Shown: positions 1-64,000 of the stretch, one piece after another | Position numbering within the stretch: the first letter of the stretch is position 1 | How the letters are laid out: the number at the start of each line of letters is the position of its first letter | IMG/VR virus record: IMGVR_UViG_3300017963_000282 | Location: 1-64,000 of that record | Length of the DNA stretch: 64,000 bases | Direction: 5' to 3' (one strand) | DNA from: a virus | The notes under the pieces: model-generated | What the model saw: the letters and a program-made list of their open reading frames with translations, nothing else | Databases searched by the model: none | What the model was told of the DNA's origin: nothing | Made by a program: the position numbers and the translations under genes

Positions 1-513
1 CTGAAAATGATTTATTTTGCCAGTTATGGCCCGGACATCCCCCTCTACCAGTTTTTTAGCCTGTGTGGCTATTGTGGAATCAGACAAGGTGCCTAAAATG
101 GATGCCACGGAAGTAGGGGTAAATATATCCGAGATGAGGAAAGGAAGATCATATTGCTTGGATAATTGGGGCTTCACCTTAATTTGCTCGGCATTAAGCT
201 CTTTATAGCCCAAATCGGCCACTTTCTCGAATTGCCCCCGTCCAATTGCGCTGTAAAGCTGACCATCCAAATAATAGGCTGGCTGGGGACCCTTACGATA
301 GGTAATTGTCCGCTTGCCATCATTCAGGCATACTTCACAAGATTTTTCTCCCCAGGTAATATACCGCTTGCCAGGAGTATTAAAAAGACAGGCTTCTAAA
401 GCCCGTACCAATGCGCTTTTACCGCAATCGGAAGGGCCAACAATCACTGTAAAGGGCTTTAATTCTAGCTCCACATCCTTAAGTGACTGAAAATTTTGAA
501 TTTTTAAGTTCAC
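1..513 (-). CDS. SbcC/Rad50-like recombination ATPase, N-terminal part (runs off the window)
   Basis: A continuous frame starts at a GTG at 513, which overlaps the previous stop as GTGA, and leaves the window at position 1 after about 170 residues. The N-terminus (IQNFQSLKDVELELKPFTVIVG) followed by the P-loop GPSDCGKS (about residues 26-33) is the usual opening of SbcC/Rad50/T4 gp46 ATPases. These work with an SbcD/gp47 nuclease to process DNA ends for recombination-dependent replication. The coiled coil and the C-terminal ATPase half would lie outside the window. The position after RecA and the HNH nuclease fits a recombination role. The family call is firm; the exact partner is not visible. 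Confidence 0.85.
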   Translation of the reverse strand, partial: MNLKIQNFQSLKDVELELKPFTVIVGPSDCGKSALVRALEACLFNTPGKRYITWGEKSCEVCLNDGKRTITYRKGPQPAYYLDGQLYSAIGRGQFEKVADLGYKELNAEQIKVKPQLSKQYDLPFLISDIFTPTSVASILGTLSDSTIATQAKKLVEGDVRAITGKINHFQ

Positions 514-728
514 AGCTTTATATCCGTAACTACAAATGGAGAAGGTAAATTCCCTTTGACAATCAATTCCAAGCCAAATAATTTCTCAACGGTGCCGGAC
601 CAGTTAAAATGGGCTCTAATGGCCGTCTCTACTTGTGGGGTAACAAATACATATTTAGGTTTAATTCCTTGAACAAGCAACATATGTTTAGTCTGGTTAA
701 TATTACTTATGTAATTGATATCTTTCAT
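510..728 (-). CDS. Hypothetical protein, 72 aa
   Basis: Short ORF joined to both neighbours by tiny overlaps: its start overlaps the FmdB-like gene's end, and its stop overlaps the SbcC-like GTG start. This argues that it is a translated member of the replication operon. The sequence (starts MKDINYISNINQ) is mixed alpha/beta with no recognisable motif, no membrane segment and no cysteine cluster. I do not recognise the family. Its position next to the SbcC-like ATPase makes a recombination accessory role possible, but only as inference. Confidence 0.6.
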   Translation of the reverse strand: MKDINYISNINQTKHMLLVQGIKPKYVFVTPQVETAIRAHFNWSGTVEKLFGLELIVKGNLPSPFVVTDIKL

Positions 729-1312
729 TTTTTGATATCTTCTTCAATTTTCACTTTTTCATCTGGAAATAATTTTGGATATTGTTTCTTGAATTCCGCC
801 GCCTTTTCTTCACGTTTTTGAATGCGCCGAGTCACTCTATCCACTCGGGTTTTATTGTCTATTTCTCTTTTGGCCTTTTTCTGAGATTTATCCAAAGCTT
901 TTTGTAACCGATCATGAAAAGGTCTATGCTTATCTTTTAAATAGGTGTAGTATTTTTCAGCTTCCGCCGTTTTTTCTTTTTGCCTTTTCTTTTTATCCTG
1001 TAATTCTTCTTTTAGCGGCCCGGAAATATTTGGCCCGTAATGCAAATAATCAACAAAATCCTCCGCCTTTTCCTGCTCTTTTAGCAAGTCTCTTTCGGAG
1101 GGAAGGCCCAGGTCTTCATTTTTCGGTGGGATATAGTAATCGTTCTTTGCCTTAGCGCCTTTGATAATAAAGTTTACTTTACTAATTTGGCGTTTGAACG
1201 TGGTTTCCCCGCATTCCGGACATGGAAGTTTCTTTTTACCGGGGAAAGTTATAGGAAGTTTTAATTCCTCATGGTATTGGCAGGATTTGCAGTGGTATTC
1301 ATAAATTGGCAT
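725..1312 (-). CDS. FmdB-type zinc-ribbon protein with long basic coiled-coil tail
   Basis: The N-terminus MPIYEYHCKSC followed by CPECGE is the FmdB/CxxC_CXXC_SSSS zinc-ribbon signature. Cys 8, 11, 31 and 34 are the expected zinc ligands. Standard FmdB proteins end near residue 60-110. Here about 130 further residues are highly charged (many K, E and R) and predicted helical or coiled coil. The start ATG overlaps the preceding stop (TAATG). The function of the family is poorly defined; nucleic-acid or protein binding is likely. The setting among recombination genes suggests a DNA-related role, but that is inference. Confidence 0.7.
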   Translation of the reverse strand: MPIYEYHCKSCQYHEELKLPITFPGKKKLPCPECGETTFKRQISKVNFIIKGAKAKNDYYIPPKNEDLGLPSERDLLKEQEKAEDFVDYLHYGPNISGPLKEELQDKKKRQKEKTAEAEKYYTYLKDKHRPFHDRLQKALDKSQKKAKREIDNKTRVDRVTRRIQKREEKAAEFKKQYPKLFPDEKVKIEEDIKK

Positions 1313-1554
1313 TATGCACCTTCTGGAAAAATCATTTTTATCGCTCTCAGAGCAATCTCGCCATCATCTTCAGCTAATTTCCAATCGGGTGCGGTCAATT
1401 GGAAAACCAAGGCCTCAAAGGCTTTTTCAATAAATTGATTGGTATTTCCATTCATATCTAATAGTAATTTTAATTTGGTTAAATCAAAATCTTTTTGGTG
1501 TAAACGTTCCACTAATTTCAAATTTTCGGCAGACCAAAAAAATCTACTACTCAT
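1312..1554 (-). CDS. Hypothetical protein, about 80 aa
   Basis: I place the start at the ATG at 1554 (MSSRFFWSAENLKLV), inside the 3' end of the upstream gene. A longer frame reaching 1581 would overlap that gene further. The protein is small, mostly helical, and has a tryptophan/phenylalanine-rich start. No motif is recognised. The short overlaps with both neighbours support translation as part of the same operon. Confidence 0.55.
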   Translation of the reverse strand: MSSRFFWSAENLKLVERLHQKDFDLTKLKLLLDMNGNTNQFIEKAFEALVFQLTAPDWKLAEDDGEIALRAIKMIFPEGA

Positions 1555-1870
1555 CTTCGTCCTCCTCCCGCATAATATCATCTAAAGTGTAAGTATGAAC
1601 ATGCAATTTTTGACGTTTCTTTTTATTTGCCGGGGGTGCAATAGGACCGGGTTTAAATACTCCAGGTCCAGAAATAGAAGCCCCACCTTCACAATTGATT
1701 TGACGCTCCACCGGATGGTTAATCCATTCCGTAGGAATTTTCCATTCAGATCCAGTCCGTTCCCAAAGATCCCCCAATGTTTTAAAAGCCGGCTCGGTAA
1801 TTCGTTGCCGGACTTCATAAAGCTCACCAGTAACCATATCTTTGTAGAGATAGGTGGGGCCTAATGTCAT
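1547..1870 (-). CDS. Hypothetical protein, 107 aa, acidic C-terminus
   Basis: ATG at 1870, two bases after the next upstream gene ends. The first half (MTLGPTYLYKDMVTGELYEV) contains several Trp and Thr residues and resembles a small beta-rich domain. A proline-rich segment (GPGVFKPGPIAPP) follows, then a basic stretch, then an acidic tip (MREEDEDE). Acidic tips are common in phage replication proteins that dock to partners. No family is recognised. Confidence 0.55.
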   Translation of the reverse strand: MTLGPTYLYKDMVTGELYEVRQRITEPAFKTLGDLWERTGSEWKIPTEWINHPVERQINCEGGASISGPGVFKPGPIAPPANKKKRQKLHVHTYTLDDIMREEDEDE

Positions 1871-1871
1871 G

Positions 1872-2183
1872 TTAAATTTCCAGTCTACAAATTTGGGAAA
1901 TCTTTTTCAAAGCATTCTGAGCTACTAATGCCGGCTTTCTTTTGATATCGCCAATAGTCGGAACCAAATACTCAAAATACCGATAGTTTAATTTGGAAAA
2001 TTCCTTACTTGCTTTCGGTTTATATAGATTTTTACGAAACAAGAAAAATGTTCTTTTCCAAAAACTGTTATTTTCATAGAACTCCAAAGCTTGTACGGCA
2101 ATTCGTAAAGCATGTTTGACATCAGATGGGATGTGTTGTAAATGACTATTCAAATAAACTTTTATAGCATTTGAGTATTTCAT
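1872..2183 (-). CDS. Hypothetical basic protein, about 103 aa
   Basis: The start at 2183 (MKYSNAIKVYLN) is preceded by AAAGGA at about 6 bases, which is better than the upstream in-frame codon at 2219 that would overlap the recombinase gene. The protein is helical and basic, with aromatic residues around FWKRTFFLFRKNLYKPK. No catalytic motif is visible. It lies directly after the RecA-like recombinase and could be a recombination mediator, but nothing in the sequence proves this. Confidence 0.55.
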   Translation of the reverse strand: MKYSNAIKVYLNSHLQHIPSDVKHALRIAVQALEFYENNSFWKRTFFLFRKNLYKPKASKEFSKLNYRYFEYLVPTIGDIKRKPALVAQNALKKISQICRLEI

Positions 2184-2193
2184 AAAAAATCCT

Positions 2194-3258
2194 TTAAAAA
2201 TAGGTATATTTAAAACCAAGATCCTGGAGCCATTGATTACAGAGTTTGGGATATTTAGTTAAGAGAATTTCTAACTCATCTCTTGTTTTAGCAATTACGC
2301 TTTGGCCCTTTTCATCCAAGAATTTATATTTCAAACTGCGGCCTGCGCCTTCTTTATCAATAGTGCCCCTATGTAAAAATATACTCGCCGCCGCCTTATA
2401 ATTGTTAAAACCCTTTCCGTATTCAATATAATCATAACCTTGTCGAAAAGGTGCTCCACCCGCTTTATTTTTAATAACTTTCATTTGTACCAAATTACCC
2501 AATGGCACTTTAATGTTTTGTCCCGTCATTGGATCAGTTTCATCTTTAGTAGTTTTTCTAAAGGATTTCATTTTCATGCTGATAGTTTTGAAAAATTCAA
2601 TCGCTTCTCCACCCTGAGGCTTTTCTTTTTCATCTTCAGGAAGATAGCTCATCGTATTGATAACTCGTCGAAGTTGATTCACAAATAAAAAGGTAATCCC
2701 AGTTTTATCGGCCAAGCCGGAAATTCCCGGAATAAAGTCAGACCAAAACCGGGCTCTTTCGCCTAATGCGGCAGCTTTACCCTCTTCTGTCATCCATTCC
2801 GGCGGAACTACAGCTCCGGCAGAATCCAAAACTATTAAACCGACATTGTTTTGTTCCGCATTTAAAAAAGTACTTTTAATAATAGTTTGTACTTTATCGG
2901 TTGTCTGATCCTTAAATTTTGCCCATAGATCAGGATCAAAATTAACTCCTAAAGTTTGAAAATAAGGATTACTCAATACCCTTTCAGCATCCATATAAAC
3001 AGTGCCTTTGCCCAAATTTTTTTGAACCCAAGCAGTAGTGGTGCCGCATAAAGTTGTTTTACCCACACCTTTCCAACCGGTAATTTCATTGATATGGCCT
3101 TTTGCCCAACCACCATTTGTTAAATAATCAGCAATAATAGAACCAGTAGAAATTCTTTCAATATTTTGATCCACACTTCTATCTGCTACAATTTTATTTT
3201 CCTCTTTACCTTTAGCATGTTTCTTTTCAAACTCATTTAGCCATTTGGATAAACTCAT
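2194..3258 (-). CDS. recA: RecA/UvsX-like recombinase
   Basis: 354 residues, the usual size for RecA/UvsX. Walker A is GWKGVGKTT at about residues 61-69, Walker B is VGLIVLDS near 139-146, and a loop region (LFVNQLRRVINTM) follows. A catalytic-type acidic residue is present in YMDAERVLSNPYF. The protein should polymerise on ssDNA and drive strand exchange for replication restart and double-strand-break repair of phage DNA. It overlaps the HNH gene by 4 bp and precedes small genes and the SbcC-like ATPase, forming a recombination unit. Confidence 0.9.
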   Translation of the reverse strand: MSLSKWLNEFEKKHAKGKEENKIVADRSVDQNIERISTGSIIADYLTNGGWAKGHINEITGWKGVGKTTLCGTTTAWVQKNLGKGTVYMDAERVLSNPYFQTLGVNFDPDLWAKFKDQTTDKVQTIIKSTFLNAEQNNVGLIVLDSAGAVVPPEWMTEEGKAAALGERARFWSDFIPGISGLADKTGITFLFVNQLRRVINTMSYLPEDEKEKPQGGEAIEFFKTISMKMKSFRKTTKDETDPMTGQNIKVPLGNLVQMKVIKNKAGGAPFRQGYDYIEYGKGFNNYKAAASIFLHRGTIDKEGAGRSLKYKFLDEKGQSVIAKTRDELEILLTKYPKLCNQWLQDLGFKYTYF

Positions 3259-3797
3259 TCTTCACGCTCCTTTAAAAAATTCCAATAAGCGGCTTCTCTA
3301 GCTTTTTTATTTTTTAAATGCTGTACATCAAATCCTTGAGCAGATAAAAATTCATTTTGTTTTTCTGCCGGTAATTTAGAAAATTGAGCTAATTCTTTTT
3401 TCCAGGCCGCCACTTTCCAAGAAACATGGTATCTTTCCATATATGTTTTAATACCATGGCAATCCTTACAAAGAATTTGTGTTTCTTTAATTTCACAAAG
3501 TAAATTACGTACAAATTTTGGTAGATGTTCAAAACAAGCTAGTTCCCCACAAGGATAAATATGGTCAGTATTTACTTGCGTCATAGGAAACCATTTTTCA
3601 CAGAATTTACATTGATATTCATAACGTTGTCGGCTACCTTTTTTTTGTCGATTTTTTGGAATTAAACGCCGGGCATTTTTCATTGCCTGGTATTTAACCG
3701 GATATTTGTTCCAACCTTTGCGAAGGAGAGAACGGATAAACACCCAATAACGCTTTTCATCCCATCCTTCAATGGTGGGTGGAAGTATTTTAACCAT
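3255..3797 (-). CDS. HNH endonuclease with paired CxxC zinc sites
   Basis: The motif order is CKFC (zinc), TDHIYPCGEL (HNH histidine-aspartate), then ILCKDCHGIKT (second CxxC plus H). This is a compact zinc-stabilised beta-beta-alpha nuclease fold. I choose the ATG at 3797 because the upstream alternative TTG (3809) sits in the T-tract of a terminator and has no ribosome site. The position between RecA and the ssDNA-binding candidate suggests a recombination or replication endonuclease conserved with the module, although a homing nuclease cannot be excluded. Confidence 0.8.
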   Translation of the reverse strand: MVKILPPTIEGWDEKRYWVFIRSLLRKGWNKYPVKYQAMKNARRLIPKNRQKKGSRQRYEYQCKFCEKWFPMTQVNTDHIYPCGELACFEHLPKFVRNLLCEIKETQILCKDCHGIKTYMERYHVSWKVAAWKKELAQFSKLPAEKQNEFLSAQGFDVQHLKNKKAREAAYWNFLKEREE

Positions 3798-3807
3798 AAC
3801 CTCACTC

Positions 3808-3875
3808 AAAAAAAGTGGGGATTTTGATGCGCAGATCCCCTAACTGCCCGACACTGACGATCAAAATTCTCCCAC
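3808..3875 (-). terminator. Rho-independent terminator after the ssDNA-binding gene
   Basis: On the minus strand GTGGG + ATTTTGAT pairs with ATCAAAAT + CCCAC (13 bp with a small internal loop), enclosing a short GCAG/CTGC hairpin. Seven T residues follow directly. It starts 3 bp after the stop at 3878 and ends just before the HNH gene, so it should uncouple high expression of the ssDNA-binding protein from the recombination genes. Confidence 0.75.
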
Positions 3876-3877
3876 TA

Positions 3878-4747
3878 TTAAGCTGCGGGAGTATTTTCCC
3901 CAAAATCGAGATCGCCTTCGAGTTCAGGGTTAGAGGGAACGTCCCCATCTGGGGGGGTAGATGTTGAAGATCCCTCAATTCCATAAGGAGTTAAATCATA
4001 ACCGGCCCCAAGCAACATCTGGACCCAGCCCTGCTCGGTTAAATCACGTCCAAATAGCTGTGCCCAATCCGCCGGATGTGCAAATCCATATTTTTGCATT
4101 TCCTCTTGAACTTTCTTCTGCACAATTTTTTCAAATCCGAGCTTGTCTTTGAAAGTCAAATATAAAGATTTATCCTGGGGCTCAATTTTAATTTTTTGAA
4201 ATCGTTCTTCGCCATCCAATTCCACCAGAAAATCCACTTGGAAAATATTTTTGCCAGAATTATTCAGACGTTTATCTATTTTGAGAACGATATCTTCATA
4301 TCGTTTCTGGCTCATTTTAAACCAACCCAAAGAAAAGACGCCTTTTTTAAAATAATCCTTATCTACATTTCCTTCGGCATCCGTATGATATACTAAAGCC
4401 AATACCCCGGAATTCACATCTGGTTTTCCGAGCACTTTAGCGTCGATTTCCAAGTCATCAAAATTTTGATCTCGGATAGCTTTCAAAATTTTGTTCGTAG
4501 AAAGCTGGCGTTTTTCTTGAGTGAGAGATTTAAAAGTTCCAACATACCGATTTCTCTCCTCATTTTTGGGATCTTTTTCGGTGGCATGGCGCACATTGTA
4601 CACCAGCTGCAATTTGAGTTTATTACCCAAAAACATCAGGCGCTTTACCTCACCTTTTTTGAAATGCATTGCTGTGGGCTCCGCCACTCCAAATTGTTGG
4701 GCCGTATCCTGATACCCAGGTTTACTAAAATCTAATTCCTCAGACAT
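3878..4747 (-). CDS. Probable single-stranded DNA-binding protein
   Basis: 289 residues: a mixed charged core, then a flexible Ser/Thr/Pro/Asp-rich linker (about 255-275) ending in the acidic tip EGDLDFGENTPAA. A disordered linker with an acidic, aromatic tip is the hallmark of phage SSBs such as T4 gp32 and T7 gp2.5. Its position between polymerase and recombinase, and a strong terminator just behind it, also fit an abundant SSB. No OB-fold can be demonstrated by eye. The tip resembles that of the DnaB helicase (EELDFGDKEDK). Confidence 0.6.
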   Translation of the reverse strand: MSEELDFSKPGYQDTAQQFGVAEPTAMHFKKGEVKRLMFLGNKLKLQLVYNVRHATEKDPKNEERNRYVGTFKSLTQEKRQLSTNKILKAIRDQNFDDLEIDAKVLGKPDVNSGVLALVYHTDAEGNVDKDYFKKGVFSLGWFKMSQKRYEDIVLKIDKRLNNSGKNIFQVDFLVELDGEERFQKIKIEPQDKSLYLTFKDKLGFEKIVQKKVQEEMQKYGFAHPADWAQLFGRDLTEQGWVQMLLGAGYDLTPYGIEGSSTSTPPDGDVPSNPELEGDLDFGENTPAA

Positions 4748-4765
4748 TTCTTCATCTCCTTCTTC

Positions 4766-5308
4766 TTAAGTTAAAAAGGCGTTTAATTCCGCCTCAATGT
4801 CTACTTCTTTTCCTTGATCTATTTCGATTTCATTTTCCAGCTCAGGTGTTGCCGGAACAGGAGCATCCAATTCGTTTACCATCGACACAATCTGATCTAC
4901 CGAAGCATAATCCGAGGTTTCGGCCTGCTCTAAGGCTTGCACATCTTCTTGTCCCGGAACATCTGATGATAACTCCTCTTCCGGGGATTTCCGTGGGGGC
5001 AGTGTATCCTCTTGAAATTGTTTACCCTTATGGATTATCATATTAAACATTTGTTTTCCCAAAGTCAATTGTTTAATCATAGGATCAATCACTTCCTTTG
5101 TCAACAATCTTAAATACCGCATATATTCTTTTTGATCCCCGTGTTCCATGACTTCTTGGGCAATCGTAATCTTTAATTCTGTCAAATCATTGAGATTTTC
5201 ATGTAAAGCTAAAATAGCATCATGATAATCACCGGATTTTGCTGGAATGGCCACTTTCATATCTTTCACTTTTTGAATGATATCTTTGATCTCACTTTTG
5301 GTCAACAT
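4766..5308 (-). CDS. Hypothetical helical acidic protein, 180 aa
   Basis: The N-terminal 110 residues are strongly helical (MLTKSEIKDIIQKVKDMKV...). The C-terminal 70 residues are acidic and low in aromatics, with Pro/Ala/Glu-rich linkers ending DIEAELNAFLT. The gene starts 1 bp after the polymerase stop and precedes the SSB candidate, so it is probably a replication accessory protein. No known fold is recognised. Confidence 0.6.
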   Translation of the reverse strand: MLTKSEIKDIIQKVKDMKVAIPAKSGDYHDAILALHENLNDLTELKITIAQEVMEHGDQKEYMRYLRLLTKEVIDPMIKQLTLGKQMFNMIIHKGKQFQEDTLPPRKSPEEELSSDVPGQEDVQALEQAETSDYASVDQIVSMVNELDAPVPATPELENEIEIDQGKEVDIEAELNAFLT

Positions 5309-5309
5309 G

Positions 5310-7295
5310 CTATTCTTTCTCCTTTAATTCGTTCCATTTTTTACCTGGTTCCCATACATACAAATGGCCCCATGATTTGCCCACCATGGGATCAGCTAGT
5401 ACTGGAACAGGCCAGTGTTTTGGATACCATTGCATAATATCACAAAATTTCTGGACAATCAAGTCAAATTTTTCATCTCCTGGCTCTCCCCGCACCTCGA
5501 AACAAATTTCATCGTGAACGGTAAGCAAAATATGAGCATCATCAAATAACTGATTTAATTTCAAATAGTTGTGACATTTCACCAAAGCTAACCTAATTAA
5601 ATCCGCACAACTGCCCTGAATTGGGTAGTTTACAGCTTGATTATCTATATGGCCCGTATATCCTTTTCCTTCCTTAGCCTTTTTGTAATCTTCGGATAAA
5701 TCCCGGTATCTACCGAATATTGTTGTGGTAAACTGTTCTTTTTGAGCACGAAACCGTTCCTGTTCTTTATATCTTCCCCATGTCGGATATGCCTGTCGGA
5801 ACATTTTATTGAAATAACCCCAACAATCTTCATCCGTTAGCTTTAATCCAGCATCTATTTCCAGTTTCTTTTTCAGTTCTGTAATTCCAAATGCGTAAGC
5901 AAGATTAAAGTTCATTGTTTTGGCAATTTTGTAATATTTCTCATAATCTGGATCACCTCGAACTTTTCCAAATACCAGCTTAGCAGTGGTCTCATGCTGA
6001 TTACCCCCGCTATTTAACATGCGGATTAGATTAGGATCTCTGGAATAATTAGCAATAATGCGCACTTCAATATTACTTAAATCAATGGCTACCCATGTAA
6101 AACCTTCCTGGGGCACAAAAGCTTTGCGGATATTGTATGGATGATCTTTGGCTAATTTGGGAATAGCCTGTGAATTAAATTTTTGTAAAAATACCCCATC
6201 CCCAGTTGCGGAAAGCCGTCCAGTAATTAACTTTGAAATATTAAAATTAGGATGAATTCGATTATCTAAGGTTGAAATGCCGTTCAATAAAGAACTGATG
6301 TAGGTATTCATGCGCTTTTCTAAATATCGCCATTCTTTTAATATTTCCAAAGATTTATATTTCGTACCATACTTATCCAATAATCTTTGTATGGCTTCTT
6401 GATCGGTAGAAGGATTTCCTTTTGGAGTTAACTTTGCGGGCTTGAGCTGCAAAGTATTGAAAAAATAATCACAAAGTTGTTTAGGAGACGCGATGTTAAT
6501 TTCGGTATCCGTATGTTTTCGAACTTCAGTTTGAAAAGAATCTTCCAATTCAGCTAATTTCGCTTCGCCCTGTGCGTGCATACTGGTTAAATAGGGAATA
6601 TCAATACAAACTCCGGTATCTTCTATTTTTTGAATAGGTTCAATTAAACGATGGTCTAATTGGCGCACATTTTTATATTTATCACTCAAGGCTTGTTTTT
6701 GATCTCGGTAATACTGAAATAAGCGATACGTGATATCGGCATCAGCACAAGCATAAGCTAAAGTAATATCATTTACTGGAATAGTGGCAAAACTCAGACT
6801 TTTAGCTGCTTTCGATCTCGGTGAAATACCTACCGTTTCAAAAATTGTCAACATTTTCAAATCCAAAACTTGCTGAGATTGTTGTTTTAAAGTGGGTCGC
6901 AAATGTGTATTGGCAATATCAGAATTATAAAACATAATTTTAACATCAAGAAATTTTTTTGATTTAAAGCCAGCTTTTTCTAAAAAACCCATATCAAATT
7001 TGGCATTCCAATACACACAGGTTTTATCCGAGAAATGTTTATTGCAAAATGCTATAAGATCCTCAATAGTTACATTTTTGGAATCCTTATGCTCCACGGA
7101 AATATAATATGCCTCTTCTTCTTCAAAACAAAAAGAAAGACCCACAATCTTATGGATATGTTTGCTTAATCCAGTAGTTTCAATATCCACGGCCACATAC
7201 TCACAATTCGGCGGGATTCCTAAAAAATCATCCAAATTAGTCAAATGTTCATAATGACAATTTTCCTGCCATTCAGGAATTTTTGGTTTGTCCAT
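5310..7295 (-). CDS. polA: Family A DNA polymerase with 3'-5' exonuclease
   Basis: 661 residues. Exonuclease motifs: Exo I DIETTG (about 37-42), Exo II WNAKFDMGFL and Exo III YACADADITYRLF. All acidic metal ligands are present, so proofreading should be active. Polymerase motif A is DLSNIEVR, motif B KIAKTMNFNLAY and motif C VHDE. The residue matching E. coli Phe762 is Phe (NF in motif B). There is no 5' nuclease domain, as in T7-type phage polymerases. It overlaps the primase-like gene by 23 bp and is the main replicative polymerase. Confidence 0.93.
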   Translation of the reverse strand: MDKPKIPEWQENCHYEHLTNLDDFLGIPPNCEYVAVDIETTGLSKHIHKIVGLSFCFEEEEAYYISVEHKDSKNVTIEDLIAFCNKHFSDKTCVYWNAKFDMGFLEKAGFKSKKFLDVKIMFYNSDIANTHLRPTLKQQSQQVLDLKMLTIFETVGISPRSKAAKSLSFATIPVNDITLAYACADADITYRLFQYYRDQKQALSDKYKNVRQLDHRLIEPIQKIEDTGVCIDIPYLTSMHAQGEAKLAELEDSFQTEVRKHTDTEINIASPKQLCDYFFNTLQLKPAKLTPKGNPSTDQEAIQRLLDKYGTKYKSLEILKEWRYLEKRMNTYISSLLNGISTLDNRIHPNFNISKLITGRLSATGDGVFLQKFNSQAIPKLAKDHPYNIRKAFVPQEGFTWVAIDLSNIEVRIIANYSRDPNLIRMLNSGGNQHETTAKLVFGKVRGDPDYEKYYKIAKTMNFNLAYAFGITELKKKLEIDAGLKLTDEDCWGYFNKMFRQAYPTWGRYKEQERFRAQKEQFTTTIFGRYRDLSEDYKKAKEGKGYTGHIDNQAVNYPIQGSCADLIRLALVKCHNYLKLNQLFDDAHILLTVHDEICFEVRGEPGDEKFDLIVQKFCDIMQWYPKHWPVPVLADPMVGKSWGHLYVWEPGKKWNELKEKE

Positions 7296-7731
7296 ATTTT
7301 TTTAACCCCTCAAAAATCCACTTAAGTTTATCCTCATCTTTTTTTCTATACGCCTGATCCAATTCATAATAGATTTTATTGAATCTAGGATGCCGATATT
7401 TAATTGTTAATTTTATAATTTCATTCCGATAAGCTTGCAACAATTCATTTTCCACAGGTTGAAAATCAGTACCTAAACGAATTCCAAAATTTTTGAAAAT
7501 AAAATCACGGGCCTCCTCATTGGAAGTAAATCCTTCCATCGCTCTCACTAATCCTACTGGTCCATAATAAGCCCCGCAAGCATAACATTTATATATTTTA
7601 GTTTCGGGATAGACTCGCGCTGAAGGATGCACATCATGGCCATGTACAATACACGCAAAATTTTGTCGCTGTTCAGGATAAATTGTATTTGGTCGATAAT
7701 AATTTATTATTTCGTAAATGAGATTTTCCAT
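7273..7731 (-). CDS. CHC2-type primase zinc-finger protein without a TOPRIM domain
   Basis: Cys27-x2-His30 ... Cys49-x2-Cys52 with KIYKCYACGAYYG is the DnaG/T7-gp4 CHC2 zinc-binding domain that recognises the priming trinucleotide. Normal primases continue into a TOPRIM RNA polymerase domain. This protein ends at 152 residues with a basic helical tail and shows no TOPRIM acidic motif. The catalytic part could be on a separate gene outside the window, or this could be a specificity or regulatory subunit. It lies between DnaB and polymerase. Confidence 0.75.
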   Translation of the reverse strand: MENLIYEIINYYRPNTIYPEQRQNFACIVHGHDVHPSARVYPETKIYKCYACGAYYGPVGLVRAMEGFTSNEEARDFIFKNFGIRLGTDFQPVENELLQAYRNEIIKLTIKYRHPRFNKIYYELDQAYRKKDEDKLKWIFEGLKKYGQTKNS

Positions 7732-7734
7732 ATT

Positions 7735-9177
7735 TCATTTATCTTCTTTGTCACCAAAATCTAATTCTTCCCCGCCCTCCAAACTCATTTGTGAAGGCCT
7801 ATTACTCATCCCGTCTTCAAAGCTGCGGAGACTTCCGGCTTGAAAATGAGATTCCACATCAAAATATGGCAAATCGGGGTAGCCTTCTCCATGTCTATTT
7901 TTTAATACGGCCATGCGGGATTCATTGGTAAAGGATCGTGGTAATTTTTCTTTTTTATCACCTTCTAATGCACTAAGCTTAAACATAGAGATTACAACAT
8001 CTGGAGACCGATAAGCATCGGGGGTATTCGCGGCATCCTCTAATAAATAAATTCCACTTCGTTTAACGGCTTTCTCTTTACCTACGCGGTTAATTTGATG
8101 GGCAGTACAAACAAAAATGCCTTCTCCTTGATTGAAATTTAAAGCAAAATCTCGTTGGGCATAAATGAATGTTTCACCCTTTGTTAAATAGTTTTCAGTA
8201 CCCTTAGTCATCATAGCTAACCGATCAAAGTAATCCACAAACACAGCAGATAACGGAGTAAATTTATGAATTTCCTCACAACGGGCATGAATGTCTTGAA
8301 TAGTTTGTCCGGCAGATACTTTTTCAAAAATTAGTTTACCATATTTTGGATTATTCGTAAAATCATCCACAGCCTCTTTAAAAACTTTTTCGACTTCGGG
8401 AGTTAATTGTCCAGCTCGTAAATGTTTAGTATTAAAAGAATCTAATCCAAATTTTTTAAAGGCATGAATGGCCATTACATTTAATCGCATTAAATCTAAA
8501 CCTAATTCCGCACTAAAAAGAGCTACATTTTTACCCTGTTCTATGACGGCGTTATAGCAATGATTACGTAACATCGTGGATTTACCATGTCCGGATGCTG
8601 CATAATATACCCACAATTCCCCAGCCCGCCCTCCATTTAATTCTCGGTCCAATTCTTTAATGCCTGATAATACACCTACTTGCTGGTTTTTTTGATCCTC
8701 AATAAATTGAAACATTTTATCTTTCGCCTCTTCCCCAGTAAAATCTTCGGTAATAATACTAATACTAGTTTTATTTTTAATTTCTAAAAGTCGCGCAAGC
8801 ATTTTTCCACGAATTTCTAAATCTTTACCTGTTCTTAATTCTTTGGCTAAATCAGCTACAGCCCGCGTCTCCCTATCCTTATACAATTGAATTAAAGCTT
8901 CCATTCGCTGATGTACTAAAGCTAAATCAATACTATCGGAAAGCTTCTCAACTGTTTCTTCAAATTTAATTCGTTGTTCCGCATTCAAGGATTCCAAGGA
9001 AGCTTTTAATGCTTCTTTAGACATGGGAATTCCTTTTTCTAACCAGAATTGAATTAGCCGGCGATACAATTCTGCTTTTACATCATCTTCAAAAAATTCT
9101 GGATAGATATTTCTTTTGATTGTTTCAACCAATGGAGTCAAACAACCAGATAAAACAACATCTTCAACTTGAGACAT
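7735..9177 (-). CDS. dnaB: Replicative DNA helicase, DnaB family
   Basis: 480 residues with the two-part DnaB layout: a helical N-terminal domain (1-135) and a RecA-like motor. Walker A is AASGHGKST at about 193-201, Walker B is SAVFVDYFDRLA, and the later HQINR segment matches motif H4. The C-terminus ends in an acidic tail (EGGEELDFGDKEDK) similar to the SSB candidate's. It should form the hexameric fork helicase with the primase-like protein and polymerase downstream. It overlaps the loader-like gene by 14 bp. Confidence 0.92.
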   Translation of the reverse strand: MSQVEDVVLSGCLTPLVETIKRNIYPEFFEDDVKAELYRRLIQFWLEKGIPMSKEALKASLESLNAEQRIKFEETVEKLSDSIDLALVHQRMEALIQLYKDRETRAVADLAKELRTGKDLEIRGKMLARLLEIKNKTSISIITEDFTGEEAKDKMFQFIEDQKNQQVGVLSGIKELDRELNGGRAGELWVYYAASGHGKSTMLRNHCYNAVIEQGKNVALFSAELGLDLMRLNVMAIHAFKKFGLDSFNTKHLRAGQLTPEVEKVFKEAVDDFTNNPKYGKLIFEKVSAGQTIQDIHARCEEIHKFTPLSAVFVDYFDRLAMMTKGTENYLTKGETFIYAQRDFALNFNQGEGIFVCTAHQINRVGKEKAVKRSGIYLLEDAANTPDAYRSPDVVISMFKLSALEGDKKEKLPRSFTNESRMAVLKNRHGEGYPDLPYFDVESHFQAGSLRSFEDGMSNRPSQMSLEGGEELDFGDKEDK

Positions 9178-9811
9178 TTTTAATATTGCCTGTATTCATC
9201 ACATACAAAGCTTTAGGTTTTCGTTCTAAAAGTTCGGTTTCCAAAAACTTTTTTAATTGTTCATCTTTATAAAGCTCATCCACTTTATTTAAACTTGGGA
9301 TAATTCCAAATGTTAATTTATTGTGCCGCTCTCTTTGCCAAAAAAGCTCCATTACATATGATCCAATAAAATTTCGATTTACAACTGTGCCAAGAAAAAT
9401 TACTAGAAATTGGGGATCTAAAAATCGAGAATCCCAGGCTTTGCGTTCTTCCGTGCCGGCCCGATTAAAAACCGTATCAATCAAATCTTTATCGGAATAT
9501 ATAGCTGTTCTCAATCCAACGCTTGTGGCCACCAAAGCGGCGGAATTCGCCCATTTACGCTGTCTTTCCACATTCCAATCGCACATGACAATAGTAAGCT
9601 GGCCTTTGAACAATTCTCGAACTTTTTCGGCATATACGCGATCAATAAATTTTTCATCTATTTGAGCTTCCCGAAATCGGAATTGGAAAAGTTCTCGTTT
9701 GTAGCAATGGGGACATCGTTTTGCTAACTTAGTTTTGCCAGTATAGTATATTTTTCCATTACAGACGGTGCAATCATTTATCTTTTTTTGTATCTTATCT
9801 AAAACACTCAT
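9164..9811 (-). CDS. DnaC/IstB-like helicase-loader homologue lacking a visible P-loop
   Basis: The N-terminus carries two CxxC pairs (CTVC, CPHC), as in DnaI/DnaC-type loaders, followed by FRFREAQIDEKF. The region where loaders show GxxGxGKT reads VMCDWNVERQRKWANSAA, and the Walker B site reads FLVIFLGT rather than a DD motif. The flanking strand-helix order (GLRTAIYSDKDLID, then ERHNKLTFGIIPSLN) still follows the AAA+ loader pattern. It directly precedes and overlaps DnaB. I infer a loader that has lost ATP binding. It could alternatively be an unrelated zinc protein. Confidence 0.55.
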   Translation of the reverse strand: MSVLDKIQKKINDCTVCNGKIYYTGKTKLAKRCPHCYKRELFQFRFREAQIDEKFIDRVYAEKVRELFKGQLTIVMCDWNVERQRKWANSAALVATSVGLRTAIYSDKDLIDTVFNRAGTEERKAWDSRFLDPQFLVIFLGTVVNRNFIGSYVMELFWQRERHNKLTFGIIPSLNKVDELYKDEQLKKFLETELLERKPKALYVMNTGNIKNVSS

Positions 9812-11325
9812 GAATTTTTCCTTTTTATTTTTTCCAAAATTTCCGGAATGGTAATCGGGGCATCCCCACTTCCAAAAACTTTTGATGAATGTTTGGCTTT
9901 TTTCCTAAGAGATTCAAGCACATACTCATCAATTGTGTCTTTAGCAATGATATTTATTTCCAAAAGACTCCGATATTTCGTACCAATTCGATGTATGCGA
10001 CCCCGAATTTGTTCAATCTCTCCACCAGACCATGGCCGATCTAGCATAATCAATGTTCCAGCGGATTGTAAATTTAAACCAGCACCGCCTGCCGTAGTAA
10101 TGCCCATCACTGCGGTTTGATCGGTATTTTCTAATTCCTCAAATTGTTTCAAGGCTTTAGCTCTCTGCGGAGCCGATTCTTTTCCGGTTATCCTCCAAAA
10201 TGGAATATTAGCAGATTTAAAGATTTTTTGCAAGACACTTATTGTCTTTTCAAATTTAGAAAAAATTAAAATATTCTCTCCTACTAAATTTTCTTGTACA
10301 AGCCGCAGGGCTTCTTCCAATTTTGGGTGACTTTCTTTACCATCATAATCATCCAAAGTTTCAATAGCATTTACACATACTTGAGCCCTCTGGATGGCTC
10401 CAATTGGATCTATATTTTCTTCAATATCTTTTTTCCAATGCCCTCCGCCTACAATAAATTCATAATCTCGCATATGCCAATCCGGCAGCTCTATCCAATA
10501 ATCTTGAGTAATCAAATCCGGTAATTCTTTAATTACTTCTTTCTTTGTCCTCCCCATGACAAAATGTTGAATTCTTTGACGCAATTTGTCATGATTTTTA
10601 TAACCAACAATTTGGCCGTGTATGCTCCACACATAGGATAATACACAAAATTGCTTTTTAAAATTTTCTTTATTGATAAATACATTCGGATCTAATAATT
10701 TAAAAATCCCATAAATATCAACAAGATGATTATAAATTGGTGTAGCGGTCAATCCTTTCACACCCAGAGACCGTTCCGCTAACCAAAGAGCTGATTTAGA
10801 TGTTTTAGCAGAGACATTTTTACATTTTTGTATTTCATCCAAAACTAATAAATATTGCTGTCCCCGGATGGAGTTGGGGATTTCGCCAATACCATTCAAA
10901 TTAAAATAAGATTTTGGATTTGTCAACTTCATATCATGTAACAGTTGGGAATAATTGACAATATAACCATCCAGTTCATCCGTATAAAATTGGCTATAGA
11001 TTTGCCGGCGGGCAGATTTGTGCCCGATGACTGCTTTAACTTTAGCAGTGGGTAGAAATTTTTGAAATTCATTTTCCCATTGAATTTGGGTAGAGGCAAG
11101 AGTTACCACAACGATCTTAAGTTTCGGATATTTTTGAGTTTTTAAAAGATCATATGCGGCAATGCATTGTACGGTTTTACCTAAACCTGTTTTGTCTAAA
11201 AGTAAACCGCGTTTGACAGAGGCGAGAAATGCTACGCCCTGATGCTGGAAAGGATACAAAGTTCCGCGAAATCCATCCAATTTTGAATCAATCCGGACAG
11301 ATTTATTAAGCCATTGATATTCCAC
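9808..11325 (-). CDS. SNF2/DEAD-type ATP-dependent DNA helicase
   Basis: 505 residues covering both RecA-like halves. Motif I is LLDKTGLGKT (43-52), motif II VLDEIQ, motif III LTATPIYN, and motif VI QIRGRIHRIGT near 448. The DEIQ box and RGRIHRIGT are typical of SNF2-like single-domain phage helicases (T4 UvsW-like role in fork regression and recombination). The start is GTG at 11325 with AGGAA about 6 bases upstream. It is the first gene of the replication block, just behind a structured intergenic element. Confidence 0.88.
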   Translation of the reverse strand: MEYQWLNKSVRIDSKLDGFRGTLYPFQHQGVAFLASVKRGLLLDKTGLGKTVQCIAAYDLLKTQKYPKLKIVVVTLASTQIQWENEFQKFLPTAKVKAVIGHKSARRQIYSQFYTDELDGYIVNYSQLLHDMKLTNPKSYFNLNGIGEIPNSIRGQQYLLVLDEIQKCKNVSAKTSKSALWLAERSLGVKGLTATPIYNHLVDIYGIFKLLDPNVFINKENFKKQFCVLSYVWSIHGQIVGYKNHDKLRQRIQHFVMGRTKKEVIKELPDLITQDYWIELPDWHMRDYEFIVGGGHWKKDIEENIDPIGAIQRAQVCVNAIETLDDYDGKESHPKLEEALRLVQENLVGENILIFSKFEKTISVLQKIFKSANIPFWRITGKESAPQRAKALKQFEELENTDQTAVMGITTAGGAGLNLQSAGTLIMLDRPWSGGEIEQIRGRIHRIGTKYRSLLEINIIAKDTIDEYVLESLRKKAKHSSKVFGSGDAPITIPEILEKIKRKNS

Positions 11326-11352
11326 TGAAATTCCTATTCTTCTTCTTAAAAA

Positions 11353-11442
11353 GCGGCGGGCTTGGGGGTATCAGCCCCAACTTGCTCAGCCTATCCATGG
11401 TTCTGAGACCGCTTGGCAGCACGTTACTGCGAAAGACCCGCC
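11353..11442 (-). ncRNA. Compact multi-hairpin element between virion and replication genes
   Basis: An outer 6-bp stem (GGCGGG 11355-11360 with CCCGCC 11437-11442) encloses three hairpins. These are TTGGGG/CCCCAA (11362-11380, 7-nt loop), CTCAG-CC/GG-CTGAG (11385-11407), and GCAG/CTGC (11416-11430, 7-nt loop). On the minus strand the hairpins are separated by CAAG-like linkers. The strand is assumed from the neighbouring genes. It could be a processed small RNA, a 5' leader regulating the helicase gene, or a DNA structure such as an origin. No known RNA family is recognised. Confidence 0.45.
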
Positions 11443-11444
11443 AT

Positions 11445-12221
11445 TTAAAATTCGTCTAAGTCGTCTACTATGTTAATCAGAAGGCCACATTCGGGCAAAC
11501 TGATTTTTCTATTTGTCCTTAATTCTTGGTCAAAATCAAGTTCCGTCAAGGCAGTGCCACCTGTTAGCTGCACAGAGCCCTCAGATGAGGTATTATTGGT
11601 CTGAATGAGGATTCTCCTAGCTGCATCTGTGGCGATTGCCGTAGCGCCTGTCAGAGTGGCATTAAGCACGTCTACAATCTCTTCGGCTGTCGCTGCGGCG
11701 ATATCCTCAAAATCTGCCGTATTGAAAGTAAAACTCTGGATAGTGCCCCCATCAATGGATAGTTCCAAAGTTTGGCCATCCTCCAATACAAAAGGTCCAA
11801 ATCCATTGGATTCGAGACCATTTAATAAAATCTCAAATTCTGCAATATATGGTCCCGGAGTATCCGTATCTCCAGGTTGCCATAAATATTGAAAACGACC
11901 CCTATGAGCATCTTGTGGAGACAGAATGACGTTACTCGATTCTAAAATTTTGAGTTCTTCAGTTTCCTGATCGCTCTCATAGTAAAATTTTTCGCGCATA
12001 ATAAATTTGATCGGATTTAGAAGAGTTAGATGAACGGATTCGTCTAACGCATTGCGTAATTCTGCTCGTAAGACCGGGGCGGTATCATACCGTTTTATTC
12101 TCATCATTTCCCTCGGATCTCCTATGTATCCATGTGTAATTAAACGTGTTTCTATGAATTTCAAATGAAATTCTTCAATATCAAAACACAGAGATAATTT
12201 TTCTAATTTACTAATTGTCAT
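11445..12221 (-). CDS. Baseplate/fibre protein with BppU-like N-terminal domain
   Basis: Residues 40-130 read like the Ig-like N-domain of phage baseplate upper proteins: IKRYDTAPVLRAEL, then RFQYLWQPGDTDTPGPYIAEFEI, with the typical W-x-PGDT-x-x-PG-Y-AEFE end. Residues 140-245 form a second module (GQTLELSIDGG...FTFNTADF...AATAEEI...GGTALTELDF). A version of it recurs in the 18695-19657 protein. It is the last virion gene before the replication block. It probably contributes to the host-facing part of the tail. Confidence 0.6.
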   Translation of the reverse strand: MTISKLEKLSLCFDIEEFHLKFIETRLITHGYIGDPREMMRIKRYDTAPVLRAELRNALDESVHLTLLNPIKFIMREKFYYESDQETEELKILESSNVILSPQDAHRGRFQYLWQPGDTDTPGPYIAEFEILLNGLESNGFGPFVLEDGQTLELSIDGGTIQSFTFNTADFEDIAAATAEEIVDVLNATLTGATAIATDAARRILIQTNNTSSEGSVQLTGGTALTELDFDQELRTNRKISLPECGLLINIVDDLDEF

Positions 12222-12228
12222 TGACTAT

Positions 12229-12798
12229 TTATGGGGTTTCCGCCCAAATCCTTGCGGCTTTTTCCCAAGAATCCTGGGTCGTTGCAGTAGATTCCGCGAT
12301 AAACATTTCCCGTTCCCTGGATTCGGAATTACCTGGGCCATAACCTTGATCTCTGAAAAACAAATCCATATAATCACGTACTGATAAATTTTTTGGTTGG
12401 ACTCCGGCCACAGCTTGAAGACGTTCCAGATAATAAAGACGCTTCGTTTCGTCAAATGAGAGGTCTTTAAATGTCCGAGTCATTGTATGTGTGCCCCCAC
12501 CCGTCGCTGCGGAAATCACTACAATTGACCCATTAAATGCGTCTAAATATCGAACCGTGCTGGCATCTACATAATCAATCCAATAATTAGTCGGATAAGG
12601 ATTCAAACCAGTGGGCAAAGTGCCGGTAGTGGATAATTGAATAAGATCATTTTGAACGAATGGATGCCCAGCTTCCGTAATCGTATTAGCTGGATCAATA
12701 GTGACATCCCCATCCACAAAGTCCGCAGTATAAATCCCGGCCAAAAATGTCCGATATTTTTCCAATAAAAGATCGCCTAATGGATCAGTTGCCGCCAT
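12229..12798 (-). CDS. Virion-associated protein with tail-domain insert
   Basis: 189 residues. The middle (about 35-105) matches a module common in phage structural proteins: a TITEAGHPFVQNDLIQLS opening, a TGTLPTGL turn, NYWIDYVDASTVRYLDAF and a GGGTHTMTR end. Flanking helical parts (LLLEKYRTFLAG, LERLQAVAG) may anchor it to a partner. The start overlaps the upstream lipase stop (TAATG). Its precise place in the virion is unknown. Confidence 0.55.
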   Translation of the reverse strand: MAATDPLGDLLLEKYRTFLAGIYTADFVDGDVTIDPANTITEAGHPFVQNDLIQLSTTGTLPTGLNPYPTNYWIDYVDASTVRYLDAFNGSIVVISAATGGGTHTMTRTFKDLSFDETKRLYYLERLQAVAGVQPKNLSVRDYMDLFFRDQGYGPGNSESREREMFIAESTATTQDSWEKAARIWAETP

Positions 12799-13631
12799 TA
12801 TTGGTTCCCCTTAAATTTATTCATTACGGCTTCATAGCCAATTTGCATCATTTGTTCTTTCTGTTTTTTGGTTAAATTAAAATCAATCGCGGAGATATCC
12901 TTAATAATTATAGGGACAGTTTGTTCCCAGTAATTAGATTTGATATGTTTATGGGAAGATGTATCCAACAAAGCTCCAATAATGCTTTTATCATATTGAA
13001 AAATATCCCACCAGTGTTTTTCTTTTTCCTGACCCTTCCCCTGAATCCAAAGTCCAATCAATCTCCGATTACTTTTCAAAATTGAAATCGGATAATTATT
13101 TATAATCCCACCATCGGTCAATTTCCATACTTGTCCAGTAGTAGGATGTCGCATTTTAATAGAGCCAAAATAATACGGAATACAGGCCGACGCTAAAATT
13201 GCATCTACTGCTTTCACAGAACCACAGGAAAATTTATCTAAAAGAATTTCTGAGTCACTTTTCGTATCATATGCAACAGTTCCCAAATAAAGTGGTAATT
13301 CAGCCAATGTTTTATTTCCAATAAAAGAGAATAAAAACTGTTTTAATTTGGCATACGAAAAAATAGCTCGCTTAGTCAATAATAACCAGGGAGCAAAAGC
13401 CTTTAATTTGCTTAAATCCAATTCCCAAAAAATATCTCGTATTTTTTTAGGATCAAATCCAGCTGCGTAAAATCCACCTATAATTGCCCCACCAGATGTG
13501 GCCACAACTCTAACCGGCTCAAAATTTAATTCCTGTAGGGCTAATAAGCCACCAATATGGCCACCCAATCGAACTCCTGATCCGGATAATGCAAGATCAA
13601 TTTGAATTTTAGAATCCTTCGGCTTTTCCAA
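12798..13631 (-). CDS. Patatin-like phospholipase
   Basis: The patatin motifs are in order: glycine-rich oxyanion loop SGSGVRLGGHIG (about 16-27), nucleophile elbow ATSGGAIIG with Ser46, ACIPYYF, and the dyad aspartate in TDGGIINNYP (Asp173). The enzyme would hydrolyse acyl ester bonds of membrane lipids. There is no signal peptide or membrane segment. The upstream-most start is TTG at 13631, overlapping the previous gene by 23 bp. No better start is seen. Its neighbours include a holin-like protein, so a role in membrane breakdown at lysis is plausible but inferred. Confidence 0.85.
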   Translation of the reverse strand: MEKPKDSKIQIDLALSGSGVRLGGHIGGLLALQELNFEPVRVVATSGGAIIGGFYAAGFDPKKIRDIFWELDLSKLKAFAPWLLLTKRAIFSYAKLKQFLFSFIGNKTLAELPLYLGTVAYDTKSDSEILLDKFSCGSVKAVDAILASACIPYYFGSIKMRHPTTGQVWKLTDGGIINNYPISILKSNRRLIGLWIQGKGQEKEKHWWDIFQYDKSIIGALLDTSSHKHIKSNYWEQTVPIIIKDISAIDFNLTKKQKEQMMQIGYEAVMNKFKGNQ

Positions 13632-13797
13632 TTTTTAACCAATCCCCATTATTTTTTACTTCTCGCTCGCTTTCTTCTTTAAAAGATTTCATAAACTCCT
13701 GAAAATTTTTATGTGTTTTTTGTATATCTTCTTCACATTTTTTCGGGCAACGTTCTGGAGATTGCGATTTTTTTGGTTTACGTTTGAATAAATTCAT
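13609..13797 (-). CDS. Small charged protein, 62 aa
   Basis: Basic N-terminus (MNLFKRKPKKSQS) that resembles the start of the 14048-14680 protein (MALYKRKPKKYKS), then a Glu/Lys-rich helix. Cys17 and Cys21 (CPKKC) could bind metal or form a disulfide. It lies between the holin-like and lipase genes. Function unknown. Confidence 0.5.
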   Translation of the reverse strand: MNLFKRKPKKSQSPERCPKKCEEDIQKTHKNFQEFMKSFKEESEREVKNNGDWLKIGKAEGF

Positions 13798-13804
13798 GAA
13801 TTTT

Positions 13805-14047
13805 TTACCTTTTTTGTATGATCGCTTCTTTAATTGAATCTAATTTTCCGCGAATTTCTGATTTAAAAGTTCCCATAGCACTTTGTAAAGTGCTTAAAGA
13901 TTCCACATGATGCCGCAAGTCATTAAATCTAGCATCTTCCAATTGCCGCAACCGTTTTTGTAAATCCCAATTTCTCCAGGCTAAATAACCACATAGAACC
14001 GCAAACGGTCCTTGTGTCATTAAAAATTTGCCCAATTCCAACCACAT
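13805..14047 (-). CDS. Holin-like small membrane protein (BhlA/UviB-like)
   Basis: 80 residues: a single N-terminal hydrophobic segment (FLMTQGPFAVLCGYLAW) followed by a charged amphipathic coiled coil. The order TQGPFAVL-xxx-L-x-W then a charged helix resembles BhlA/UviB holin-like proteins. It sits 1 bp from the next gene and close to the lipase gene. Holin identity cannot be proven from sequence; an inner-membrane scaffold is the alternative. Confidence 0.5.
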   Translation of the reverse strand: MWLELGKFLMTQGPFAVLCGYLAWRNWDLQKRLRQLEDARFNDLRHHVESLSTLQSAMGTFKSEIRGKLDSIKEAIIQKR

Positions 14048-14680
14048 TTATACCGATTCTCCCGGCAACAATACTGTTCGCGGTCTATAAAGCTCCAATT
14101 CTGCGCAACCATTGGATATCGAATCTGTATCTGGAGTAGTAATTTCTACCCAAATTACATAGCCATATTGTTGGGGGGGTAAGCCTTCCTCAGAAGCTCC
14201 CTCTGTATTTAATTCATCTCCCATGGGAACATTACCTTGAATAAAATGATTATTAACATAATGGATTACTGGAGTATCGGCAGTAGCTTGAGTGTACATT
14301 TTTTCGGGATCTAAACCCAAAACTGAGCCAGGTATTGTTCCATTCGGATCAGCATAATATCCGCCTGTTTTGCATACTATTTTCATATCCACATACGCAC
14401 CATGCGGAGTTTCAAAAAAATATAATGTGCCTTCTTTAATATAGACTTTCTCAGAAAACCCCACTTCCAGGCGTTTCCGTTTATATCCAGTTGGGGCGGT
14501 AATGTCATCATCATCATTGGAAAAATCCCATTTCAAAATTTTTCCATCACCAATTCCCGTTAATGAGTCTCCACGCATGGTAAAATTCGTGATATAATCT
14601 TTTGGCCGGCTATCTGATCTAACTAAATCCCGTCCATCCAAAGATTTATATTTTTTTGGTTTTCGTTTATATAAAGCCAT
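14048..14680 (-). CDS. Virion protein of unknown function, 210 aa
   Basis: Begins with a basic stretch (MALYKRKPKKYKSLDGRDLVRSD) followed by a beta-rich, Asp/Gly/Thr-rich body without catalytic motifs or membrane segments, typical of fibre or decoration proteins. It overlaps the preceding stop by one base. The shared KRKPKK start with the 13609-13797 product hints at a common docking signal. I do not recognise the family. Confidence 0.5.
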   Translation of the reverse strand: MALYKRKPKKYKSLDGRDLVRSDSRPKDYITNFTMRGDSLTGIGDGKILKWDFSNDDDDITAPTGYKRKRLEVGFSEKVYIKEGTLYFFETPHGAYVDMKIVCKTGGYYADPNGTIPGSVLGLDPEKMYTQATADTPVIHYVNNHFIQGNVPMGDELNTEGASEEGLPPQQYGYVIWVEITTPDTDSISNGCAELELYRPRTVLLPGESV

Positions 14681-15006
14681 TATTCAACACTCCTTGCAGT
14701 CATTTCCACACCTAATGCTTCTTCATCCCCAGAATCGTTAACTAAACAAATAGCTAGTATTTTCGTACCATCTCCTGTAATAGTTTCACCGATAATATGT
14801 TTCGCAGAAGTATGGGTAAGAGCTAAAATTTCTTCATTAGCCCCTCCGAAATCCCAAATAATTTTAACATGGGTATCTTGTGTGGGATTGGCTGATCCAA
14901 TCCAAAATTGAATATCCCATGATTCCCCATTTGGGATTACTTCTTCATCGGCATCCGTATAATTAGCTGGGACACTTTTATAATATTTTTTTGATTTGTC
15001 TGCCAT
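14680..15006 (-). CDS. Small beta-rich virion protein, 108 aa
   Basis: MADKSKKYYKSVPANYT start, then alternating strands (WDIQFWIGSANPTQDTHVKIIWDFGG). This looks like one small immunoglobulin or jelly-roll domain. It is in a run of fibre-like genes with 1-2 bp spacings, so it is probably a minor tail or fibre subunit. No family is recognised. Confidence 0.5.
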   Translation of the reverse strand: MADKSKKYYKSVPANYTDADEEVIPNGESWDIQFWIGSANPTQDTHVKIIWDFGGANEEILALTHTSAKHIIGETITGDGTKILAICLVNDSGDEEALGVEMTARSVE

Positions 15007-15008
15007 GA

Positions 15009-15824
15009 TTATACCTCATATCCAACAAATTTCGCGTAAGCTCTTTTACCACCACCACCGCCACCAAGACGACTAATACGAATAACTAATCTAGCGATAC
15101 CGTCGCCGCTCAATGTATCCGGTTTTAAATCTTCAGTATAATTATACCCACCTTCCGGAATAACTATTAAAGCCACTAATTCCCAATTCGCCTGTATTGG
15201 AGATCCTTGTGATCCTTCGCCATAAGGATCTTTATAGAGTTCAACAGTCCATCCATTTTGTATGGCCACTCCAGATGCACTAAATCTTTGTAGTTCAATA
15301 GTTTTTTCATCCGTAACCGTATAAAAATAATTTTTGAACTCATTATTATTAAAGGTATCATCAATAATTTCAATTATGGATGTGGAACCAGGAGGAGCTG
15401 GAGGTGGTTGGGTAGATACAAGTTGCCGGCCTGAATCCACTTTACCTTTTTTGGTAGGATCATCTGCGTCTACAATTATGATTTCTTGTTGTGTGCCTGG
15501 AGCTGAAGATGGTGTCGTTTCAACCTTAAGTTTACCATCATCTGATATTCCCATATCAGCAAAGGCACCATTAGCTTTTTTCCCCTGAAGACGAGCCCTC
15601 ACATGCTGTTTAAAAATCATATCTGCGTCAGCTTTATAATCCGCTTCGAATTCCTGCTGGTCAATTCCGGAATCTTTTAAAAGTGTACATTCAAATGTTA
15701 TACCACCAGCAACTCCAAATAAATCATATCGCTGGTCTAGTTCAATAAAATTCCATTGAAACTCATCATTGCTTGTAATTAAATTTTTAAATTGCGCCCA
15801 ACTGGGATAAACTTTTCTAAACAT
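15009..15824 (-). CDS. Fibre-like virion protein with Gly-rich linker
   Basis: 271 residues. The N-terminal 110 residues (MFRKVYPSWAQFKNLI...) are probably the attachment domain. A Pro-rich linker (PPPAPPGS) precedes a beta-sandwich-like C-terminal module ending IRISRLGGGGGGKRAYAKFVGYEV. The neighbouring 15824-16750 protein ends with a similar module (IRIVRFRFGG...ARGYEI), so the two C-termini look paralogous. Probably distal tail proteins. Confidence 0.55.
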   Translation of the reverse strand: MFRKVYPSWAQFKNLITSNDEFQWNFIELDQRYDLFGVAGGITFECTLLKDSGIDQQEFEADYKADADMIFKQHVRARLQGKKANGAFADMGISDDGKLKVETTPSSAPGTQQEIIIVDADDPTKKGKVDSGRQLVSTQPPPAPPGSTSIIEIIDDTFNNNEFKNYFYTVTDEKTIELQRFSASGVAIQNGWTVELYKDPYGEGSQGSPIQANWELVALIVIPEGGYNYTEDLKPDTLSGDGIARLVIRISRLGGGGGGKRAYAKFVGYEV

Positions 15825-16750
15825 TAGATTTCATATCCTCTTGCAATTGCATCAATTTCAGCAGTGCTGCCGCCAAAACGAAACCGCACAATTCTAATTT
15901 TAGTCGTGGTACCATTTCCTACCATTACAGTGCCATCTCTAGCTTCATTGGTGCCTGGAAAAATTTGAACCGTAAATCCAGTAATATAAACTCTTTCAAT
16001 TAAATGAGGAGTTCCGCCGGAATCCACATAGGAAATTTCTACTTTTGATCCCTTCTCAGTCGGATCTCCTTCCGCCCCAATGGTGGCAGCAGCTAAAGTA
16101 AATGTTTTACCATTTGTGATTGTATATTCATATGTTTCTGAACCGGATACATCTATGGGGGAACTGGCATCAATGGTAACTTTATCAGAATCCGGTGGCG
16201 GTTCTGGTTCAGATAAATAAAATGAACCAGAAACTAATAAACGATCTAAAGCATCACTAGATAAATTTTTATAAACACCGTTTGCATTTTTTGCCGCAAT
16301 AATTGCTTTTACTAATTCTGCATCGTCATTATCATTTAGCGTATCAATTAACCTATGAGAAGAAGATTTAACTTTAAAAGGATGATAAATAACCTGCATC
16401 CGAAAAACAGTTTGTGCTGTAGTTGCATTATTCGTATAAGTTACTCTTAAATATTGTGCTGGAACACCAAATGAAAATTGTTTGCCTTTGTTAGCTTCCA
16501 AAGAAAATTTATCAGTTTCATCAATATTCACGCCGTCACTAGACCACTCCATTACCAATCCATCCGAGGCCGAATCCTGATCGGTAAATACAATCAAAGT
16601 TACAGTAGAGGCACCCAAAACTGATTCAAAACTTCCGGGAAATGTGGCACCGGCACCTAACGGAGTGGAAGTGGAATTACCGGGGGAAATCGTTGTAGCC
16701 GCTGAAATATCCCCAATACTAATTGGATTTATTATTACTGCTCCTGGCAT
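15824..16750 (-). CDS. Fibre-like virion protein, paralogous C-terminal module
   Basis: 308 residues. The first half is Ser/Thr/Gly-rich beta structure (PGSFESVLGASTVTLIVFTDQD). The second half (SGSETYEYTITNGKTFTLAAATIGAEG...) resembles the C-terminal module of the adjacent 15009-15824 protein. There are no enzymatic motifs. Overlaps of 1 bp on both sides indicate translational coupling within the fibre operon. Confidence 0.55.
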   Translation of the reverse strand: MPGAVIINPISIGDISAATTISPGNSTSTPLGAGATFPGSFESVLGASTVTLIVFTDQDSASDGLVMEWSSDGVNIDETDKFSLEANKGKQFSFGVPAQYLRVTYTNNATTAQTVFRMQVIYHPFKVKSSSHRLIDTLNDNDDAELVKAIIAAKNANGVYKNLSSDALDRLLVSGSFYLSEPEPPPDSDKVTIDASSPIDVSGSETYEYTITNGKTFTLAAATIGAEGDPTEKGSKVEISYVDSGGTPHLIERVYITGFTVQIFPGTNEARDGTVMVGNGTTTKIRIVRFRFGGSTAEIDAIARGYEI

Positions 16751-17403
16751 TATGTTAATACCTCATCTATGCTAGTTACTTTATTTCCGGTATAATTATA
16801 AGTGCGAGTTAACGTTTCTACTACAATTAACCCAGTAACATCATATTGTTTGATTACTTCTGTATTGACTTTATTTGCAGTATAGCTATAATTATACTCT
16901 CGAATCTTTGCTACTTTTAAATTATTCGTCCAATAAATTTCATCAGTTACTAAATTACCAGAATAAAGAAATTCTACATAAGCATCTTCAGCTAGTTCAT
17001 GGACTAATTGATCTAAATTTCGATGTGTGGTTGGAGATAATCCGCCACCACCTGCTCCGGCTTTCCATTTTCCGGAAGCGGATTCATATTCTAATACTTC
17101 CCCATCAGAAACTCCGGCTGAGAAATCGACATCATCATGTGCGCCTAAAACATGAGGTTGATAAACAGTTTTCAAATCTGCCGAAGAACTTATTGGATTT
17201 CCTTCCGAATCCTGAACTGTAATATATCCGGCATCAATAGCATCACAGATATCTTTACTAAATAAAAGCTCATGTAGTTTATAGCCTTCTGTGCTAACCA
17301 AATCCACCGTAACCGGATGGGTAAATAATCGAGAGCCAATGTCCGGAAAACTAATTGTTGGACTAGTTCCAGTGGTAGTTATTATGAATTCAGAATATAG
17401 CAT
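16750..17403 (-). CDS. Fibre-like virion protein, 217 aa
   Basis: Contains the sequence SDGEVLEYESASGKWKAGAGGGG, a short linker motif very common in phage fibre and neck-passage proteins. It ends with Tyr/Asn-rich beta repeats (REYNYSYTANKV, RTYNYTGNKV) reminiscent of RHS-like or beta-hairpin repeats. Probably a structural protein of the tail tip. Confidence 0.55.
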   Translation of the reverse strand: MLYSEFIITTTGTSPTISFPDIGSRLFTHPVTVDLVSTEGYKLHELLFSKDICDAIDAGYITVQDSEGNPISSSADLKTVYQPHVLGAHDDVDFSAGVSDGEVLEYESASGKWKAGAGGGGLSPTTHRNLDQLVHELAEDAYVEFLYSGNLVTDEIYWTNNLKVAKIREYNYSYTANKVNTEVIKQYDVTGLIVVETLTRTYNYTGNKVTSIDEVLT

Positions 17404-17405
17404 TT

Positions 17406-18695
17406 TTAACCTTTAATAATTAAAATACAAACTGGACGATCTAAATTCGCACTCGGATTAGCCACCCGCACGCTAATTAAATCTCCAGGACTAATTGAAG
17501 TTGATAATGTGATATCTACTAATTGAAGGGCAGCTCCAGAAGGTTGATTTATGGATTCCTGCACTACCCCATTTACCAAAATCTCCAAACCCCAAGCAGC
17601 TCCGGGAGCTGATTTAACACCCACTGCCGCAGCGGCCAAAGTTCCATTATAAACAGTAGCGATTGGGGAATTAGTCGGATCAGATGAAATTCCATCTGCG
17701 GTCCTTAAATAGGTACCCGGTGTAGAAATTTGAGCATCTCTACCAAATTGAACGGCATATCCATTTAATTTGGTAATCAATTCCGCCAAAGCACCTTCCA
17801 CATCAGTAGAGGTATAATATCCGCCAGAATCTTCAATTCCAATTAAACTGGCCCCTTCGCCCGGTGCCGTAGATGCCAAATCTGCTATTAAATCCGCCAA
17901 ATCCAGTTGTAAGACATTTATATCTGCACCAATTTCCTGTAGAGCCGCTTCTACAGTAGCCCCGGTATAATAAGCAGTGGCATCCTCAATACCAATTAAA
18001 CTAGCCCCTTCGGCATTCAATACAGATCCTAAACGAGCTTGAGTATAATATCTGGTATCATGAATATGATCCGATCTGGCTAACGATACCGCCATTCCAT
18101 AATCACCACCAGATCCAGCATAATCCGCATTGACTTGAACTAATCCAACCCCTACAGAGGTCGCCGTAATCCCATTATAGAAATTTAATTCAATAGTTTC
18201 ATCATCGACTAATGCGCCATCATTGCGTACATCTAAATCCCCGGTACCAATTCCTCCACTAGTATCTACTCTTTTTACTACTCCGTTTGCGGCATACACA
18301 TTCCACATGCCCCGGTTATCCAATACTACAAATTCACCAATATCCAATGTACCCATCCATTCAATATGATCTGTCGGGATAACCGATAAATCCCGACTTA
18401 ATATTTTAATACCAATTGGGGCAGTATCATTATTAAAAATGGATAAATGATAAATTTTATAATTAAAAATCGTACCATCATCCGGAGCGGAAACTAATAC
18501 TTTTTCAGTCGTACCAGTTAATTCTCCCTGTCGTTTTAATCGTCCACTAATATTTTGTTGTAAAATCAATCGTTCATTTTCAGAAGGATCAGTTCCAAAT
18601 TTTGCATAAGAAACACTAAAAGTAGGCTGTGTGGTCACAGGACCCGCCAAAGTAACTGCTAACAAACTTTGATTTTTAGTGTCTAAAAGCAACAT
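17406..18695 (-). CDS. Tail fibre protein with tandem GASLIGIED repeats
   Basis: 429 residues. Two copies of a repeat (GASLIGIEDATAYYTGATVEAALQ and GASLIGIEDSGGYYTSTDVEGALAE), each followed by a helical heptad region, are a hallmark of trimeric phage fibre shafts. SLARSDHIHDTRYYTQ is another common fibre motif. The C-terminal 130 residues look like a compact beta domain (VYNGTLAAAAVGVKSAPG) that could be the receptor-binding head. Confidence 0.7.
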   Translation of the reverse strand: MLLLDTKNQSLLAVTLAGPVTTQPTFSVSYAKFGTDPSENERLILQQNISGRLKRQGELTGTTEKVLVSAPDDGTIFNYKIYHLSIFNNDTAPIGIKILSRDLSVIPTDHIEWMGTLDIGEFVVLDNRGMWNVYAANGVVKRVDTSGGIGTGDLDVRNDGALVDDETIELNFYNGITATSVGVGLVQVNADYAGSGGDYGMAVSLARSDHIHDTRYYTQARLGSVLNAEGASLIGIEDATAYYTGATVEAALQEIGADINVLQLDLADLIADLASTAPGEGASLIGIEDSGGYYTSTDVEGALAELITKLNGYAVQFGRDAQISTPGTYLRTADGISSDPTNSPIATVYNGTLAAAAVGVKSAPGAAWGLEILVNGVVQESINQPSGAALQLVDITLSTSISPGDLISVRVANPSANLDRPVCILIIKG

Positions 18696-19657
18696 TAAAT
18701 AAATATATCCAAACCAGCTTCAACATTATCAATGTTTAAATCCGTAAAATCTTGAGACGTGGTAGTTGTTTTAACTAGTTGGTCATAATCAATTGATTCA
18801 ATCCGTAATCGATAAGTCATATCAGGCAGAGCTTCCATTGCAAAAAAGCCATCCTCATCCGTATAAACCGTTCGAAATACTTTGGAAATTCCAAATTCAG
18901 AATCTCTCAGATTTTTGTTTAAGCTGGGGATACGCCCTAAAGGAGGAGACAAATTAACCGATACATTGGTCACTGGTGATCCATCAGCATGAACCAATTT
19001 ACCATAAATTACTATCTTATTAACGGGGTCATCTATGTGATATTCCAATTGTTTTATTAAACTATATTGACCCGTTAATTCACTTATACCCGGATTAAAA
19101 GGACCAGTGGTATTCACAGCCGCAATTTTATAAAAATCTCCTGGAAGACCATCTCGATCTTCAAATTGTGAAGTGGGATTTCCTGTTTGCGCCACTGTAG
19201 CAATTTGATGATATAATGTTTGTTCTCTATTCCAATAGTATCCTTCAACTAATCCTAAACCAGAAAGAGCTGTGCCACCAACTAATTCAAACATTTTCCC
19301 AACACCCGAACCCGTAGCTCTAATAATAAATCTATTGGAATTATTCAAACTCACATCAGCTTCTAAATCAACTCCAGAAGCCGCAATCGCGGCCACAATT
19401 TCAGATGACGTGGCCGCCCCATTTGTCACCCCAGTTAATGTGATGGTCTGAAGGGGGCCTCCTCTAATTTTAACCGTTAATGTATCTGTATCTTGTACAT
19501 TATAGGGACCATCGGCTGCTGGAAATGCCAGAGCCCCACCACGAAAAAGCCTATATTCATCGGCATTTTCAGGCAATTCGAGCCATTCCAAAATAATTCC
19601 TTCTTGATCTTCACTCGAATTTAATAATAATCCTTTAACTTGCTTGGGCACCAACAT
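18695..19657 (-). CDS. Baseplate/fibre protein with carboxypeptidase-regulatory-like domain
   Basis: 320 residues in three modules. An FN3-like start (GIILEWLELPENADEYRLFRGG) is followed by a GGTALSGLGL module related to that in the 11445-12221 protein. Last is a transthyretin-like carboxypeptidase-regulatory domain (VIYGKLVHADGSPVTNVSVNL...YTDEDGFFAMEALPDMTYRLRI). These Ig-like modules are common in tail proteins that bind cell-surface sugars. No catalytic residues are seen. Confidence 0.6.
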   Translation of the reverse strand: MLVPKQVKGLLLNSSEDQEGIILEWLELPENADEYRLFRGGALAFPAADGPYNVQDTDTLTVKIRGGPLQTITLTGVTNGAATSSEIVAAIAASGVDLEADVSLNNSNRFIIRATGSGVGKMFELVGGTALSGLGLVEGYYWNREQTLYHQIATVAQTGNPTSQFEDRDGLPGDFYKIAAVNTTGPFNPGISELTGQYSLIKQLEYHIDDPVNKIVIYGKLVHADGSPVTNVSVNLSPPLGRIPSLNKNLRDSEFGISKVFRTVYTDEDGFFAMEALPDMTYRLRIESIDYDQLVKTTTTSQDFTDLNIDNVEAGLDIFI

Positions 19658-20300
19658 TCCCTTTAATCTCCTGCTGGTCTAAAAGAAATTTAATTTGTTC
19701 AATATTTTTCTTGCCATATTTCCAATCCGCTTTCCAATTAAACAAATCAAAAAAGTTGATAATGGATTTACGATCAGACATTTCTAAATAGAAAAAATTA
19801 CTTCGACGCATTTCTGTATAAACATCTACTTTAAGTAAAAGTTCTTTTAATTTGGATAATTCCTGTGGATATTTTTCTTCAATAGCTACTACTAATGGAT
19901 CTCTGGATAAAATTTTCCCATGAATTTCCCAAATAACTCGTAAATAATCGGGAAATAAATGCGGAGAATTGATAATTTCTGGATTAGGCCTTCTCCTACG
20001 TGACCCTAAAAAATATCCCTTTTCCTCAAATTGTTCCAATAATTCACTGTCTTTAATTACCAAATGATGTTTCCAAACACCAACTCCTGGCTTAACCTCT
20101 ACTTGTGACCCACCTACAGTATAAACAGTGGATGGAAAAAATTGCATGAATAAATCACGGACTATCGGAATAAATTTCCCATTTATTTTAGTAATCAATT
20201 TACCGGTATCTTTGTCTCTCCAGGTACTACCAGCATTTGCACAATATGTGGCCAAACGCACAATATCCGGGTCGAACCAATCAATATGATCGAATCCCAC
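19635..20300 (-). CDS. Hypothetical protein, 221 aa
   Basis: Mixed alpha/beta soluble protein (MGFDHIDWFDPDIVRLATYC...) with a basic patch GSRRRRPNPE and a Trp-rich C-terminal helix region. It overlaps the next gene by 23 bp. Its place between the metallophosphoesterase and a fibre gene gives no clear role. I do not recognise the family. Confidence 0.55.
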   Translation of the reverse strand: MGFDHIDWFDPDIVRLATYCANAGSTWRDKDTGKLITKINGKFIPIVRDLFMQFFPSTVYTVGGSQVEVKPGVGVWKHHLVIKDSELLEQFEEKGYFLGSRRRRPNPEIINSPHLFPDYLRVIWEIHGKILSRDPLVVAIEEKYPQELSKLKELLLKVDVYTEMRRSNFFYLEMSDRKSIINFFDLFNWKADWKYGKKNIEQIKFLLDQQEIKGNVGAQAS

Positions 20301-20324
20301 CTTTTAAACCCCCCCAAAATTTCT

Positions 20325-21107
20325 CTAAATTGAATAAATCTTTCCATCAACACAACATTTATAATCAATAATATGAACAACTTGATTAAACCATCTTCCA
20401 TTGGGCAAAACACGAACGACATTAAAACCTTGTGCCCATTGATGGTGATTTTTTACATAATTAAAAGCTGGATGATCTTTATTTCCCAACCACCCACTTG
20501 AAATTCCACGAAGATTAGAGCCATCCAAAGTAACTACTTGAAATTCTTGTATCTTATGCACATGACCAAACATAACGGAAGTGCCGGCTCTTTTGACGGT
20601 ATTGGCTGCCACATGCTCTCCAGCACTCATTGGTTCATGTCTGGCAATGAGCTTTGATCCCAACACATTATATTTTTGATATGGACCATAAGGAACCCAT
20701 TTCCAACGTTTGCGATTTTTTAAATTAAAAAGTGTCTCGTAATCAATCAAGCCGTATAATTCCGGGGCGCGGTCTCGTATAAAGCGCGTAAAGCGATTCT
20801 CATGATTGCCTTCAATATACACTTTTTGAGATTTCGGAAATAGCCGATCAATATCATCCAAAAAATTACCAACTTCGGCGATTTCCACTTTTAGCATTCT
20901 AGGTAAAGCTGGATCTCGGGCATAGTTTCCAATAACATAACAATCTGATACATCTCCACCCAATCCAAATTCATCTAATCCTTCTCGTCTATTCAAATCC
21001 ACAGCCACTTTCATCATCAATTTAAGAGCTTTTTTATCGTGATATGGTAGATGATGGTCAAAACTCCATATCGCGGTACGGGGACCCCGCTTCTTAAATA
21101 CCGCCAT
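20325..21107 (-). CDS. Calcineurin-like metallophosphoesterase
   Basis: Dimetal phosphoesterase motifs are present: FDHHLPYHD (D-x-H), GGDVSD (GD), GNHENR (GNHE) and GHVHK (GHxH). 260 residues. The fold hydrolyses phosphomono- or diesters. Phage members act on nucleic-acid ends or nucleotides, but the substrate cannot be read from sequence. It lies 3 bp downstream of the M15 peptidase gene. A second, shorter enzyme of this superfamily is encoded at 61843-62418. Confidence 0.85.
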   Translation of the reverse strand: MAVFKKRGPRTAIWSFDHHLPYHDKKALKLMMKVAVDLNRREGLDEFGLGGDVSDCYVIGNYARDPALPRMLKVEIAEVGNFLDDIDRLFPKSQKVYIEGNHENRFTRFIRDRAPELYGLIDYETLFNLKNRKRWKWVPYGPYQKYNVLGSKLIARHEPMSAGEHVAANTVKRAGTSVMFGHVHKIQEFQVVTLDGSNLRGISSGWLGNKDHPAFNYVKNHHQWAQGFNVVRVLPNGRWFNQVVHIIDYKCCVDGKIYSI

Positions 21108-21110
21108 AAT

Positions 21111-21623
21111 TTACTCCTCTCTGGCTTTATCTAATTCTTTCCAAACGTTTTTTAAACCACCTGCATCATAGAATTCTTTGAGTTGTTTTACCGTGAATCC
21201 ATATGTACGATGAAAATGACCTAAATCACCTTTGAATCCGGGCCAGTTGCCCCCCCACCCTAATCCAAATGCTTCTCCTAATGCACCCAATGAATCCCAG
21301 GGTAAATTCTTATCCCAAGACCATTGGACGCCCTCTTTAATTAAATCTTCATCAAAAGCTAAATCAATGGCAACTCCATAATTATGGTAACTCTGCCCGC
21401 CTTTAGCTTTTGTAACAATTTTCTCACCCGAAATGCCACGTCTGCCCTTCGCGTAATATTGATCTTGTCGTTTAAAAGACCGATATCCTTGTACCACATA
21501 AACATATAAACCTTTCATATGGGCAGCCAATAAAAATTTAATAACTTGTTCCCGAAATGGAGGATAACAACCCTCAAGTCTTCGGTAAATTATCGGCGGC
21601 AATATCGGCTTTTTTTCTTCCAT
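21111..21623 (-). CDS. M15-family peptidase, probable endolysin
   Basis: Zinc-ligand motif S-Y-H-N-Y-G-V-A-I-D (SxHxxGxAxD) and a later LGHFH supply the HxH-type ligands of VanY/L-Ala-D-Glu peptidases; GYRSFKRQDQYY is the family's substrate-site strand. I choose the ATG at 21623 (MEEKKPILPP) because a longer frame to 21752 would lie deep inside the upstream gene. No signal peptide, so release would need a holin. It should cut peptidoglycan cross-bridges at lysis. Confidence 0.82.
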   Translation of the reverse strand: MEEKKPILPPIIYRRLEGCYPPFREQVIKFLLAAHMKGLYVYVVQGYRSFKRQDQYYAKGRRGISGEKIVTKAKGGQSYHNYGVAIDLAFDEDLIKEGVQWSWDKNLPWDSLGALGEAFGLGWGGNWPGFKGDLGHFHRTYGFTVKQLKEFYDAGGLKNVWKELDKAREE

Positions 21624-22146
21624 TTTCTCGTTTTTGTTCAAGAATTGTTTGGAGTTGTATAAAGGCTTGTTCTTCAGGTTGTACATCTCCGTGTACCCCA
21701 TTCTCGAACCCTGGAAAATCTTTAATATTTGATTGAATAAATTCTTCCACACGGTTCCGAATATCCTTTGTGTTAATCATATAGCGTTCCCATTTACCAT
21801 CCGGACTTATTAAATCTACCTGCGGAAACGATCTATATAAAAATAATCTTCTCTTATTGCCAATAAAACCAAAATAACCTAATAAATGTCGAGCTTTAGG
21901 AATAACTACTGGAAAAATTTGCTGACAATCAACATAAATATATGGAACCCAATTACTTTCCAACCAAAGTTTGATTTCCTTACAAGTTGGACAAGATTTA
22001 ATTCCATATAATACTATTTTAGCTTTTTTGGAATCACAGTAATCTGCCCAGCTAAGAATCACTTTAGATAAATTAGATTCAAATTCTGGCCTATTGGCCC
22101 ATTTTACAATTTGATTTGCCCACTTGGCAATAAGTCCACGTAACAT
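21574..22146 (-). CDS. Glutaredoxin/thioredoxin-like protein
   Basis: The segment KIVLYGIKSCPTCKEIKLWLE holds a CPTC redox pair on the expected strand-helix turn of a thioredoxin fold, preceded by a helical N-terminus. About 70 C-terminal residues extend beyond the fold. Phage glutaredoxins commonly reduce ribonucleotide reductase. Here the neighbours are lysis genes, so another disulfide substrate is possible. The gene's end overlaps the M15 peptidase start by 50 bp. Confidence 0.7.
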   Translation of the reverse strand: MLRGLIAKWANQIVKWANRPEFESNLSKVILSWADYCDSKKAKIVLYGIKSCPTCKEIKLWLESNWVPYIYVDCQQIFPVVIPKARHLLGYFGFIGNKRRLFLYRSFPQVDLISPDGKWERYMINTKDIRNRVEEFIQSNIKDFPGFENGVHGDVQPEEQAFIQLQTILEQKRENGRKKADIAADNLPKT

Positions 22147-22155
22147 TATATCTCC

Positions 22156-23607
22156 TTATGGATTTTTCTGACATAAAGTTAATCGAATACTTTTTGGCTG
22201 ATGACTCGCATTACTAATAGCTGTAGAACCACTAGCCCCAGACACATAAAAACTTTGATTCCTCCATCCAGATCCTACTCCGGGCTGAAAAGCATCGAAA
22301 ACAAAACCAAATCCGGAATCAAAAATATCACAATCAAAAAGCGGTAAAATAACTCGATAGCTACCACTTCCATGGGTATGAGAACCATGGTTATGCGTAT
22401 TACTTCCAAACGGCGTGGTGGTAGCTCCTCCAGCCGGCCCCGCCAATTGTAACCAAGTATCATTAGTACCCACATCTATTTTGGTAAATCCAGCTGGACA
22501 ACTATCCGTTGGCGATAATGCCATCAATGGATTTGGAAATTCACCAAACGGATATCCGGCTAACTTAGAATTAGGCACACTAGCATCTAATAATTTACTG
22601 CCTTGAATATCAGCAGTAGGCGATACATCGGCGTCAACAATCAAACCAGTAAAAGGATTTACTCTCATTGGATGTGTTTGTCCCGAATCCCATACAGTAC
22701 CTTCTACCCCATATAAACGTCCATCATCAGAACGATAAAAAATTGGAAACGCATTAGAATTATTGGGAATAGTGGTCCACGTACCATAAACTAAAGATAC
22801 CGGATAATCTGATCCAGCATTCCGATCTAAATTCACATATGCCACACTTCCTGATGTGGGTAAATCAAATCCACCCGGTAGGGCAGAAATAATGGCGTGA
22901 CCCGCAGTAGATGGTTGAATTATTCTAATATTTGCATCAAATGCAACTTTATTGGCGCCTACCACTTCCCAAGAAACATTACCGCCATTTACTATTTCTA
23001 AGTTCTTATCTTCATTCAGAAAAGATACGCCAATAATTCTGCGATTATCCGTTATCATAGCTGCTGTAATATTAGCATTTCCATCAAGGCGATCTAAAAT
23101 CGCAATTGGCTCATAATGAATGCCGCCGTCATGTAAATCCCCAGTAGTGGTGGGAGGAGTACCCGTACCCTCATCTACCAGAACATCTATCACCAATTTA
23201 ATTCTACGGGCAGTTTCACCAATATCGGCAAATTCAATATCCGTATCATCAGCTGATGTTATTTCCATTTCTTGGGCTCGCAAATATACCACATCTTGTC
23301 GATCAGCTCCACTAGGAGTTGTTAAACCCTGAATATTATATTGAGTTTCATTTTCTACAAATTCACCTTGAATTAAAGCTCTGCCCGCCGAAATAGTAAT
23401 TTCATTTGGATTACCCGATTCTATGACTTGAAATCCTAATGCAAAAAATCCATCGCCCCATAATTCTCGAAATGTGCGGCGTTTAGCGACTCGAAAGATA
23501 TCCTGCATTTCATTAAATTCATCACTAGGAACATCTCGGCCTTTTTGATAAATCAGCTTTTGATAAGCTTTGGATTCATCATATAAATTAACAATTATAT
23601 CAGCCAT
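22156..23607 (-). CDS. Tail fibre with His-rich collar-like C-terminus
   Basis: 483 residues. The N-terminal half (ESKAYQKLIYQKGRDVPSDEFNEMQDI...) matches the phage protein type that attaches fibres to the baseplate. The C-terminus contains NTHNHGSHTHGSGSY and ends NASHQPKSIRLTLCQK, the metal-binding and terminal pattern of short tail fibre/collar domains (T4 gp12-like). It directly follows the gpI and gpJ genes, the usual place for the receptor-binding fibre. Confidence 0.7.
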   Translation of the reverse strand: MADIIVNLYDESKAYQKLIYQKGRDVPSDEFNEMQDIFRVAKRRTFRELWGDGFFALGFQVIESGNPNEITISAGRALIQGEFVENETQYNIQGLTTPSGADRQDVVYLRAQEMEITSADDTDIEFADIGETARRIKLVIDVLVDEGTGTPPTTTGDLHDGGIHYEPIAILDRLDGNANITAAMITDNRRIIGVSFLNEDKNLEIVNGGNVSWEVVGANKVAFDANIRIIQPSTAGHAIISALPGGFDLPTSGSVAYVNLDRNAGSDYPVSLVYGTWTTIPNNSNAFPIFYRSDDGRLYGVEGTVWDSGQTHPMRVNPFTGLIVDADVSPTADIQGSKLLDASVPNSKLAGYPFGEFPNPLMALSPTDSCPAGFTKIDVGTNDTWLQLAGPAGGATTTPFGSNTHNHGSHTHGSGSYRVILPLFDCDIFDSGFGFVFDAFQPGVGSGWRNQSFYVSGASGSTAISNASHQPKSIRLTLCQKNP

Positions 23608-23621
23608 TTATATAAATCCCC

Positions 23622-25262
23622 TTATTGCGGCTCAAAGAAAAGAAAAACATCAACATCATGCGGAACAAATTCCGGTATTACTTCTCGCAATCTCCGCGTT
23701 TTAATTGATGACAATTCATCTAAAACAAAGTAATTATTACCAATAGCAGCCACTTTCGTTAAATCCCCCGATACCGTAATGGTAGTGGCCGTATTTCCAG
23801 TAATTTCAAAATCTTGGGCTTGTAGCACATTAGGATTAAGTCGTTTACCAACTAAAGAATCAATAGCTCCAAAATCGGCATTGTCATCTGTAAGGACATT
23901 GCCTACCAAATTGGTAGACCTGCCCACAAAATTGGCGACTCCTTCTATAATAACCAATACAGAGAGTGGAGAGAACTGTCCAAGAGACAGCAAAGAGCGA
24001 CTACCACCCACGTAAAAATGTGCTGGATCTTTTGAAGTACCTCTAAAACCTGGTGGAACTGTATTATCATAAGTTAACGAATGCCTCCCCTGTTGAACAT
24101 AATACTCTGGTTCAATTCTATATTCTACACCACCTCCAGCTATCATGTCAAGACCTACTTCTTGAAAAACTGCGGGTGTTCCATAATTAGTTTTCTTTGG
24201 ATTGACCGTCAAAATATCCGAAGTATTTGAAATTATTGTGAAATATTCCGTAGTGGAAAAGGTGTCAATATATAGCCGATAACCGCGCCACTGATCGTCT
24301 GTCCAACTTTGGCCGGTATCCTGTAATTCTATGGCAGAAATACCTATTCCACCGATACCATCTAATCGCTCAAATGGAGGTGTTTTATTTTCAAAAATAA
24401 TTTCCGTAGTAGTATTTCCCACAATCGTATAAAAAATATCATCTAAAGGATCAGAAAATTTGCCATTTTGCCATAAATTAGAAGTAAAGGATTGATTGGT
24501 ATCAATAGCTTTACGCGCTCCCGAACCAGTTAAATAGGATAGCACTCTTTTTGTATCTGGGTCCCACCACCGAAACGTTAAATCCACAGCATCATCACAT
24601 TGGGCATCCCAAGTCGTAAAAATTTTTATAAAATCAACTAATCCACCACACGTTCCTTTGCGTTTATAGACACCTACTAATCCCAAAGCTAGCTGTCGTA
24701 AAACACGTAAATCAAATCCACGTTCTGGTTCAAAACCCCACATTAAAGAATAAAAATCTAAAATATTTTCTGGAGCAATATCGGGCCGTCGCCAATACCC
24801 AGCGGTTAGTACAAAAGAACGATAAAAATCCATCATATTACCTACGGACAACATCAGTTTTTTTAAAGTATTATTATCCCCGCCCAATACTTCATGAACG
24901 GCACGAATATCTGAAGCGAGCAAATTATAAAGTCTGTCACCTTCTCCCCATTCCCGATAACTTAAAGCAAAATCTTGTCCAGTCAATCCAAAATCCCGAT
25001 ATGTGGACGTAGATGTATCATAAACAAAAATAGTATAATAATAAAAAGTATCTGGATCTAAATCTTGATCTTCATACTCAACAATTGACGAATTTCCAGA
25101 TGAAAAAACCAATGTACCTTCAGTAGAAAGCGGAAAAATACTCAAAGCTCTGCGAATGCGAATTTCCTCATTGGCCGATAAATTCTCATCCAATGTCCAT
25201 GATAACTGTATTCGACCTGGAAAACTTCCGGTCTGTACTTGAAAGGTAACTACGTCTGCCAT
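23622..25262 (-). CDS. Baseplate wedge protein, P2 gpI-like
   Basis: An FN3-like domain (residues 1-90) precedes a gpI-type core: LASDIRAVHEVLGG, WRRPDIAPENILDFYSLMWGF, then LRQLALGLVGVYKRKGTCGGL. The last is the typical LR-x-L-x7-Y-R/K-x-KGT-x-G signature. gpI proteins join the wedge next to gpJ. The 546-residue length is more than twice P2 gpI because of beta-rich C-terminal additions. The start overlaps the gpJ stop. Confidence 0.72.
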   Translation of the reverse strand: MADVVTFQVQTGSFPGRIQLSWTLDENLSANEEIRIRRALSIFPLSTEGTLVFSSGNSSIVEYEDQDLDPDTFYYYTIFVYDTSTSTYRDFGLTGQDFALSYREWGEGDRLYNLLASDIRAVHEVLGGDNNTLKKLMLSVGNMMDFYRSFVLTAGYWRRPDIAPENILDFYSLMWGFEPERGFDLRVLRQLALGLVGVYKRKGTCGGLVDFIKIFTTWDAQCDDAVDLTFRWWDPDTKRVLSYLTGSGARKAIDTNQSFTSNLWQNGKFSDPLDDIFYTIVGNTTTEIIFENKTPPFERLDGIGGIGISAIELQDTGQSWTDDQWRGYRLYIDTFSTTEYFTIISNTSDILTVNPKKTNYGTPAVFQEVGLDMIAGGGVEYRIEPEYYVQQGRHSLTYDNTVPPGFRGTSKDPAHFYVGGSRSLLSLGQFSPLSVLVIIEGVANFVGRSTNLVGNVLTDDNADFGAIDSLVGKRLNPNVLQAQDFEITGNTATTITVSGDLTKVAAIGNNYFVLDELSSIKTRRLREVIPEFVPHDVDVFLFFEPQ

Positions 25263-27898
25263 TAAGAACCTCCAACTACAGTGATCGTTAAATCATCCGA
25301 AACTAGCTGCAAAATTTGATTTTCCCGTGGGGTTAGATTACCAACCAATGGTGAAGTCTGAAATACATAAATATCTGTAATGCCAGGATTAGTGGCCAAT
25401 AAACCAAAAGTGATAGATTGATCGTCAGTTTGATATTCCCGCACTAACTGAAATTCATTCCCAATAGCCGGAACTGATCCAAACGCATTCACTAGTAGAG
25501 TATCTGATCCCGCATCATCATAATCCGTCACCTTTCGAGCTTGTCCTTCTAAAGTCCCATCAGTAAAAAATACTGTGTATTCATTATAAAAATCATCACC
25601 TTCCCCGCCGAGTGCGTCGCCACTAAACTGAGTCGCCGTGGGGGCTGGAATAGAAGCCACATTTGTTTTTAATCCTAGTCGGTAAGCCGGTGATACTGTA
25701 TATCTATCACCTGCCACAGGAACAATTCCCGCGCCTAAACTAGGAAATGTAAATTCTCCGGTAGCCTGGACAAAATTGGTTACTTTAACAGGAATATTGG
25801 CGGCTACCCCCTCTTTAAAAATTAAATACATATCGTTGAAATAATCATCTGCAAATCCAGTGGCTCCGCTATCCCTAAAAGAAGTAGAACCAATGGATAA
25901 GGTCACCGATCCTTGATAAGCTTGTGGGTCAAATTTATTTGTTTCATATTTCAAAATTTCATATGTATTTCCAATTACTGCCACTTCAGATAATCCAGAA
26001 TCTACAGTTACCGAATTAGCATCATTGGCAGTAACTAAAAACGTTAATGTTTGTTCCGTATTAGGATTTACTAAATAACCCACTAATCGCTGTACGATTT
26101 GATACGATCCTGCGGCTGGAGTTCCACTGCCAGAAATCAAATTTATATCGGTATCTGTATTCGTGTCAATTTCAAATTGACTTCCAGCAGAATCAATTAA
26201 CGTTTGCCCGGAAAATTGATTAGTTTCAAAAAATTGACTTTCATCTACTAATTGATCGGCAGCTACACTACTTGAAGAACCTGTCTCCAATAAAAAGTTT
26301 TTAAGATTATCCTCTAAGCGAGTATCATTCAAAGATGTAGAAATTCCAAATATTTTATTTTTTAACAAAAATTCGGTGGTACTTTTTAATTCAGCTTCAA
26401 ATTCTTTTCGTTCCGCATTAGACCGTATTTTTGAATCAGTGCCAATAAATTCAGGAGTTCCTGTATTGCTAAATTTTTTACCATATGGACTAGGTTTAAT
26501 GGTAACACGATTATATTTAATACTCGCAATTCCCGTAATTGATTCTAATGTTTCATTGATATCAAAAATATCGGCACCACCAGTAGATTTTAGGAAAACC
26601 CCCTGCCCAAAATCCAAATTGTCAAAATCAAATAAATCCAATAGGGCCACACTAATGGCATTTTCTACATCTTCATTTCTATTATTTGCTTCGGCCTGGA
26701 CCCGTAAATTGATAGCCACTGGTTGAAAAATTGGGTCCCGAACAAAAACTTTAGTACGCATCATTTTTCGTGGCTCAAAATACACAACCACTTCATTTTT
26801 CAACGTTTGGGATGGTAATCCGCCACCCTCTGGTGCAATATATAAATCTACATAGCGCACATTGGAGCTGTTAGTTAATGCAGCGGCTTTTGCCACCCCA
26901 TCCACTGCTTTAGCGAGTGTGATATGATCGGATACGGAAACGGCACGATCTCCAGCTTTAACAGATGCGGGCGCATTTACGCGAGCCTCTTCCAAACTTT
27001 CTTTATCACGACCGCCGGTAAAGGCACTCGCATTTGTTACCTCAGTAATACCATCTCTAGTATCTACCAGAGTGTTAATTGCAGATGCATTAACATTTCC
27101 AAAATTATTGTCTTCCCTTTCAGGTAATAAAAATCTATATGTGGCTTCAATATCTACTCCCAATGGGGGAATTACACCAAAAATTCCATTGCCGAATACG
27201 AGTTTTGTTTCATCAGCATCATTGGTCAATAAAGTGAAAGATTTATCCGTAGATTGGGCAAAACCTAAATTAAAAATAGGTGTGTATGGCGTATTACCCA
27301 CTAATACCGTAATATCATCTGCTAAATCAGTTAAATTATTGGATAAAATTACATTAGTTCGATCCAATGTAAATTCCTGACTCGGAGTACCTTCTGATTG
27401 GCCTAATGCGCCATCCCCTGCCACGGTTTCAGCTTTTGTCTCACCCTCTATGACATCTACGGTAATAGATGTGGATGCCGCTGGCACTAATGTTTCTTGT
27501 GTAGTTTCATATACTAATTCTCCATTTCCCACTTTAAATCCAGCCGGAATTGGAGTATTGTAATCAAATAAAGCGGCATCTAAAGTAAAAGTAACTTGTC
27601 CAGTTGCCGGGACTGCGGAAGATAATCTATAATCAAGCATTTGAGCAATATCAATTACGGACTGACGCAATCTTGCCGTAGCCATAAAATTTTCAGTAGT
27701 TTGACGATCCAGGTAATACGTTAGAAGATCGCCCTCATAAGCAATCAACTCGGCAATTAGCACCATAAATTGGTCACTATTAAAATCGCTCCAGACTTCC
27801 GGAAATTTATTTTGGGCATACTCAAAAAAAGCTTGCACAATGCCATTAAAATCTTTGGCATCCGTGTTAATCAAGCTAGTTAAAGTTATATCGCTCAT
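25262..27898 (-). CDS. Baseplate J-like protein (T4 gp6 / P2 gpJ)
   Basis: 878 residues. The N-terminus (WSDFNSDQFMVLIAELIAYEGDLLTYYLDRQTTENFM...LDYRLSSAVPATG) and the following IPAGFKVGN strand are diagnostic of Baseplate_J. This protein forms the iris-like ring of the baseplate and triggers sheath contraction. The C-terminal third is beta-rich and repetitive, with clauses such as DDYFNDMYLIFKEG and DDFYNEYTVFFTDGTL, suggesting internal repeats. It is located between gp25 and gpI, as in P2 and T4-like wedges. Confidence 0.85.
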   Translation of the reverse strand: MSDITLTSLINTDAKDFNGIVQAFFEYAQNKFPEVWSDFNSDQFMVLIAELIAYEGDLLTYYLDRQTTENFMATARLRQSVIDIAQMLDYRLSSAVPATGQVTFTLDAALFDYNTPIPAGFKVGNGELVYETTQETLVPAASTSITVDVIEGETKAETVAGDGALGQSEGTPSQEFTLDRTNVILSNNLTDLADDITVLVGNTPYTPIFNLGFAQSTDKSFTLLTNDADETKLVFGNGIFGVIPPLGVDIEATYRFLLPEREDNNFGNVNASAINTLVDTRDGITEVTNASAFTGGRDKESLEEARVNAPASVKAGDRAVSVSDHITLAKAVDGVAKAAALTNSSNVRYVDLYIAPEGGGLPSQTLKNEVVVYFEPRKMMRTKVFVRDPIFQPVAINLRVQAEANNRNEDVENAISVALLDLFDFDNLDFGQGVFLKSTGGADIFDINETLESITGIASIKYNRVTIKPSPYGKKFSNTGTPEFIGTDSKIRSNAERKEFEAELKSTTEFLLKNKIFGISTSLNDTRLEDNLKNFLLETGSSSSVAADQLVDESQFFETNQFSGQTLIDSAGSQFEIDTNTDTDINLISGSGTPAAGSYQIVQRLVGYLVNPNTEQTLTFLVTANDANSVTVDSGLSEVAVIGNTYEILKYETNKFDPQAYQGSVTLSIGSTSFRDSGATGFADDYFNDMYLIFKEGVAANIPVKVTNFVQATGEFTFPSLGAGIVPVAGDRYTVSPAYRLGLKTNVASIPAPTATQFSGDALGGEGDDFYNEYTVFFTDGTLEGQARKVTDYDDAGSDTLLVNAFGSVPAIGNEFQLVREYQTDDQSITFGLLATNPGITDIYVFQTSPLVGNLTPRENQILQLVSDDLTITVVGGS

Positions 27899-27915
27899 GC
27901 TTAAAAACCCCTACA

Positions 27916-28344
27916 TTATTCAAGATAGAGAGGATAAACTAAATTGCCAACCTCATTCGTTGAAATCAATTTAAAACTCACAAAAACATAAATCACATAT
28001 GGATCATTTTCAGATGGAATTAGATTTACCAACAAATCTTTTATACGTGGTTCCCATTTTTGAATAGGATCAATAATCGCTTTTCGGACTTTCCTATAGG
28101 TGGGAGGATGATTAGGTTCATGCTTCAAAACTCCAATCATAGACCCAAATTCTGGACGCCATACACGCTCTCCAACATAATTTCCCGTATCTGGATCTTG
28201 CTGTAATCTATGAAGTAAAATTATATTTATACCGGATTGAACAATTCTACTCGAATCAATATCTTTTGCAAATCCACCATCCGGAGCTGTCCGCAATGGA
28301 AAACTTAAACCTCGTCCAAATATTTTATTTTTTACAATCGCCAA
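27916..28344 (-). CDS. Baseplate wedge protein, GPW/gp25 family
   Basis: 142 residues. The start IFGRGLSFPLRT and the core IDSSRIVQSGINIILLHRLQ...GERVWRPEFGSMI match gp25 proteins, including the conserved E-R-x-x-x-PEFG turn. gp25 connects the sheath base to the wedge. The gene order spike-gp25-gpJ-gpI is the conserved contractile-tail order. Confidence 0.88.
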   Translation of the reverse strand: MAIVKNKIFGRGLSFPLRTAPDGGFAKDIDSSRIVQSGINIILLHRLQQDPDTGNYVGERVWRPEFGSMIGVLKHEPNHPPTYRKVRKAIIDPIQKWEPRIKDLLVNLIPSENDPYVIYVFVSFKLISTNEVGNLVYPLYLE

Positions 28345-28357
28345 TTTCTATATTTCC

Positions 28358-29599
28358 TTATGGTCCAGCCTGCCATGTAGATGTATATGGGGGTACTCCA
28401 GTAGTAAAATGTTTGTGTGTCACTACATCAATACCCGCAATCACATAGGAAGGTGCCGTAGTTACTATACCCGAAGCCGTAAATGTCCATGTTAAACCCC
28501 CAATACTCATTGTAATTGATGCTGGAGTAACTATTATTGAAGTCGTACCAGTCTTCCACTCTGAAACTGCCGTTTTTAAATTAAATTCAAATAATGGATT
28601 CGTAAGAACAATATTTTGCGTGGCGTCAAATTCAATGCTTTGCGTAACGTCAGCTGTCCAATCTCCAGTAATTGTCCAATCTGCATTTCCAGTTATATCC
28701 GCTGTCCAATCACTTTGGACAGTCATTTCAAAATTACCCTGGGTTGTCCAACTTACAGTATCTTGAAATTCCCATGTTCCAGTGGACTGTCCGGTTCTAC
28801 TATAAGCATCTTGAATGGTGTCATCCCAGGTACCCGTAACATCAATAGTCTTATTATTTTGAACGGTTAGTGAATCATCATTAACTACGGTTTGAGTACG
28901 ATCATTCCCGATAGTTTCCGTCTGATTTACCCCGATATCAATCAACTCATTATTAACAACTCTTTGCGTCCGATCCTGACCAACATCCAATACTTGATCG
29001 CGGCCAATATCCATAAATTCATCTTGACCAACATCAACTGTCCGATCCCGCCCGATAGTGATAAACTCATCCCGACCAATATCAGTCGTCCGATCCCGAC
29101 CAATAGTGCGTCGCTCATCACGGGCAAAATATACCTCTAAATCGTTTAATTCTGTATCATACAGAAAATAATTGCCGTTTAAATCCTCGATACGAATATG
29201 GCGTTCACCAGAAATATCGTCAAATTCCCAAAAATGCCCACCCAATGATTCATATCCAGAAACATCTGGTGTATCTCTTCGAAATCGAGATGGTGGATCT
29301 TTGGAGGCATTCGTTGTATTTACAGCACCCAGCCATACTGGTTGTTCAGGATGACCAGAATTAAAAGCCACATATACCTGTGTACCCACAGCTGGAACAC
29401 TAAAAAATTGATGACTCGGAAATGCCGCATCACACCACCATTTATGGTCATCGCCATCGCTAATATACGGTATTTTTACTTTAATTCGGCCACGATGGGG
29501 CACACTAGATACAGAACTATCATCATTACGATCCACAACTATTGCACGATGTATGCCCAATAATACTTTATTTAGCTCATGGTCAAATACATATGGCAT
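28358..29599 (-). CDS. Tail spike protein (gpV/gp5/VgrG-like) with beta-helix repeats
   Basis: 413 residues. An N-terminal OB-like domain (GRIKVKIPYISDGDDHKWWCDAAFP...GTQVYVAFNSGHPEQPVWLGAV) is followed by about 100 residues of 8-residue repeats (IGRDRTVD, VGQDEFMD and similar), which wind into the triple-stranded needle. The C-terminal VVTHKHFTTG is a likely iron-binding tip, as in P2 gpV. It pierces the outer membrane on contraction. Confidence 0.87.
   Translation of the reverse strand: MPYVFDHELNKVLLGIHRAIVVDRNDDSSVSSVPHRGRIKVKIPYISDGDDHKWWCDAAFPSHQFFSVPAVGTQVYVAFNSGHPEQPVWLGAVNTTNASKDPPSRFRRDTPDVSGYESLGGHFWEFDDISGERHIRIEDLNGNYFLYDTELNDLEVYFARDERRTIGRDRTTDIGRDEFITIGRDRTVDVGQDEFMDIGRDQVLDVGQDRTQRVVNNELIDIGVNQTETIGNDRTQTVVNDDSLTVQNNKTIDVTGTWDDTIQDAYSRTGQSTGTWEFQDTVSWTTQGNFEMTVQSDWTADITGNADWTITGDWTADVTQSIEFDATQNIVLTNPLFEFNLKTAVSEWKTGTTSIIVTPASITMSIGGLTWTFTASGIVTTAPSYVIAGIDVVTHKHFTTGVPPYTSTWQAGP
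28868..29115 (-). repeat. 24-bp tandem repeats coding for the spike needle
   Basis: Around ten imperfect 24-bp units (encoding IGRDRTxx / VGQDEFxx / VVNDxxx octads) lie in tandem inside the spike gene. They are purely coding repeats. Such tracts can expand or contract by recombination and so change needle length. Confidence 0.75.
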
Positions 29600-29601
29600 T
29601 G

Positions 29602-30942
29602 TTATTGATTCTCAATAAAAATTTTAGTACCACGAACATTACCGCGATCAATTTCCACTCGACGTTGACCAGTCTTGGCATTTTTAGTATTTTTAGAAGT
29701 GTCTGCCTTTCCAGTATCTTCTTCAGATCCAATATCCGGAGGCATAGTCAAATCAAGCGTCATTGTTGCCGCATCAGACCCGCTCATTTTTACTAGCATA
29801 CTTTCCACATAATATTTACGTTGCTTCCATTTGTTGGCCACACGTCCCTCAATAGTAAGTAATACTTTTGCTGTCATTTGGGGATGTAATAAACAATCTG
29901 CCCGTGCTTTAATGGTACCCTCATTATTTTGTTGTTGAGATGCCTCGTTTCTATTTTTGGCATCTTCTTTATCACGGCCCGGAACATTTGATTTACGTTT
30001 TTGTATATTTCGTTCGGGAGCTTCAATGATTTTTTTAGCTTGGACACTACCGCGATCAATTAGCACTCTCCGCGTAGTTTTTTCTTCTTGTTTTTGTTCT
30101 TTATTATCTCTTGTACCTAAATCATTTGTTTTAGTTTCAGCCGCTGCTTCTTCAATATCAACGTCGGGTTCAAAATCATACATCAATATGGTTCGTTTAT
30201 TTTCTTGCAATCGTGCCGAATAATCTTCTTCTTGACCGCGAAATAAAATTCCCCATGATTGCTCTTTAAATTTTTTTGTTTTTTTACCAAAAAATAAATC
30301 ATCACCTTCCACATATACTTCTAATCCATACGTTTGTGCCAAATCGGATAAAAATTGGATGTCTGTTTGTTTTTTTTGTTGCCATCCATTTTGTTTTATC
30401 TTGGCAGGCGCCTCATCCAAAGCAATATATGTCAAATTATTCTCGGCGGCAATTTCTTTGGCCACATCTTCCAATGAATATTTAATATCCTCATTTTTTT
30501 CCGACTTTTTAGCTTTAGGTCGAAATATATCTTTAGTTTCCGTATGCATATTTTTACTATTATCATGACAAATCACGGTAACAGTTTCAATATCCCCTTC
30601 CGGATAACGTTCCTCTACTTCCACAATCTTGAAATTACGCCAAGGGGATAAACGAAAATCATCCTCAAAACCGTATTGAAATTCAACTTGATTCCCAGCC
30701 TTAAATAAATCAGAATCAGTTAAAAAACGTTCCCCCTCTGGCGCGGTTGGATCATAATTGATAACGGTAAATTTTAATGTATCCCGAACACCTTTTTTCT
30801 TTTTCGTCTCCTTGCCGGTCCCATCAGTATCTTCATATTCAAAATCTAAAATTTTAGAATCCGGCGAATCTAATGTAGTAGCCCAATGGAATTTTTTTCC
30901 ACTGATTTTCAAATATATCACAGGTTTAAGAACAGTTGGCAT
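29602..30942 (-). CDS. Baseplate hub protein, gpD/gp27-like
   Basis: 446 residues. The N-terminal strand-rich half (TDSDLFKAGNQVEFQYGFED...WRNFKIVEVEERYPEGDIETVTVICHD) and the middle VAKEIAAENNLTYI...DIQFLSDLAQTYGLEVYVEGDDLFF are typical of late-control gpD/hub proteins. They form the trimeric ring between tube and spike. A long charged insert (about 270-345) is unusual. It is encoded directly upstream of the spike, as expected. Confidence 0.82.
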   Translation of the reverse strand: MPTVLKPVIYLKISGKKFHWATTLDSPDSKILDFEYEDTDGTGKETKKKKGVRDTLKFTVINYDPTAPEGERFLTDSDLFKAGNQVEFQYGFEDDFRLSPWRNFKIVEVEERYPEGDIETVTVICHDNSKNMHTETKDIFRPKAKKSEKNEDIKYSLEDVAKEIAAENNLTYIALDEAPAKIKQNGWQQKKQTDIQFLSDLAQTYGLEVYVEGDDLFFGKKTKKFKEQSWGILFRGQEEDYSARLQENKRTILMYDFEPDVDIEEAAAETKTNDLGTRDNKEQKQEEKTTRRVLIDRGSVQAKKIIEAPERNIQKRKSNVPGRDKEDAKNRNEASQQQNNEGTIKARADCLLHPQMTAKVLLTIEGRVANKWKQRKYYVESMLVKMSGSDAATMTLDLTMPPDIGSEEDTGKADTSKNTKNAKTGQRRVEIDRGNVRGTKIFIENQ

Positions 30943-30943
30943 G

Positions 30944-31252
30944 TTAATCTAAAATCTTATCCCGCAATGTAGCGAGTGATGGTAATATGACAAATTCTTT
31001 TTCTTGTAAATCTGCATCCGGGAATAAAAGATCATTAAAATCTGAAATTACCCAACCATATTTGGGTGTCCCATAATATTTCGAACTAAGTAAATCCACA
31101 CGATCTTTTATACTTACGGTATGTACAATATTATCTGGAAAATCTGTTTGAGTTAAAGGTTTTCTATGTGGAACAAAAATCACTTCTCCACTATTTTCCA
31201 AATATTGATTTACATTAAAATATCGGCTATCATCAAAAATTTTACCAGACAT
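30944..31252 (-). CDS. Baseplate protein gp53/LysM-like
   Basis: 102 residues. The segment DRVDLLSSKYYGTPKYGWVISDFNDL has the LSxKYYGxPxYxWVIxxFN pattern of T4 gp53/LysM-fold wedge proteins, which bind the hub or peptidoglycan-like partner proteins. The TAATG-type 1-bp overlap with the upstream gene supports coupled expression. The location before the hub gene agrees. Confidence 0.7.
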   Translation of the reverse strand: MSGKIFDDSRYFNVNQYLENSGEVIFVPHRKPLTQTDFPDNIVHTVSIKDRVDLLSSKYYGTPKYGWVISDFNDLLFPDADLQEKEFVILPSLATLRDKILD

Positions 31253-31995
31253 TAAAATCCCCTCAAAGCCGCTTTTGGCGATTTGACTTCTCGTAAAACT
31301 ACTGAAACTGTCGCCATTAGTGGAATTTGATTTTTATCCCACATGGTAATATCCGCATCATAGTTAGTTAAAATCCACTCGGAATCATAATAATGCTCCC
31401 AATCAAAAAGTAATTTTGGAGGCGGTTTATTTCCCTGACCATGTAATGCATCTCTTAAAAATTCCAAATCCGCCAAAATATCTCTAGTTCGTTGCATATG
31501 CACTTCTTTTTTAGGAGGAAAGAATTTATTAAAAAGAATTCCAGTACCAGTACCAATAGCCTCCGCATATGGCACACGCTTAGCCGCAAAAGCAACCAAT
31601 CCCTCTTCTGCTCGCTTTAATAATTTTCCCGAATAACTACCGGCTGATGGAGCTTGAACAGATGCAGAATAACCATTTGGAGCTTCTAATCCATGAAGAA
31701 ATAATTCAAACGATAAGGATCTTCCCGCAAAATTCAAATGTTGGAAAATTGGCTGTTCTGATTGAATAGCATTTTTTTCAGCCCAATTAGCTTTTAAACT
31801 ATCTTTTATTCGATTTGGATTAAATTGAAATGCCAAATCTTTAAATAAATTATCCACATGAAAAAAAGAACCCTTCAGGAACTTAATTCCAGGATTTCCT
31901 AGCTGTTGTTTTTTATTAAAATTAGTAATATCATTAAGTTCGTTGCTAACGAAATCATCGAATTTACTAGGATTAAATGTTTTTGGAAAAGGCAT
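31252..31995 (-). CDS. Contractile-system tube-cap protein (CIS tube family)
   Basis: The segment FQFNPNRIKDSLKANWAEKNAIQSEQPIFQHLNFAGRSLSFELFL carries the FQFNP-x-x-ix-d... plus G-x-x-LSFELFL pattern of CIS_tube/gp48-54-like proteins. These link the tube to the hub in phage tails and extracellular injection systems. The rest (to residue 247) includes WILTNYDADITMWDKNQIPLMATVSVVLRE, the usual C-terminal beta domain. It follows the tape measure gene. Confidence 0.72.
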   Translation of the reverse strand: MPFPKTFNPSKFDDFVSNELNDITNFNKKQQLGNPGIKFLKGSFFHVDNLFKDLAFQFNPNRIKDSLKANWAEKNAIQSEQPIFQHLNFAGRSLSFELFLHGLEAPNGYSASVQAPSAGSYSGKLLKRAEEGLVAFAAKRVPYAEAIGTGTGILFNKFFPPKKEVHMQRTRDILADLEFLRDALHGQGNKPPPKLLFDWEHYYDSEWILTNYDADITMWDKNQIPLMATVSVVLREVKSPKAALRGF

Positions 31996-32009
31996 TCTTT
32001 ATATTCCTA

Positions 32010-34226
32010 TTAAGTACCTGTTTTAGCGGCGGGTACTCCACCAGCATTTCCAGCCGCCTGTACTTGTTTTTGGGATTTATTCATAGCGCGACCCATTTCT
32101 CTTCCATTCATCTGTACACTGGTACTATTATTATTTTGTAAATTGATAGTGGTATCCTGTGGAGTACCCATACCGGCGGAACCTGCTCCAGTCCAAGTAC
32201 CCCAACCTCGTTTAAAACTTTCCATTCCTTCAGATAACATTTCTCCACCAACAATACCAGCCTGTTCTCTGGACATACCGGCAGCCTTTCTACCCGCGTT
32301 TAATGAAGCCACAATACCAGCTCCGCCAGGAGTTAAAAGAAGTAATCCTTGAAATGCCTTACTGCTGGATAATTTAGTAATAGAGCCCAAAACTACTTTC
32401 ACTAAACCATCCAACATTTCAATCAATCCTGCAATTCCCCGAACTAAGGTAGTTAAGGCTAATGAAACTCCCTCAATCAATGTAAGAACTAATTTAATAG
32501 CCCCCACCAAAGCACCCCCAAATACAAATCCAAGAGCTTCACCGGTTTTGACAGCTTCCGGGCTAATAATCCCAAGTGTTTCCAGCATTCGCACTAATGC
32601 TTCCGCAATATCCGTTATCGCAAATTTAACAATATCAAAAGTTTGGCGAAAATCTGGCCCTAAAGTAGAAGCGATGGCATAAGAAATATTGAAAATATCC
32701 TGCAATCGTAAAGCAATCCAAGTCAAGCCACGAAAAATAGGACCAAAACCGGATTCATTCAAACTAATAAATAAATCTTCCGCAATGGAACCGGTTTTGA
32801 GCACTTCCATCATACCGCGTATGGCCATCCCAAAACCTTTAACCATATCTTTAATAAAATCTATTGCGGGCGCTTTAGCGGCAGAAAATGCACCGGCCAA
32901 TGTACCTACCAATGCTGCTAAAGAAATTAAAGCTCCCACTAACACTAATCCAAATTTACTAACTGCCAATAAAGCTTTTCCAAATCCAGTTAATACTGTT
33001 TTTAATCCCATAATAGCTCTAGCTTTTGCTGCAATCATTTTTGGGGCAGGACCCAATAATCTACTGGGATCAGTAATCGGAGTAGCGGCTAATCCAGCGC
33101 CGGCTCCAGCCATAGCCGGGGCAGCTCCAGCCGTACCCATTATAGCCGGGAGAGCTACACTTTTAAATAGTAAAATAGAAGCTGTGGCAGCACCGACAGT
33201 TGCGGCTAAAGTTAAAAATGCTCCGGCCAGTGTGGTACCAACCACTGCTGAAATGGCTGCAAATTGTACTAATGTTCTATTATCCGCCAAAAACTGTAAA
33301 GTTTTCGGAATCACATCATATTTATCTAAAATTTCAAAAAATCGGATAAACGGAGAAATTAAAGCTTTAAAAACTGCGCCTAAAGGTTTAAATATTTTTT
33401 CTTGGGCTTCGGCACTCTCGACTAATTTATTAAATTTATCCACTACTCGAATCAAGGGCGGAGTTAATGCTTCTAAGGCTGGTTGGGCAATTTTAGCAAA
33501 AGCTAACTCAAATAATTGACCTAATTGGCGCAAACGAAATAAAAATGTTTTACTCATAACTTTGGAAACATTTCCAAATCGTTTTTCTAATAATTCAATA
33601 ATTTTAGTTGTGCGCTCGGAACCTTTTAAAGATTTGATTTGAGATTTCTCTAATTCTGTAAAAGAGGTATCTAATAAACGAGCCGCAGAATTCAAGTTAT
33701 CAAACATATTGGCCACACCCTGAATAGCTCGGGTGCGAGCCTGTCCGGATAAAGTGGTAATAGCTTGAGTGACTACACGAATACCTCTGGTGGACTGTTC
33801 GGCAGCTAATCCTAAACTTCCAAAACGACGAGCCACATCAATAACTCTGGGCAGGGCAATATCGGTGGAATTAGCAATATTTAAAACAGCGCCCGCAATT
33901 GTTTCTGTATCCGTTCCAAAAAATACTCGCAGGGCGGCCATAGAAGATTGTAATTCACCGCCGGCATTTAGAATTCGAGAAAATGCTCCAATTAAACTTT
34001 TTGACATTGCATTAAACTTTTGAGCCAACCTACCGGCACCTACCGATAAAATGCCAAAAGCAGCGGCTTGTTTTAATGCAATGGAAGTAGCTCTCGCTTG
34101 AGATTTAGCGAGATTATTGACATTTCCGGATAATCCACGAACCTTACGATTCGCGCTATCTAATTTGGGTTCAAAACCACCAGTGACAGTGATGTGAATC
34201 CCAAGCCCTAAACTACTTACAGCCAA
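32010..34226 (-). CDS. Tail tape measure protein
   Basis: 738 residues, Ala/Gly/Leu-rich and helical with several hydrophobic segments (about 320-350 and 430-470 and later), as in TMP proteins that line the tube and reach the membrane. The N-terminus (KLDSANRKVRGLSGNVNNLAKSQ) is a coiled coil. Position directly after a -1 frameshifting chaperone pair and before baseplate genes is diagnostic. At about 1.5 A per residue, 738 residues would give a tail of roughly 110 nm. Confidence 0.85.
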   Translation of the reverse strand: MAVSSLGLGIHITVTGGFEPKLDSANRKVRGLSGNVNNLAKSQARATSIALKQAAAFGILSVGAGRLAQKFNAMSKSLIGAFSRILNAGGELQSSMAALRVFFGTDTETIAGAVLNIANSTDIALPRVIDVARRFGSLGLAAEQSTRGIRVVTQAITTLSGQARTRAIQGVANMFDNLNSAARLLDTSFTELEKSQIKSLKGSERTTKIIELLEKRFGNVSKVMSKTFLFRLRQLGQLFELAFAKIAQPALEALTPPLIRVVDKFNKLVESAEAQEKIFKPLGAVFKALISPFIRFFEILDKYDVIPKTLQFLADNRTLVQFAAISAVVGTTLAGAFLTLAATVGAATASILLFKSVALPAIMGTAGAAPAMAGAGAGLAATPITDPSRLLGPAPKMIAAKARAIMGLKTVLTGFGKALLAVSKFGLVLVGALISLAALVGTLAGAFSAAKAPAIDFIKDMVKGFGMAIRGMMEVLKTGSIAEDLFISLNESGFGPIFRGLTWIALRLQDIFNISYAIASTLGPDFRQTFDIVKFAITDIAEALVRMLETLGIISPEAVKTGEALGFVFGGALVGAIKLVLTLIEGVSLALTTLVRGIAGLIEMLDGLVKVVLGSITKLSSSKAFQGLLLLTPGGAGIVASLNAGRKAAGMSREQAGIVGGEMLSEGMESFKRGWGTWTGAGSAGMGTPQDTTINLQNNNSTSVQMNGREMGRAMNKSQKQVQAAGNAGGVPAAKTGT

Positions 34227-34484
34227 TTATCTAGCCCTCTTGCCCCGCCGTTTAGCTTTATCCATCGCCTTTTTTTCTTCTTGTTGTTGGTAGGTTAATA
34301 TTGCAGCCATTTTTTTACGAAAAGAACGAGGCCAGCTTAATACTTCTTTCACAGAAGAAAACTTTCCATGGGAAACTAATCTAAAAACTTCAATGTCTAA
34401 AGAAGTCACTTTATTAGCAGCCAATATTTCCTCATCGGCGTCCGAGGCTGCTATTAAATGGACTCCGGATAGAAGAAATTTGGG
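34227..34484 (-). CDS. Tail assembly chaperone, -1 frame extension (GT-type)
   Basis: The -1 frame opens exactly at the slippery site (a TGA lies directly upstream of its first codon at 34484) and gives 85 residues ending KAMDKAKRRGKRAR. A separate start is weak (only a TTG at 34424). Fusion to the 264-residue upstream product would give a protein of about 340 residues. As in lambda G/GT and P2 E/E', the longer form is expected to coat the tape measure and recruit tube subunits. It ends 1 bp before the tape measure gene. Confidence 0.75.
   Translation of the reverse strand, partial: PKFLLSGVHLIAASDADEEILAANKVTSLDIEVFRLVSHGKFSSVKEVLSWPRSFRKKMAAILTYQQQEEKKAMDKAKRRGKRAR
34436..34484 (-). promoter_or_regulatory. 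Programmed -1 ribosomal frameshift signal
   Basis: Minus-strand CCCAAATTTC (34475-34484) contains two overlapping in-frame slippery heptamers, C CCA AAT and A AAT TTC. A 7-nt spacer follows, then a stem CGG-A-GTCC (34460-34467) pairing with GGAC-G-CCG (34436-34443), 7 bp with one mismatch. The zero frame stops soon after at two consecutive stop codons (TAA TAG). This is the standard arrangement for -1 frameshifting. Confidence 0.8.
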
Positions 34485-35248
34485 TCATCTAATGGAATAT
34501 CTTCAGTAAATTTGGTATCACAATACTTACAGGTATTGATAGTTTGTTTATCCATAGACAAGTCAATGCCGCCCTCTACCTTTTCTGCGGCGCGGAAATA
34601 AGCTAATCTAATTCGTTTTGGAAGGCGTTTAAGGTAGGGAAAAAAGCGGGGTTCTTTGTCTTTTCCAGTATTGATTGAAACTGTTCTCGCAGCCAAATTT
34701 ACAGTCATTTTTTCATTTGGGTGTTGATCCAATAAGTATTTCATTTTCTGTTCCGTATGGCCATCTGCAATTTTAAATGTGATTGCCGTTTCTCCATCTT
34801 TGGCCTCATCATCTGGAAATGAAAAAATATGAGAACGAATCAGGGGATCAGACATTTTCTTTACGGGGAGCTGCGCCAAATCTACTTCAAAATTATTCGT
34901 TTTTTGACAAAATTTATTCCGGCATTTTAGGGCAAATTTAAACATTGAAGAATGGGAAACTTCACGAAGTTTTACTAATGAAAACATACTATCTCCCAAT
35001 GCCATATCCAATACACGTTCTGGAGTCAATTGTAATTTCTTTCCCGATTCCGGATTTATCAACGTACAACAAGCAGCTAAAATATCATGAAAAGCTTGTC
35101 CAGTAATAATTTTCTTTTCATCCGTCAATAAATCTTCTTCCACTCCAGTCATTTCTCGAATCATAACATGAGTATAAAGATGTTTTGCCTCTCCATCAGT
35201 TACCAAAAATCCACATGGCAACTCATAAGTTTCACTGTTCAAATGCAT
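34454..35248 (-). CDS. Tail assembly chaperone, zero-frame product
   Basis: 264 residues. The N-terminus (GFLVTDGEAKHLYTHVMIREMTGVEEDLLTDEK) and the two zinc pairs, CRNKFC near the middle and CKYC near the C-terminus, match the phage T4_baseplate/chaperone-type family located before the tape measure gene. The end (DDPNFFYPESI) contains the frameshift site. It is expected in excess over the extended form and is not a virion component. A terminator-like hairpin lies upstream. Confidence 0.72.
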   Translation of the reverse strand: MHLNSETYELPCGFLVTDGEAKHLYTHVMIREMTGVEEDLLTDEKKIITGQAFHDILAACCTLINPESGKKLQLTPERVLDMALGDSMFSLVKLREVSHSSMFKFALKCRNKFCQKTNNFEVDLAQLPVKKMSDPLIRSHIFSFPDDEAKDGETAITFKIADGHTEQKMKYLLDQHPNEKMTVNLAARTVSINTGKDKEPRFFPYLKRLPKRIRLAYFRAAEKVEGGIDLSMDKQTINTCKYCDTKFTEDIPLDDPNFFYPESI

Positions 35249-35283
35249 TGCATTTTCCTCCTATTGTATACACAAAATGGCCC

Positions 35284-35310
35284 TATCCGGCCCTGATGTC
35301 GAACCGGATA
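35284..35310 (-). terminator. Attenuator-like hairpin after the tube gene
   Basis: TATCCGG pairs with CCGGATA across a 13-nt loop between the tube and chaperone genes. Only a weak T-run follows, so it is more likely a partial terminator or mRNA-stabilising stem that lets tube subunits outnumber downstream products. Confidence 0.45.
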
Positions 35311-35328
35311 AGACCTCTAATACACTGG

Positions 35329-35805
35329 TTAGTTATCCAAATAGATACCTTCATTTACCACCGTAGCAGTTTCAATCGCTACTTCGCTGGCATCTGCACT
35401 CAATGTGCCAATCTCATATTTCTGAACCCAAGCTCGTTCTACTTTCCAGGTTTTGATATCAATTCCAACCATATCCCTTTGAATAACATACATATCAAAG
35501 CGATAAATTGGAGAAGCAACACCAGCTGCCCCCAAAAATGCATCAAAAACACGGGTTTGCAGATTCCAGAGATCGACATCAGAAGTCATTCCCCGTGATA
35601 GCGTAATATCATTGTAATTCGTTAAACCACGCATTTTACGTGGAGTAGACGCATCACAACCTTCACGGTAAGAAACCATATCGGTTTCAGCACCCAATCC
35701 ATCGACTTCCGAAAATCCCGCTGAGGCCACATCGTCGATTTCAACACAAAACCTAAAGGCCATGAGGGGGTCCTCAAGCCTCCTAATTCCTTCTCGTCCG
35801 GCCAT
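35329..35805 (-). CDS. Tail tube protein, gp19 family
   Basis: 158 residues. DPLMAFRFCVEIDDVASAGFSEVDGLGAETDMVSYREG followed by RGLTNYNDITLSRGMTSDVDLWNLQ is the conserved beta-barrel signature of contractile tail tubes (T4 gp19, Afp1/Pvc1). The protein stacks in hexamers inside the sheath. It is located between tail decoration genes and the chaperone/tape measure pair. An attenuator-like hairpin just after it may raise its relative level. Confidence 0.9.
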   Translation of the reverse strand: MAGREGIRRLEDPLMAFRFCVEIDDVASAGFSEVDGLGAETDMVSYREGCDASTPRKMRGLTNYNDITLSRGMTSDVDLWNLQTRVFDAFLGAAGVASPIYRFDMYVIQRDMVGIDIKTWKVERAWVQKYEIGTLSADASEVAIETATVVNEGIYLDN

Positions 35806-35850
35806 TATTAAGCCCTCCTATGTTATCATCTTTTTCTCGTCTAGTCAAAT

Positions 35851-37353
35851 TTACTTAAGACTGCGAAATCGTTTACGTTTTAAGCTATCTAAAGGCCTCT
35901 TATTGATATCCTGGAATGGTCTTGGTTGCTGAGGCCTACCAATTGAAAAATTCACATAATCTTGTACATTTAGAGTTTCAACAAGATTTTTGGCACTATT
36001 GGAATAGGCCAAAACTGAATCAATAACACTTAACGTTTCTATAAAAGCTCTCTGATAGCTTACAGTTCGGGTCATACTATCAGTTATTGATAATGTTTCG
36101 TAAAGAACATTTATTGCTGCTTTCACTAAATCCGAAAAACTCAATGATTCCGACAAATTACGCTCAAAATCGACGTAATGCGTCATAGAATCCGCCACCG
36201 ATAATGCCTCTGCAAGTGCCCTATTAAACCCATGGATATATGCCAAACTATCGGAAACTGAAAGTGTTTCAGGTGGAGCTGTCAAATAGTACGTGGTCTC
36301 ATCAGAAACACCAGGATACCGCAGCTCACTAAACAACGTTTGTGGAATATCACTCAGTCTTAATTTAGCAGCCGCTAAAGCTGCGGGATGTGACAATTCC
36401 TCAATAAATGTCTCGACATACATATATTGGTTGTTATCTATGAAAATTTCACCCACTTCTGGCACAGCCCATTGAAATGTCAATTGTGTAGGAATAGTGG
36501 AAGGTGTAAATGGAGTGGATGTCTTTGTTGGACCAATTTGTTGAACTTTGGCTACTCCGCCGGCATCAGCTGTAACCACAAAAAGACTAACATGGGCCTT
36601 CACTTGACCTGTATTATGGGTATCCTGAACAATTAACTTTACATCCCAGGTACCTCTTAAAAACACTCCTTGGGGCGAATTATCAAATAAAAAACCTTGG
36701 GAGCCAACATCAGTAGGCACGGAGCCTAAATCCACTTGATTGGGGGAACCTGGCGTAGTGCCGGGCACATAACGTAAAATTCTTAAATCCCCACTTATTG
36801 GACGCTCTGAAGCGGCGATTTCACCAGAATCAGGAATTTCCTCCAATTGCCGTACTTGAGTATTTCCCGTTACAACAGTGCTTTGATCGGCCCGAAAGAA
36901 AAGTCCTTTTGAAGCCCCAGTGCGGGCAGTTAGAGTCAAAATTTCCAATAAAGCTCTAGTAAAATCACCTTGAATATCTACGGAATCGGCAAAAGATAAT
37001 GTTTCCGCTAATGGTTGATCTATATTTAATCCAAATAAACTATAAAATTCTTTACCGGCAACATCATATACTTGCAGGGCTCCGCCGCTAAGCTCACCAA
37101 TTACATCAAATTTTTGGAATTTATAGAAACTACCCCTTCCCTCCGGAGGAAATTCTTGCACTATCTGAGGAATTGCACTAAATGGTCCAGCAGTATCAAA
37201 CTTTTGAATCTGTTGATTAGAATTTGCTCCAATTATATTAGTTTGGGAAAAAATAGCTTTAACAGACATCGCACCAAGACTTAACGAGGATTTAGATAAT
37301 AAAAAATCCTGTACAGTTAAATCTTCTTGTAATGTACGAGTATAACTTGCCAT
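35851..37353 (-). CDS. Repetitive virion protein (ETLSVxDS repeats)
   Basis: 500 residues. At least six copies of a repeat of about 25-30 residues, of the form (A/I)L-x-E-(T/A)LSV-x-DS-(M/L/V), are visible (LAETLSFADSV, PPETLSVSDSL, LAEALSVADSM, LSESLSFSDLV, LYETLSITDSM, FIETLSVIDSV, LVETLNVQDYV). The middle holds beta-rich domains. The C-terminus is basic and Pro/Arg-rich. Located between the tube and two fibre-like paralogs; probably a tail-surface or decoration protein. Family unknown. Confidence 0.6.
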   Translation of the reverse strand: MASYTRTLQEDLTVQDFLLSKSSLSLGAMSVKAIFSQTNIIGANSNQQIQKFDTAGPFSAIPQIVQEFPPEGRGSFYKFQKFDVIGELSGGALQVYDVAGKEFYSLFGLNIDQPLAETLSFADSVDIQGDFTRALLEILTLTARTGASKGLFFRADQSTVVTGNTQVRQLEEIPDSGEIAASERPISGDLRILRYVPGTTPGSPNQVDLGSVPTDVGSQGFLFDNSPQGVFLRGTWDVKLIVQDTHNTGQVKAHVSLFVVTADAGGVAKVQQIGPTKTSTPFTPSTIPTQLTFQWAVPEVGEIFIDNNQYMYVETFIEELSHPAALAAAKLRLSDIPQTLFSELRYPGVSDETTYYLTAPPETLSVSDSLAYIHGFNRALAEALSVADSMTHYVDFERNLSESLSFSDLVKAAINVLYETLSITDSMTRTVSYQRAFIETLSVIDSVLAYSNSAKNLVETLNVQDYVNFSIGRPQQPRPFQDINKRPLDSLKRKRFRSLK

Positions 37354-37358
37354 TCATC

Positions 37359-39113
37359 TTAATCGGATAGATCAGCCTTAAATTTGACTGAAATAAAATT
37401 TCTAATTTGATCGGATACTTGTAAGGAGGCGGGGAGCGTAATTCTAACTTGACCTGAATTTTGTGTCACTCCACCACCGGGCCAGGCTCCAAAACCTCCG
37501 CCAGTATCTACCTCAAACTGGGCAGCATCATCTACTGAATTGATGCTATCCGAAATAATTCGAATATCAATTTCTCCAAATGTTCGTAATCCAGAGACTT
37601 CAATCACACCTCCGGGAGCATTAGTATCATTAACAGCATCCGTTAATACAAATCTCCAATATCGAGCACGTATATTTATATCTGGTCCAGAAGGAATATC
37701 AGTTGGTAAATTTCCAGGAATTGCTGCACCCAGACCGATTAAATCAACTGGATAATCTGAATATTCTAATGTACCCTGTAATAAACTAGCACCGGAAAAT
37801 GGACTCGTATTTGAATATATATCTACGTTTGTTACTTCACTATATGAATCAGAAATAACTTTAGATTGAATAGCAAATGATTTAACCGTATATGTTTTTC
37901 CCAGATCCACATCTAAAATTACTGGAAAATTTACGGTTTGTTCAAAAGATAAATAATCATTTTGGCTACTTCCATATGCATATCCATCAAAAGAAGCGGA
38001 ATTTCCGTTCTTGATAAGATTATAATTATTATCTGCATTATAATTATGTTGTGCCGGTGTAAATTGTAAGTCTCGTAAAGCAGATAATCCCGCATTGGCT
38101 AATATGGAAGATCCACCAATCTCCAAAATACATTCCAAATCATCATCTTCTGACACAGTTCCAGTCTGACCCGCAGCTCCACCATCAACATCAAATCCGA
38201 TAGTATCCCCAGTAGTCACGCTGTTTGCTGCCACAAATGCCTTTTTAATAGTCATTCTATAAAAACTGGCCACACTATTTGATGGGATTTCGACATAATA
38301 ATCCCCAGTAGTTCCCCCTGAGCGATCCGGGATGCCAGTATCTTCGGTCATAGCCACTGGACCAGTTTTAACACTAGCCGGGTCCCAAACAACATTTGAT
38401 AGTCCAGTGATACCTGGTGCATGAGCAGATAAATCCACATAAAGCAATGAGTCGGGAATATCAACTATAATTTCCTGAGCAGCATTGATTGTCCCACCCA
38501 TTCCGGGTTGATAAATATCCGGAGCTTCTGGTAATGAAGAATCGGCATACATTTGAAGATTATTAACATAAGAAGTAAGCGCACCACCACCGGAATTAGT
38601 ATTTCCTATTTCTAAATCCCCAACAAAAGATCGTGCCGGCAAAACGAGAGTCAACATATTATCTAAATACAATTGCACATCAAAGGTGCTTCTAATGATT
38701 TTAATTTCGGCTACGCCACTAAAAATTGCAGAACTAATTCGGACAATATGTTTATTTAAACTATCATAACAACTAACATAATTACATCCCCGCCAACCTT
38801 CTTCCTCTTCATGATACACATAACTAGTACCTGTTCTATTACAAACAAAATAATATCCAAATGCGCGAATATAAAATAAATGCCAAAAACTAAATGGATA
38901 TGCTGTTGGAAAGGGATCAGCGTCAATAATAATTATACCACTCGTTTTAATAGAGTCAGCTTTGGTAAGAGCTTGTTTATCATTATAGGAAGCTTGAATC
39001 TCTACCCTATCATCAGTGCCATTATATGTAACACCACTCGTAATTTTATAAGCCGGATCACTGGTTGGATCGGTAGAAAAATCATCATTCCATTTTGGTA
39101 AAGGAACGCCCAT
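37359..39113 (-). CDS. Lectin/discoidin-like surface protein, copy A
   Basis: 584 residues. The N-terminal 200 residues resemble a concanavalin-like lectin domain (KWNDDFSTDPTSDPAYKITSG start; IIRSTFDVQLYLDNMLTLVLP end). The middle carries an Ig-like domain (IIVDIPDSLLYVDLSAHAPGI...VVWDPASVKTGPVAMTEDTG). The later part looks like an F5/8-type C discoidin domain (SFAIQSKV...VDIYSNTSPFSGASLLQG). It is a clear paralog of the next gene. Likely binds host or environmental polysaccharide. Confidence 0.6.
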   Translation of the reverse strand: MGVPLPKWNDDFSTDPTSDPAYKITSGVTYNGTDDRVEIQASYNDKQALTKADSIKTSGIIIIDADPFPTAYPFSFWHLFYIRAFGYYFVCNRTGTSYVYHEEEEGWRGCNYVSCYDSLNKHIVRISSAIFSGVAEIKIIRSTFDVQLYLDNMLTLVLPARSFVGDLEIGNTNSGGGALTSYVNNLQMYADSSLPEAPDIYQPGMGGTINAAQEIIVDIPDSLLYVDLSAHAPGITGLSNVVWDPASVKTGPVAMTEDTGIPDRSGGTTGDYYVEIPSNSVASFYRMTIKKAFVAANSVTTGDTIGFDVDGGAAGQTGTVSEDDDLECILEIGGSSILANAGLSALRDLQFTPAQHNYNADNNYNLIKNGNSASFDGYAYGSSQNDYLSFEQTVNFPVILDVDLGKTYTVKSFAIQSKVISDSYSEVTNVDIYSNTSPFSGASLLQGTLEYSDYPVDLIGLGAAIPGNLPTDIPSGPDINIRARYWRFVLTDAVNDTNAPGGVIEVSGLRTFGEIDIRIISDSINSVDDAAQFEVDTGGGFGAWPGGGVTQNSGQVRITLPASLQVSDQIRNFISVKFKADLSD

Positions 39114-39123
39114 TTATTTATCC

Positions 39124-40890
39124 TTAATCGGTTATATCAGGTTTAAATTTAATACTAAAGAAATTATTTGCTTCCCCAGAAGCTACTTCCATATTTGTTG
39201 GCAAGGTAATTCTAACTTTACCATCCCCTTGGGTAACTCCGGCGCCCGGAAATGCACCAAATCCTCCGCCAATGGCGGGTTCATGTTCAAATTGAGCATT
39301 ATCATTTACGGAATCTATTTCTAAAATATTGGTACCAAAGAAATATAATTGATTAAAACAATATACTGTTGGTTGATCCCCATACAATATATTATCATTA
39401 TTAACTACTAATCTAAGATATCGAGTAGTAAGCGAAAATTCGGGGACTAATCCAGATAAATATGGCCCCAATGTGGTAACACCCGAATGTTGAGCATTTA
39501 CTGGATGATTGTCTACTTCTAAAGTACCCTGAGCCAAACTAGAGCCTACAAAAGGTACCGTATTAGAATAAATATCCATGCTAGTAATAGTACCCCCCAC
39601 TAAACTACCATTTCGTGGGCCTTTTAAATTAGTCAAATTCCAAATTGTACCCAAATCAATATCAATAATAATTGGTAATGAATGTCCACTAGTATATTGA
39701 ACCTGAGTACTACCATACTGATCGTCAAACAGATTAGCAAGTGGCCGCCCGGTAATATATGGATTATTGCCATCAGCATTTATATTGTGTAGAGCAAAAT
39801 TGTCAGCGTTAGGTAGAATAAGATTATTGGAAGGTCTTTCATCTATGTAATTCTGTAATCCGCTGGTGCCAAAATTAAAACCATCATTGAAAGACTGGAA
39901 TCTGGATTTATCTACATAGCAATGTAAATCATCTTCTTCCTTAACTAAAGCTGTCTGTCCGGCAGGACCACCTACCACATCAAATCCAATGGTGTCGCCA
40001 ACAGCTACACTATTGGTACTCACAAAAGATTCTTTGATAACTAACCGATAATCTGATGCGACTTCCCGATTTGGGATTTCCATATAATAATCACCAGTGG
40101 TATCACCTGCCCTATCTGGAACACCAGAATTTTCAGACATTGCCACTGGTCCCGCTTTTAAACTGGCCGGGTCCCAAACAACATTGGTCAATCCTTCAAT
40201 CTGCCCAGCATATGAACCCAAATCTAAATAGAGGCGCGATTCAGGAATATCTACAATAATTGGCCCATCCACGTCCGTTAGCCCGCTTCCAATTCCAGGC
40301 TCTACCAATGTTGGAATTTTAGGCAAGGAGGCATCCGATTTAATATTTAATGAATGTAAAGCATAGGCGTGGGCAGCCCAAAATCTTCCATAGATAGCCA
40401 CATCTCTAACTGCCACCACATGGGGTAAAGTTCCCTTATAAAAATTATCTAAATAAATATCCACGCCATTTGGTGTAGATACCATTCGCAATACATGCCT
40501 GCCTGTCGAAGATTCCCCAAAACTGGCCATGGCATCTGCCCTGGGTGTGCTCCCATCAAAAGAATCTGGATCTTTTTCTTCAGTCCAAGCTCCAAATACA
40601 CTATAATGATTAGATCCTACTCCTGTAACACCGTATCCAATCAAATATCCAAAAGCCCTAAACGCCATGTATTCATCTGGGTAAACACTTGGATCATTAT
40701 TCCAATAAAAGTCAAATTCGGCTATTCCAAATGAATTATTACTATTTAATAATGTAATAGTCCCCAATCCAGATGTGGTATGTTCCATACTATCATCAGT
40801 ACCATTGTATGTCCAGCTATCTATATCATAAGCTGGATCACTAGTTGGATCAGTAGAAAAATCATCATACCATCGTGGTAGTATAGACAT
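39124..40890 (-). CDS. Lectin/discoidin-like surface protein, copy B
   Basis: 588 residues, same domain order as the neighbouring 37359-39113 protein. Near-identical blocks include WYDDFSTDPTSDPAYDI, GLTNVVWDPASLKAGPVAM, DRAGDTTGDYYMEIPN and MDIYSNTVPFVGSSLAQGTL. The two copies have diverged strongly elsewhere, so the duplication is old or under diversifying pressure. Separated from an HNH gene by 11 bp. No catalytic motif; glycan binding is inferred from fold resemblance. Confidence 0.6.
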   Translation of the reverse strand: MSILPRWYDDFSTDPTSDPAYDIDSWTYNGTDDSMEHTTSGLGTITLLNSNNSFGIAEFDFYWNNDPSVYPDEYMAFRAFGYLIGYGVTGVGSNHYSVFGAWTEEKDPDSFDGSTPRADAMASFGESSTGRHVLRMVSTPNGVDIYLDNFYKGTLPHVVAVRDVAIYGRFWAAHAYALHSLNIKSDASLPKIPTLVEPGIGSGLTDVDGPIIVDIPESRLYLDLGSYAGQIEGLTNVVWDPASLKAGPVAMSENSGVPDRAGDTTGDYYMEIPNREVASDYRLVIKESFVSTNSVAVGDTIGFDVVGGPAGQTALVKEEDDLHCYVDKSRFQSFNDGFNFGTSGLQNYIDERPSNNLILPNADNFALHNINADGNNPYITGRPLANLFDDQYGSTQVQYTSGHSLPIIIDIDLGTIWNLTNLKGPRNGSLVGGTITSMDIYSNTVPFVGSSLAQGTLEVDNHPVNAQHSGVTTLGPYLSGLVPEFSLTTRYLRLVVNNDNILYGDQPTVYCFNQLYFFGTNILEIDSVNDNAQFEHEPAIGGGFGAFPGAGVTQGDGKVRITLPTNMEVASGEANNFFSIKFKPDITD

Positions 40891-40901
40891 TTATTAAACT
40901 C

Positions 40902-41597
40902 CTATGAGTTTATTGGATTTGAGATAAAATGGTTGGATTTACGTCGATTCTCTGAAATGGGTAAGTATTGTAGATTCCAAGGAACATGAAGCCCTTGAAC
41001 ATCAGGATGGGTTAAAGGAATGATATGGTCAATCTCACAGCTGGAAGGACAATTCTTATAGAATTCTTCAATTGCTTTTAAATCGATCCATTGAGGAGTA
41101 GCTTGTTTTAAAGAAGCTCGTCTTTTAGCTGCATGAAATCTTCGATTCACGGGATTTTCTTTTGCCCACTTCAAAAATTTGGCAATTTCTATTTCTCGAT
41201 TTTTCTGATAATATTGCCGTCTACGAGTTAATTCTCTACTATGATTTTTTTGATAATAATCTTTAAATTTTTGATTTTCTTGAGCTTTATGGGCATAATA
41301 ATATCTTTTTCGCTGTTTACGCGCCTGGGCTTTACCTTTTTCCGAAGTTCGATATCTTCGTTCATACTCCGGATTTTTGGCCCGATACGCACGCATGTCA
41401 GCAGTATGTTTAGCTCGATTATTTTGTCGATATGTTTGAATTTTCTCTAAATTTTTATTTGCCCATTTTTTAGTATTTAAACGACGACACATTTTACATT
41501 GATGTGTAAATCCATCTTTCGTATATTTATCTTTACTAAATTCTGATAAAAATTTTATCACACTACATTTAGTACACGACTTTTTCACATTTTTCAA
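40902..41597 (-). CDS. Free-standing HNH homing endonuclease
   Basis: 231 residues. N-terminal zinc pairs (CTKC, CKMC) precede a long Arg/Lys/Tyr-rich helix (about 40-150) for DNA binding. The C-terminal HNH core is CEIDHIIPLTHPDVQGLHVPWNLQYLPISENRRKSN. It sits as an isolated gene between virion genes, the usual place for mobile homing nucleases. It is unrelated in sequence to the HNH protein in the recombination block. Confidence 0.85.
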   Translation of the reverse strand: MKNVKKSCTKCSVIKFLSEFSKDKYTKDGFTHQCKMCRRLNTKKWANKNLEKIQTYRQNNRAKHTADMRAYRAKNPEYERRYRTSEKGKAQARKQRKRYYYAHKAQENQKFKDYYQKNHSRELTRRRQYYQKNREIEIAKFLKWAKENPVNRRFHAAKRRASLKQATPQWIDLKAIEEFYKNCPSSCEIDHIIPLTHPDVQGLHVPWNLQYLPISENRRKSNHFISNPINS

Positions 41598-41621
41598 AAA
41601 CCGTTAAGTATATGAAATCGT

Positions 41622-42095
41622 TTAAAAATTCACTGTCCACGTAACGGTAAGTGAATCTGATGCATTAACATTGGCAATCGTCGCAAACAATGCTTCAAAA
41701 GCCATGGTTCCGGAGGGAGGGGGTCCAGCAGCATTAAAAAGTGCGGATTTAGCAACTGCATGAGGTCCGCCCGTAACGCTAAATATTTTTTCAATCGAAT
41801 AACTTCTAACAGCTGTGGTATGTGAGTAGGTTCCGGACGCTCTTGATAAACCATCTACCGTTAATTCGCTTGTGAGAGTGGTGTCTGTTGCAAGAGGTGT
41901 GGCGGTATCCGTGCTGACAGCCACATAGTTAGCTGGAGATCCGGATGCATTTCCGAGCGCGTCAGCTAACCAATCAATACCGGCATTGGTAATAATGTTG
42001 GTAGTTTCAACAATTTCCTTTATGCGACCATTCTTATCACGTACTGTAAACGCAACATGGTTTTGAAGAGGACTTCTAAGTTCTTCAGAGAACAT
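41622..42095 (-). CDS. Virion protein of the TNIITNAG type, 157 aa
   Basis: The start VAFTVRDKNGRIKEIVETTNIITNAGIDWLADALG is a recurrent phage structural motif. The rest is Ala/Thr/Ser-rich beta structure (AVSTDTATPLATDTTLTSEL). Such proteins are usually tail or head decoration components. It lies between the sheath and the HNH gene. Confidence 0.6.
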   Translation of the reverse strand: MFSEELRSPLQNHVAFTVRDKNGRIKEIVETTNIITNAGIDWLADALGNASGSPANYVAVSTDTATPLATDTTLTSELTVDGLSRASGTYSHTTAVRSYSIEKIFSVTGGPHAVAKSALFNAAGPPPSGTMAFEALFATIANVNASDSLTVTWTVNF

Positions 42096-42114
42096 TTATG
42101 TAATCTCCTTTAAA

Positions 42115-43407
42115 TTATAGTAAGCCGGCTGCGGCCAATTCTTCATTGATAGCTCGTTGGTCTACCTCAAAAGTAAGATCAATAAATTCAGCAGGATATA
42201 GAGGAGCCATACCAACTCTAACCACTAACCGTCCAGTTCGTCGTAAAGTTGGAGGATTGTTAGATTCATCTACAATCACAAAAAAGGCATCAGCTGGTTG
42301 TTCTCCAAAAAGACCTCCATCTTGCCATAACAATTTCAGAAAAGCATTGATGCTGGCCCGGATGGCTCTCCAGGTAGCCGGTCCGTTTGGTTCATGTTTT
42401 GCAAATTTAATACCTTCTTGAATAGATTCTTCAGCAAAAAGGAATAATCGGCGGATTGGGATAGAACTCCAAGATGAGGATAATTGCCCTAATGTGCGAC
42501 CCCCATCAATATAAATGCCAATTCCAGCTTCATCTACAATCGGATTGATTCGTGCCGGATATAGGGCATCCCGTTCTCCCCGAGACGTATTGTAAACAAC
42601 GCCCAAGGCTCCAAATAATTTACCATCATTGATTCCCGCAGGAGATTTCCAAACACCCCGTTTAAAATCAGTCCTAGCATACGCGCCAGCGGCAAAACCA
42701 GAAGGAGGAACAGCTGTTCTAGCACCCGTTTGGGGATGGGAAACAATGATCCAGTAATCATAAATTGCCCCATAAGTAGAATTTAGTGCGGCTTCATCGC
42801 GGATAAAATCCAAGAGATCCTGCGGTCTTTCACTCTTGTTGTCCCCGGTGGAATCCAGAATCGCAATCAAATCAGCCCTAGATTCACAGTAATTCAGCAT
42901 AGCTTGCAAAACAGCTTCAGTATTGATTCCAGGAACACATAAAATATTCACATCATCAATCGCGTCAAAGGCGTATAATCCGGTTTGACCTGCTGAAGTA
43001 CCAATATAATCCTGATCGCCAACTCCGGTTACATCATAAGCTCCACCAGAAAGTGCCGTCAAAATGATTGCGCGAGGTCTATCATTGGGGGCGGTAGAAC
43101 CCGAATTTTGATCGGCCACAGTAATATATTCAGACTTTGGATCATCTGTCGTGCCAACAATTGTTTCCACATAGCGGGCATCAGATGTATCCATAGTTAG
43201 ATTATCATAAATTTCAACCACATTGCCCGCATAAGAAACCAACATGCTGAAATACTTAGATTGTGGTAAAACGTGTTCAGCAGTAGGATAATCAGATGCA
43301 TAATTGGTGGTAATGCGAGCTCGGAGCCAATAGAATGTTTCCGTATTGACCGAATTCTTTGCCCAATCAGTGGGCATATCAAAACCAATGATTCCGCTAG
43401 CTTGCAT
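42115..43407 (-). CDS. Tail sheath protein, C-terminal part (downstream of a frameshift)
   Basis: This frame holds the conserved sheath C-terminal half: PRAIILTALSGG, DVNILCVPGI, YDYWIIVSHPQTG, PSGFAAGAYARTDFKRGVWKSPAG, RINPIVDEAGIGIYIDGGRTLG and FEVDQRAINEELAAAGLL. The first ATG is at 43407, but the frame is open to 43440, where a TAG precedes it. There is no ribosome site. Joining it to the 43197-44561 frame restores a single sheath protein of about 815 residues. See the findings for the break. Confidence 0.85.
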   Translation of the reverse strand: MQASGIIGFDMPTDWAKNSVNTETFYWLRARITTNYASDYPTAEHVLPQSKYFSMLVSYAGNVVEIYDNLTMDTSDARYVETIVGTTDDPKSEYITVADQNSGSTAPNDRPRAIILTALSGGAYDVTGVGDQDYIGTSAGQTGLYAFDAIDDVNILCVPGINTEAVLQAMLNYCESRADLIAILDSTGDNKSERPQDLLDFIRDEAALNSTYGAIYDYWIIVSHPQTGARTAVPPSGFAAGAYARTDFKRGVWKSPAGINDGKLFGALGVVYNTSRGERDALYPARINPIVDEAGIGIYIDGGRTLGQLSSSWSSIPIRRLFLFAEESIQEGIKFAKHEPNGPATWRAIRASINAFLKLLWQDGGLFGEQPADAFFVIVDESNNPPTLRRTGRLVVRVGMAPLYPAEFIDLTFEVDQRAINEELAAAGLL

Positions 43408-44561
43408 ATGTTGGGCATCAGTAATCGTTTCAGTAGATTGCTAACCGGTGTCCAAATACTACCGTTCCAGTATTCCCATTGCAATTGACCTGTTGCATCA
43501 CCTGCTTGAGCTAAATATATTTCGACAAAATTGAATTTTTCTGTGGCGCCAATATACATAGCATCATCTAGTGCAGTAGCAGCTGCGGTTTCCAAAGAAG
43601 CATCAGAAACCACTGTAAAAGGCCCAAATGGTCTGTCTTCTCCAATAGTTGTACGACTAATTTGAGCAGGGGTGGTATAAAGCGTGGTAATCAAAAAACG
43701 GACATAATAACCAGAAACGCTATTTACTTCCAATTGTGTCCAATCGCCAGGAGCCGACCATTCAATCAGCAAATTGTCTGCGGCCACTGCCGTAAACTCA
43801 GTCGTATTATCCGTAGCTGGAGTAAACTCTACCCAAGACGTACCATTATAATATTCCCAGCGTCCTGCACCAGCAATACCCGCCACATCCAAATCAAAAT
43901 ACAACTTTTCAAAAGTTTTTTCCTTAGAACCAAAATACATGGCATCACCAACATTTGCAGGAATAGCAAACGCGGCACCACCACCAGGAGTTCTCAGGAC
44001 TGCGGTACGATCCGTAAATACTGAAGACTCTTCAGTAAATGCGGCTAGCAAACCAGGAGTTCTTGCGGGGGCAGAATTAGCTGTAAAAACCCCACCATCA
44101 TTTCCAAGAACCCGATTAAAAGATCCAATTTGGTTACTTGCCAATCCAATGGAAACTTTTAAGTCATCTCCCCATTCACCTTCATTTAAAGCTTCTGCTA
44201 AAATAGTATTCACACCAGCTCCAGCAGAACGATCCTTTAAATAAAGAGAAGCTTTCTGATTAGCCGTGGTATTCAATTGGCCAGTAGTGGTATCATCATA
44301 ATCTGCGGTTCTGACTACCCAACAAGCCGTTCCGCCGTTAAGGAAAAATCCCCATACGGCAAAAGTCAAATAACTATAATCTGTGAATCCGCCAAAAACT
44401 CTGGTATATTGTTCAAATGAAGTGATTAACTGTGGTTCACCAATCGGTCCCCGTTCAGCCAATCCAAGAAAAGCACTGGTCGAAGTCCCAACGCCAATAA
44501 TAGCGCGGCCATCATTTTCAACTTCTCGAACAAAAACTCCAGGACTTAAAAAACTGGCCAT
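43197..44561 (-). CDS. Tail sheath protein, N-terminal part (upstream of a frameshift)
   Basis: Starts MASFLSPGVFVREVENDG, the classic sheath opening, followed by TSTSAFLGLAERGPIGEPQLITSFEQYTRVFGG. It then contains two copies of an extra surface domain (WEYYNGTSWVEF... and WEYWNGSIWTPV...). The frame is meaningful only down to about 43440. The last 80 residues (NLLKRLLMPNICKL...) are out-of-frame noise. An additional single base near 43435-43445 would join it to the C-terminal frame. The sheath is essential, so an assembly error or a very recent mutation is likely. Confidence 0.88.
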   Translation of the reverse strand: MASFLSPGVFVREVENDGRAIIGVGTSTSAFLGLAERGPIGEPQLITSFEQYTRVFGGFTDYSYLTFAVWGFFLNGGTACWVVRTADYDDTTTGQLNTTANQKASLYLKDRSAGAGVNTILAEALNEGEWGDDLKVSIGLASNQIGSFNRVLGNDGGVFTANSAPARTPGLLAAFTEESSVFTDRTAVLRTPGGGAAFAIPANVGDAMYFGSKEKTFEKLYFDLDVAGIAGAGRWEYYNGTSWVEFTPATDNTTEFTAVAADNLLIEWSAPGDWTQLEVNSVSGYYVRFLITTLYTTPAQISRTTIGEDRPFGPFTVVSDASLETAAATALDDAMYIGATEKFNFVEIYLAQAGDATGQLQWEYWNGSIWTPVSNLLKRLLMPNICKLAESLVLICPLIGQRIRSIRKHSIGSELALPPIMHLIILLLNTFYHNLSISACWFLMRAMWLKFMII

Positions 44562-44599
44562 TTGTTATAGCCCCCTTAAAATGAAATCGAAAAAAATCA

Positions 44600-45037
44600 T
44601 TATTTATTTTTAGTAGGATTACCCTTAGTAATTGTTAATTTCGTTCGCTTCGTATGTTTCTTGGTGACTTTTCGTTTCTTTTCACCCTTCAACATCGGTT
44701 TTTCTTCTCCAAAGGCTAATGTCGCGGCTACGGATTTAGATTGTGTCGTCGGATCATGTTTAGGCTTAAATTTTGGATCAGAAAAATCATAATCTTGTTT
44801 TTTAGATTTTTTTCGATTGGACGGTTTGGATTTTTTCTTAGCTTGTTCCAATTCATCATCCAATCGAATATTGCTGAAAAGATGCGGATTCAAACCTCTT
44901 AATCTAACCAATTTTCCGGTTTGATAATAATCTTGTTCTGAAATTTCAACATCTTTTTGTTTTGGTTTTAAATAAAGGGAAAGACCACTTTGAAGAGTTA
45001 AATTTAAAGGTCTATTTCCATTATAATCAATTAGCAT
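44600..45037 (-). CDS. Basic hypothetical virion protein, 145 aa
   Basis: Residues 1-55 look folded (NLTLQSGLSLYLKPKQKDVEISEQDYY, LVRLRGLNPHLF). The remaining 90 residues are very basic and low-complexity (KKKSKPSNRKKSKKQD ... VTKKHTKRTKLTITKGN). It is located between the tail terminator candidate and the sheath, the slot for a small neck or tail-completion protein. No family is recognised. Confidence 0.55.
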   Translation of the reverse strand: MLIDYNGNRPLNLTLQSGLSLYLKPKQKDVEISEQDYYQTGKLVRLRGLNPHLFSNIRLDDELEQAKKKSKPSNRKKSKKQDYDFSDPKFKPKHDPTTQSKSVAATLAFGEEKPMLKGEKKRKVTKKHTKRTKLTITKGNPTKNK

Positions 45038-45054
45038 AGCTACTCCTCTCTTTC

Positions 45055-45726
45055 TTAAATTTCAATTTCCTCAATAATAAATTCCTCTGGTGTGGTATCA
45101 TTTGGATCGGAATTGCTTTGGGCTTCAACTGAGATATCTGTAATAGCATATTGAATTTCTGCATCTTTACAACTATCGGCATAAATATAACCGATGATAC
45201 CCAATGTCCAAGTTCGTATAAAAATACCAAAATCTTCATTATCTCCAAATGTATATCCGCGTCTAAATAAACTTAAATTTTGATCTTTAACCCGCAACAT
45301 TCTATGTTTTGGTGGAAATATTTTGTCTAATTGAAATTGTAATTCAGTCATATCATCCCAATGTTGTGTCCTAGCTATAATCGTATAAGTAAATTCTGCT
45401 GGTTCTGGGCCTTCTCGAACTGAATATTTTACCGGATTTCCATCAGCATCCCAAGCAATTGGTTGTGCGGCACGGCATTGTTTCCAATAAACTCCGGGCG
45501 CTGCTGCCAAACCAGTAAAAGCTATTTCCACCATTCCAAGTGGTGTCGCATCCGGAACCAACTTAGAATCTCTTGTCCGAAAAAAAATAGGTACAATAAA
45601 TTTTGAGCCGTCTCCCCTTTTTAGCAACAATTTCTGCTTTAATAAATCATCTAAAGCTTTATTGATATCCTTTACAGTAATATCATCACTAAAAGGTCTG
45701 TTTTCTGCTTTTGATTTACTGTGCAT
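45055..45726 (-). CDS. Putative tail terminator / neck protein
   Basis: 223 residues. The start (DDITVKDINKALDDLLKQKLLLKRGDGSKFIVPIFFRTRDSKLVPDATPLGMVEIAFTGL) and the FTYTIIARTQHWDDMTELQFQLDKIFPP segment read as a tail-terminator-like fold. The location between the gp10-like neck gene and the sheath is where terminators are encoded. No family signature is certain. Confidence 0.5.
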   Translation of the reverse strand: MHSKSKAENRPFSDDITVKDINKALDDLLKQKLLLKRGDGSKFIVPIFFRTRDSKLVPDATPLGMVEIAFTGLAAAPGVYWKQCRAAQPIAWDADGNPVKYSVREGPEPAEFTYTIIARTQHWDDMTELQFQLDKIFPPKHRMLRVKDQNLSLFRRGYTFGDNEDFGIFIRTWTLGIIGYIYADSCKDAEIQYAITDISVEAQSNSDPNDTTPEEFIIEEIEI

Positions 45727-46228
45727 CGGTGGCTCCCAATTTTATTAAACCGTCTTTTAAAACTTTTTTAAATGTTTTCAATAACTTAGGCGGCCTAGAA
45801 ATCCAAATATCTCTCCAAAGAGGATGATCTGATTCCAAAGTTTTTGCAATCTCCTCTAAGCTACCAGAAGTACGCCGGCCACGAATATCATAAGCTGGGG
45901 TACCTTGAAAAACACCCACCAATGCCCCCCCACGGGGTTTTAATTCGGCAATCCTTATATTCTCATAATAAGAACGGCTATCACCTCTACCAAATCTTTG
46001 TAAATCTTCTGTTCGTAATCCCAAGCTGGATTTATATTTTTTCCACTTGTCTGAAAATGTGCCGGGCACTTGATTCTTTGTAGAACGTCTGCGCCATTCT
46101 TCTCTAATATCCTTTGCTTCTTTTAAAGCCGCTTTTTGAGCAGCTTCATATACTGTCGCAACTACTTGACCAAAAAAAAGTTGTAAATTTTCAAGTTTTT
46201 TTTGATCCACCTCAATTCGGATGGCCAT
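45716..46228 (-). CDS. Neck protein, HK97 gp10/Mu gpG-like
   Basis: 170 residues. An N-terminal helix (IRIEVDQKKLENLQLFFGQVVATVYEAAQKAALKEAKDI) precedes WKKYKSSLGLRTEDLQR and a beta-rich end. This is the layout of phage virion-morphogenesis/gp10-like proteins that join head to tail. It overlaps its neighbours by 1 and 11 bp. Confidence 0.55.
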   Translation of the reverse strand: MAIRIEVDQKKLENLQLFFGQVVATVYEAAQKAALKEAKDIREEWRRRSTKNQVPGTFSDKWKKYKSSLGLRTEDLQRFGRGDSRSYYENIRIAELKPRGGALVGVFQGTPAYDIRGRRTSGSLEEIAKTLESDHPLWRDIWISRPPKLLKTFKKVLKDGLIKLGATDAQ

Positions 46229-46686
46229 TATTTAGGCACTCGCGTAACTTGATCTGGAGCCTGATAATCTTGATGCAGCCAACGTTTTCTGGTAAATCGA
46301 GAAGTCGTTGAAGATAATCCTTGTCTTCCGGTTCTGCTCTTTTTTAATTCCGCTATAATTTCTTTAGCATCATCTTTATAGTCTTTTACCCATTGATTTT
46401 GCTCACCTCTTTCACCACGAATCACTCCCCGCAAAATCAAATATGCCCCATAAGTAGCTTCCAAGAGGATTTTATCATTATCCTTTGCAAAAGTGGCTAA
46501 TTTTGCTCTTTCTAGTTGATTATCCACCCAGCCCTTTGCCTTTTTCCTACATCTAGTAATATATGTTTTAATTTGATTTGGATCATCACCAAAAAAAGCT
46601 CTAACATAATCTTCTATTTTAGGAACTATATCCCGAATGTCATCATTCGTGGCGTATGTTTCCACTTTAACCGTTCGTCTAGGCAA
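46228..46686 (-). CDS. Head-tail connector (gp6-like adaptor)
   Basis: 152 residues, mostly helical: NDDIRDIVPKIEDYVRAFFGDDPNQIKTYITRCRKKAKGWVDNQLERAK followed by ILLEATYGAYLILRGVIRG. Small all-helical proteins directly downstream of the capsid gene are adaptors bound under the portal. The family assignment is from layout and position. Confidence 0.55.
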   Translation of the reverse strand: MPRRTVKVETYATNDDIRDIVPKIEDYVRAFFGDDPNQIKTYITRCRKKAKGWVDNQLERAKLATFAKDNDKILLEATYGAYLILRGVIRGERGEQNQWVKDYKDDAKEIIAELKKSRTGRQGLSSTTSRFTRKRWLHQDYQAPDQVTRVPK

Positions 46687-46703
46687 TTTCTAAACCCCCA
46701 AAA

Positions 46704-47090
46704 TTATTTAGATTTTTTGGCTGGTTTAGCTACTTCTTCTTCGGCTTCCAATTCATCCAGAGCTTCATTTTTTTCTTTGGGCAATTCCATCTTCGGCTCA
46801 GGATCAACAGGTTTTTCTTTCTTTACTTTGGGGGCTTCCTTTACAGGTTCCGCCAAATCTTTAATGTAGGTATATACTTTTGGATTTTGTTCTTTTACAT
46901 AATCCAATGAAATTTTATATACCTCTTTGATAGTTTTATAGACATATTCAGGCGCTAATTTTTTATCCATTTGCGCCTGAGCCTTCCGAAGAAGCTTATC
47001 CCAGCGTTTTTCATATATCCTTCTGGCACTACGTTGCACCTCAGTCTCTTGTGGTCTGAGTCTTAAAAGTCCCATAACACTTCCTTCCAC
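46704..47090 (-). CDS. Hypothetical capsid-region protein, 128 aa
   Basis: A folded helical N-terminal half (RRIYEKRWDKLLRKAQAQMDKKLAPEYVYKTIKEVYKI) is followed by a Lys/Glu/Pro-rich flexible tail (EPVKEAPKVKKEKPVDPEP...). The start is uncertain: the frame opens at 47090, but the in-frame MGLLRLRPQE at about 47075 also fits. Probably a capsid-associated or adaptor protein. Family unknown. Confidence 0.5.
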   Translation of the reverse strand: MEGSVMGLLRLRPQETEVQRSARRIYEKRWDKLLRKAQAQMDKKLAPEYVYKTIKEVYKISLDYVKEQNPKVYTYIKDLAEPVKEAPKVKKEKPVDPEPKMELPKEKNEALDELEAEEEVAKPAKKSK

Positions 47091-47102
47091 TAAAAGTTAA
47101 AA

Positions 47103-47441
47103 TTATAGATGATACGACACGCCATCCATACTTAAATAAGTGGCTGCCGTCATAGAGAAAATTTCCACATCTCCAGTGGCTTCGACTTCAATATTTGGAT
47201 GAGCATCTGTAGAATCGGAATGCACAGCAATTTTTCGTTGAGCCGAAGGCCGGGCAATAGCTGCAAGATTGGTCAAAACTGTCGTATCTGCCAATGTGCC
47301 TGGAGTTAATTGGCCACGAAAATGCACAATACCATCCTTTATACGATATTCCAGCGTGCCAGTCCAGCTATTTTGTAGTGTTAAAGTTCTCCAACCGCTA
47401 TCTGGCCTATCTGCAATATATCGTTGATCTTCATTCGCCAT
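47103..47441 (-). CDS. Capsid-decoration-like protein, 112 aa
   Basis: SGWRTLTLQNSWTGTLEYRIKDGIVHFRGQLTPGTLADTTVLTNLAAIARPSAQRKI is a known fibre/decoration beta-domain (GW-x-x-L-x-NSW-x-G...YR-x-x-DG-x-V). The domain is frequent at tail-fibre ends. Here the gene follows the major capsid gene and its terminator, so head decoration is more likely. Confidence 0.6.
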   Translation of the reverse strand: MANEDQRYIADRPDSGWRTLTLQNSWTGTLEYRIKDGIVHFRGQLTPGTLADTTVLTNLAAIARPSAQRKIAVHSDSTDAHPNIEVEATGDVEIFSMTAATYLSMDGVSYHL

Positions 47442-47485
47442 TTTAGATTCATCTCCTATAAATTAGATTTTACCCAATAAAATAA

Positions 47486-47527
47486 AAGGGGTTGGGGCCT
47501 AAAATAGATAAGCCTACCAACCCCCTT
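47486..47527 (-). terminator. Terminator after the major capsid gene
   Basis: Minus-strand AAGGGGGTTGG pairs with CCAACCCCTT (10 bp, one bulged G), with an inner AGGC/GGCC helix, followed by TTTTATTTTATT. It lies 54 bp after the capsid stop and should lower transcription of the neck and tail genes relative to capsid. Confidence 0.75.
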
Positions 47528-47580
47528 GTAGTAAAAAGGAACCCATAGCAACCTATAATATCCTCAGCAACTAATTCAAA

Positions 47581-48636
47581 TTATACTGGAGTTTCAGTAA
47601 GATCGTAGAGCGCAAAGTTGGCATTGGGCTTACGACAAATCAGCTGAAGATATGATTCCATGTAATGCTTGTTTGCAGGACCGTCTTTGGCGATTGGAGT
47701 CATTTGGGCTTCTTTGAGCACCTTCATCTTCCAATAGCGCATATCCAATCCGAAAACATCCTGACCCTTATTACCAGCTGCGGTACCAACCAGGGTATCA
47801 CCAGCAGTGCGGGGCACATGGATAGAATCCGCAATAGGAATAGCACGATACTGTGAAACCACAAAACCGGCATTCACATTGATCGTATCATTAAACCGTT
47901 GCCGCGTAGCAAAAATGTTATTCAGATTATCTCTTTGAACATTACCAGTAATAATCAGATTAACTCGGCCACCATCATCTCGGACAGCTCGAAGACCGGC
48001 ATCTAATTTTGCCTGGCTAATATTCTCAGGAGTACCCGGAGTCGCGCCATAAAACGCATTGGAAAACAACGTAGCGGTCTCAGCATCAGTTGTTCGATCC
48101 AAACCATACAGCGTATCCGTAGAAACCGGGGTGGGCGTAGCATCCTGAAGAACGTGGCGAAGACCAACTAAGTTATTCGCACTTTCACCGGCAATTATAC
48201 CAGATCGAATTGCGAAAAGCTGAATCTCTTCCAAATCCCGGAAATCCATAACGGCGTCACCCAACTCTTCCATAAGGACATCAATGCCGCCTTGACCAGC
48301 CGCCGATGCAATCATATAATCCGAAACGGCAACACCAATTCGGATAATACCAGCATATTCGGCCACTCTTAAGCGCCCTTGATTTCCAAAGGAAGCATCC
48401 GGCAAAGCATCTGCCGTGGTAGGCTCAACGGTCATGGTTCGGCTTGCATTACGAGCAGTTCTCACGCGAATCCCGGTTGGATTACCAATCATGGGCTCAC
48501 GATCAAACAGTTGCCGAAACACATTATCATCATTCAATTGATTCCACACAGCCAAATCAAACAGATCGTTTAATTCAGCGCGATCTGCGCCAACAACAGG
48601 CAGAGTCGAGGTAATGTCAGCAGTTAAAAGAGCCAT
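47581..48636 (-). CDS. Major capsid protein, HK97-fold
   Basis: 351 residues. E-loop-type features (PTGIRVRTARNASRTMTVEPTTADALPDASFGNQGRLRVAEYAGIIRIGVAVSD), a spine helix (LMEELGDAVMDFRDLEEIQLFAI) and a P-domain end (MTPIAKDGPANKHYMESYLQLICRKPNANFALYDLT) fit HK97-like capsid proteins. It is preceded by the scaffold and followed by a strong terminator. No delta domain is seen inside the gene, consistent with a separate scaffold. Confidence 0.88.
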   Translation of the reverse strand: MALLTADITSTLPVVGADRAELNDLFDLAVWNQLNDDNVFRQLFDREPMIGNPTGIRVRTARNASRTMTVEPTTADALPDASFGNQGRLRVAEYAGIIRIGVAVSDYMIASAAGQGGIDVLMEELGDAVMDFRDLEEIQLFAIRSGIIAGESANNLVGLRHVLQDATPTPVSTDTLYGLDRTTDAETATLFSNAFYGATPGTPENISQAKLDAGLRAVRDDGGRVNLIITGNVQRDNLNNIFATRQRFNDTINVNAGFVVSQYRAIPIADSIHVPRTAGDTLVGTAAGNKGQDVFGLDMRYWKMKVLKEAQMTPIAKDGPANKHYMESYLQLICRKPNANFALYDLTETPV

Positions 48637-48668
48637 TCTTTTAAACCCCCCTTAAAAGGACTGTAAAA

Positions 48669-49505
48669 TTATCTATTTAGGACTTTTGTTAATGCATTCT
48701 GCAATTTTGGACTATTCTTAATCAATTCAGGCAAGGTTTCCAAATTGATGGATTGAGCTTGCTCTGGAGTTAATTTCTCTAAAATCGAGCCCCCAGTTGA
48801 TCCGCCCGCTGGGGCTTGTTGAGTTGCTTTTTGTGCATCAGAATCCGCAGCTGGGGGATTAGGCGCTCCCATTTGCTGAGTTTGAATCTGACCCGGCACC
48901 TGCGATTTCTTAATCACATCTTTGAAAACTTCTTTTGCTTCCTCTACTGCCAGTTGAAAAGCATCGGCATCTTTCTTATCTGCACCAATAAACTTATGAT
49001 ATTCTTCAGGAATGCCCGATTCTTTTAAGATTTGTACCTTTGCAACTTCAAATTCTTTTGCCTGGCGGGCTACTTCCGCATCAGCTAATTTCTGGAGCAA
49101 TTCCTTATTTTGATCTGCAAGTTTACTTAATTGATCCTGAAATTTTTCCGTATCAGACAATTTAGCTAGCCTCTCTTTTTCTTGCGCTTCCTTAATTAAA
49201 TTCAATTCTTGTGCGACTTTTGTGAATTCCGCTTCTTTGGTCTCAAATTGTTCTTTTAACCCAGCGATTTTACTTAACAATGAATCCCTACTTTGTTTCA
49301 CTTTGGGATCATACATTGGATCATATCCCGCAGGTAATTGAAAATCCCCAGTAGGTGCGGGAGTTTGCTGTGTTTGCTGCCTCTCATTTTCTATAGCGGC
49401 AGAAGCTTGTTGGGTTATATTCTGATGAAGTTGCTTTGTTTTCTGGGAATGCGGCCCAGAGCCGGTAATAGTGGATAAATCTTGGTTATTATCTTGTTCT
49501 GGCAT
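48669..49505 (-). CDS. Capsid scaffolding protein
   Basis: 278 residues. A Gln/Ser/Pro-rich N-terminus, a long coiled coil (about 70-170: LLSKIAGLKEQFETKEAEFTKVAQELNLIKEAQEKER...), a flexible Gln/Pro/Gly linker and a C-terminal helix (SPKLQNALTKVLNR) that should bind the capsid. This is the typical layout of phage scaffold proteins, and it is located directly before the capsid gene. The GACC-box promoter lies 60 bp upstream. Confidence 0.8.
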   Translation of the reverse strand: MPEQDNNQDLSTITGSGPHSQKTKQLHQNITQQASAAIENERQQTQQTPAPTGDFQLPAGYDPMYDPKVKQSRDSLLSKIAGLKEQFETKEAEFTKVAQELNLIKEAQEKERLAKLSDTEKFQDQLSKLADQNKELLQKLADAEVARQAKEFEVAKVQILKESGIPEEYHKFIGADKKDADAFQLAVEEAKEVFKDVIKKSQVPGQIQTQQMGAPNPPAADSDAQKATQQAPAGGSTGGSILEKLTPEQAQSINLETLPELIKNSPKLQNALTKVLNR

Positions 49506-49562
49506 AAAATTACTCCTTTGAAATAATTACACAAATGTACAAAAAATGCACATACAGGAGGT

Positions 49563-49599
49563 ACTATACCATATTTTTTAAAGAAAAAAGGTATGGTCA
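49563..49599 (-). promoter_or_regulatory. GACC-box promoter P1 upstream of the scaffold/capsid operon
   Basis: Minus strand: box TGACCATACC (49590-49599), 26 bp, then -10 TATAGT (49563-49568), with TATGG just before it. No -35 consensus is seen. An inverted repeat ACCATA/TATGGT overlaps the region. The predicted RNA starts near 49556 and forms a hairpin (ATGTGCA with TGTACAT, one G-U pair) before the AAAGGAGT ribosome site. The same box/-10 spacing occurs at two other sites. Confidence 0.6.
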
Positions 49600-49648
49600 T
49601 TCGATTTTTTTGAAAAAAAGTGAATTTTTTTGAGGGGTTGGGAACGTG

Positions 49649-49972
49649 CTAATCTAACACATAAAAGCTGATTTTATGGGGGGGAATGCGTAAGATCATG
49701 GAATCTTTGAAGATTCTCCATTTAATCGCAAAAGGCAGTTGTTTCATATGAAAATGAATATCCCAATAATATTTGGTAAAATTTTCTGCCTCTTTTAAAC
49801 CTAAATATCTCCACCTTTCTTTGAACTTCCAGCTATTTCGATAATTATAGATACCCTGTTGAACTAAAGCCTCGAAATATTTGCCAAAACACCTTTTGTA
49901 CCAAAAAGATAGACAAACATAAATCAATTTATAGCCTAACTTCTTGATTTCTTTATGAAATTTTTTCCGCAT
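49649..49972 (-). CDS. Basic aromatic-rich hypothetical protein, 107 aa
   Basis: Rich in Lys, Arg, Trp, Tyr and Phe (LGYKLIYVCLSFWYKRCFGKYFEALVQQG ... NFTKYYWDIHFHM). It is helical, possibly membrane-associated, and has no catalytic motif. It ends 50 bp upstream of promoter P1. Family unknown. Confidence 0.5.
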   Translation of the reverse strand: MRKKFHKEIKKLGYKLIYVCLSFWYKRCFGKYFEALVQQGIYNYRNSWKFKERWRYLGLKEAENFTKYYWDIHFHMKQLPFAIKWRIFKDSMILRIPPHKISFYVLD

Positions 49973-49993
49973 ATCCTTATTTTATCATAAATA

Positions 49994-50455
49994 TTAAGGT
50001 GTGTCTACTGGATCTTCCAAATTATCAACATATTGATCTATATATGGTTTTAATACAAAATCCATTTGTAAAATAACCATATGTTCCCAACACGTTCGAC
50101 GTAAATGATTAAATCGAAATATAGCATGTACAAATTCATGATTTAGCGTATGGATATCACCTTGTCGGACATAAATAGAATGGGTCATCGGATGATAACA
50201 ACCCAAAGCCCATGGACCACAATAATCAAAAAGACCATCCTCATCCACATAATAAACTTTAGGAAAAGGCGGTTCTTTTAAAACACATCCCTTTGAAGCG
50301 TAAGCTTGCAATAAAACGTTGAGATATCGCACATTTGCCTTAAGCAACACCTCATGTTCCCGCACTGGAGCTGGTTTTTTTGAACTTAGTGAAAATCCAA
50401 AAATATTAAAAATCAACAATAATCCTACTAATAATGAAAAAGTGTTTCTAAACAA
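49994..50455 (-). CDS. Secreted zincin-like metalloprotease (HEFVH)
   Basis: 153 residues. Hydrophobic signal segment (LLVGLLLIFNIFGFSL, about 8-23), then a mature part with Cys pairs (C57, C79, C86, C122) that suggest periplasmic oxidation. The active-site motif is HEFVH at 106-110, and downstream WEH (123-125) could supply the third zinc ligand. Its pattern HExxH in a small secreted protein resembles minimal zincins. A second one is encoded at 53341-53925. The substrate is unknown; cleavage of envelope proteins is an inference. Confidence 0.65.
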   Translation of the reverse strand: MFRNTFSLLVGLLLIFNIFGFSLSSKKPAPVREHEVLLKANVRYLNVLLQAYASKGCVLKEPPFPKVYYVDEDGLFDYCGPWALGCYHPMTHSIYVRQGDIHTLNHEFVHAIFRFNHLRRTCWEHMVILQMDFVLKPYIDQYVDNLEDPVDTP

Positions 50456-50468
50456 TGGTTTAGGATTC

Positions 50469-50807
50469 CTATAAGTCTGAAAATTTCCAAATTAAAGCGA
50501 TTAAAGACCATTGAAAAGCTGCCAACCATACCAAGAGAAAAGTTAGTATAATCCAAGACAGCCATTGCGGCACAAACATTAAATCAAATAGGCCGGTAGT
50601 AGTACCACCAATTGCCACGAACGCTGAAATATAATGGGATAGGCAATACGGACAACCTACCAATTTTCCCAAAAACTTAGATTTTTTTTGAATCCAACGT
50701 CTAAGTCCTTGAAATAACAGGCTTTTAGCAATAGTCCACGATAAACAAGCCACAATTGCGGATAAAATAAAAAGAGATGATCCACAAAATTCCTCTAGCA
50801 TATACAC
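50469..50807 (-). CDS. DUF1360-like small membrane protein
   Basis: 112 residues with three or four hydrophobic helices. The KFLGKLVGCPYCLSHYISAFVA motif (GCPYCLSxYxxAF) is the signature of DUF1360 membrane proteins. The CPYC pair could bind metal or be redox active. Starts at 50807 or 50801 are both possible. It lies beside the zincin and ClpP genes. Function of the family is unknown. Confidence 0.65.
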   Translation of the reverse strand: MYMLEEFCGSSLFILSAIVACLSWTIAKSLLFQGLRRWIQKKSKFLGKLVGCPYCLSHYISAFVAIGGTTTGLFDLMFVPQWLSWIILTFLLVWLAAFQWSLIALIWKFSDL

Positions 50808-50869
50808 CCACTACCACAATGCGTTACAGGACGTAGCATCCATTTTCTAATCCAAATACTTGAAATCAT

Positions 50870-51538
50870 TTATTTTTTACCCCCTTTGCGTTTTTTATTA
50901 GCCTGTTTTTTTACTTTTTTAACTAATGGTTTTTGTTTTGGCCAATCATTAAAACATAAAATTCCATCAACAAATCCATAGTTAACCACTTCTTCTACAC
51001 CTAAATATACATCCCCACCCTTGTTTTGAATAAAAAGATTTTTCAAACCAGCTTTTTTAAGCCTCGTATGGGTTTCATAAACATCATACATCATTTCCAG
51101 CCGATTCTCGCTTTCTTTACCATATGAAATAGAATCCCTAATATGTTCTGAACCGGATGAATGAACCGTTCCACCTTCATGGATCATAAAACACGTATTG
51201 GGAGCCAAATATCGTTCATCACAGGCCAACATAACAATAGTGGCCATCGAGGCCACGATTCCCCATCCAAAAGCTCTGGTATAACATTTTATGGATCTAA
51301 GAATGTCATACATCGCCCAACCGGCTTCATCCGACCCCCCACAGGAATTTACATGAATGGTTATTGGTCTTTTGTTCAATGATTCCAATAACATAAGATT
51401 TTTGTGCAACCGAATTGCCGCAGCCTGGGAAATATTCCCAATATATACTTCTCTCCTAGTGAGACTTACACCGGATTCCACATAACGCTCCAAATCATCA
51501 CCAAATGTGTTTATTTGGTCCCGTGTTTTGGCATCCAT
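50870..51538 (-). CDS. ClpP-like serine protease
   Basis: 222 residues. ClpP-fold signature: VYIGNISQAAA, IHVNSCGGSDEAGWAMYDIL, catalytic Ser97 in GWGIVASMAT, His120 in FMIHEGG, and Asp176 in GGDVYLGVEEVVNYGFVDG. All three triad residues are present. Phages use ClpP-type (S14) enzymes as capsid maturation proteases, and this gene lies about 1.4 kb upstream of the scaffold. It also has a Lys-rich tail. A role in host-protein degradation is the alternative. Confidence 0.82.
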   Translation of the reverse strand: MDAKTRDQINTFGDDLERYVESGVSLTRREVYIGNISQAAAIRLHKNLMLLESLNKRPITIHVNSCGGSDEAGWAMYDILRSIKCYTRAFGWGIVASMATIVMLACDERYLAPNTCFMIHEGGTVHSSGSEHIRDSISYGKESENRLEMMYDVYETHTRLKKAGLKNLFIQNKGGDVYLGVEEVVNYGFVDGILCFNDWPKQKPLVKKVKKQANKKRKGGKK

Positions 51539-51555
51539 TTGCTGGCCCTACCTGA

Positions 51556-51855
51556 TTAGAATTGAATTACAATACCGAAAGTTGGAGAGTGGGAATTGGC
51601 ATCAATTTTAAAATAATATCCCCAGTTGCAGTTTTGCCTGTATGGCGCAAGCTGTTTTTTATAAATTGGCGAGCTATTGATATATTCTTGTGAAAACTCA
51701 GATTGCATTAGTTGCCCGGCCACAAAATGATCCGATATATGAGTTTGCAGGATTTTTGGGATATTTCGAATCTGCCAAGAATACGAAGAAACACAAACCA
51801 TAAAAACTGAGAAAATCCAAGGAGTTAGCTTTCTCAATAATTGTTGAAATGTCAT
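51556..51855 (-). CDS. Secreted or membrane-anchored protein, 99 aa
   Basis: The ATG at 51855 follows a GGAGGG ribosome site; an earlier in-frame codon would contain that site. A single hydrophobic segment (PWIFSVFMVCVSSYSW) near the N-terminus acts as signal or anchor. The mature part is short with few motifs (NCNWGYYFKIDANSHSPTFGIVIQF). It is controlled by the strong promoter and paired operator-like repeats just upstream. Function unknown. Confidence 0.55.
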   Translation of the reverse strand: MTFQQLLRKLTPWIFSVFMVCVSSYSWQIRNIPKILQTHISDHFVAGQLMQSEFSQEYINSSPIYKKQLAPYRQNCNWGYYFKIDANSHSPTFGIVIQF

Positions 51856-51918
51856 ACCGCCCTCCAAGTTTTATTAGTCTACCACAAAATTATAACATAG
51901 GCGGTATGGTCTCGTCAA
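51853..51918 (-). promoter_or_regulatory. Sigma-70-type promoter flanked by paired operator-like repeats (P3)
   Basis: Minus strand: TTGACG (51913-51918), 18-bp spacer, TATAAT (51889-51894) with an extended TG. The 9-bp sequence CATACCGCC occurs between -35 and -10 (51900-51908) and again, inverted, over the start codon at 51853-51861. The 47-bp centre distance is close to 4.5 helical turns. The same GACCATACCGCC box is present at P4 (52327-52338). Confidence 0.6.
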
Positions 51919-52236
51919 TTATATTTTAAGTATTTGTAATTCCTTTGCTTTATTTTTGTTTTCCAGGTAGGACAAAATATGTGGTCTAGCCTCATGTAGC
52001 ACTGCCTTCTTAAATTTGGCAAATGAAAATTCATTTTGTCCAATAATTCCAAGGATTTCGGTGGGAAAGTATTCTTCAATAATTGCGTTATAGAGATCAT
52101 CCACTACCTCAGAAATTTGTTCCGGAATCTGAATTAACATACCGGAATCATTCAATTTTTCTATCCGACTAAAGATATAGTCTTGGGTCACATATCTCAA
52201 TGCAATTTTTTCTTCAATTGTTTTTTTACGTTCCAT
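51919..52236 (-). CDS. Helical hypothetical protein, about 105 aa
   Basis: I place the start at ATG 52236 (MERKKTIEEKIALRYVTQDYIF), behind a GGAGG located 14 bases upstream. Upstream in-frame codons overlap the P4 promoter. The protein is helical and charged, without a known motif. It precedes the P3 promoter region. Confidence 0.45.
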   Translation of the reverse strand: MERKKTIEEKIALRYVTQDYIFSRIEKLNDSGMLIQIPEQISEVVDDLYNAIIEEYFPTEILGIIGQNEFSFAKFKKAVLHEARPHILSYLENKNKAKELQILKI

Positions 52237-52302
52237 AATGGCAAAAATTAACCTCCATAGCTGTGAGCACATCTTAGCCACTAGGGCTCTTTTTTGCCAA
52301 TT

Positions 52303-52338
52303 AGTATAGCACACTTTTTCTAGTTGGGCGGTATGGTC
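52303..52338 (-). promoter_or_regulatory. GACC-box promoter P4
   Basis: Minus strand: box GACCATACCGCC (52327-52338), 26 bp, then -10 TATACT (52303-52308). The spacing equals that of P1 and P2. A small hairpin AGCC/GGCT follows. It would drive the 51919-52236 gene. Confidence 0.5.
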
Positions 52339-52438
52339 TAATATAACTACATGAAATCTATACAAAAAAACATCTTGTTCACCAATAGGGCACAATTTCA
52401 CGACCATGAAATAATGGCCATTTCGTGAACAATTTTAA

Positions 52439-52600
52439 TTATCTGCGATGTTTAAAAAATTGAATTTGACGCTCTGCGGCATTAAATCTTTTTTTAGAAG
52501 GTTTTTTTGTACCAAACCACCTTAAAACCCGTCCGGTAGTTTTAGAGATCAGGGCGTATTCTAATTTACCCGTTTTGGGATTTTTTCTGTGAGCTAGCAT
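52439..52600 (-). CDS. Small basic protein, 53 aa, paralog of its upstream neighbour
   Basis: ATG at 52600 overlaps the upstream gene's stop (TAATG). The product MLAHRKNPKTGKLEYALIS ... LRWFGTKKPS ... AAERQIQFFKHRR aligns along its whole length with the neighbouring 52600-52827 protein. Shared elements are the RKNPKTG start, a WFG(T/S)KKPS turn and an AER(R/Q)(V/I)QFF end. It is very basic and may bind nucleic acid. Confidence 0.7.
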   Translation of the reverse strand: MLAHRKNPKTGKLEYALISKTTGRVLRWFGTKKPSKKRFNAAERQIQFFKHRR

Positions 52601-52827
52601 TATTTTCGTTTTGGAGGAAGTAAACTCTTCTTCCGTACCTTCCGGCGTAAGGAACCGGTGCTTTTAGCCAAATTCTCAAAAAATTGTACCCGACGTTCCG
52701 CGCTGAGAACTCTTTCATGAGATGGCTTTTTGGACCCAAACCACTTAAGAACTTTACTGGGCTTGCTATCTGCTACCAGCGCCCATTGCATCGTTCCTGT
52801 TTTTGGATTCTTTCTCCTGACCAACAT
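52600..52827 (-). CDS. Small basic protein, 75 aa, tandem paralog
   Basis: MLVRRKNPKTGTMQWALVADSKPSKVLKWFGSKKPSHERVLSAERRVQFFENL plus a 25-residue basic tail. A beta-hairpin then a helix is suggested, ending with ERRVQFF, a motif seen in small phage proteins of unknown function. Twin of the 52439-52600 product. Lies directly downstream (minus strand) of the structured 52966-53207 region. Confidence 0.65.
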   Translation of the reverse strand: MLVRRKNPKTGTMQWALVADSKPSKVLKWFGSKKPSHERVLSAERRVQFFENLAKSTGSLRRKVRKKSLLPPKRK

Positions 52828-52936
52828 GCTACTATTCTCCTACTACAAAAAATTGACCATTTACTACATATTCGCAAAAAAAGCGTAACCACAACCAATT
52901 TAAGTTTATAATTAAAACATAATATACTTATTTAAT

Positions 52937-52966
52937 TTGATTATATTATCTTTCTTATTATATATA
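52937..52966 (+). promoter_or_regulatory. Promoter-like sequence for the 242-nt RNA candidate
   Basis: Plus strand TTGATT (52937-52942), 16-bp spacer, TATATA (52959-52964), in a very AT-rich stretch. The predicted start would fall within the first bases of the 5' arm at 52966. AT-rich DNA gives such matches by chance, so this is weak. Confidence 0.35.
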
Positions 52967-53207
52967 GATCATTATTGATCTAACAACAGAGAACCCGGAC
53001 TAGGCAGCTAGGAAAAGAAAGAAAAACGTAATAATTACGCATATTTACAAAGTCCAGACGCACCAATACGAAAAGTGTATTTTTGAATAAAAATCACCCT
53101 TCGTATTTATGACTCCAATTTTTTTAAATCCCTGAAGCCGGGATTAACTAACCTGCCGAAATTATTCGGCTTTCCAAAAAATCTTGTTGTTAGATCAATG
53201 ATGATCT
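52966..53207 (+). ncRNA. Candidate 242-nt structured noncoding RNA
   Basis: The 513-bp stretch 52828-53340 has no credible gene but holds this element. Arms 52966-52988 and 53185-53207 form a 23-bp stem; on the plus strand the only non-Watson-Crick pair is G-U, on the minus strand it would be a C-A mismatch. Inside are a 17-bp hairpin (53065-53107), AATCCC/GGGATT (53127-53145), GCCGAA/TTCGGC (53155-53170), CGTAA/TTACG (53027-53039), and a GGACT/AGTCC pairing (52997-53055). A T-run follows the 3' arm. No known RNA family is recognised; a MITE-like element is the alternative. Confidence 0.55.
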
Positions 53208-53306
53208 TTTCTATTGAGCACTACGCCTTCTTGCCTTTTTTTACCTCGCAGTATCAAGGTCCCAGCTCATGCAAAGATAACGAGGTGTGCAAAACGCACA
53301 GAGATT

Positions 53307-53343
53307 ACTATACCATACTTTTTCAAGAAAACAGGGCAGGTCA
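53307..53343 (-). promoter_or_regulatory. GACC-box promoter P2
   Basis: Minus strand: box TGACCTGCCC (53334-53343), 26 bp, then -10 TATAGT (53307-53312). It shares with P1 the stretch TTTTCTT-x-AAAAA-x-TATGGTATAGTA. The predicted RNA begins with a TGTGC/GCACA hairpin, again as in P1. The box overlaps the stop of the 53341-53925 gene, and transcription would run towards 52827. Confidence 0.6.
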
Positions 53344-53925
53344 TTGTTTTTTTCTTAATGCCCGCCTTAAATTTTCTAATCTTCTGTGTAACTTTCGGAT
53401 TTCCCACCGTAATTGATAATTTTCAGCCATTAGACCTGCGGACAATTCATCTAAACATCGGCCATTGGGTAAAATATATTTCCCAGCTGGTTGATTTTTT
53501 GCCGCTTGGGTATTCCAGGTCATGTAATGGGTGTATTCGTGTGTTAAGGTATCCCACCGGCCTTTCAGATAATATACGGTATTGGTTTTATAATCAAAAA
53601 ATCCGTTAATTTTCCGTATTTTAGCCTTTGGATATAATTTATGATGCATTGCGGCTAATTCTTCTTTAGTACAAGAAACCGTGGCGGGGCGCGGCAATGT
53701 TAAATCATACTGACATAATTCTCCGGTATGTCCGCTCAAATGTTGCTTTAGAGTAAATTTCACATATTCATATGAATCCTTTTCCCAAGCTTCCCTATTT
53801 TTTTCTACTACAAAAATAAACGGGGCTTTAAACCATTTAACGGGAGTAAACCATTTTGCATGGGCATATCCTGCCATCCAGCCTAATAACACCAAAGCTA
53901 ATACACAAATTATAAGCGTTTTCAT
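53341..53925 (-). CDS. Secreted zincin-like metalloprotease (HEYTH)
   Basis: 194 residues. Clear signal peptide (MKTLIICVLALVLLGWMAGYAHA). The active site is THEYTHYMTW (HExxH at 129-133) and the downstream CLDELSAGLMAE (Glu160 region) is placed like the third ligand of gluzincins. It ends in a basic coiled coil (RWEIRKLHRRLENLRRALRKKQ). It is the first gene left of the divergent promoter. Probably acts in the periplasm during entry, superinfection exclusion or lysis; this is inference. Confidence 0.7.
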   Translation of the reverse strand: MKTLIICVLALVLLGWMAGYAHAKWFTPVKWFKAPFIFVVEKNREAWEKDSYEYVKFTLKQHLSGHTGELCQYDLTLPRPATVSCTKEELAAMHHKLYPKAKIRKINGFFDYKTNTVYYLKGRWDTLTHEYTHYMTWNTQAAKNQPAGKYILPNGRCLDELSAGLMAENYQLRWEIRKLHRRLENLRRALRKKQ

Positions 53926-53957
53926 TTAAAGACTCCTTTTTTTGCTTGCTTTCCTAA

Positions 53958-53994
53958 ATTTTACTTGCTAGAATAGGGCAAAGTCAAGTAAAAT
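53958..53994. promoter_or_regulatory. Palindromic divergent promoter
   Basis: ATTTTACTTG (53958-53967) and CAAGTAAAAT (53985-53994) form a perfect 10-bp inverted repeat around 17 bp. Plus strand: TTGCTA (53965-53970), 18 bp, TAAAAT (53989-53994). Minus strand: TTGACT (53982-53987), 18 bp, TAAAAT (53958-53963). The two promoters overlap head to head and serve the zincin gene (minus) and the lipoprotein operon (plus), so only one polymerase can bind at a time. Confidence 0.65.
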
Positions 53995-54023
53995 AGTAGA
54001 TAATTTTTATGGAGGATTGTTTA

Positions 54024-54398
54024 ATGAAAAAATTGTTGGTAGCTATGTTTTTGATTTCATTAGCTTTTTTTGTATCATGCGATGATGAATTCTACCCATG
54101 GGGCTTTCCATTTGGCACTACGATGGGTATTGATTGTCCCATTCCAGTGCCCACTCCGGCTCCGGACGGTCAAGATGTAATGCCAGCTGACGATCAAGAT
54201 CAAGATGGGGATGGGGAAGATGACGGAGTTCCGGCAGGGGAAGATGGTTGTTTGGAAACTCAATTTGCTATTTGTCATATTCCGCGTGGGAATCCGGATA
54301 ATTATTTCACTATTTGTGTAGGCAGTGAAGCGGCAGTCGAAGCGCATTTGGCTCATGGTGATATTGAAGGATATTGTGAAGATATCGAGTTTGAATAA
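54024..54398 (+). CDS. Lipoprotein with acidic linker and CHxPxGNP domain
   Basis: ATG at 54024 (MKKLLVAMFLISLAFFVSC), with GGAGG 8 bases upstream, begins a signal peptide with lipobox LAFFVSC. The mature part has a Pro-rich then Asp-rich segment (DDQDQDGDGEDDG, like calcium-binding linkers). The C-terminal module reads CHIPRGNPDNYFTICVG...AHLAHGDIEGYC, a domain common in secreted bacterial proteins. A surface lipoprotein encoded by a phage suggests lysogen-style or superinfection-exclusion roles. Confidence 0.75.
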   Translation: MKKLLVAMFLISLAFFVSCDDEFYPWGFPFGTTMGIDCPIPVPTPAPDGQDVMPADDQDQDGDGEDDGVPAGEDGCLETQFAICHIPRGNPDNYFTICVGSEAAVEAHLAHGDIEGYCEDIEFE

Positions 54399-54421
54399 CC
54401 TTTGAATAAAGGAGAAATATC

Positions 54422-54745
54422 ATGGATCTTTATCCTTTTATTAGTGTTCCGGGATGGGCGTTAATCACTCTTTTGGTTTTGGCCCTTCTCTTAGATTTTT
54501 TAGCTTATCGGCGAATAAGCAAACGATTAAAGCATCTGGAAAACGAAGCATTTGTCGCAGCTGATGTAGAAAATGAAGAAGTGGATGAATCCGGAGAATC
54601 AGGAGCCACGGACTTGATTTTGGAAGAACTTGCTTCTGATATTGATGATTTGGAAGCTGTAACCTCCGATTTGCTTAAAAGAATGGTTCGGATTGAAAAA
54701 ACCTATGTGCGCCGCAAAACCGGCCCCAAGAAGAAATCAAAATGA
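54422..54745 (+). CDS. Membrane-anchored coiled-coil protein, 107 aa
   Basis: N-terminal membrane helix (WALITLLVLALLLDFLAY), then basic RRISKRLKHLE, an acidic region (VENEEVDESGESG), a coiled coil (LASDIDDLEAVTSDLLKRMVRIEK) and a basic tail. Topology is likely N-out/C-in. ATGA overlap with the next small membrane gene. This and the next genes (54742, 55131, 55615) form a cluster of membrane/coiled-coil proteins resembling spanin-like or lysis-inhibition sets, but no specific family is recognised. Confidence 0.55.
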   Translation: MDLYPFISVPGWALITLLVLALLLDFLAYRRISKRLKHLENEAFVAADVENEEVDESGESGATDLILEELASDIDDLEAVTSDLLKRMVRIEKTYVRRKTGPKKKSK

Positions 54746-54909
54746 TGTTGGCCGGCATTTCATTTGGAATCTTAATTTTAAGTTTGATTTTCAATATCTA
54801 CATATTGCATCAGCGCATGGATAATTTGGAAAAACAATTAAAAATTGTATTACAAATAGTCCAACACGTTCAAGAATCGGTAAAAGAGGAGATTATAAAA
54901 GATGTATAA
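54742..54909 (+). CDS. Small membrane protein with coiled coil, 55 aa
   Basis: MMLAGISFGILILSLIFNIYILHQRMDNL... : a single membrane helix followed by a heptad-patterned helix (LEKQLKIVLQIVQHVQESVKEEIIKDV). It starts in ATGA with the previous stop and overlaps the next start by 8 bp. Its layout (short transmembrane segment plus amphipathic helix) is that of small holin or spanin-like proteins. Confidence 0.6.
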   Translation: MMLAGISFGILILSLIFNIYILHQRMDNLEKQLKIVLQIVQHVQESVKEEIIKDV

Positions 54910-55141
54910 TAAATCGCACGCCGCAGTATTGCGCATCTGCCAAGAAGAGGCAGAAAAAAGAGGATATAATGGAACTGATGTTACCAGCTATACCTTTAAT
55001 TTTGCTGATTTGGATGACCAACGAGTGATGGTTAAATTACATGGCGGGCATTCTTTTTCATTTCCAATTGACCGGCTCCGGCAGGATACTCAATTCATGG
55101 CTGCGGCGGAAGAATCTGTCAATTTAAAAGATGAAAACTAA
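54902..55141 (+). CDS. Hypothetical protein, 79 aa
   Basis: Soluble small alpha/beta protein (MYNKSHAAVLRICQEEAEKRGYNGTDVTSYTFNFADLDD). No motif recognised. Overlaps both neighbours (8 and 11 bp), and an RBS-like GAGGAG lies upstream (AAAGAGGAGATTATAAAAG). Confidence 0.55.
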   Translation: MYNKSHAAVLRICQEEAEKRGYNGTDVTSYTFNFADLDDQRVMVKLHGGHSFSFPIDRLRQDTQFMAAAEESVNLKDEN

Positions 55142-55625
55142 AATTAAAAATTGGTTGTCTCCTCTACTCAATCGGGAGGAGAAAGATAATTTAAAAATCC
55201 TGGCCACTATAGGATTATGGTCTCTTCCTCTGGTGCCTGTAGTAATTGCGGTTATTTTTCCGCATTGGATTTTTTGGTGCATATTAGTGAATGTTTGGAT
55301 GATTTGGTCTGCCTTATTTTTTCAATTTACAAAATTGATTTCTTTGAAAAAAATAAACATGGTAAACAATAGAAATCTGGAATTGATGTCAAAAGCTGAT
55401 AATTCTATTTTTACAAGCTTGGAGTCAAAATTAAGCACGTTAGATTCAAAACTGGGGGCTTTAACAAATCAAGTCTCCAGCTTGAAAATTGAACTAGAGT
55501 ATGTGGCGTCCGCGACCGAATCGAATAATTCCGATATTTCTCAATTACCAAATCAAATTCGTTTACTAACAGATCAAATAAACAACACGTTAACAGACAT
55601 AATGAGGTTAATGGATGAAAAGTAA
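55131..55625 (+). CDS. Two-helix membrane protein with long coiled coil, 164 aa
   Basis: Two hydrophobic helices (LWSLPLVPVVIAVIFPHW and IFWCILVNVWMIWSALFF) near the N-terminus place a charged Lys-rich start inside. A heptad-rich C-terminal half (LESKLSTLDSKLGALTNQVSSLKIELEYVAS...) forms an extended coiled coil. It overlaps the LysM-transglycosylase gene. A scaffold or receptor for membrane-associated lysis is possible; family unknown. Confidence 0.5.
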   Translation: MKTKIKNWLSPLLNREEKDNLKILATIGLWSLPLVPVVIAVIFPHWIFWCILVNVWMIWSALFFQFTKLISLKKINMVNNRNLELMSKADNSIFTSLESKLSTLDSKLGALTNQVSSLKIELEYVASATESNNSDISQLPNQIRLLTDQINNTLTDIMRLMDEK

Positions 55626-56370
55626 TACCGGAATAGTGGCTGGAATATTTGGATTGATATTACTATGTGGTTTATGTATTTTTGGTTGGTTTGTGGTGCA
55701 AAAATTAACTGATTTGGCCAATACTCTAAAGGAAACACAATCTGAAAAAATAAAAAAACAAACTGAAGAAGAATCGTTTAAATCTCAACAAATTACATAT
55801 AAAGTACGGCGGGGTGACTGGCTTTCACTCATTGGATCAAAATTTAATGTTGATTGGAAAGAAATTGCAAAATTAAATAACTTAGTTGCCCCATATATTC
55901 TTCATGTCGGACAAATTTTAATTATCCCTGGCATTAACCCGGAACAAATTCAACACTATATTCAGATTCTAAAACCTAATATTGAGACCATTAAAAAAGT
56001 TAAATTAGCTAATTACTACGCTTTTTTATGTAATAAATATAAATTAAATCCAAAAGTATTTGTTTCAATTGCCTATCAAGAAAATTCATTTCATTATAGT
56101 GGAATATCGGGAAATGATATTGGGCACATGCAATTGAATTATTATTGGCAATTTGTAAAAAACGGTAGGGCTGAAAAATATACAATTGAAGAAATTAACA
56201 CAAATTGGAAATTAAATGCTGAATTGGCGGCGCAATATTTGATTGAGTGTGGAAAAAGACATCCAAGAAAAAATCCACTTCCGAGTTGGGTATGTTATAA
56301 TTCTAAAACATTGGAAAATCAAGAAATTTATTTCCAGAGTGTTGCCCGGCATATTGGGAGATTAACATGA
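55615..56370 (+). CDS. Membrane-anchored LysM-lytic transglycosylase
   Basis: 251 residues: N-terminal membrane anchor (IVAGIFGLILLCGLCIFGWFVV), LysM domain (YKVRRGDWLSLIGSKFNVDWKEIAKLNNLVAPYILHVGQILIIP), then an SLT-type catalytic domain. Its Glu is in SIAYQENSF, with the GHMQLN and ELAAQYL segments behind it. It should bind and cleave glycan strands of peptidoglycan. Since the anchor keeps it in the inner membrane, it probably acts during assembly or late lysis rather than as the main endolysin. Confidence 0.82.
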   Translation: MKSNTGIVAGIFGLILLCGLCIFGWFVVQKLTDLANTLKETQSEKIKKQTEEESFKSQQITYKVRRGDWLSLIGSKFNVDWKEIAKLNNLVAPYILHVGQILIIPGINPEQIQHYIQILKPNIETIKKVKLANYYAFLCNKYKLNPKVFVSIAYQENSFHYSGISGNDIGHMQLNYYWQFVKNGRAEKYTIEEINTNWKLNAELAAQYLIECGKRHPRKNPLPSWVCYNSKTLENQEIYFQSVARHIGRLT

Positions 56371-56603
56371 AAGTAAATAGATTGGAATACGAGACAGCTT
56401 GTGAAGTGCCAAATGGCCAGAATAAACTTACTTCTTTGAACTTAGAAGTGGAGTTGGATAAACAAACGATTTTTCAATGGAGAGACCGTTTTATCCATTT
56501 TACTGAAGAACAAGAGATTGAATCGGTGTCTTTGGAATTGATACCCCATTTAGATGCGCCCCCTAAGATAACAATTAAAACCAAAATACACTATAGAAAA
56601 TAA
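56367..56603 (+). CDS. Hypothetical protein, 78 aa
   Basis: Starts in an ATGA overlap with the LysM gene. Mostly beta-rich with charged turns (TSLNLEVELDKQTIFQWRDRFIHF). No signature recognised. The strong terminator at 56608 follows it, so it ends this operon segment. Confidence 0.5.
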   Translation: MKVNRLEYETACEVPNGQNKLTSLNLEVELDKQTIFQWRDRFIHFTEEQEIESVSLELIPHLDAPPKITIKTKIHYRK

Positions 56604-56607
56604 TCAG

Positions 56608-56702
56608 GGACTCCCATAGTATGAATCCCATGTTCCATCGTTTTTTAAGGGGTTTTGCTGTTTTTACCCTTTTTTGGATTTAGTTATGGGAGTCCTCTTT
56701 TT
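56608..56702 (+). terminator. Terminator with an unusually large loop
   Basis: GGACTCCCATA (56608-56618) pairs perfectly with TATGGGAGTCC (56685-56695), followed by TCTTTTTAT. The 66-nt loop contains AAGGG/CCCTT and so forms a small internal structure. Normal terminators have 3-8 nt loops. It may act as a conditional terminator or stable 3' end. Confidence 0.6.
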
Positions 56703-56719
56703 ATATTGGAGGAATATTT

Positions 56720-56905
56720 ATGCAACCCAAACGTCCCCCTTCTTGGGATAATGATATTGATGAAGAGTGGTTTGAGGATTTGGATATTGCTGATGATCCA
56801 TCCACTGATCCCGGCATCATTGATGATTTAGAGGATGTGGATGATGAGCTGGAAATTTGGGATGAAATCGAAGATTATGATGAAGATGATGATGATTTTT
56901 TATGA
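56720..56905 (+). CDS. Extremely acidic 61-aa protein, possible DNA mimic
   Basis: About 29 of 61 residues are Asp or Glu and only two are basic (K4, R5). The rest include three Trp and a few aliphatic residues (MQPKRPPSWDNDIDEEWFED... ending DEDDDDFL). A GGAGG site precedes the ATG. Size and charge resemble DNA-mimicking inhibitors such as T7 Ocr or Gam-type and some anti-CRISPRs, which block DNA-binding host enzymes. No homology is claimed; the function is inferred only from composition. Confidence 0.65.
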   Translation: MQPKRPPSWDNDIDEEWFEDLDIADDPSTDPGIIDDLEDVDDELEIWDEIEDYDEDDDDFL

Positions 56906-56985
56906 TATTGGGGGTGTTAATTTTCTACTAGACAAATATGGCAAAATTTGGTACTCTGGGAGAAGAGATATGAAGGAAAGAGTTT

Positions 56986-57213
56986 ATGAGGGACAGCGAA
57001 AAAAAAGCCCAGAGAATTGTAGAAAATATAATCGAAGATTTGACTGTTAATTATCGTTGGTTTACAAGAGGTTGGCGACGTTTAACTTCACAGCAACAAG
57101 AAGATTTAGCTAAAATTTGGCAAAATCTGGTGATTATGGAGTTAGAAGATCCGGCCAGCATATTTCCCTATGGCTACACAGGACCAAAAGAAATTCGACA
57201 AACACAGAACTAG
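56986..57213 (+). CDS. Hypothetical protein, 75 aa
   Basis: Helical, Lys/Gln/Trp-rich (NYRWFTRGWRRLTSQQQEDLAKIWQNLVIMELEDPASIF). AAGGAAAGAG lies before the start. No motif recognised. Overlaps the next small gene. Confidence 0.5.
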   Translation: MRDSEKKAQRIVENIIEDLTVNYRWFTRGWRRLTSQQQEDLAKIWQNLVIMELEDPASIFPYGYTGPKEIRQTQN

Positions 57214-57400
57214 AGTAATTGTCATGAATCCAGCTGAATTTATGCGCCGTCAAAAATTATTTGCTACTGAGACGAGAAAAGGCGGTCTTTTTGATCCGGT
57301 TCAACAGCTCTATTGGTGGCATGGTTGTCAAGTATTGGTGGATAGAAACTTGCCGGATGGAATTTTGGAAATACGCCCCAAATTCAGGAGAATTATATGA
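57170..57400 (+). CDS. Hypothetical protein, 76 aa
   Basis: Basic (MATQDQKKFDKHRTRVIVMNPAEFMRRQ) then a Trp/Val region (YWWHGCQVLVDRNLPDGILEIRPKFRR). The start at 57170 overlaps the previous gene; ATG 57224 (MNPAEF) is an alternative 11 bp after that gene's stop. Four-base overlap with the next gene. Family unknown. Confidence 0.5.
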   Translation: MATQDQKKFDKHRTRVIVMNPAEFMRRQKLFATETRKGGLFDPVQQLYWWHGCQVLVDRNLPDGILEIRPKFRRII

Positions 57401-57666
57401 AACAAAAAATTTGGCAAAAACGTTTTTTGGAGCTGAAACCAAAATTACAAGAACTAAAAAATTCTTATGAAACTTTATTTCAGCAATTTGAATCTTATAA
57501 AAAAGAAGCCAAAGCTGAAATAGCTGCTTATCGGGCAGAAAATGAGTTATTCCGAAAACGGTTAAATGAAAATCATTTACCAACCCATACAGACGAACTA
57601 GCTGCACAGGAAAGTAAGAAAAGTGATATCCCCCCAAGCCAAATTATTGAAGAAAATAAAACATAG
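57397..57666 (+). CDS. Coiled-coil protein, 89 aa
   Basis: Lys/Glu-rich helical protein (MKQKIWQKRFLELKPKLQELKNSYETLFQQFESYKKEAKAEIAAYRAENELFRKRL), heptad repeats to residue 60, then a flexible tail. ATGA overlap upstream. Function unknown. Confidence 0.5.
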   Translation: MKQKIWQKRFLELKPKLQELKNSYETLFQQFESYKKEAKAEIAAYRAENELFRKRLNENHLPTHTDELAAQESKKSDIPPSQIIEENKT

Positions 57667-57835
57667 TCTTCATGATCTGCGCTATAAAGTAGATTCGATT
57701 GAGGCTATGTTGCATGATGTGCCAATCGAAAGATTGGAGGATTTTCTTTTTTATTTAGAAGCGGCGTGGGATGTTCCGGGATTAACCGCAGGACCGATTA
57801 AAAGAAAGAAAAAACGTGGGCATTTTATTAGATAA
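57623..57835 (+). CDS. Hypothetical helical protein, 70 aa
   Basis: GTG start at 57623 behind AGGAAAG. The sequence (AKLLKKIKHSLHDLRYKVDSIEAMLHDV...) is a two-helix arrangement ending in a strongly basic tail (KRKKKRGHFIR). It overlaps the neighbours by 44 and 20 bp. Family unknown. Confidence 0.45.
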   Translation: MISPQAKLLKKIKHSLHDLRYKVDSIEAMLHDVPIERLEDFLFYLEAAWDVPGLTAGPIKRKKKRGHFIR

Positions 57836-58013
57836 TCATTTAAAAGCATTACATCTGAAACAAGCTGCCAAGCGAAAAATTCAGGTGAATTTGGATGCAT
57901 TATGGAGATTGGTGCATTGTAGTGATGAACGCTTACTCACAATGGAGTTTTTGGATAAAATCAATACTATTATTTTGAGTTTATGTAATAAATTTGAAAA
58001 GTTAAAAAAATGA
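57816..58013 (+). CDS. Hypothetical helical protein, 65 aa
   Basis: GTG start at 57816. Basic and helical (HLKALHLKQAAKRKIQVNLDALWRLVHCSDERLLTMEFLDKI). It ends with the overlapped start of the aminotransferase. No motif recognised. Confidence 0.45.
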   Translation: MGILLDNHLKALHLKQAAKRKIQVNLDALWRLVHCSDERLLTMEFLDKINTIILSLCNKFEKLKK

Positions 58014-58891
58014 GTTTACATATTATTGATGGCAATCAATCAATTTCCACATTAAACTACAGTCTGAATTACGGTGTTTGTGCTTGGGAAGGTATTCGAA
58101 CTTATTGGGGTAAACCATTATTTTTAAAAGCCCATATAGAACGTTTATATAGAAATGTAGAAGAATTAAAGATTTTAAATTATGATTTTGATCTCCTGAG
58201 AGATGAAACACGAATTCGTCAATTTATAGAAGCCCACCATATAACTATAACATTTGGGAATTTTGGTTATTTAAGACCTATTATTTATACGGATGTTACG
58301 GAAAAAACTCTGCCTAAAGATGGTTTTCCAGCTAAATTGGATATTCATTATATGCCGGTACAATCCACTTTAAACGGCCTGTCAAAATTTATAAATATGG
58401 GATTTAATTTTTCAAAAGATTTCATTCGAAATCGTAATCATGATAAATTTTTGAAAATTTCTCCCAATTATTGGCGTGTGGACCGAGCCAAATATTTATT
58501 GCCCATAGAGGTGGATGAAGTATTATTTCATGATGGCCGGTATGTGATTGAAGGAGGATTTTCTACTCTTTTTGCGGTAGATAAAAGCGGACAAATTCTT
58601 ACTCCAGAACTGTCGGCCAATTTTTTATTGGAGGGCATTACTAGAAAATGGATACTGGATGAGTTTAAAGTAAAGCAAATTAGAGGATTTCCGCTGAATA
58701 TGGGGTACTTTGAAGATAATATTACTGAATTATTTATAGCGGGAACCCATGCTGAAATAAAATCTGTAAAGAATTTATGGTATGCCAATGAAAATATTCA
58801 AGCCGCTGCTAAAATTGGAAATGGTACCACTCCCATAGCTGATGATATTCGAGAACGATATTTTGATTATATATGGAAGGTATGTAAATGA
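58010..58891 (+). CDS. Class IV PLP aminotransferase (branched-chain/D-amino-acid type)
   Basis: 293 residues. Fold-type IV features: NYGVCAWEGIRTY, HIERL, catalytic Lys149 in FLKISPNYW, VIEGGFSTLF with Glu181, and LLEGITRKW. Full-length without truncation, so activity is plausible. The family transfers amino groups between 2-oxoglutarate and branched-chain or related amino acids, or cleaves aminodeoxychorismate. Aminotransferases are very unusual in phage genomes. The substrate and purpose are unknown; neighbours give no biosynthetic context. Confidence 0.8.
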   Translation: MSLHIIDGNQSISTLNYSLNYGVCAWEGIRTYWGKPLFLKAHIERLYRNVEELKILNYDFDLLRDETRIRQFIEAHHITITFGNFGYLRPIIYTDVTEKTLPKDGFPAKLDIHYMPVQSTLNGLSKFINMGFNFSKDFIRNRNHDKFLKISPNYWRVDRAKYLLPIEVDEVLFHDGRYVIEGGFSTLFAVDKSGQILTPELSANFLLEGITRKWILDEFKVKQIRGFPLNMGYFEDNITELFIAGTHAEIKSVKNLWYANENIQAAAKIGNGTTPIADDIRERYFDYIWKVCK

Positions 58892-59211
58892 ATAGAAATC
58901 AATTAGATAGAATGATTCAGCATTTTACCGCTATTTATCACACCAAACCAGTAGAAATTCGTACTAATACGAATACCTTTGGTGATTTATTTTATAACCA
59001 AAAACCGGGCCAAAAAAATAAATTTGGTTGTATTACTTATAAACATGCCAATCAATCCGTGGCCACCTATGATGGAATTGTGTATCTACGTAATGATAAA
59101 TTAGGCTATAATGAAGTCGAATTAGTGAGTCCGCCCCATGCGGCCAAATATTTTGCCGATTCTTTTAATGACGGTCCTATTGTCGAGGTGAAAAATGCCA
59201 TCAAAAATTGA
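58888..59211 (+). CDS. Hypothetical protein, 107 aa
   Basis: ATGA overlap with the aminotransferase. A beta-rich protein with basic patches (NQKPGQKNKFGCITYKHANQSVATYDGIVYLRNDKLGYNEVELVSPPHAAKYF). No motif recognised. Overlaps the next gene by 17 bp. Confidence 0.5.
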   Translation: MNRNQLDRMIQHFTAIYHTKPVEIRTNTNTFGDLFYNQKPGQKNKFGCITYKHANQSVATYDGIVYLRNDKLGYNEVELVSPPHAAKYFADSFNDGPIVEVKNAIKN

Positions 59212-59506
59212 CCCTAAACAACTACTGACTAATATCAATGAAGCTTTGGTAAAACAAGTGCTTAAAATCATTGGAACTTTTATGATAAATCATGTCGGTA
59301 CTTTGGAAGATGATATGGCTGATCTATTAGCTGATTGTAAAGAACAAAAATTACAACAAGATCCGAAAACCTATGAACAATACGATCATGAAGATTGGAG
59401 CGAAAAAGATAGAGATTACGCATATTTAGAAGGCAGGTTGGTTTCGTATCAATCTATTTCTGATGAAATCCGTAGGTTTATGGCTCAACTGGACATCATT
59501 GTATGA
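59195..59506 (+). CDS. Hypothetical helical protein, 103 aa
   Basis: Helical and acidic (LLTNINEALVKQVLKIIGTFMINHVGTLEDDMADLLADCKEQ). No signature. A four-base overlap joins it to the next gene. Probably part of the accessory operon. Confidence 0.5.
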   Translation: MPSKIDPKQLLTNINEALVKQVLKIIGTFMINHVGTLEDDMADLLADCKEQKLQQDPKTYEQYDHEDWSEKDRDYAYLEGRLVSYQSISDEIRRFMAQLDIIV

Positions 59507-59835
59507 CAGACAATAAGGATTTTTGGGATAAATTAGATTTGACTCCTGTGCCAGAATGCTTTAATATAGAGAGAGCAACTGAGCTTTTAGGTGAAAAATA
59601 TTTAGATATGGCTCTGTTCACCCATAAGGCTGGTGCCCCATCAATGGATGCGTTGGTGGGTAAAATGACTGAATTACAACGTGCTTCATTTATCTATGGT
59701 ACGGCGGTCGGTGAATTTCGATTAGCCGGTTTGGTGTTTGCGGAAATTGCGGGCCGGCACCCAAACCAAAAAGATTTTGATAGGGGTGTAAAAACAGTAC
59801 GTGAAAAAAGAAGAAAGGAGAAAAACGATGGATGA
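59503..59835 (+). CDS. Hypothetical protein, 110 aa
   Basis: Soluble alpha/beta protein (MTDNKDFWDKLDLTPVPECFNIERATELLGEKYLDMALFTH). The end is basic (REKRRKEKNDG). It contains ASFIYGTAVGEFRLAGLVFAEIAG, a hydrophobic helix pair. Family unknown. Confidence 0.5.
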   Translation: MTDNKDFWDKLDLTPVPECFNIERATELLGEKYLDMALFTHKAGAPSMDALVGKMTELQRASFIYGTAVGEFRLAGLVFAEIAGRHPNQKDFDRGVKTVREKRRKEKNDG

Positions 59836-60049
59836 TAGTTTTGCTAATTATTTAAACAGCAAAATTGAGTATTGGGATTCTACCTATAAAAGAGCTATGC
59901 AGGAACCACCAAAACGATTACAAAGTTTTCGAGCAGCTGCTAAATTAGGTAGTTTGCGCAATACACGGGATGTATATTTAAGTTTACAACGAGGATCAAA
60001 TAATGAAAAAACCGTTATTAAAATCACTCAGAGAATTTCTTGTAAATGA
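59828..60049 (+). CDS. Hypothetical basic protein, 73 aa
   Basis: ATG at 59828 has AGGAG 7 bases upstream; a longer frame from 59801 would use a codon inside the previous gene. Contains FRAAAKLGSLRNTRDVYLSLQRG. Overlaps the next start by 47 bp. Family unknown. Confidence 0.5.
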   Translation: MDDSFANYLNSKIEYWDSTYKRAMQEPPKRLQSFRAAAKLGSLRNTRDVYLSLQRGSNNEKTVIKITQRISCK

Positions 60050-60242
60050 ATTAACTGAGGATGGTAAAGCTTTAATTGTAATGCCGGCTGATTATGAATC
60101 TGATGGCCTTTATTTGTTAGATTGCCGTTTGGTTTATCTTTTGATGCATTTAATAGGGCGTAGTTTGTCCTTTGAGGATTTTGATGAAATGATGGGGCAA
60201 ATTATCATTGAAATGGCTATTGAAAAAGGATTTCTGGAATGA
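60003..60242 (+). CDS. Hypothetical protein, 79 aa
   Basis: GAGGA precedes the ATG. Helical acidic protein (SLREFLVNELTEDGKALIVMPADYESDGLYLLDCRLVYLLMHLIGRSL). ATGA overlap with the Fic gene, so it is translated together with it. It might be a small regulator of Fic, but there is no sequence evidence. Confidence 0.5.
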   Translation: MKKPLLKSLREFLVNELTEDGKALIVMPADYESDGLYLLDCRLVYLLMHLIGRSLSFEDFDEMMGQIIIEMAIEKGFLE

Positions 60243-60946
60243 AAAATATAATTCGTTATCCAATCTGTGATTTAGCCTCATTCATAATGAATTCCAATAA
60301 AATAGAAAATATCAATTATTCTTATCAAGATACTGAAAATGTTATCAAGGAATGGCACCGCCTTATTGATCCGGTGGAACGGCAAATGTTTGAACAAACT
60401 ACGCCTTGTTATATAATTCAACATTACAAAGCTTTGCATTGGGCCTTACAAACTTGTAGTGTTATGACTTGGGATCAAATTTTAAAAATGCATCAAATTT
60501 TAATGAAAGGTCAATTAGGTCCCCATGAGGCCGGTTTACCAAGACGAGTACAAGTATATATCGGAGAACATATTCCTCCAGCTCCGGGCGAAGAGTTAAT
60601 GGCCGCCATACAAAAATTTATCCGGTGGATGGAACAAAATTTAATTTTAAGTAAATCTAAAATAAGACGATTACGAGTACAAACAAATTTGAATCGGGGG
60701 TTGTACATACAAGTTTATGAGGCTCATTGTCGCTTTGAGAGTTTACATCCATTTTTAGATGGGAATGGGCGTTCGGGACGTATTTTTTGGTTATCTCTTT
60801 TACATTATTATGGTTTTGAATTCAATGAGATAGATATTATGGATAGATGGGACTACTATAGATCCTTAAATCAATTCCATCAGTGGGAAAAAATAAAAGA
60901 TGTTACTTGGTTTCCGCCGAGATTGTATGCTGGAGAAAATTCATGA
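60239..60946 (+). CDS. Fic-domain AMP/UMP transferase with its own inhibitory motif
   Basis: 235 residues. The Fic active-site loop HPFLDGNGRSGR (residues 170-181) is intact, with catalytic His170. Near the N-terminus, SNKIEN (19-24) fits the inhibitory (S/T)xxxE(G/N) motif that blocks ATP binding in regulated Fic enzymes. The protein should attach AMP to a target Tyr/Thr/Ser of a host protein when inhibition is relieved. ATGA overlaps on both sides tie it to the RNA ligase gene. The target is unknown. Confidence 0.85.
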   Translation: MKNIIRYPICDLASFIMNSNKIENINYSYQDTENVIKEWHRLIDPVERQMFEQTTPCYIIQHYKALHWALQTCSVMTWDQILKMHQILMKGQLGPHEAGLPRRVQVYIGEHIPPAPGEELMAAIQKFIRWMEQNLILSKSKIRRLRVQTNLNRGLYIQVYEAHCRFESLHPFLDGNGRSGRIFWLSLLHYYGFEFNEIDIMDRWDYYRSLNQFHQWEKIKDVTWFPPRLYAGENS

Positions 60947-61584
60947 GCCAATATCATAAAATTCAATCTGCGTACAAAAGAGATCCGGAAACAAAATTTT
61001 CTACGTTATTGGAAGGTGAGTATTCAGAACCGGAATTTGAGTTGTTAAAAGACTGCCTTTGGACTTTTACAGAAAAAGTGGATGGAACGAATATACGTGT
61101 GTATTGGAACGGCGTAGCCGTTCGGTTTGAGGGCCGCACGGAAAAAGCTAAAATTCCACCGTTTCTATTGGAAGCTTTAAAGCAAATATTTCCGGAAGAC
61201 CAATTAAAGAAAGTATTTCCTGATTGTAATGAAGAAAAAGAAATAATTCTTTATGGTGAAGGATATGGAAATAAAATCCAAAAAGTCGGTAAAAAATATT
61301 TACCAAATAGCCAAGGATTCATTCTTTTTGACGTAAAAGTTGGCCATATCTGGCTCACACGAACAGCAGTAGACTTATTAGCGGAACAATTGAATGTGCC
61401 AGCAGTACCTATAATTGGAGTCGGCACCCTCGATGTAATGGTGGAAATGGTGCGAAATGGTTTTAAATCCAAACTAGGTGATATGGAAGCGGAAGGAATT
61501 GTGGCCCGCCCTGCAATTGAGCTGCGTAATCGAATGGGTCAGCGTATTATTACCAAGATTAAAGCGAAAGATTTTAAAAAATGA
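60943..61584 (+). CDS. RNA ligase (T4 Rnl2-like)
   Basis: ATG at 60943 with GGAG upstream. Nucleotidyltransferase motifs: I TEKVDGTN with Lys45, Ia/III FEGRTEKA, IV EGIVARP, V TKIKAKDFKK. The 213-residue length covers the core catalytic domain but has no extended C-terminal domain. Such phage ligases reseal RNA nicks (for example tRNA cleaved by host nucleases). No polynucleotide kinase is visible in the window; the metallophosphoesterase nearby (61843) could process ends, by inference. Confidence 0.85.
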   Translation: MSQYHKIQSAYKRDPETKFSTLLEGEYSEPEFELLKDCLWTFTEKVDGTNIRVYWNGVAVRFEGRTEKAKIPPFLLEALKQIFPEDQLKKVFPDCNEEKEIILYGEGYGNKIQKVGKKYLPNSQGFILFDVKVGHIWLTRTAVDLLAEQLNVPAVPIIGVGTLDVMVEMVRNGFKSKLGDMEAEGIVARPAIELRNRMGQRIITKIKAKDFKK

Positions 61585-61841
61585 ACGAATTCCAAAAGGA
61601 AATGCAAAAAAATATTATCGCGCTTTATAAAACAAAACAAGATATGTTAGAAAATCATGTTCGGGAAGGGTGTATTTATTGTAAGAAAAAAGCAATTGAG
61701 ATTAAAGAATTTCAAGATCAACCGGGAGTGGAATACATGATTTTTGCTTGCGGCTCGATGCTGAAAATAACTGAAAAACGTCATACTGAAAAGCATTCCT
61801 TTACGATGACTTGGGATAGAACTTTCTTACGGAAATGTTAA
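61581..61841 (+). CDS. Small Cys/His protein, 86 aa
   Basis: ATGA overlap. CIYCKKK and a later Cys (FACGSM) with several His residues could form a zinc site. No further motif. Placed between the RNA ligase and the metallophosphoesterase, suggesting a small RNA-related partner, but this is a guess. Confidence 0.5.
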   Translation: MNEFQKEMQKNIIALYKTKQDMLENHVREGCIYCKKKAIEIKEFQDQPGVEYMIFACGSMLKITEKRHTEKHSFTMTWDRTFLRKC

Positions 61842-61842
61842 A

Positions 61843-62418
61843 ATGCATAATATTTGGTTTACAGCCGATCAACATTTTTGGCATAAGTCGATTATTCGAC
61901 ATTGTAATCGCCCATTTCCGTTCCTAACTCAGATGCACAGAGCCTTAATTGATAATTTTAATGCGGTAGTGACTAATAAAGATCATATTTATCATCTAGG
62001 TGATTTTGCCTTTATAAATAATGTTCCGATGGTGAAAAAAATTTTTAAAGAGCTTAACGGTAAAAAACATTATATTATTCCTGGAAATCATGATCGTTGG
62101 CTTCGAAAATTAAAACGGGAGGGGGAGTCTATTTATCGATTAGAGATTTTAGAACCCATACATGAATTAAAATGGGAAGGACAACGAATCACTCTTTGCC
62201 ACTATGCTATGCTTACCTGGCCTGCGGCGCATCGTGGCAGTTGGTGTTTATATGGTCACTCACACGGAAATCTTAAACCAGAGAAAGGACGACTTATGGA
62301 TGTGGGAGTGGACTCGCATAATTTTTATCCTATTAGTTTTAACCAAGTAAAAGAATATATGGCCACCCGCATACCCTGGGAGGTGGACCACCATAGAGAG
62401 GAAAAAGGCAATGGCTAG
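61843..62418 (+). CDS. Calcineurin-like metallophosphoesterase (second copy type)
   Basis: 191 residues of the short phage/bacterial MPE type: FTADQHFWHKSII (D-x-H), IYHLGDFAF (GD), IPGNHDRW (GNHD), LCHYAML, YGHSHGN (GHSH), with VGVDSHNFYPISF after it. All metal ligands are present. Substrates of this subgroup are poorly known. It is encoded directly before the deoxyribosyltransferase-like gene and after the RNA ligase, so it might remove terminal phosphates from RNA or nucleotides. It is unrelated in length to the 20325-21107 enzyme. Confidence 0.85.
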   Translation: MHNIWFTADQHFWHKSIIRHCNRPFPFLTQMHRALIDNFNAVVTNKDHIYHLGDFAFINNVPMVKKIFKELNGKKHYIIPGNHDRWLRKLKREGESIYRLEILEPIHELKWEGQRITLCHYAMLTWPAAHRGSWCLYGHSHGNLKPEKGRLMDVGVDSHNFYPISFNQVKEYMATRIPWEVDHHREEKGNG

Positions 62419-62977
62419 AATCATTAGAAAAGGGGATGGGGCTAATGTCCCGCTTGATTTTGGAGTGCCTCCTGGATATACCATTTATTTATCCGGTGGC
62501 ATGGAATATTCATCTGATTATGGAATGGGTTGGAGAGATAAAATTGTACAAGAGCTTTCTGAGACCGGTTTTAAATTTTATAATCCTTGCGAAGAAGAAA
62601 AACCTATTTTAAAGCACCATGGAGTAAAAGATCCAACTGAGCTCTTTAAAATGAAAACATGGAAAGATTTACCAAAAGCAGTAAGCGTGGTCAAGGATTT
62701 TTTGATTAAAGATAGAAATGTTATTTATCAATGTAACGCTCTGATAGTATATTACGACAAATCTACGCAGCTGGGTGGTGGTACTGCAATGGAACAAGCC
62801 TGGGCGAATGAGGGAGTGAATGAACAGCGGCCCATTTTCTTTGTCATGGGTATTGGATTTGAACTCAAGAATGTTTCATTATCCATGTTGGCCATGTCTG
62901 ATTACATTTTTGAGGATTTAAAAGACTGCATTATTTATTTAAAAAGAGCGAGGGAACTTTATGACCATGTTACCTAA
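62411..62977 (+). CDS. Nucleoside 2-deoxyribosyltransferase-like protein
   Basis: 188 residues. IYLSGGMEYSSDYGMGWRDKIVQELSETGFKFYNPCEEE (YLSGxM, and acidic turn) and CNALIVYYDKSTQLGGGTAMEQAWA follow the nucleoside 2-deoxyribosyltransferase/YtoQ pattern, in which the catalytic Glu lies in the GTxxExxxA segment (here GGTAMEQAWA). It would exchange the base on deoxynucleosides. It overlaps the DeoC gene, matching a nucleoside salvage or breakdown unit. Confidence 0.7.
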   Translation: MARIIRKGDGANVPLDFGVPPGYTIYLSGGMEYSSDYGMGWRDKIVQELSETGFKFYNPCEEEKPILKHHGVKDPTELFKMKTWKDLPKAVSVVKDFLIKDRNVIYQCNALIVYYDKSTQLGGGTAMEQAWANEGVNEQRPIFFVMGIGFELKNVSLSMLAMSDYIFEDLKDCIIYLKRARELYDHVT

Positions 62978-63611
62978 AGATGTATTATCGAAAATTGACT
63001 TTGCTAGATTAGATCCGTGCCACTCTCTTTTACATATTCAAAAAGCTTGCAATTTAGCTTTGGATGTTGGCTTTCGTGGAGTATGTGTTCATCCAAAATT
63101 TATTGGCGTTACGAAATTTATGTTGGAAAATAGCACAATCAAAACTATTAGTGTGGTGGATTTTCCCCATGGTGGTAGGAATACTTCCATGCGCCTAAAG
63201 GACGTGATGGCTTTTCATGATTTAGGTGCCGATGAACTAGATATTGTTATGAATATCAGTGAAGCGAAAGCTGGAAATTGGAATCAAGTGTATGATGATT
63301 TAGTAGTGGTCGTAAAAGCAAGTTATGTGCCCGTCAAAATTATTGTGGAAACTGATCTTTTAGTTGAAGATGAAAAAATTAAAGCTGCGGAAGTTGTGCT
63401 GCAAAGTGGCGCCCAATATCTTAAAACTGGAACTGGAACGGTAAAAAATGGATTAGGTGCGTCCATTAGTGATATCAGATTATTTGCCGAAATCCTTGGG
63501 GATCATTGCGGCATTAAAGCCAGCGGTGGAATCAATAGTCGTCGCCAAGTATTTGATTTACTCGGATCTGGGGCTACAATTATTGGAACTTCTGGAATTT
63601 GGGATATGTAA
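62961..63611 (+). CDS. deoC: Deoxyribose-phosphate aldolase
   Basis: 216 residues. Active-site motifs: GADELDIVMN (Asp91/Asp94 region), LKTGTGT with Schiff-base Lys155, and IKASGGI with Lys186. It splits 2-deoxyribose-5-phosphate into glyceraldehyde-3-phosphate and acetaldehyde. All catalytic residues are intact. The gene overlaps the transferase-like gene by 17 bp. Together they could recycle host DNA sugar for energy. Confidence 0.9.
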   Translation: MTMLPKDVLSKIDFARLDPCHSLLHIQKACNLALDVGFRGVCVHPKFIGVTKFMLENSTIKTISVVDFPHGGRNTSMRLKDVMAFHDLGADELDIVMNISEAKAGNWNQVYDDLVVVVKASYVPVKIIVETDLLVEDEKIKAAEVVLQSGAQYLKTGTGTVKNGLGASISDIRLFAEILGDHCGIKASGGINSRRQVFDLLGSGATIIGTSGIWDM

Positions 63612-63612
63612 A

Positions 63613-63807
63613 ATGGCGGTTAATTTTAGAGAAGATGAAGTAAATGTTGAATGTGATATTTGCGGCGTATTTTTAATTGGCCTGTCAAAAAAGAATTTAA
63701 CTGTACAAGAGGCTGTCGATTTTGCAAATCGTTACCGTGGATCAATATTTTGCAAGAAATGTGATACAATTCCAGAAAAAATTCCGGAAAACGAAACTTT
63801 ACATTAG
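63613..63807 (+). CDS. Small zinc-ribbon protein, 64 aa
   Basis: MAVNFREDEVNVECDICGVFLIGLSKKN ... GSIFCKKCDTIPEKI: paired CxxC sites (CDIC and CKKC) spaced about 30 residues, a typical zinc ribbon. The start is 1 bp after the DeoC stop. A longer frame from 63457 lies within the DeoC gene and is not real. Possibly a nucleic-acid-binding or transcription-related protein. Confidence 0.65.
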   Translation: MAVNFREDEVNVECDICGVFLIGLSKKNLTVQEAVDFANRYRGSIFCKKCDTIPEKIPENETLH

Positions 63808-63837
63808 GATAATTTATGACGGATAGAGAATTAGCAT

Positions 63838-64000
63838 ATGACTACTAATAAAATTCAAACCAAAGAAAAGAAGAAAGCTGGAACCAATTGGGGCAAACCC
63901 ACCAAATTTGAACAAAAAATGGGGAATAAAAAGTTGCGGAAAGAAGCCAAGCAAAAAGCAAAAAAGAAAAAAGGCCAACAAACCAAGAAAAATAAGTACA
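63838..64000 (+). CDS. Lysine-rich protein, N-terminal part (runs off the window)
   Basis: Starts MTTNKIQTKEKKKAGTNWGKPTKFEQK and continues open to the window end with more than 20 lysines in 54 codons. Preceded by a 10-codon ORF at 63816. A highly basic small phage protein of this kind often binds nucleic acid. The end and the family are not visible. Confidence 0.5.
   Translation, partial: MTTNKIQTKEKKKAGTNWGKPTKFEQKMGNKKLRKEAKQKAKKKKGQQTKKNKY

Follow-up and report, generated by a model that had tools for sequence, protein, structure and literature searches.

Four minus-strand promoters of an uncultured phage share an asymmetric box at a fixed distance from an extended −10 element

Four promoters on the minus strand of an uncultured phage genome share the unit GACCATACC-N18-TGn-TAnAnT, in which an asymmetric 9-mer box precedes an extended −10 element at a fixed distance. 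The shared promoter element is real and well supported, and the four sites probably form one coregulated class, run by a factor that would bind GACCATACC and contact the host RNA polymerase. The DNA analysed (the window) comprises 64,000 of the 64,040 bases of IMG/VR record IMGVR_UViG_3300017963_000282 and belongs to a phage not described before, from a group with almost no described relatives. The phage is contractile-tailed, with genes for an SU10-type major capsid protein, tail sheath, tube and baseplate, and its replication genes encode a PolA-type polymerase, a DnaB-like helicase and a UvsX-like recombinase. The record is probably incomplete, since no terminase was found in it either by family search or with the terminase of a sister phage (see below) as query.

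A sequence-only reading had placed a GACC box exactly 26 bp from a TATA(G/C)T −10 element at three minus-strand places. Searching the whole record for GACC-N3-CC-N21-TATA(G/C)T returns exactly three matches (49598-49563, 52338-52303 and 53342-53307, all on the minus strand), and the spacing is exact in each; the place named for P1 and the position given for P4 are correct, but the position for the start of P2 was off by one base (53342, not 53343). The whole-record motif search proposed in that reading shows, in favour of its interpretation, that the box recurs at a fourth operon, where a relaxed scan finds a site that had been missed, P3 (51911-51876, minus strand), with the sequence GACCATACC-N21-TAGACT. 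In their order along the minus strand, the boxed promoters and the units that follow them are:

P2, 53307 to 53342, minus strand: box GACCTGCCC (6/9) at 53342-53334, N18, TGG, TATAGT; aligned, GACCTGCCC tgttttcttgaaaaagta TGG TATAGT; ahead of a predicted structured noncoding stretch and then two small basic-protein genes (52827-52600 and 52600-52439, minus strand).
P4, 52303 to 52338, minus strand: box GACCATACC at 52338-52330, N18, TGC, TATACT; aligned, GACCATACC gcccaactagaaaaagtg TGC TATACT; ahead of gene 52236-51919 (minus strand).
P3, 51876 to 51911, minus strand: box GACCATACC at 51911-51903, N18, TGG at 51884-51882, TAGACT at 51881-51876; aligned, GACCATACC gcctatgttataattttg TGG TAGACT; ahead of gene 51855-51556 (predicted transcription start about 15 nt before the gene) and then a ClpP-like gene (minus strand).
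P1, 49563 to 49598, minus strand: box GACCATACC at 49598-49590, N18, TGG at 49571-49569, −10 TATAGT at 49568-49563; aligned, GACCATACC ttttttctttaaaaaata TGG TATAGT; ahead of the scaffold (49505-48669) and SU10-type major capsid (48636-47581; Pfam SU10_MCP) genes (minus strand).

The 9-bp box is identical in three of the four promoters, P2 being the deviant, and a perfect extended −10 (TGn), unnoticed before, occupies the same position in all four. With the −10 hexamer set at −12 to −7, the box covers approximately −42 to −34 and is centred near −38. All four boxes lie on the same strand, intergenic or at a gene end, and each stands ahead of a different transcription unit. P1 and P2 have in common, as had been noted, TTTTCTTxAAAAAxTATGG, and 15 of their 18 spacer bases are identical; GACCATACCGCC is common to P3 and P4. 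The GTGC-type hairpin proposed for the RNA 5′ ends of P1 and P2 is also predicted here, as UGUGC(A/G)-loop-(G)YACA, and depends on the assumed start site. The box as part of a hairpin or terminator was rejected as a common feature, the ACCATA...TATGGT pairing being possible at P1 only.

The recurrence of the element far exceeds what chance would yield: the three matches to GACC-N3-CC-N21-TATA(G/C)T compare with 0.008 expected per shuffled genome, and the three to the GACCATACC pattern with 0.24. An unbiased search over all 9-mers at 45 spacings before TGNTANANT on both strands finds that only GACCATACC, at 18 bp, reaches at least three copies; dinucleotide shuffles yielded no such 9-mer in 60 and in 500 genomes, and likewise no such 8-mer in 500. 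Outside the box and −10, the flanks of P1, P3 and P4 resemble one another at chance level, while the box matches at 9/9 positions, so recent duplication alone does not account for these three. P1 and P2 may be duplicates of each other, because they share 15/18 spacer bases, and this similarity, together with GACCATACCGCC at P3 and P4, is what speaks for duplicated DNA or chance resemblance with no regulatory meaning; set against the shuffles, the unrelated flanks and the conservation of TGn and −10 in all four promoters, that explanation is highly improbable.

The reported lack of a −35 consensus is borne out, the best −35 hexamer (spacers of 15-19) matching at 2/6 positions in all four boxed promoters, a score as low as that of 29% of TANNNT sites. 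A different arrangement is seen in a neighbouring promoter:

53958 to 53987, minus strand: sigma70-like contrast promoter, TTGACT-N18-TAAAAT, ahead of gene 53925-53341 and without a box.

The boxless minus-strand intergenic −10 elements at 53963 and, ahead of the tail-tube gene, at 35825 both have TTGACT as their −35, a match of 5/6. This suggests two promoter classes, box without −35 versus −35 without box, each represented by few examples. Scanned for generic sigma70 promoters, the region yields 22 against 23.1 expected, no more than chance, and individual sigma70 promoter calls are therefore tentative.

The exact spacing, the lack of a −35 and the TGn point to a factor positioned at about −38 and in contact with host RNA polymerase; the fixed spacing favours an activator, since one that touches RNA polymerase needs it. 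In the mechanism we propose, host RNA polymerase with its primary, sigma70-type sigma would recognise the TGn-TAnAnT extended −10, and a sequence-specific factor, probably phage-encoded, would take over the role of the −35 by binding GACCATACC, at about −42 to −34, and contacting the polymerase at sigma region 4 or at the C-terminal domain of alpha. Boxed promoters would then fire only after the factor has been made, and the capsid genes, the accessory genes and the large structured RNA would be turned on together as a regulon of the head and accessory region. We infer as most likely that such a factor exists, is of phage origin, activates, and acts in middle or late infection.

The joint control of virion and accessory genes put forward in the sequence-only reading agrees with boxes before the scaffold and capsid genes, the accessory genes and the RNA, but does not extend to the whole virion: in the relaxed scan of the record no box lies ahead of tail, baseplate or replication genes, which would rely on read-through or other promoters. 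This restriction counts against activation through the box, as do the possible duplication of P1 and P2, the lack of a known activator family in the record and the absence of the box from the sister phage.

The sequence features of activator-dependent, −35-less phage promoters, i.e., a good −10, no −35 and a shared box at fixed spacing, are all present here. In T4 middle promoters a 9-10 bp asymmetric box likewise replaces the −35 and the sigma70 −10 is kept, often with TGn, however, the MotA box TGCTTtA has its centre at −30 and lies 12 ± 1 bp from the −10 (PMC2988021), whereas the GACCATACC box has its centre near −38 and leaves 21 bp to the −10; no MotA-type box (TGCTTYA-N11-13-TANNNT) occurs in the tested promoter gaps. 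The middle promoter Pm of Mu also carries an activator site near −40 upstream of its −10 hexamer, but the Mor site is a dyad with its centre at −43.5 (PMC4287176), while the present box is an asymmetric sequence with its centre near −38, and no dyad common to the box and flanks was seen in the four-promoter alignment, read by eye. The zinc-finger activators of the phage P2 Ogr/Delta type recall the earlier zinc-ribbon idea; their site (TGT-N12-ACA for Ogr) is absent from the tested promoter gaps. The comparison with Mu- and T4-type control thus stands as an analogy, a −35-less class with a box at a fixed helical position, but without a homologue of Mor, Ogr, MotA or AsiA.

Instead, a sigma factor, either phage-encoded or alternative, could read the whole bipartite element, with GACCATACC as its −35 and TGnTAnAnT as its −10. 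The bipartite spacing is fixed, as in the GTAAtg-16-aCTA motif read by the sigma of phage 7-11 (PMC8948821), and the SU10-type capsid and a special promoter class before late genes recall the sigma-encoding phiEco32-like phages (PMC4281155, PMC8948821). The motifs of these phages (for phiEco32, tAATGTAtA; PMC8948821) are, however, unlike the present box, and the phiEco32-type AATGTATA does not occur in the tested promoter gaps. In addition, TGn-TATA(G/C)T is an ordinary sigma70 extended −10, the distance from box to hexamer (21 bp, or 18 bp to TGn) is large for a single sigma, and the record has no Sigma70_r2 or Sigma70_r4_2 match, which makes a dedicated sigma unlikely.

P3 has a composite layout, in which it overlaps a second promoter:

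51889 to 51918, minus strand: near-consensus sigma70 promoter, TTGACG-N18-(TGT)TATAAT, with 11/12 matches and an extended −10.

This is the best minus-strand sigma70 match in 47.4-54.5 kb. The P3 box lies inside its spacer, 1 bp after its −35, and the TAGACT promoter is situated 13 bp downstream. The layout suggests that binding to the box could swap promoters: the factor would shut the sigma70 promoter and turn on the TAGACT promoter. A possible analogue is p4 of phi29, a repressor of A2b and A2c and an activator of A3 (PMC4974454); at P3, a single site could repress one promoter and activate another.

The same overlap would also fit a repressor operator, with P3 as a blocked sigma70 promoter and P1, P2 and P4 as extended −10 promoters that are constitutive but kept silent early; promoters of this type can dispense with a −35 (PMC2988021). 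A repressor does not, however, need an exact 18-bp spacing, the boxes of P1, P2 and P4 are upstream of the −10 and not over it, and the poor −35s are left unexplained, so that we regard repression as quite unlikely. A more specific proposal is possible, although doubtful: GACCATACC would be bound at −42 to −34 by a new activator family whose fold is missing from current libraries, and this family would turn P3 from a constitutive into a regulated start and couple the structured RNA to capsid synthesis.

Candidates for the factor were sought by family. Sigma70_r2, Sigma70_r4_2, Mor, Ogr_Delta, MotA and AsiA have no match in the record, which is likely to lack part of the genome, and a single zinc-ribbon protein carries a family name:

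725 to 1312, minus strand: 195-aa zinc-ribbon protein of the FmdB family; weak as a candidate for binding the box.

It is weak because relatives of this protein are present in the sister phage, which has no GACC box. The lack of an activator family in the record would be explained if the box were bound by a host regulator borrowed by the phage, but phage middle and late control usually employs phage proteins, and we hold a host regulator to be very unlikely.

Searches with the capsid, sheath and ClpP-like proteins for close relatives returned one sister phage only, by its capsid (three records, 56% capsid identity); a baseplate alignment found it again, together with distant matches. In the sister phage (G003, 64,847 bp) the structural genes are in the same order and the replication genes are recognisable. 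The GACC box is absent from it, and there is consequently no cross-species footprint. Its scaffold promoter, TGGTACACT, likewise resembles the extended −10 type and has a poor −35, and upstream of it an inverted repeat, TGAAATATTT-N10-AAATATTTCA, stands in place of the box; no comparable box was recognised upstream of its extended −10 elements, and its top repeated words presumably reflect repeated DNA outside promoters. As judged from this one phage pair, the form of the capsid-operon promoter may have persisted through a change of the upstream site. Beyond the sister phage, a blastn search of phage records with the region gave no match. In the sequence collection, GACCATACC-N21-TAKANTA occurs in 56 contigs, about the chance number by estimate, with a single exact match each and no convincing repeated promoter-like copies, and the P1/P2 form with TGGTATAGTA has no match.

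Several genes of the phage deserve mention in their own right. The tail sheath is split into two overlapping frames (44561-43197 and 43407-42115, minus strand), where the sister phage has one 812-aa gene, by a frameshift that is programmed, a mutation or a sequencing error. The ClpP-like protease (51538-50870, minus strand) lies in the accessory cluster, and the copy of the sister phage is elsewhere in its genome. Two accessory proteins without a Pfam match (53925-53341 and 50455-49994, minus strand) carry HExxH motifs (HEYTH and HEFVH, respectively) and are possible zinc-dependent peptidases. A plus-strand cluster (60239-63611) encodes a Fic-domain protein, an RNA ligase, a metallophosphatase and a DeoC-like aldolase, with an aminotransferase class IV gene (58010-58891) upstream of it, and a patatin-like phospholipase gene (13631-12798, minus strand) is found amid the tail-region genes.

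The unit that follows P2 begins with a noncoding stretch:

52955 to 53302, minus strand: predicted structured noncoding RNA, made from P2; fold z −6.2, with 0/100 shuffles folding as well.

A predicted long-range helix closes a multi-branched structure in this stretch, which is a candidate for a new large phage RNA; Rfam gave no match for it, even at E 5, and nhmmer none in any locus retrieved. The tandem small basic proteins encoded downstream are 53% identical and share the motif RKNPKTG...L(K/R)WFG(S/T)KKPS; the first (52827-52600) has no family match, and neither these proteins nor the capsid have relatives in prokaryote genomes.

Activator-dependent phage promoters are a known kind, to which the present promoters would add a box and a spacing of their own. 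They define a small, testable regulon and provide an exact bait sequence for finding its regulator. They also link the predicted large structured RNA with the capsid operon under one control, a clue to the timing and purpose of this RNA.

Follow-up and report, generated by a model that had tools for sequence, protein, structure and literature searches.

A candidate 242-nt structured RNA of the minus strand in the leader behind a promoter-like motif of an uncultured tailed phage

The non-coding gap and its inverted repeat

The virus record contains 64,040 bases, almost all of which are covered by the 64-kb stretch that we analyzed (the window; G+C 37.8%). It represents a tailed phage, with genes for a head-maturation-type Clp protease, capsid, baseplate and DNA polymerase in the window. 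The minus strand carries the structural and replication genes, from ~53.9 kb down to 0.7 kb, and plus-strand genes begin at 54.0 kb; divergent sigma-70-like promoters lie between the two blocks at 53958-53994, where the two gene sets may be switched. The element described here sits in a 513-nt non-coding gap between a 194-aa gene (end 53341) and a 75-aa gene (start 52827), both on the minus strand (Table 1).

Some of the encoded proteins deserve mention. The minus-strand genes 53341-53925 and 49994-50455 each encode a small protein that looks secreted and has an HExxH-like motif (HEYTH, HEFVH); neither had a Pfam or PHROG match, and by their sequences both are possible metalloproteases. On the other side of the gap, 52439-52600 and 52600-52827 (minus) encode small proteins that are tandem paralogues, 53% identical; two viral contigs encode relatives, and so does Aeromonas phage APT65 (55% over 38 aa). 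Inside the structural block, a 277-aa patatin-type phospholipase-like protein with GxSxG is encoded at 12798-13631 (minus), as read by eye from the translation. The translations of two plus-strand genes, 58010-58891 and 62961-63611, look like branched-chain aminotransferase and deoxyribose-phosphate aldolase, which would be host-like metabolic genes.

The element is bounded by an inverted repeat whose arms (52966-52988 and 53185-53207, each 23 nt) are complementary at 22 of 23 positions (96%) and 196 nt apart, just as the initial annotation had reported. No other inverted repeat in the window combines a short spacer with 17 or more matches in 18 nt; by this criterion, laxer than the 23-nt repeat itself, 93 shuffled windows gave four in total. 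Each arm also contains the palindrome AGATCA-N4-TGATCT, which has no further exact copy in the window; the complementarity of the arms goes past the palindromes, through AACAAC/GTTGTT. The one irregular pair of the stem is U-G when read on the plus strand and C-A on the minus strand, again as first described. The T-run noted just after the 3' arm does exist, although it is merely TTTTC and weaker than had been claimed. We found no open reading frame of at least 50 aa inside 52966-53207, in agreement with the earlier view of the element as non-coding; the start of a spurious-looking ORF, at 53198, touches its right edge.

Table 1. Positions of the element, its predicted helices, and neighboring genes and putative promoters
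Feature	Position	Strand	Detail
Stem-enclosed structured RNA domain (candidate), 242 nt	52966..53207	-	From folding and arms-fixed shuffles
Closing helix, 5' strand (RNA sense)	53182..53207	-	One C-A mismatch; core repeat 53185-53207
Closing helix, 3' strand (RNA sense)	52966..52992	-	Core repeat 52966-52988; 25 bp, mean probability 0.90
Helix outside the junction helix, 6 bp	53178-53173 / 52999-52994	-	Probability 0.91
Hairpin GCCGAA-UAAU-UUCGGC	53155..53170	-	Mean probability 0.98
Junction helix, 9 bp (53154-53145 / 53010-53002)	53002..53154	-	Probability 0.87
Hairpin AUCCC-GGCUUCA-GGGAU	53128..53144	-	Probability 0.96
Long central hairpin, 3+22 bp	53056..53116	-	Loop AUUC; probability 0.92-0.96
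Hairpin GCGUAA-UUA-UUACGU	53026..53040	-	Probability 0.91
Promoter-like motif copy 1	53306..53342	-	Predicted start near 53300
Promoter-like motif copy 2	52302..52338	-	Predicted start ~60 nt before ATG at 52236
Promoter-like motif copy 3	49562..49598	-	Predicted start ~51 nt before ATG (49505) of the gene ahead of the capsid gene
Stretch from predicted start to element, 93 nt	53208..53300	-	5'-end hairpin UGUGC-GUUUU-GCACA; otherwise not unusually structured
Sigma-70-like TTGTTA-18-TATAAT	52957..52986	-	Spacer contains arm palindrome; weak (7 sites vs 5.0 expected)
Downstream gene, 75 aa	52600..52827	-	Paralogue of 52439-52600 (53%)
Upstream gene, 194 aa	53341..53925	-	HExxH-like motif; orphan

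Fold and strand of the element

Any inverted repeat folds on both strands. When the whole element was folded, the plus strand reached -71.6 kcal/mol (z -8.4) and the minus strand -84.0 kcal/mol (z -8.8), each far below its dinucleotide shuffles, none of which (0 of 200 per strand) was as good. The closing stem dominates these whole-element scores, making them uninformative on strand, and therefore we kept the arms fixed and shuffled the interior alone, with dinucleotides preserved, 500 times for each strand.

The two strands then parted. On the minus strand, the minimum free energy was matched by one of the 500 shuffles, and the ensemble spread and entropy by none; the spread was 14.7 where the shuffles averaged 50.4. 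The plus strand was distinguished by energy only (matched by 4 of 500), and its spread and entropy were matched by 123 and 138 of the 500, so that it favors no single structure. The interior without its arms agreed with this test (minus z -3.8, 0 of 300 shuffles; plus z -2.7, 3 of 300). Thus the minus-strand interior is both more stable and better defined than its shuffled counterparts, and the plus-strand interior is only more stable. Mean pair probabilities told the same story, at 0.87-0.98 throughout the minus helices and 0.50-0.64 for several internal helices of the plus fold. The four to five internal helices that had been described on the plus strand accordingly hold up in part: the central hairpin is confirmed, with 8+9 bp on the plus strand and 22 bp on the minus, and several of the other plus-strand helices are the weak ones just mentioned. 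Sliding-window folds with crude shuffles did not pick out the element, probably because their 120-nt steps cut the closing stem.

Wobble pairs are informative about strand as well. In the minus fold, ten pairs are G-U and read A-C on the plus strand, and the plus fold has a single G-U pair; the minus structure, read on the plus strand, retains only -61.1 kcal/mol. In all, 10 of the 11 strand-informative pairs point to the minus strand, and the lone exception is the closing-stem pair from which the initial annotation had argued for plus-strand transcription. The closing stem alone does slightly favor the plus strand, with a duplex energy of -33.8 kcal/mol against -29.8 kcal/mol on the minus strand, where the helix runs for 7 bp to the C-A mismatch, then for 15 bp without a break, and ends in a short extension. 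That helix nonetheless persists when a 551-nt model of the minus transcript is folded, with a mean probability of 0.93. The defined fold, the informative pairs and the promoter motif described below all favor the minus strand, and we do not support transcription against the flanking genes. From its sequence, 52966-53207 is in our judgment quite probably a genuine minus-strand structured RNA, and a credible orphan with its strand now corrected to minus.

Promoter context and searches for relatives

A 24-nt direct repeat at 52300 and 53304 belongs to a longer motif of 37 nt, GACC-N3-CC-N10-AAAAA-N-T-N-TG-N-TATA-N-TA, which occurs in three copies with identical spacing, all on the minus strand. 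The motif is bipartite: 10 nt separate a GACCnnnCC box from the A-run, and an extended -10 (TGnTATAnT) follows. It looks like a phage promoter. With three mismatches allowed, its expectation is 0.01 per shuffled window; this value is optimistic, as those three copies were themselves the source of the pattern, and for that reason the count shows a non-compositional origin and is no independent test. A simple sigma-70 scan of the window did not list any of the three copies. A 162-aa ORF, in its longest reading, includes copy 2; a shorter start exists for this ORF. A hairpin follows the predicted start at copies 1 and 3.

Copy 1 differs from the others in what follows it. From its predicted start (~53300) there are 93 nt, then the element, then 138 nt to the 75-aa gene, a non-coding leader of 473 nt compared with 51-60 nt behind copies 2 and 3. 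Because copy 1 lies so far from the next gene, the leader that the element occupies is unusually long. A scan for terminators found no site near the element on either strand, nor any before the next gene, and a scan for promoters found none on the plus strand around the element's left end. The proposal of a stand-alone non-coding RNA is therefore borne out as to structure and lack of coding and falters on the words stand-alone: with no terminator found before the next gene, the element may instead be a leader domain or a processed product. The sigma-70-like site that overlaps the left arm (52957..52986) is possibly a second promoter, or an operator, for the next gene.

The element resembles no known family. 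Among Rfam 15 covariance models, none matched above its gathering score anywhere in the window, and the element region itself gave chance-level matches alone (best E 2). The window contains no tRNA gene or tmRNA by our searches, and models of group I and group II introns and of tmRNA had no match. The virus record has no second copy of the element. Phages searched by blastn had no match at 1e-5, and at E 10 yielded just chance pieces of ~30-42 nt; plasmids had no match; arm patterns found nothing in viral and genome contigs, and viral contigs likewise gave nothing with a 16-nt core pattern. Thus no search returned a homologue, though the searched sets may leave out records very near this one.

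Relatives were also sought through neighboring proteins. None came from the protease at 50870 or from the 194-aa gene. The capsid protein led to only three contigs, at 56% identity the nearest relatives found, and these had no match to the element or to its flanking genes. The small downstream gene led to two viral contigs, with no similar element seen upstream of the gene. A distant relative does have a 1-kb non-coding gap beside its terminase genes (L004:3924-4915), but it contains a weak inverted repeat alone (18 nt, 83%) and has no evident relation to the element. In sum, the element matches nothing known, and by its sequence it looks real.

A proposed leader domain and the explanations that compete with it

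We propose that a minus-strand phage transcript carries the element in its leader, as a domain enclosed by the closing stem, and that this stem is a processing site for RNase III; we give this proposal an even chance. Transcription in the direction of the structural genes would begin near 53300, at the extended -10 phage promoter, and some 93 nt downstream the 242-nt domain would fold, with its closing helix of ~25 bp around a branched core, in which three short hairpins accompany the central one of 22 bp. As no terminator was found, transcription probably runs on into the small genes at 52827-52439. RNase III would cut the closing helix and so part the leader from the downstream message, which would trim the leader and release a stable RNA of ~220-240 nt. 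Whether released or retained, the domain might serve in message processing or stabilization, or might act in trans. The strand, structure and promoter context of this model are supported by computation, and we infer the cleavage and the role of the domain; the model is built on one sequence of the element.

Phage transcripts processed by RNase III include T7 early RNA and the lambda N leader. The enzyme also cleaves the leader-trailer helices around pre-rRNA, where, as in our element, the stem encloses folded RNA (PMC10250234). All of these resemble the element in having a long double-stranded stem within a longer transcript. For E. coli RNase III, the minimum double-stranded target is 22 nt (PMC5371410), and both the 25-bp closing helix and the 22-bp hairpin of the minus strand attain this length, each being interrupted by mismatches or bulges. 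It is because the closing helix is long enough that cleavage is part of the proposal. The element differs from these substrates in its interior of ~190 nt, in the C-A mismatch of its stem, which may shape or hinder cutting by RNase III, in belonging to no Rfam family, and in being known here from sequence.

The first alternative is that the domain remains uncut and acts in cis on nascent RNA, either on the polymerase, by processive antitermination such as HK022 put brings about, or on the message, whose translation or stability it would affect. Its position, early in a transcript behind a phage promoter-like motif and in a long non-coding leader, suits this explanation. HK022 put RNAs are likewise structured RNAs early in phage transcripts, lying just after, or ~270 nt after, promoter starts, but they measure ~70 nt and have two stem-loops (PMC9378689), where the element has 242 nt, nested junctions and no Rfam match. 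Like put, the element is close downstream of a phage promoter, 93 nt from the predicted start of a promoter that we infer from sequence. Long-range antitermination is questionable, since motif copy 3 would restart transcription before the capsid genes. We consider an uncut, cis-acting leader unlikely.

A second alternative, raised in the initial annotation, is a MITE-like non-autonomous mobile element whose arms are terminal inverted repeats. The near-perfect repeats around a short non-coding interior are indeed what such elements have, and insertion would fit the two other phage contigs that lack a similar element near members of the downstream gene's family, although those relatives are distant. 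This explanation has lost ground all the same. The element is single in its record, with no match in the phages, plasmids, and viral or genome contigs reached by our searches, the arm-pattern searches included, and the strand-specific fold of its interior is not expected of a MITE. Moreover, where no clear target-site duplication had been noted before, we found none: by inspection, the sequence left of 52966 (...TTATATAT) and that right of 53207 (TTTCTATT...) share an adjacent repeat of at most one base. A mobile origin therefore seems improbable.

Third, the locus might act as DNA, the two AGATCA-N4-TGATCT palindromes being operators for a dimeric regulator, with a promoter spacer around the left palindrome and the phage promoter upstream of the right one. 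That both of the window's exact palindromes are here, the left one within TTGTTA-18-TATAAT, speaks for operators, but they would leave unexplained the arm complementarity beyond the palindromes and the folded interior; to the regulatory region as a whole, and to this placement of the two operators, we accord little credence. A mobile element and an operator pair are both less likely than a leader processed by RNase III. Finally, a stand-alone plus-strand RNA, the original proposal, could claim the U-G closing pair, the TTTTC and a plus fold that also beats its shuffles, but with a poorly defined interior, one G-U pair against ten, no nearby plus-strand promoter or terminator found, and a course against the flanking genes, it is very improbable.

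The proposed leader domain can also be set beside the ornate RNAs GOLLD, ROOL and OLE, which like it are structured RNAs of phages or bacteria to which no role has been assigned. Size and setting distinguish it: a ROOL example has 659 nt, and many GOLLD RNAs exceed 800 nt, often near tRNA islands (PMC12286853), but the element has 242 nt, no Rfam match, and no tRNA gene in its window. It could be the founding member of a new class of phage RNA, of ~240 nt, transcribed from its own phage promoter, excised by RNase III via its terminal helix and independent during infection, a prospect that we hold doubtful.

Structured phage RNAs have mostly been discovered via covariation across many relatives, so that orphans are missed. 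Here, a strand was assigned and a promoter context found from a single uncultured genome, and this gives a concrete RNA to seek in metatranscriptomes and to probe for excision by RNase III. Should it indeed be excised and act independently, the few phage RNAs with complex folds and no known roles would gain one more.
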